Origin: Bacillota bacterium
GTDB taxonomy: Bacteria; Bacillota_A; Clostridia; DSM-8532
DNA length: 14,239 nucleotides
Direction of reading: 5' to 3'
Assembly (NCBI GenBank): GCA_023424865.1
Contig: JAFADM010000102.1
Location: forward strand, 1-14,239
The position numbers and the translations under genes were made by a program. Shown here in pieces: positions 1 to 14,239 of the stretch. Within the stretch, counting starts at the first letter, position 1. Every line of letters begins with the position of its first letter. Below the pieces are notes generated by a model that had not been told where the DNA came from, ran no database searches, and saw nothing but the letters and a program-made list of their open reading frames with translations.

Positions 1-2
1 GC

Positions 3-1154
3 GACAGGCTCAAAAAGCAGTACCTGTCCAACAGCGTTTCACTTACCGAGGTTAATGCCCTGGATACCCTTTTGGATCCCCAGGCCTTTACCATCGGCTT
101 TGCCCGCCGCTTTGCAACCTACAAGCGTGCCAACCTTATTTTCAGGGATTTGGCACGCATCGAGCAGATACTCAATAATAAGGCCATGCCGGTGCAAATT
201 ATATTCGCCGGAAAGGCCCATCCTGCGGATCGTCCAGCCCATGAGGTCATCAAGGGTATCTACGACATTGCCCGAAGGGAAGGCTTCAAGGGCAAGATCT
301 TTATCATTGAAAACTACAATATGACGGTGGCCCGCCAGCTGGTTCAGGGCGTGGACATCTGGATGAACAACCCCCGAAGGCCTCTGGAGGCCAGCGGAAC
401 CAGCGGACAGAAAGCCTGCATCAACGGCGTTATTAATTTCAGCATTTTTGACGGCTGGTGGTGTGAAGGCTATAACGGGCAAAACGGCTGGGTTATCGGC
501 GACGACACCCATTATGAAAACGAGCAGCAGCAGGACGATGCCGACAGCAAATCCCTCTACGATCTGTTGGAACGGGAAATAATCCCCTTGTTCTACGACC
601 GGGATGAAAACGGCATTCCCGTGGGCTGGGTAAAGCGCATGAAGGAATCCATCAAGAGCCTGGCTCCTGTCTATGGAACTCAACGCATGGTAAAGGATTA
701 TATGGAAAAAATTTACGTCCCCTGTATCCGCCGCAACCTGGATATACGCACCTCCAACCTGGCTTTGGTAAGGGATCTGGCCAACTGGAAGCTTTCCGTT
801 GAGCAGGCCTGGCCTCAAATTAATATTCTTGCCAACCAGGATCAGCATGGGCTTTCGGATCTGGATGCCTTTTCAGGAGGCGACACCGTACTGGGCGCGA
901 CTGTTATTCTGGGCAATTTAAAGCCTGAGGATGTGACGGTTGAGGTGTATTATGGTAAACTGGAAGATGGCCATATCAACCATGGCCTTTGCCAGGAAAT
1001 GAAGGTTCAGCGTCAGACCGATGCTTCCAGCTACTATTATGAAACCTCGCTGCGCCTTGTGGACGGCGGTGAATACGGGTATTCCTTCCGTATTATCCCC
1101 CACCACCCCAACCTCATGAACAAATTTGACCTGCCACTGGTAAAATGGGCGTGA
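3..1154 (+). CDS. glgP: Alpha-glucan (glycogen/maltodextrin) phosphorylase, C-terminal part, cut by window edge
   Basis: The reading frame is open from the window edge to TGA at 1152, so the N-terminus and the real start lie outside. The protein is a GT35 phosphorylase of the shorter bacterial/archaeal subfamily. This family releases glucose-1-phosphate from alpha-1,4-glucans in the cytoplasm using pyridoxal phosphate. The visible landmarks are the FARRFATYKRA segment (nt 99-131), the NNPRRPLEASGTSGQKACING stretch and the following DGWWCEGYNGQNGW block. By family knowledge the lysine of GTSGQKA (nt 411-413) is the PLP-binding lysine. The remaining C-terminal part (about nt 600-1150) has no motif I can name, which is normal for this subfamily. 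No terminator is obvious before the promoter of the next gene, so some read-through is possible. I am confident of the family; the exact glucan substrate cannot be read from this fragment. Confidence 0.93.
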   Translation, partial: DRLKKQYLSNSVSLTEVNALDTLLDPQAFTIGFARRFATYKRANLIFRDLARIEQILNNKAMPVQIIFAGKAHPADRPAHEVIKGIYDIARREGFKGKIFIIENYNMTVARQLVQGVDIWMNNPRRPLEASGTSGQKACINGVINFSIFDGWWCEGYNGQNGWVIGDDTHYENEQQQDDADSKSLYDLLEREIIPLFYDRDENGIPVGWVKRMKESIKSLAPVYGTQRMVKDYMEKIYVPCIRRNLDIRTSNLALVRDLANWKLSVEQAWPQINILANQDQHGLSDLDAFSGGDTVLGATVILGNLKPEDVTVEVYYGKLEDGHINHGLCQEMKVQRQTDASSYYYETSLRLVDGGEYGYSFRIIPHHPNLMNKFDLPLVKWA

Positions 1155-1194
1155 TTATGGCATGTATTTAATGGTTAATTTTACGTTTCATCAA

Positions 1195-1222
1195 TTGACA
1201 ACCTGTGTTGAAATACTGTAAT
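1195..1222 (+). promoter_or_regulatory. Sigma-A-type promoter for the carboxypeptidase-like gene
   Basis: A perfect -35 box TTGACA (1195-1200) is followed after 16 bp by TGTAAT (1217-1222), a 5/6 match to the -10 consensus. It lies in the 119-bp gap between the phosphorylase and the next gene, 52 bp before that gene's start codon. This suggests the downstream gene is transcribed independently of glgP. Confidence 0.6.
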
Positions 1223-1273
1223 CTCTAAACTGGATGCAGAAACTACCGCACCTCCTGTGGAGATGAATGATAA

Positions 1274-2578
1274 ATGATAAATGGCCAGGGTTTTACATGT
1301 AAATGTCAAAAGTATGCTCGGCTTTTAATCGTTCCGATGGTAATGATTATACTGCTGGGATTCTTAGAGGGCACGCGGACAAAGGTGTGGGCCGATACGG
1401 TTCCGCCTTCGTCCGAGGCCCTTTCTGCTATTTTATTTGATGCCAGGCGGGGACAAATCCTTCATAAAAAAACGTCGGACGAGCGAAACCATTCGCCTCT
1501 GGCCGGGCGCATCATGATGGTGCTTATTGCAATAGAGAAGGCGGATCAGGAATCCCTGGTTACTGCCAGTAAGGACGCAGTCAACACCGAAGGCGGTATT
1601 CTTAACCTGGTAGTCGGTGAGAAATACGCCGTAAAGAATCTTGTCAGTGCGGTTGCCCTCAATGGCGCCGTGGATGCGGCCGTTGCACTGGCCGAATTCA
1701 TAGGCGGAAGCGAGGAAGGCTTCGTTACCATGATGAACGAATACGCCGCCAAGCTGGGCATGACCAACACACGTTATACAAATGCCACCGGTGTTTTTGA
1801 TGAAAATCAGTATTCCACCGGCGACGATATTATGCTTCTTTTAAAGCAGGCCCTGTCCAACTCCTCTTTCAACACTGTTTTCAGTACGCCTGCAAAGCCC
1901 TGGTACGCGGTATCCAAAACCGTACTTATCACCAATACCAACAATATGTTCTGGAATTATGAAAGCACCGACGGCGGCATGGCGGGAGGCAATGATGAGA
2001 ATTTTCAGAGCATCATCACCTCCGCTACAAAAAATTCCATGCGGCTGGTTTGTCTTCTTATTGATCTGGCCCCGGATAAAATGTATACCGAATCCATCAA
2101 CCTTTTAAATTACGGGTTTGACAATTTCAGCTACGGCATCCTTGTGGGTGCAAAAAGCGTACAGTCCACTTATACCCTGGAGGGAAACCAAACGGTTAAC
2201 CTTGTTCCCATAGCCGATGTTCACTACATCTTTCCCAAGGGACAAACCTTTATTAAGGATACGGATTTTAACATCGACGAAAGCAAGCTTAAGCTTCCTC
2301 TTTTAAAAAGTACGGTTGTAGGTAACATCACCTTTACCCTGATGGACGACTTTGTCATTCAGGTGGATCTCTATCCCGACAAGGAAATCCTTCCCCAGAA
2401 GACCCGCAAACAGGTTCTGCTGGAACGTCTTAAGGAAAACATGGAACTGATTTACTTAATTGGGGGACTGCTTCTAATTGAGCTGGGTATCCTTACTTAT
2501 AAAGTATTCCGCTTTACCAGAAGAAGAATTATCCGCCGCCAGGTTCGGCACCATCATCATATGCGCCAGCATGATTAA
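1274..2578 (+). CDS. Catalytically degenerate D-Ala-D-Ala carboxypeptidase (DacF/PBP5-like) homologue, membrane anchored
   Basis: The 434-aa protein has an N-terminal hydrophobic segment (about 15-32), a peptidase S11-like domain (about 48-290), a C-terminal domain like that of DacF/PBP5, and a second membrane segment (about 391-411) followed by a basic, His-rich tail (RHHHHMRQHD). The fold is recognisable from SAILFDARRGQILHKK, DAAVALAEFIGGS, AAKLGMTNTRYTNATG and ATKNSMRLVCLLI. Working members trim D-Ala from peptidoglycan stem peptides and need SxxK, SxN and KTG motifs. Here the aligned positions read LAGR (76-79), GAV (131-133) and MAG (236-238), so the serine, the general-base lysine and the KTG lysine are all absent. 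It is probably a pseudoenzyme with a binding or scaffolding role outside the membrane. The ATG at 1274 is preceded by GGAG at 1259-1262. It is the only gene between its promoter and the terminator at 2592, so it is probably monocistronic. Confidence 0.85.
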   Translation: MINGQGFTCKCQKYARLLIVPMVMIILLGFLEGTRTKVWADTVPPSSEALSAILFDARRGQILHKKTSDERNHSPLAGRIMMVLIAIEKADQESLVTASKDAVNTEGGILNLVVGEKYAVKNLVSAVALNGAVDAAVALAEFIGGSEEGFVTMMNEYAAKLGMTNTRYTNATGVFDENQYSTGDDIMLLLKQALSNSSFNTVFSTPAKPWYAVSKTVLITNTNNMFWNYESTDGGMAGGNDENFQSIITSATKNSMRLVCLLIDLAPDKMYTESINLLNYGFDNFSYGILVGAKSVQSTYTLEGNQTVNLVPIADVHYIFPKGQTFIKDTDFNIDESKLKLPLLKSTVVGNITFTLMDDFVIQVDLYPDKEILPQKTRKQVLLERLKENMELIYLIGGLLLIELGILTYKVFRFTRRRIIRRQVRHHHHMRQHD

Positions 2579-2584
2579 TGTAAC

Positions 2585-2641
2585 AAAAAAAGGTATATAG
2601 CGGCATTGCTTTTAAAATCAACACCGCCATATACCCTTTTT
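2585..2641. terminator. Bidirectional intrinsic terminator between convergent genes
   Basis: Arms GGTATATAGCGG (2592-2603) and CCGCCATATACC (2624-2635) pair with one mismatch. They are flanked by seven A on the left (2585-2591) and five T on the right (2637-2641), so the hairpin can stop both the carboxypeptidase-like transcript (+) and the cadA transcript (-). Confidence 0.8.
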
Positions 2642-2662
2642 GCCGCAATAGGAGCTATCCGT

Positions 2663-2788
2663 TTCTATTACATTCAGCTTCTATTACATTCGGCTTCTAT
2701 TACATTCGGCTTCTATTACATTTAGCTTCTATAGATTCAGTTTCTATTAGATTCAGTTTCTATAGATTCAGCTTCTATGACATTCAAT
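2663..2788. repeat. Tandem repeat, eight units of 15-16 bp
   Basis: Consecutive units start at 2663, 2679, 2695, 2711, 2727, 2742, 2758 and 2773. The core is TTCTATTACATTCGGC, with variants such as TTCTATAGATTCAGC (15 bp). Units 2 and 3 are identical and the others differ by one to a few bases. The array begins 5 bp beyond the cadA stop codon and lies before the terminator, so it would form the 3' untranslated part of the cadA mRNA. The period is not a multiple of three and no ORF runs through it. Confidence 0.9.
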
Positions 2789-2793
2789 AGATA

Positions 2794-5160
2794 TCACAGC
2801 TTCTTTTCCGTTTTAATAACCTGCATAGCCCTCATGGCATTCAATATGGCAATGATGGTAACGCCTACATCTCCAAATACGGCCTCCCACATTGTTGCAT
2901 AGCCAAGCGCTGCCAGGACTAAAACAACAACCTTTATACCCATGGCAAACAGAATATTTTGCCATACTATGGTTTTAGTCTTGCGCGCCACCCGTATTGC
3001 AGAAACAATTTTAGAGGGCTCATCGGTCATTAAAACAACATCCGCCGCTTCAATGGCGGCATCGGAGCCCAGGGCTCCCATTGCAATTCCGATATCGGCT
3101 CTTGCAAGCACCGGAGCGTCATTAATACCATCCCCAACAAACACAAGCCTGCCGCGGGTCTTTTTCTTTTTCTCCAGCTTTTCGAGCTGTTCTACCTTCT
3201 GGTGGGGCAGAAGCTCTGTATATACGGCATCCAAACCGATCTCCCGTGCTATGGCTTCGCCTGTGGCCTTGCTGTCGCCGGTGAGCATTGCCGTATTATT
3301 TATTCCCAGAGCTTTTAAATCCTTTATGGCCTTTCGGCTGTCCGGTTTCAATTCATCGGAAATTACGATATACCCCGCCAATTCACCGTCTACCGCCAGG
3401 TATACGACAGTGCCCAACGCATTTATGGACTGCCATTGTATCCCTGCCGAATCCATAAGCTTTCCGTTGCCGGCCAGTACCTGCCGGCCGTCTACCTTAA
3501 CCCGGATGCCCTGACCAGGTATTTCTTCCTGTTCCGCAAGCCTGCTTCCGTCGATTTTTCTGCCATAGGCCTTTTGAATGGACAGCGCAATGGGATGGTT
3601 GGAAAAGCTTTCGGCGTGGGCGGCGTAGTTGAGAAGCTCCTGCTCCTCCCAGCCCTTCTGTCCATATATCCGGGTTACCTTAAAAATTCCTCTCGTAAGT
3701 GTTCCCGTTTTATCAAACACAATGGTATCAATATTGTTGAGAGCTTCCAGGAAATTACTCCCCTTCACCAGGATACCGTTTCTGGAAGCACCTCCGATTC
3801 CGCCGAAGAAGCTCAGCGGAATGGAAATGACTAATGCACAGGGGCAGGATACAACCAGAAAGGCCAACGCGCGGTAGGTCCACTCCCCGTATGTAGCTCC
3901 GGGAATAAGCAATGGAGGAATAAGCGCCAGTGCCAGTGCGGCAAATGCAACTACCGGGGTATAGTACCTTGCAAACTTCGTAATAAAATTTTCAGTAGGC
4001 GCTTTTTTGCTGCTGGCATTCTGAACAAGGTCTAAAATTCTGGAAACGGTGGATTCACCAAATTCTTTTGATACCTCAATAAGGAGCAGCCCGCTTTTAT
4101 TGATGGAGCCGGATAACACCTCACTTCCCGGCTCCACATCACGAGGCAGGGATTCACCGGTTAACGCGGAAGTATCCAAAGCCGAATAGCCTTCCAGTAT
4201 ACGGCCATCCAAAGGTATTTTTTCCCCCGGCTTTACTGCGATTGTGTCACCGATTCCCACTTCCTCAGGATTAACCCTGCGTATCTCGTCCCCGATTTTC
4301 AAATTGGCAAAATCAGGCCTTATGTCCATCAAAGCAGAGATAGACTTACGCGAACGGTTGACCGCAAGCCGCTGGAAGGCCTCCCCGATCTGGTAAAAGA
4401 GCATAACGGCCACACCTTCCGGGTACTCGCCTATAATAAAAGCACCGATGGTTGCTACGCTCATCAGAAAGTTTTCATCAAAGACCTGTCCTTTTGAAAT
4501 GTTCTTCAGTGCCCTAAGGACCACTTCGCCGCCAACCAGCAGATAGCTTGTCAGAAAGAGCAGGAATCTTGCGGGCAGAGCAAAGTCGAATAAGGTTCCT
4601 GCGAGAAAAAGTGCTGCTCCTGTACATAGAGCAATACGGTGAATCCATTTTTTACGATTTCCGGAAGAATCCGCCGCCGGCTTCTTATCCGTATAGGAAA
4701 TCTGAATAGCAGGCTCAATATCCAGAGCTATTTGGGATGCCTGACGAACAATGGAGGGAAGGTCCTTTTTATCCAGCACTTCTATCGTCAGCTTTTGAGA
4801 AACGAAATCCAAGCTGGTCCTTTTTACACCCTGAAGTCCGCCTACCCGGGACTCAATCTTTCGTCCGCAGTCGGCACAGCAAAGGCCCAGCAAATATAAG
4901 ACCTTTTGCCCCGGCTGAGTGATTTCCTTTTCTTTCATGACCACACTCGAATCATGTCGCTTTATAATAGCATCGGCCTGAGCAACAAGGCTATTGGTCT
5001 TTTCCGTGTCGTTAATTTCCATAATCAAGGTTTTTGATACAAAGTCCACGGCTGCAGAGGCTATGCCATTAAGCTTGCCTACATCCCGTTCAATTTTGGC
5101 TGCGCAGTTTCCGCAGCACAAACCCTCTAAAATAAATTCTTTTTTTATTACCGTATCCAT
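2794..5160 (-). CDS. cadA: P1B-2 type heavy-metal (Zn/Cd/Pb) translocating ATPase with two N-terminal HMA domains
   Basis: This ATPase exports divalent soft metals across the cytoplasmic membrane. In the 788-aa form the order is HMA1 (about 7-75, CCGNC at 15-19), HMA2 (about 87-155, CCADC at 94-98), membrane helices from about 170, actuator TGES (334-337), the metal-binding CPC of SCPCALV (439-441), phosphorylation site DKTGT (483-487), HP of the nucleotide domain (522-523), GDGIND hinge (676-681) and the last two helices. Lys743 and Asp764 of the final helices, together with CPC, are the membrane metal-site signature of the Zn/Cd/Pb subgroup rather than the Cu subgroup. I chose ATG at 5160 because the peptide from there aligns with the start of the neighbouring HMA protein; a GTG at 5169 would add three residues. 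It is the last gene of the cadC-hma-cadA cluster, 25 bp after the HMA gene. Both HMA motifs carry Cys where related pumps usually have Asp. Confidence 0.96.
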   Translation of the reverse strand: MDTVIKKEFILEGLCCGNCAAKIERDVGKLNGIASAAVDFVSKTLIMEINDTEKTNSLVAQADAIIKRHDSSVVMKEKEITQPGQKVLYLLGLCCADCGRKIESRVGGLQGVKRTSLDFVSQKLTIEVLDKKDLPSIVRQASQIALDIEPAIQISYTDKKPAADSSGNRKKWIHRIALCTGAALFLAGTLFDFALPARFLLFLTSYLLVGGEVVLRALKNISKGQVFDENFLMSVATIGAFIIGEYPEGVAVMLFYQIGEAFQRLAVNRSRKSISALMDIRPDFANLKIGDEIRRVNPEEVGIGDTIAVKPGEKIPLDGRILEGYSALDTSALTGESLPRDVEPGSEVLSGSINKSGLLLIEVSKEFGESTVSRILDLVQNASSKKAPTENFITKFARYYTPVVAFAALALALIPPLLIPGATYGEWTYRALAFLVVSCPCALVISIPLSFFGGIGGASRNGILVKGSNFLEALNNIDTIVFDKTGTLTRGIFKVTRIYGQKGWEEQELLNYAAHAESFSNHPIALSIQKAYGRKIDGSRLAEQEEIPGQGIRVKVDGRQVLAGNGKLMDSAGIQWQSINALGTVVYLAVDGELAGYIVISDELKPDSRKAIKDLKALGINNTAMLTGDSKATGEAIAREIGLDAVYTELLPHQKVEQLEKLEKKKKTRGRLVFVGDGINDAPVLARADIGIAMGALGSDAAIEAADVVLMTDEPSKIVSAIRVARKTKTIVWQNILFAMGIKVVVLVLAALGYATMWEAVFGDVGVTIIAILNAMRAMQVIKTEKKL

Positions 5161-5185
5161 AACACCCACCGTTTCCTGCCTCTGC

Positions 5186-5413
5186 TCAGGCTTCCTTTAC
5201 CACAATGTCCTCGTCGTGGGAAACAGCAATGCGGGTAATTGCTTCAGTCAATTCCGTCAGCTCCTCGCTGTATTCAATAGAAAGAACTGTGGTTGCCGTA
5301 TTAACCTTTACAGATTTAACACCTTCAAGCAATCTGGCATCTTTCTCAATTTTGGCGGCACAATTTCCGCAGCATAAACCCTCTAGGATATAATTTCTTT
5401 TTAGTGTTGACAT
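5186..5413 (-). CDS. Stand-alone HMA-domain protein (putative metallochaperone or detached CadA N-domain)
   Basis: The 75-aa protein is one complete heavy-metal-associated (ferredoxin-like) domain and nothing else. Its metal loop LEGLCCGNCAAKIE (Cys14, Cys15, Cys18) is nearly identical to that of HMA1 of the CadA encoded just downstream, which suggests origin by duplication of that domain. Proteins of this size, such as CopZ, carry a metal ion to the N-domain of a P-type ATPase. A Zn/Cd/Pb role is inferred from the neighbouring pump and from the CadC-type regulator upstream. The ATG at 5413 is preceded by AGGAAG seven bases upstream. Possible operator repeats lie in the gap before it. It could instead act as a metal buffer rather than as a chaperone. 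Confidence 0.88.
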   Translation of the reverse strand: MSTLKRNYILEGLCCGNCAAKIEKDARLLEGVKSVKVNTATTVLSIEYSEELTELTEAITRIAVSHDEDIVVKEA

Positions 5414-5478
5414 CGTTAAACTTCCTTTCTTGTAAATCGCTAATAAAACTAAAATTAGAAATCCTGTTCATATAAAGC

Positions 5479-5520
5479 TGAACGGTTGAACGGTTGAACA
5501 ATTGATTCATCAATCAACTG
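5479..5520. promoter_or_regulatory. Putative CadC operator upstream of the HMA-cadA genes
   Basis: Reading + strand, TGAACGGT occurs twice in tandem (5479-5486, 5487-5494), followed by TGAACAAT (5495-5502) and TGATTCAT (5503-5510), a strict 8-bp phase. The palindrome ATTGAT-TC-ATCAAT is centred at about 5507. TGAA/TTCA half-sites of this kind are typical for ArsR/SmtB-family operators. I could not fix a convincing promoter here. Confidence 0.5.
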
Positions 5521-5542
5521 TTATAGCAAAAAAATTCTAAAA

Positions 5543-5572
5543 GCCTAAAAAGGTCCGCCTCCTTTCATTGGC
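5543..5572 (-). terminator. Possible weak terminator or attenuating hairpin after the cadC-type gene
   Basis: On the minus strand, GCC-aatg-AAAGG and CCTTT-tta-GGC can pair around a 7-nt loop, followed by a T-rich stretch. It lies 8 bp after the regulator stop codon. It could reduce read-through, so that hma-cadA depends partly on its own promoter. The stem is short. Confidence 0.35.
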
Positions 5573-5580
5573 TTCACAGC

Positions 5581-5949
5581 TCACTTCTCGGAGATATGAA
5601 GCAAACCCTGGGCAAATATATTTTTTACATGCTCATCCGACAGTGAATAGTAAACTATTTTGCCGTCTCTCCTGTATTTTACAAGCTTTGTTTGCTTAAG
5701 CACCCTGAGATGGTGGGAGATGGACGACTTGGTCATGCCCAGCAGAACTGCGATGTCACACACACACATCTCCGCTTTAAATAAGGCATAAAGTAATTTA
5801 ACCCGGGTTGAGTCCCCGAAGATCTTAAAGAGGTCCGCCAGCTCCATAAGCTTTTCTTCGTCTGCCATGTGCTCCCGGACTTCATTGACCACATCTTCAT
5901 GAATGGTATTGCAGTCGCATCGATCGAACTCTGCTGTATATAAACCCAT
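5581..5949 (-). CDS. cadC: ArsR/SmtB-family metal sensor repressor, CadC type
   Basis: The 122-aa winged-helix repressor releases DNA when it binds Zn, Cd or Pb. The fold is seen in FKIFGDSTRVKLLYAL, the recognition region MTKSSISHHLRVLKQ and the wing YRRDGKIVYYSL. Two known metal sites are complete. The alpha3N site has Cys62 and Cys64 in EMCVCD plus N-terminal Cys11 and Cys13. The alpha5 site has Asp105, His107, His118 and Glu121, with the +2/+13/+16 spacing of SmtB. I chose ATG at 5949 because AGGAG lies 8 bases upstream; a GTG at 5958 would overlap that site. It heads the metal-export cluster. Operator-like repeats lie at its own promoter and before the HMA gene, so it probably represses both itself and the pump. 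Confidence 0.94.
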   Translation of the reverse strand: MGLYTAEFDRCDCNTIHEDVVNEVREHMADEEKLMELADLFKIFGDSTRVKLLYALFKAEMCVCDIAVLLGMTKSSISHHLRVLKQTKLVKYRRDGKIVYYSLSDEHVKNIFAQGLLHISEK

Positions 5950-5973
5950 AAAATGCACTCCTAATTATAAACA

Positions 5974-6032
5974 GTTGAATAGTTGAATTATTGTTCAATC
6001 ATTATTTTATGTTTGACCTTCAAATATGTCAA
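5974..6032 (-). promoter_or_regulatory. Promoter with overlapping operator for the cadC-type gene
   Basis: On the minus strand TTGACA (6027-6032), a 17-bp spacer and TAAAAT (6004-6009) make a near-consensus promoter. Directly downstream, around the expected start of transcription, TTGAATAG-TTGAATTA-TTGTTCAA (+ strand 5975-5998) shows the same 8-bp phasing as the site before the HMA gene. A bound repressor would block initiation. Confidence 0.7.
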
Positions 6033-6107
6033 TGCTTTTATAACTTTCTATTCCAATTCATAACGGGTTCCTCTTATTCTCCTTTGTATCTAAACCCAAT
6101 AGCAAAT

Positions 6108-6139
6108 AAAAAACACCCGCTCAAAAGCCAGGGGGGCGC
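6108..6139 (-). terminator. Possible second terminator of the metal-uptake operon
   Basis: On the minus strand GCGCCC (6134-6139) can pair, with two G-T wobbles, with GGGTGT, followed by a run of T (A-run at 6108-6113 on the + strand). The stem is weak and the loop long, so this is tentative. Confidence 0.3.
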
Positions 6140-6192
6140 CTAAAGCTCCTCCCTTCAACCAATTTTCTTACGCAAATGGCTGCCAATTAAGA

Positions 6193-6231
6193 ACGGAGCA
6201 GTTCCACGCCAGGAATCTGCTCCGTTTTTTT
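6193..6231. terminator. Intrinsic terminator after the metal-uptake operon
   Basis: A perfect 9-bp stem ACGGAGCAG (6193-6201) / CTGCTCCGT (6217-6225) has seven T on its right (6225-6231). On the minus strand, where the operon is read, the hairpin is followed by TCTTAATT, a poorer tract. It is therefore strongest in the + direction but is placed just past the last gene of the minus-strand operon, 10 bp before its stop codon. Confidence 0.7.
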
Positions 6232-6240
6232 CTGAATTAT

Positions 6241-7359
6241 TCAGCTTAAGAACAGGGCCTCGTAATTTTGAACGCTTACCTGTCTCCCATTGTCGGTAAG
6301 CTTTACGGCATTGCCCTCCAGGGCGACACAGCCCTCTTTTACAAGCTGGGATACTATTTTTTTTGTAAAGATTTCAGGCCAGCGCAGCTGAGATTGCAGT
6401 GTAATCATTCCGGTGTCCCTCTGCATATCCCCTGCCCCATCATGGTTGTAAAGATGAAAAAGCAGCGTTATTTTTGCAAAATCTATTTTTTGTCTCTTAC
6501 GCCTGCTGAGGGAGCTGACTAGGCCTCTGCCGGGAGCAAAAATGAATGCGGTCAGAAAAAGGATACCCGTCATCACGGCCATGCTTCCGGCAATGGAAAC
6601 ATCCAGAAGTACCGCCGCCTGATAACCAAGCAGACCGTTCAGGGCACCGATAATGCCGCTGTAAATCAGCATTCGCTTCAAATCATCCGTAAGAAGATAT
6701 GCCGTAACCGGCGGTCCAATCATAAAGGCTACCACCAATACGGAGCCCACAGCCTGAAAGGTTCCTACGGCTGTAAGCGAAACCAGGGTCATAAGCACAT
6801 AATGCATTAAGGTAGGTGCAAAACCCAAAACAGCCGCCAGAATCGGATCAAAGGTTGCCAATTTAAGCTCCTTAAAGAAAAATCCGATTACCGCAAGATT
6901 AATCAGCAGGAGGCCTCCTGTGGTATAAATCGCTTTTGCCCCTATGTCCGTGCCTGCCACTACCATCCTGTCAAAGGGCGCAAAGGCCAGCTCTCCTAAA
7001 AGAACCGAATCCGTGTCCAAATGAACCGATCCCGCATATCGTGTGATAAGTATAATGGCTATGGAAAACAGCAATGGAAAAACGACGCCGATGGACGCAT
7101 CCTCTGCCAGAAGACGCGTACGGCTGAGGGTTTCCGTCAGCCAGACGGTAACCACACCCATAAACGCTGCACCCACTATCAGCAATGGAGAGGAAAGATT
7201 GTGGGTTACAAAAAAGGCCAGTACGATACCCAACAAAATGGTATGTGTAATGGAATCGGACATCATGGACATTTTTCGCAATACAAGAAAGACACCCGGC
7301 AGCGCACAGCTTACCGCCACGATAACAGCTATAATCTGAATTTCAATTTGAGGGGACAT
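6241..7359 (-). CDS. troD: Metal (Mn/Zn) ABC transporter permease with C-terminal winged-helix-like extension
   Basis: This is the second membrane subunit of the uptake transporter. Residues 1-280 form the ABC-3 permease domain with several hydrophobic helices. It shows VFLVLRKMSMMSDSITHTILLG and, near the end, FAPGRG, which is also present in the sister permease. Residues about 287-372 are hydrophilic and resemble a DNA-binding winged-helix module (ITLLFHLYNHDG... KKIVSQLVKEGCVALEGNAVKLTDNGRQ), as known for some longer MntC/TroD proteins. The ATG at 7359 is preceded by AGGAGGTGA five bases upstream. A GTG at 7368 would lie inside that site. The start overlaps the end of the preceding permease gene by 17 bp, so translation is probably coupled. 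It is the last gene of the operon. The extension may sense metal or regulate the pore; its function cannot be read from the sequence. Confidence 0.93.
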   Translation of the reverse strand: MSPQIEIQIIAVIVAVSCALPGVFLVLRKMSMMSDSITHTILLGIVLAFFVTHNLSSPLLIVGAAFMGVVTVWLTETLSRTRLLAEDASIGVVFPLLFSIAIILITRYAGSVHLDTDSVLLGELAFAPFDRMVVAGTDIGAKAIYTTGGLLLINLAVIGFFFKELKLATFDPILAAVLGFAPTLMHYVLMTLVSLTAVGTFQAVGSVLVVAFMIGPPVTAYLLTDDLKRMLIYSGIIGALNGLLGYQAAVLLDVSIAGSMAVMTGILFLTAFIFAPGRGLVSSLSRRKRQKIDFAKITLLFHLYNHDGAGDMQRDTGMITLQSQLRWPEIFTKKIVSQLVKEGCVALEGNAVKLTDNGRQVSVQNYEALFLS

Positions 7360-8266
7360 TAGGCTCACCTCCTTCGAACCTTAGCCGCAGTTTGTTTTTG
7401 CGGTGCTGATAAAGCTTATGAAGAACACCCCTTCCAGGGGCAAAAAGAACGCTTACCATAACAATGGCGCTGACGCACACCACAATGGCCGGTCCTGTGG
7501 GCAATTTGGCAACCAACGAGCTAGCTGCCGTTCCGGCCACCCCGGATACCGCACCGAAAGCCGAAGAAAGCAGCACCATAACCCACAGCCTGTTGGTCCA
7601 CTGCCTTGCCGCCACCGCCGGCGTAATCAGCATGGCGCTCATAAGAATGACACCCACCGTCTGAAGACCGATAATAATGGCCAGGACGATCATGGCGGAA
7701 AGCAGCAGGTTCAGTTTTTTGGATGAAAAGCCAAGACTTTGTGCGTAATCGCTGTCAAAGGTAAAAAGCTTGAATTCCTTCCAAAACAGCACAACCACGG
7801 TCAGCAGCACCCCACCGCAAATGGCGGTGAGGAGGATATCTCTTTGAAGCAGGGTGGAGGCCTGCCCGAAGATGAATCGCTTAAGCCCTGCCTGGTTGGA
7901 ATTAGGAATCTTCTGCACGTAGGTCAAAAGCACCAGGCCCAGTCCAAAAAACACCGACATCACCAGGGCCAGAGCGCTGTCAAACTTAATACGGGTGTGA
8001 CGTACAATACCCAGTATGAACAGGGTTGCCAAAAGGCCTGAAACAAGGGCGCCTATAAGCAGTACTTCCGTGTTTTTGCTCCCCAGAAGCATAAATGCCA
8101 TAACGACACCGGGCAACGCGGAATGGGAAATACCATCACCTAAAAGGCTCTGCTTGCGGAGCACCGCAAAGCTTCCCAGCACACCGCTTATCAGCCCTAA
8201 AAGTGCGGATCCCAACGCTACTGTCTGAAAGGTATAATCACCAAGTAAAGAAATAAGTGTGCCCAT
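7343..8266 (-). CDS. troC: Metal (Mn/Zn) ABC transporter permease
   Basis: The 307-aa integral membrane protein belongs to the ABC-3 (ZnuB/MntB/TroC) family and would pair with the following permease to form the channel. It has multiple hydrophobic helices, GVLGSFAVLRKQSLLGDGISHSALPG near the N-terminus and FAPGRG near the C-terminus, followed by a short basic tail. I placed the start at ATG 8266, one base after the stop codon of the ATPase gene, with AGGAG 11 bases upstream. A GTG at 8278 would sit almost on top of that site. Its length is ordinary for the family, unlike its longer partner. The metal cannot be decided from the permease; the binding protein and regulator of the operon point to Mn and/or Zn. 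Confidence 0.93.
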   Translation of the reverse strand: MGTLISLLGDYTFQTVALGSALLGLISGVLGSFAVLRKQSLLGDGISHSALPGVVMAFMLLGSKNTEVLLIGALVSGLLATLFILGIVRHTRIKFDSALALVMSVFFGLGLVLLTYVQKIPNSNQAGLKRFIFGQASTLLQRDILLTAICGGVLLTVVVLFWKEFKLFTFDSDYAQSLGFSSKKLNLLLSAMIVLAIIIGLQTVGVILMSAMLITPAVAARQWTNRLWVMVLLSSAFGAVSGVAGTAASSLVAKLPTGPAIVVCVSAIVMVSVLFAPGRGVLHKLYQHRKNKLRLRFEGGEPNVPSN

Positions 8267-8267
8267 A

Positions 8268-9023
8268 TCATACCACACTCCTCAAAAGCTTTCCGGTACT
8301 CCGATAGGCTTTTTTTAAATTTTCTTCATGGAAGACCTCTTCCACCGGGCCGCTGGCAACAACACGCAGGTTGATAAGTGTCACCCAGTCGAAATAATCC
8401 GCAACCGTTTGCAGGTCGTGGTGCACCACCACAACGGTTTTTCCCTGTTCCTTAAGCTCCTTGAGGAGAAAGACAATGGCTTTTTCCGTTTGAGCGTCAA
8501 CACCTTTAAAGGGTTCGTCCATAAAGTAGACCTCTGCTTCCTGTGCCAGTGCCCGGGCTAAAAATACCCGCTGCTGCTGTCCGCCTGAAAGCTGACTAAT
8601 CTGCCGGGAGGCGTAATCCTCCATTCCAACCTTTCTGAGCATGGACCGCGCAAGCTCATAATCCGATTTACCCGGCCTGCGAATCCAGCCCAGCTTGCCG
8701 TAGCGTCCCATTAATACAATATCCTGGACAGTGGCCGGGAAATCCCAATCCACACTGCCGCTTTGTGGAACGTATCCGATGCGGTTTTTCATAGCACGCA
8801 CATCAGCGCTTTCATTAATAAACCGAACGGCGCCGGTGACAGGAACCAGCAAGCCCAGCATGGCCTTTATGAGTGTCGTTTTGCCCGCTCCGTTGGGTCC
8901 TACCACAGCCATGAGCTTTCCCTTGGGAATTTTAAGATCTATATCCCATAAAACAGGTTTAGCGTCATAAGCAACGGTAAGATCCTCCACCTCTACCGCA
9001 TAGTCCTGTATATGAATGTTCAT
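8268..9023 (-). CDS. troB: Metal (Mn/Zn) ABC transporter ATP-binding protein
   Basis: The 251-aa cytoplasmic ATPase drives the two permeases. All nucleotide-binding motifs are intact: Walker A GPNGAGKT (42-49), Q-loop glutamine 87 in YVPQ, signature LSGGQQQR (145-152), Walker B VYFMDEP (165-171) and the switch histidine 202 in VVHHDL. The SVDWDFPATVQDIVLMGRYG region is typical for the Mn/Zn/Fe importer subfamily. ATG at 9023 has AGGAGGG six bases upstream. An alternative ATG at 9041 forms an ATGA overlap with the end of the binding-protein gene but has no comparable ribosome binding site. The compact spacing on both sides places it within one transcript with the binding protein and the permeases. 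Confidence 0.95.
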   Translation of the reverse strand: MNIHIQDYAVEVEDLTVAYDAKPVLWDIDLKIPKGKLMAVVGPNGAGKTTLIKAMLGLLVPVTGAVRFINESADVRAMKNRIGYVPQSGSVDWDFPATVQDIVLMGRYGKLGWIRRPGKSDYELARSMLRKVGMEDYASRQISQLSGGQQQRVFLARALAQEAEVYFMDEPFKGVDAQTEKAIVFLLKELKEQGKTVVVVHHDLQTVADYFDWVTLINLRVVASGPVEEVFHEENLKKAYRSTGKLLRSVV

Positions 9024-9037
9024 AACAATCCCTCCTG

Positions 9038-9976
9038 TCATTTTATTGCATTTACGATGGTATCAATATTAGCCTTAAAGGTGAGGATATAGCTTTCAGC
9101 GCCTGAATCCTTTCCTCCCAGTGAATCCGAGTACAGCTCTCCTCCGATGGCCACCTCAAAGCCTCTTGCTTTAACCGCTGCCTGAAGTGCCTCAATGGTT
9201 TTTGGGGGAACCGAGGATTCAACAAAAATCGCTTTTATCTGACTTTCCACAATATAGTCCGCAAGGGCGCTGACATCCGCTGTACCTGCCTCCGCATCCG
9301 TGCTGATACCCTGAAGGCCCCGAACCTCAAAGCCATAAGCATTGCCGAAATAGCTGAACGCGTCGTGGGCCGTTACCAGTACCCGCTGATTTTCAGGCAG
9401 CTCGGCTGTGCGCTGGCGTATGTAGGCATCCAGCTCCTCCAGCTCCTTTAAGTAAGCTTCCAAATTAGCCTCATAGTCCGCAGCATTTTGAGGATCGGCC
9501 TTGGATAACCCTTCCGATACAACTCTTGCTGCATCCATCCAAAGAGCGACATCAAACCAGATATGGGGGTCATGCACTGAGCCTCCTCCGGCCCATTCAA
9601 GAAGCTTTGCTTCATCCAGGCCTTCTTCAATGCATATAACCGAATGCCCTTGTTCCGAAAGCGACTCCAGCACCTCGCCCATCTTTCCTTCCAGGTGCAG
9701 CCCGTTGTATACAATAACGTCGGATTTCTGCATAAGTGTCACATCACCTGCGCTGGCTTGATAAAGATGGGGATCAATACCGGGTCCCATAAGGCCGTTG
9801 ACAGTGACATGACTGCCTCCTATAACAGCGGATAAATCCGCCAGCATGGTTGTGGTTGCCACTATATTCACTGTATTTTCGCCTGAATCCGGACTTGCTG
9901 CCGGTTGGGCACAGCCTGCAAGCAAAAGTGTCACGCTTAAAAGAATACCGGTTAATTTTTTAAGTTTTTGTCTCAT
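9038..9976 (-). CDS. troA: Metal ABC transporter substrate-binding lipoprotein, TroA type
   Basis: This 312-aa cluster A-I binding protein captures metal outside the cell. The N-terminus is a lipoprotein signal peptide with lipobox LLAGC (Cys22). The four ligand positions of TroA are present: His70 (GIDPHLY), His138 (HDPHIWFD), His204 (VTAHDAF) and Asp284 (LYSDSLG). The GFEVRGLQGISTDAEAG and ESSVPPKTIEALQ segments resemble Treponema TroA more than streptococcal PsaA, which has Glu instead of the third His. There is no His-rich loop as in many ZnuA proteins. TroA-type proteins bind Zn and Mn. The start ATG at 9976 has AGGAGGT upstream. It lies 33 bp after the regulator gene and directly before the ATPase gene. 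Zn versus Mn is not decided by sequence alone. Confidence 0.95.
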   Translation of the reverse strand: MRQKLKKLTGILLSVTLLLAGCAQPAASPDSGENTVNIVATTTMLADLSAVIGGSHVTVNGLMGPGIDPHLYQASAGDVTLMQKSDVIVYNGLHLEGKMGEVLESLSEQGHSVICIEEGLDEAKLLEWAGGGSVHDPHIWFDVALWMDAARVVSEGLSKADPQNAADYEANLEAYLKELEELDAYIRQRTAELPENQRVLVTAHDAFSYFGNAYGFEVRGLQGISTDAEAGTADVSALADYIVESQIKAIFVESSVPPKTIEALQAAVKARGFEVAIGGELYSDSLGGKDSGAESYILTFKANIDTIVNAIK

Positions 9977-10009
9977 AATCTACCTCCTGATTTTAATTTG
10001 CCGTGATGG

Positions 10010-10663
10010 CTAATACACCCTCTCATCAACAAAAATCTGACATGCAGCCTTATAGCTGATTTGAACCTGCTTGCCTGCAAGGTCAAGCGTCAAGGGCCCT
10101 TCATAAGCTCCTATGCTTATGACTTTTACGGCAATGCCAATTTCAACGCCTAAATTCTGAAGGTAATCCATCAATTCTTTCTCTTCTGTAACCTTTCGTA
10201 CATAGGAAACCTCGTTTTCTGAAAGCTGGCTGAGGGGCCTCAAGGGATTTGTTCTTACCTTGCCGTCAGTATGAGGGATCGCATTGCCATGTGGGCAGTA
10301 CGCCGGATAATTCAGGAATTTGTCAAGCCGGTAAGAAAGGCGCAGCGGCGTAATATGCTCCAGTAATTCCGCATCCTCATGGGCCTCACTCCAGGAATAG
10401 TCAAGATGACGGATTAAGAAAACCTCCCAGAGCCTGTGTCCCCGAAGGAGCGAGATAGCTACCTCCAATCCCTTCTGTGTCAATCGTGTACCTTTATAGG
10501 CCTCATATTGAATTAAATCTTCACGACCAAGCTTGCCGAGCATCTCGGTTACCGAAGCCGGTGCTATTTTGAGGGCATCTGCTATTTGCTTGTTGCCCAC
10601 AAGACCTTCTGCTCCGCCCAGCTTATATATTTCCTTAAGATAATCCTCTTTATTGGGTGTCAT
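10010..10663 (-). CDS. mntR: DtxR-family Mn-responsive repressor (MntR/ScaR type) with FeoA-like C-terminal domain
   Basis: The 217-aa protein has an N-terminal winged helix (about 1-65), a dimerisation/metal domain (about 66-140) and a C-terminal SH3-like FeoA domain (about 145-215). Its ligand positions match by number those I recall for streptococcal ScaR/MtsR: Glu80, Cys123 and His125 of one site, and Asp7, Glu99, Glu102 and His103 of the other. The fourth ligand of the first site, Asp160, is Glu160 here. Glu99 instead of the Cys found in DtxR/IdeR favours Mn (or Zn) over Fe. With metal bound it should repress its own operon, which it heads; a palindrome lies just before the gene. ATG at 10663 has GGAGG seven bases upstream. 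Confidence 0.94.
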   Translation of the reverse strand: MTPNKEDYLKEIYKLGGAEGLVGNKQIADALKIAPASVTEMLGKLGREDLIQYEAYKGTRLTQKGLEVAISLLRGHRLWEVFLIRHLDYSWSEAHEDAELLEHITPLRLSYRLDKFLNYPAYCPHGNAIPHTDGKVRTNPLRPLSQLSENEVSYVRKVTEEKELMDYLQNLGVEIGIAVKVISIGAYEGPLTLDLAGKQVQISYKAACQIFVDERVY

Positions 10664-10679
10664 AATGTATCCTCCATTT

Positions 10680-10732
10680 TTAGGTATGCCTAACTTTAAT
10701 ATTATTGTATGCCTAATTTACTTTTTTAGCAA
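10680..10732 (-). promoter_or_regulatory. Promoter and MntR-type operator of the metal-uptake operon
   Basis: On the minus strand TTGCTA (10727-10732), 17 bp and TACAAT (10704-10709) form the promoter. The palindrome TTAGGTATGCCTAA (+ strand 10680-10693; arms TTAGG/CCTAA) lies at the start of the transcript. The 10-mer GTATGCCTAA of this palindrome is repeated exactly at 10707-10716, overlapping the -10 box and spacer. TTAGG/CCTAA arms are characteristic of DtxR-family operators. Two sites 23 bp apart suggest binding of two regulator dimers. Confidence 0.75.
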
Positions 10733-10740
10733 GAGGATAC

Positions 10741-10975
10741 ATGCGTTTAATTTGCAATAAGTAGATCCTTTTTGGCGCTAAGCCCATAGTTTGTTAGCGG
10801 CGGGAAACAATACTTCCCTTGACTAATGTATGAGGCATACAAAAAAAGTGTCACTAAGAGATTGACAGAAGTTTGTGTCCAAAAGAAAGAAGGGGTCGTA
10901 CCAGACCACATATTGTCAGGGGGAACATAATATACGGACAAAAAATCTACTAAAAAATTATAGTTATTTATTATC
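10741..10975. other. Intergenic stretch without a recognised gene
   Basis: Between the metal-operon promoter and the promoter at 10976 I find no gene with a ribosome binding site. An open frame on the minus strand (10747-10941, 64 codons from TTG) lacks one and matches nothing I know. A small hairpin, GGGAA/TTCCC, lies at about 10801-10818. The stretch may be remnant DNA. Confidence 0.4.
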
Positions 10976-11004
10976 TTTACAATCCGATTTTCATAAAATA
11001 TACT
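10976..11004 (+). promoter_or_regulatory. Promoter of the leader-rsgA-kinase operon
   Basis: TTTACA (10976-10981), a 17-bp spacer and TATACT (10999-11004) each match the sigma-A consensus in five of six bases. Transcription would start near 11011, leaving a leader of about 294 nt before the GTPase gene. Confidence 0.72.
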
Positions 11005-11055
11005 GTAACCAGCCTATATAGGTAAATTCTCGTTCCGAAAGGAGATGTGTTTTTA

Positions 11056-11085
11056 ATGATGGTTTGTATGGTGATTTCGTCTTAA
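11056..11085 (+). CDS. Putative leader peptide MMVCMVISS
   Basis: The ATG at 11056 follows AAAGGAGATG (GGAG at 11041-11044) by a usable distance and encodes MMVCMVISS before TAA. It is the first ORF of the transcript that has a ribosome binding site, and it lies just ahead of the first terminator-like hairpin. Ribosome pausing on it could control folding of the leader. Its small size allows no homology argument. Confidence 0.45.
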   Translation: MMVCMVISS

Positions 11086-11111
11086 AACCAAATATTGGGC
11101 AAAGCAGAGAA

Positions 11112-11135
11112 ACGGAGAGATTATCCGTGTTTTTT
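11112..11135 (+). terminator. First terminator-like hairpin of the leader
   Basis: ACGGA (11112-11116) and TCCGT (11124-11128) pair around a 7-nt loop, followed by G and six T. The stem is short, so termination here may be partial. Confidence 0.5.
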
Positions 11136-11138
11136 GTT

Positions 11139-11189
11139 ATGCCGTCTACAGTACCTTTCGTGAATACTGCTGTTGGTGAGATACGATGA
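11139..11189 (+). CDS. Possible upstream ORF MPSTVPFVNTAVGEIR
   Basis: A 16-codon ORF starts at ATG 11139 and ends at TGA 11187, overlapping the ATG of the next small ORF in an ATGA. No clear ribosome binding site precedes it. The same frame is open back to 11022. Translation is uncertain. Confidence 0.2.
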   Translation: MPSTVPFVNTAVGEIR

Positions 11190-11206
11190 AGGTTGTATCT
11201 TTTTTT
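11179..11206 (+). terminator. Second terminator-like hairpin of the leader
   Basis: AGATAC (11179-11184) and GTATCT (11195-11200) pair perfectly around a 10-nt loop and run into seven T (11200-11206). Confidence 0.5.
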
Positions 11207-11308
11207 GTTTACAAATGCCGCAAACAGCAGCTTCTTTGGAGGCTGCTTGCCTGCGGTATTTTTACGTCCAAAAATAAGAAACATTTAGGAGTGAACAGAA
11301 AACAATGA
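11186..11308 (+). CDS. Possible 40-aa upstream ORF coupled to the GTPase gene
   Basis: The frame from ATG 11186 stays open for 40 codons, running through the last terminator hairpin, and ends with TGA at 11306-11308, overlapping the GTPase ATG (ATGA). A weak GGTGAG lies five bases before the start. The peptide (MKVVSFFVYKCRKQ...) is basic and unlike anything I know. If translated, it would couple leader translation to the GTPase gene, whose own AGGAG is 13 bases from its start, an unusually long gap. Confidence 0.25.
   Translation: MKVVSFFVYKCRKQQLLWRLLACGIFTSKNKKHLGVNRKQ
11213..11263 (+). terminator. Third, strongest hairpin of the leader, directly before the GTPase gene
   Basis: AAATGCCGCA (11213-11222) pairs with TGCGGTATTT (11252-11261, one G-T). 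Inside it AGCAGC (11226-11231) pairs with GCTGCT (11242-11247). TATTTTTA follows. This is the likely regulated terminator, because its left arm can also pair upstream (11167-11174). Confidence 0.65.
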
Positions 11309-12411
11309 TAGATTTGAAACTCTATGGTTATACAGAAACCGAAGAACCCTCTGATGGGCTATTGCCTGGAAGAGTTACGGAGCTTCGGCGGGAGCAATAT
11401 ACTGTTGTCACAGAGCGCGGCGAGGTAACGGCTATGCTTAAGGGCTCATTTTATCATCACTCGAAAGCACGGGGGAATTTTCCGTGCGTTGGTGATTTTG
11501 TGCTGCTTAGGTATAACGAGAACGGCGCTTCACTCATCGCTGAGTTACTGCCCCGCCGCTCGAAGTTTTCCCGGGCGGACTTTTCAGGCCATGCAGCGGG
11601 ATATGCCAAGACAATACTGGAACAGGTTGTCGCAACAAATTTTGACTATGTTTTTATCCTGTCATCCTTGAATTGGGATTTCAAGGTCAGCCGTATTATG
11701 CGCTATCTGACCCAGGCACGGCAAAGCGGCGGCCAGCCTGTTGTGATTTTAACAAAAGCAGATTTGGTCGAAAATTACAACCTGCCTTTGGCCGAGGTCA
11801 GACAATCGGTGTCCGATGTTCCGGTACATGCAATTTCCAGTCACTCAGGGTTGGGGTTGGATGCGCTGAAAAATTACTTGCTTCCTGGAAAGACAGTGGT
11901 GTTTCTCGGAATGTCCGGTGTGGGAAAATCATCGCTTCTCAATGCACTGATGGCGCAGGAGGTTATGGCGGTAAAGGCTATCCGCGAGGACGACAGCCGG
12001 GGCCGACACACGACGACGCACCGACAGTTGTTTATGCTTCCCTCCGGTGCAATGGTCATTGATACACCCGGAATGCGCGAACTCGGGCTTTTTGACGCGA
12101 ATGAAGGTATCCGTGCGGGTTTTGCAGATGTGGAGGAATTGTTTGGACAATGCCGCTTCAATGACTGCCGTCATAAAACCGAGCCGGGGTGTGCCGTTCT
12201 TGCCGCACTTGCCGATGGCTCATTACCCCGCCAGCGGTGGGACAGCTATCTTGCCCAGAAGCTTGAGAACAAGTTTGTGGATGACAAGGCCGGGTTTCTC
12301 ATCGACAAGCGGGCCCGAAACAAATCCATTGCCATGTGGAGCAAACAAAGAAAAACGGAGGATTCAGGAAATGAGCAACGACTCTTTAATAACAGAACAA
12401 ACACAGATTAA
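11305..12411 (+). CDS. rsgA: RsgA/YjeQ-like circularly permuted GTPase (ribosome small-subunit maturation)
   Basis: The 368-aa protein has an N-terminal OB-fold (about 20-85), a circularly permuted GTPase domain and a C-terminal zinc knuckle. The permuted motif order is visible: G4 TKAD (150-153), G5 SSH (178-180), G1 GMSGVGKS (202-209), the TTTH switch (236-239) and G3 DTPG (253-256). The zinc ligands are Cys283, Cys288, His290 and Cys296 in the usual C-x4-C-x-H-x5-C pattern. RsgA binds the 30S subunit and checks its late maturation using GTP. With an attenuator-like leader upstream and a kinase gene downstream, this looks like an inducible extra copy rather than the housekeeping gene, which in Firmicutes usually sits beside prkC/rpe. 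That a second copy exists is inference. The last 41 bp overlap the kinase gene. Confidence 0.93.
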   Translation: MIDLKLYGYTETEEPSDGLLPGRVTELRREQYTVVTERGEVTAMLKGSFYHHSKARGNFPCVGDFVLLRYNENGASLIAELLPRRSKFSRADFSGHAAGYAKTILEQVVATNFDYVFILSSLNWDFKVSRIMRYLTQARQSGGQPVVILTKADLVENYNLPLAEVRQSVSDVPVHAISSHSGLGLDALKNYLLPGKTVVFLGMSGVGKSSLLNALMAQEVMAVKAIREDDSRGRHTTTHRQLFMLPSGAMVIDTPGMRELGLFDANEGIRAGFADVEELFGQCRFNDCRHKTEPGCAVLAALADGSLPRQRWDSYLAQKLENKFVDDKAGFLIDKRARNKSIAMWSKQRKTEDSGNEQRLFNNRTNTD

Positions 12412-13411
12412 CCCTGAGACACTGACCTATGTTTTAAGCAAAATGCTCAATGCGGATATAGTCCATGCTAATTTCCGGACCAGGCAATTGCATGGCGGAA
12501 CCCTGGGCGATGTGCGTCTTGTCACAGGCATAGCGAAAGCTGCTGACGGCGGTAATTTGCCTTATAGCGTCGTTTTGAAGAAACAGAAAAAGTGGGAGCG
12601 CTATGCCGATCCCCTTTCCTGGCGCAGAGAATTTGATCTTTACGGTTCGGATTTGGGTTCTGCCTTCTCTGACTCCTTCCGCCGGCCAAAATGCTACCAT
12701 GCAGAGCTGAATGGCGATGTAATCCAATTATGGATGGAATATATCGACGGTGTATCCGGCTTAAACCTGACCGGCGAAATGTATGAATGTGCAGCCAGGG
12801 AGCTGGGGCGTTTTCAAGGCAGGATGTATGCCGGGCAACCGGCCGTATTACGGGAGCTCTCCAACCTCAGCAGTGTTGACTTTATGAAAAACGGCTATCT
12901 TCATTACAGATCATGGAGGGAGGTATACGATTACATACGCTCCGGGGACTGCGAGATTCCGAGACACCTGTGTCAAATGCTCATTGAGATTGATGAGCAT
13001 GCAGACGAAATATTCAGCCGCATTGAGAAACTGCCTGTGGTGCTGTGCCACAGAGATTTTTGGGTGACCAACTTATTCTATTCAGACGGCAAAATCATTC
13101 TCATCGACTGGGACACCGCCGGATGGGGCTACATGGGCGAGGACATCGCAAGCTTGCTTGCCGACGAGCCAGATGTTGATCACATGATTGACTATTACCA
13201 TAAATGCGTCCCGGCGTATTATAAAGGTTTTTCGGAATATGCGGACGTATCCCATATATCGGATCCTTGCATTCGGGAGCTAATCCTTGTTATGTTCGGT
13301 TACCGACTTATAGAATCATATAAATTCGCCAGATCCCCCGAGGAAAAAACGCTGCTCCGCAATACTCTTGAAAAAATCTATGAAATGGGAAGCAATAATA
13401 CAGATAATTGA
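12371..13411 (+). CDS. APH/choline-kinase-like phosphotransferase, substrate unknown
   Basis: The 346-aa protein has the aminoglycoside-phosphotransferase kinase fold. Visible are a likely ATP-contacting Lys70 in YSVVLKKQKKW, the hinge-like WMEYIDG (121-127), the catalytic loop HRDFWVTN (His227, Asp229, Asn234) and the metal-binding IDWDTA (Asp246). All key residues are present, so it should be active. The family phosphorylates small molecules, including aminoglycosides, macrolides, choline and fructosamines; nothing here fixes the substrate. I chose ATG 12371 because GGAGG lies about ten bases upstream. The open frame reaches back to 12047, but that part is the shadow of the GTPase gene. It overlaps the GTPase gene by 41 bp, so the two are transcribed together and their translation is probably coupled. 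A ribosome-drug modifying role is possible but unproven. Confidence 0.88.
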   Translation: MSNDSLITEQTQINPETLTYVLSKMLNADIVHANFRTRQLHGGTLGDVRLVTGIAKAADGGNLPYSVVLKKQKKWERYADPLSWRREFDLYGSDLGSAFSDSFRRPKCYHAELNGDVIQLWMEYIDGVSGLNLTGEMYECAARELGRFQGRMYAGQPAVLRELSNLSSVDFMKNGYLHYRSWREVYDYIRSGDCEIPRHLCQMLIEIDEHADEIFSRIEKLPVVLCHRDFWVTNLFYSDGKIILIDWDTAGWGYMGEDIASLLADEPDVDHMIDYYHKCVPAYYKGFSEYADVSHISDPCIRELILVMFGYRLIESYKFARSPEEKTLLRNTLEKIYEMGSNNTDN

Positions 13412-13434
13412 CTTTGCTGCCGCCCCCGGGCCAC

Positions 13435-13473
13435 AAAAAATCCCTCCCGGATTAAGACCGGAAGGGATTTTTT
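13435..13473. terminator. Strong bidirectional terminator after the GTPase-kinase operon
   Basis: AAAAAATCCCT and AGGGATTTTTT are perfectly complementary, extended by CCGG/CCGG across one mismatch (arms 13435-13450 and 13458-13473). The A and T runs on the two sides allow it to serve both the kinase operon (+) and the convergent carbohydrate-binding gene (-). Confidence 0.9.
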
Positions 13474-13541
13474 GCTTGCTAAACAGCAGGGTTTTATATG
13501 TTTTTTTACATGAAAGGCTGATGATTTATTCAGTTACTTAT

Positions 13542-14239
13542 TTAGCGTCTTCCACCTCCCCCGCCGAAGCCGCCGCCACCGAAGCCGCCTCCGGTAGTGC
13601 CTGCCGTAGTTACGGTACCTGAAAGGGTAATATCCAAAAGCTTTGTGCCGCCTGAGTAGGTTCCCTCTGAATAAAGGCCGTCTTCTACTATACCGGATGA
13701 GCTTCCGCCATAGTACACGGTATACTGGGATCCGGATTTCAGCTCCGGTGAGCTTAAGACAAAGGTCTGGAACTGTTTGGACGGTGCAAAGGTCAGTATG
13801 GCCTTGCCGCTTGAATCCTCAACCCGTATCACGGTGCCCGCCTGGAGGGTATTGTCAAACCCAACCAGCATGGAAGCCTGTGAAGAGCTGTCGGAAGGCG
13901 CCTGGGCCATTCCTGCGCTGCCTGCGGCCACCAGATACCCGCCGTTGAGTGTAAAGGTACCGTCGTAATCCATTGCTCCGTTGCCCGAATTGGTCGGCCC
14001 GTTGACTATGACAATGCCGTCCTCCATCACGATGGATCCGTTGGAATCCAGTCCGTCTCCCCCCGCATCTACGGTAATATAGCCGCCGTTGATGGTAAGA
14101 AGATAATTGCCACCCTGGGTAAAGCTGTTCTGACCGGGACGCCCATTTACCGAGGAGCCGTCATTGCCTCCTGCAATATTGATGCCGTCGTCACTGGCTG
14201 TAACCCTTATGATGCCGTCATTGATAGTAACATTGGCGC
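13542..14239 (-). CDS. Carbohydrate-binding beta-helix protein (Cthe_2159-like), C-terminal part, cut by window edge
   Basis: The frame is open from the window edge to TAA at 13544-13542, so only the C-terminal 231 or so residues are seen. Repeating strands such as NDGIIRVTASDDGINIAGG, INGGYITVDAGGDGLDSNG and YDGTFTLNGGYLVAAG form a parallel beta-helix pattern. They are followed by AGMAQAPSDSSSQASMLVGF and a beta-rich end typical of the Cthe_2159 carbohydrate-binding family (PF14262). Such proteins are exported and bind acidic sugars or cellulose at the cell surface. The protein ends in a glycine-rich tail (GGGFGGGGFGGGGGRR) with no anchor motif. The signal peptide and any further domain lie beyond the window. 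The family is fairly clear from pattern; ligand and localisation are inferred. Confidence 0.85.
   Translation of the reverse strand, partial: ANVTINDGIIRVTASDDGINIAGGNDGSSVNGRPGQNSFTQGGNYLLTINGGYITVDAGGDGLDSNGSIVMEDGIVIVNGPTNSGNGAMDYDGTFTLNGGYLVAAGSAGMAQAPSDSSSQASMLVGFDNTLQAGTVIRVEDSSGKAILTFAPSKQFQTFVLSSPELKSGSQYTVYYGGSSSGIVEDGLYSEGTYSGGTKLLDITLSGTVTTAGTTGGGFGGGGFGGGGGRR

Follow-up and report, generated by a model that had tools for sequence, protein, structure and literature searches.

The locus raises the question of what a leader with several hairpins does in front of a gene for an RsgA-type GTPase, and which product it serves. The leader occupies positions 11011–11304 of the window (the whole 14,239-nt stretch of DNA that was analysed) and is followed on the same forward strand by the GTPase paralogue RsgA2 (11305–12411) and an APH-fold phosphotransferase (12371–13411). 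In our view the leader likely acts by ribosome-mediated transcription attenuation of the vmlR/hflXr type and controls the operon of these two enzymes, with a translation-blocking small molecule as the signal. Blockage of protein synthesis, probably by an antibiotic, would most likely switch the enzymes on.

A promoter-like site of the sigma-70 type (TTTACA-17-TATACT, 10976–11004) agrees with the consensus at 10 of 12 positions; the same scan returned 11 such sites within 3.1 kb, as compared to 5.5 expected. The Shine-Dalgarno sequence (SD) CGAAAGGAG (11036–11044) precedes the leader ORF (11056–11085), which starts with ATG at 11056, ends with TAA and encodes MMVCMVISS. Beyond it, the outer stem 1:1′ (11098–11143; GGCA at 11098–11101 with TGCC at 11140–11143, P 0.99 in the free RNA) surrounds T1 (11112–11136), a terminator-like hairpin (11112–11128, ACGGA/TCCGT) followed by GTTTTTTG and assigned by pattern scan and folding. 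The candidate anti-antiterminator 2:3 (11149–11169) pairs CAGTA (11149–11153) with TACTG (11165–11169) around the strongly conserved loop CCTTTCGTGAA (11154–11164), which is complementary to the leader ORF's own SD. Arm 3 of the antiterminator, CTGCTGTT (11167–11174), is perfectly complementary over 8 bp to arm 4, AACAGCAG (11223–11230); the two enclose T2 (11180–11206), a hairpin (11180–11199, GATACGA/TTGTATC) with 7 T. Arm 4 is also part of the main terminator T3 (11215–11263), whose hairpin (11215–11259) contains the stems ATGCCGCA/TGCGGTAT and AGCAGC/GCTGCT and is followed by TTTTT. The helix 2:3, its loop, T2 and T3 were assigned from alignment and folding, and the antiterminator arms from complementarity and covariation. 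The promoter, nonapeptide ORF, three T-run hairpins and 8-bp complementarity around T2 had been named in a preliminary description of the locus, and all were confirmed, as was the SD, by sequence, scan or folding.

The minimum free energy of the leader is −92.5 kcal/mol, with a mean of −67.2 for shuffled sequences (z −4.85; 1 of 200 shuffles as low), and T1, T2 and T3 form with P 0.92–1.0. A pattern scan listed T1 and a hairpin at 11242–11257, within the 3′ half of T3; T2 was absent from it. The antiterminator 3:4 and T3 are mutually exclusive, as had been proposed for the 8-bp pairing and the last terminator. When the transcript ends at 11231, 3:4 forms with P 0.94, and this falls to 0.0 after completion of T3. 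Folding was also run with a masked ribosome footprint, and the complete T3 wins at equilibrium in all conditions folded. This, together with the three T-run hairpins, would suit a plain brake of several terminators with constitutive low read-through, in which there is no translational regulation and the short ORF is incidental. Such a brake is very unlikely, since it would leave the covarying antiterminator and the frame-keeping ORFs described below without a role. The preliminary description had not mentioned that the antiterminator leaves T1 and T2 unbroken, and read-through at these two hairpins therefore needs some other reason. By analogy with the pause hairpin of vmlR, T2 may be a weak terminator or a pause site.

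In the attenuator that we favour, free translation of the leader ORF would let arm 2 hold arm 3; T3 would form and transcription would stop. Ribosomes stalled in the leader ORF, or not clearing it, would leave arm 3 free as arm 4 emerges, so that 3:4 would form ahead of T3 and RNA polymerase would read into the operon. A small molecule that inhibits translation is the most likely signal.

A search of genome contigs with the GTPase returned 396 relatives, and the 80 best ones were retained; the source assemblies are from Paenibacillus, Lysinibacillus, Psychrobacillus, Bacillus and Clostridia. Of 81 upstream regions, counting that of the window, 75 contained the leader according to iterated nhmmer (E ≤ 0.01). 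Alignment A1 contains 43 distinct cores from 76 aligned hits; 16 hits were left out because their length fell outside 110–170 nt, and a further 17 because they were near-duplicates. The covariance model R1 was built on A1 and does not contain the antiterminator. With cmsearch (E ≤ 0.01), R1 has a sense match in 74 of the 80 GTPase loci; 68 of the 74 score above the best antisense match (39.5 bits) and six weak ones score below it (L072, L061, L068, L065, L053 and L071). Antisense matches were not counted because we ascribe them to the near-palindromic stems of the model. The R1 match precedes the GTPase in 72 loci, a kinase in L061 and a methyltransferase in L076; in the latter two, RsgA2 is still present farther downstream. 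Six of the 80 loci show no R1 match (L042, L057 with 192 nt upstream, L070, L075, L077 and L078). Neither the window nor 10 homologous loci gave an Rfam match over the gathering score; weak matches (Spd-sr37, sRNA_1300 and others) lie far below the gathering scores and were set aside as chance. BLAST of the leader against plasmids and phages gave no match, viral contigs gave no match to a 21-base pattern, and a literature search (top-ranked matches, few subscription journals) found no description of the leader RNA. The window's leader represents a conserved RNA element that no Rfam family matches.

The paired arms covary. On A1, the terminator set (2:3, T2 and T3) has 28 two-sided cells versus 8.6 in shuffled alignments (0 of 500 as high); the 2:3 helix has 79.9% of its cells paired and zero two-sided changes. 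The antiterminator alone shows 2 two-sided cells on A1, which is not significant (94 of 500 shuffles as high). Alignment A2, with 77 rows (two antisense) from 78 sources, was fitted to R1; L149, L150 and L151 were above the E cut-off and lie outside it. On A2, 91.4% of the antiterminator cells are paired and 28 are two-sided versus 7.1 shuffled (0 of 500 as high), in shuffles which, as throughout, take no account of sequence relatedness. Versions of the antiterminator slid along A2 reach 10 two-sided cells at most. The number of pairs with any two-sided change on A2 is 5, which is not unusual (167 of 500 shuffles as high). In the divergent branch, the arms CTGCAAAT:ATTTGCAG (L129) and CTGTAAAC:GTTTGCAG (L076) replace CTGCTGTT:AACAGCAG. 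As arm 4 is shared with T3, three segments covary, as needed in an attenuator. The preliminary description had staked the attenuator on conservation of the paired arms among homologues, and the arms are both kept and covarying.

Short SD-led ORFs are found at the equivalent position in the homologous loci. A motif after the stop codon was identified in 67 of 103 loci, some of which share a genome, and all 67 have an in-frame SD-led ORF of 9–15 codons, with 50 different peptides; when applied to the two remaining frames, the same procedure succeeded for 8 and 3 of the 67. For the 36 loci without this motif, a looser search revealed a similar peptide in most, with exceptions such as L006, L053, L158 and L165. 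The length differences between the ORFs are whole codons, which argues for translation. The frame-keeping ORF and the mutual exclusion of antiterminator and T3 bear out the drug-attenuator layout originally suggested. The peptides follow, by eye, the loose consensus M-[AST]-...-V-[VIA]-x-[STA] and to our knowledge contain no known stalling motif. Several are rich in Val and Met (MMVCMVISS, MATTYMVVWS and MTAYMVLVVLT), a richness that speaks for an attenuator of the amino-acid type, whose leader ORF would sense tRNA charging with no drug involved. We regard this as highly improbable: the peptide composition drifts among loci (MSAGEVSAA, MTVNEKVIVS and MSVLVAREAVA), and no amino-acid biosynthesis genes are among those seen behind the leader.

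Few stretches of A1 are as well conserved as the loop CCTTTCGTGAA that separates arm 2 from arm 3, and in the window its positions 11154–11160 are complementary to the SD region at 11036–11042. Of 103 loci, 100 were evaluated, and in 83 of these the complementarity amounts to 8 bp or more out of 9. The predicted pairing (ViennaRNA) has P ≥ 0.5 in 59 of 79 loci, with a median of 0.92, and P 0.99–1.0 in the free window leader. An SD left uncovered by ribosomes would pair with the loop and favour the antiterminated state. These figures, and the RsgA-type nature of the controlled gene, are consistent with a switch that senses initiation capacity or a shortage of small subunits; few 30S subunits on the SD would allow it to pair with the loop, arm 3 would be freed and the operon would be turned on to mend subunits. 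The covariation of SD and loop is, however, marginal, with 290 of 10000 permutations as good (561 of 10000 for three positions outside the SD). Compensating changes occur in single loci (L043, L049, L069 and L136), and for the 25 loops that deviate, substitution of the consensus loop would improve the pairing in 15, weaken it in 4 and leave it equal in 6. Moreover, none of the kinase, acetyltransferase, methyltransferase and ABC transporter genes under the leader is annotated as an assembly factor, and genomes that keep the kinase can do without RsgA2 (see below). A switch for initiation capacity is thus unlikely, and the SD:loop pairing itself is put forward as a hypothesis because the complementarity is high but the covariation weak.

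In the favoured attenuator, the first gene read would be that of RsgA2, a circularly permuted GTPase identified by Pfam (RsgA_GTPase, 1.7e-46), TIGR00157 (160.7 bits, cut-off 100), motifs (G1, G3, G4 and zinc) and tree. The initial identification of the downstream gene as an RsgA-type paralogue holds. All ten leader genomes compared have the canonical rsgA plus one or two further full-length copies. R1 (E ≤ 0.01) matches before all 10 leader-type copies; it matches before none of the 10 canonical rsgA genes, none of the 6 third copies and none of 6 relatives taken from plasmid records. Weaker matches at chance level occur at L088 (E 0.28) and L173 (E 0.019). A quick tree was computed for 62 proteins, from which the third copy L095 and the relatives L075 and L151 are missing for want of a usable ORF. 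Its split of the canonical copies from all other sequences has a support of 100, and the leader label clusters (7 changes versus 20.6 in shuffles). Judged by the tree and the extra copy in 10 of 10 genomes, RsgA2 of the window is not an orthologue of the single housekeeping rsgA. The zinc motif C-x4-C-x-H-x5-C is found in 43 of 43 RsgA2-type sequences examined; counts of G1, G3 and HTT are of little use because most of the sequences were picked by those motifs. RsgA2 thus resembles canonical RsgA/YjeQ/CpgA in its RsgA GTPase domain, C-terminal zinc motif and TIGR00157 score above the cut-off, but falls in a separate clade, and the canonical genes have no leader.

Further RsgA paralogues without the leader were noted (L091–L096 and L172–L175), beside pnp in a Listeria record and beside a FosM gene on a Lysinibacillus plasmid. 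In L170 (Acetoanaerobium noterae), the region upstream of 2501 belongs to an RsgA2 relative with 58.6% identity and contains, by eye, an SD-led ORF (MKKFTNNLVVFV) and a single hairpin, with no R1 match; it is possibly a minimal form of the leader. A small RNHCP-domain protein adjoins RsgA2 in several Clostridia assemblies (L061, L062 and L063 by Pfam, L074 by eye).

The kinase ORF (12371–13411), absent from the preliminary description, overlaps the end of rsgA2 and encodes a protein of the APH type (Pfam APH, 54.7 bits) with HRDFWVTN and DWD motifs. It scores above the cut-off of no NCBIfam model, its sequence matches to solved structures are weak ones only (choline kinases), and its structure model has a mean pLDDT of 87.3. 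An APH-fold kinase follows RsgA2 in 55 of 80 loci; elsewhere, the leader heads a kinase alone, acetyltransferases, methyltransferases or ABC transporters. Genome scans that did not start from RsgA2 used stricter filters, with which weak matches are lost, and in these broad samples few genomes have the element: 12 of 391 genomes in the class of G011 and 13 of 398 in the class of G001. The G011 class gave 15 sense matches with RsgA2 first in 12; the other first genes encode two GNAT domains in one ORF (L141), a GNAT protein (L142) and an ABC transporter (L154). The G001 class gave 13 sense matches, and these loci have the kinase in 13 of 13 and an intact RsgA2 in 9 of 13. In the order of G001, a scan overlapping that of its class, the leader is present in 34 of 198 genomes. 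Second copies of the leader, in genomes chosen by RsgA2, stand before an ABC transporter (L127), a methyltransferase (L136) and a GNAT protein (L137). A reading of L137 and L142 as kinase–acetyltransferase fusions was half borne out, as Pfam gives the GNAT part alone in both; L142 also has a weak CotS-kinase match below the cut-off.

No intact rsgA2 remains in L156, L160, L161, L165, L207, L208 and L220, where the gene is missing altogether, reduced to a remnant or broken, but leader and kinase are kept; some of the breaks could be sequencing errors. L222 has a remnant of rsgA2 and no kinase was seen there. Several Paenibacillus-type genomes thus keep leader and kinase with rsgA lost or disrupted, so that the kinase rather than the GTPase is the steadier product in the Paenibacillus group. 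In Clostridia, RsgA2 is often found without the kinase. Of the proposal that the leader controls a ribosome biogenesis GTPase, the part concerning an RsgA-type gene downstream stands, but the leader also heads kinases, acetyltransferases, methyltransferases and ABC transporters, and in several lineages the kinase outlives the GTPase; control of a ribosome biogenesis GTPase as such is not supported. This content, with several mutually unrelated genes of resistance-like kinds, is that expected of an inducible response to a toxic small molecule.

Attenuated GTPase paralogues had been suggested to be a new kind of response unit; HflXr (lmo0762/rli80) of Listeria, which is induced by lincomycin and erythromycin, is a precedent (PMC6310831). 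Likened by description, hflXr shares with the present operon a ribosome-acting GTPase paralogue, a short leader ORF and an alternative terminator and antiterminator, but it belongs to the HflX family and its 14-amino-acid leader peptide contains RLR, whereas here the GTPase is RsgA and there is no RLR (PMC6310831). The leader of vmlR in Bacillus subtilis requires a ribosome stall on the uORF for induction and has an anti-antiterminator, a pause hairpin and an intrinsic terminator (PMC9226507), to which the candidate helix 2:3, T2 and T3 would correspond here. It differs in its three-codon uORF (MIN), its ARE-ABCF target and an extra SD-sequestering hairpin (PMC9226507). The leaders of tetracycline ribosomal protection genes (tet_protect) share by eye the short SD-led ORF, several hairpins and a last terminator abutting the gene. 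Homology to these tet(M)-type leaders was rejected: R1 has 0 matches up to E 10 in 19 tet_protect loci (13 of the 19 above the NCBIfam family cut-off), and by eye the leaders also differ. L176–L188, tetracycline-protection loci with multi-hairpin leaders and no R1 match, encode by eye the leader peptide MRQGILK in 11 of 13, with MQQGILK in L178 and MRHSIFK in L176.

The kinase would modify the translation-blocking molecule. RsgA clamps the top of h44 at the decoding centre (PMC9032327); if RsgA2 binds the decoding region near h44 in the same way, it would protect or recycle small subunits that carry the molecule. In Escherichia coli, a two- or fourfold drop in the gentamicin MIC followed deletion of rsgA (likewise of three other genes), and the cefotaxime MIC was also lowered (PMC10295648). 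From the position of RsgA at h44 and the effect on the gentamicin MIC, our guess is that the inducer might be a 30S-directed drug. A broader reading, which we offer as speculative and rather doubtful, is that a cassette-like regulon, governed by an undescribed attenuator RNA, counters a class of translation inhibitors acting at or near the decoding region of the small subunit. RsgA2 would then use GTP to protect the drug target or to rescue subunits, and would add a third kind of such factor to the TetM and ABC-F/HflX types; kinases, acetyltransferases, methyltransferases and exporters that deal with the same drug would be its partners, and the switch would read ribosome occupancy via the SD:anti-SD pairing within the leader. 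Through the leader, a drug-response regulon of Bacillota that is uncharacterised and probably intrinsic becomes accessible to study. The molecule that switches it on should be a substrate or target of the downstream proteins, drug protection of ribosomes by an RsgA paralogue becomes testable, and a leader reporter could act as a sensor for the inhibitor.

Behind the kinase, a 162-amino-acid ORF on the reverse strand (13542–14030) has a glycine-rich end and no Pfam match. On the other side, a DtxR/MntR-type regulator adjoins the leader on the opposite strand. Metal genes extend from 2794 to 10663 and include a heavy-metal P-type ATPase, an ArsR-type regulator and a metal ABC transporter (the binding protein assigned by NCBIfam, the rest by eye). 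A short ORF at 5186–5413 resembles, by eye, the N-terminus of this P-type ATPase.
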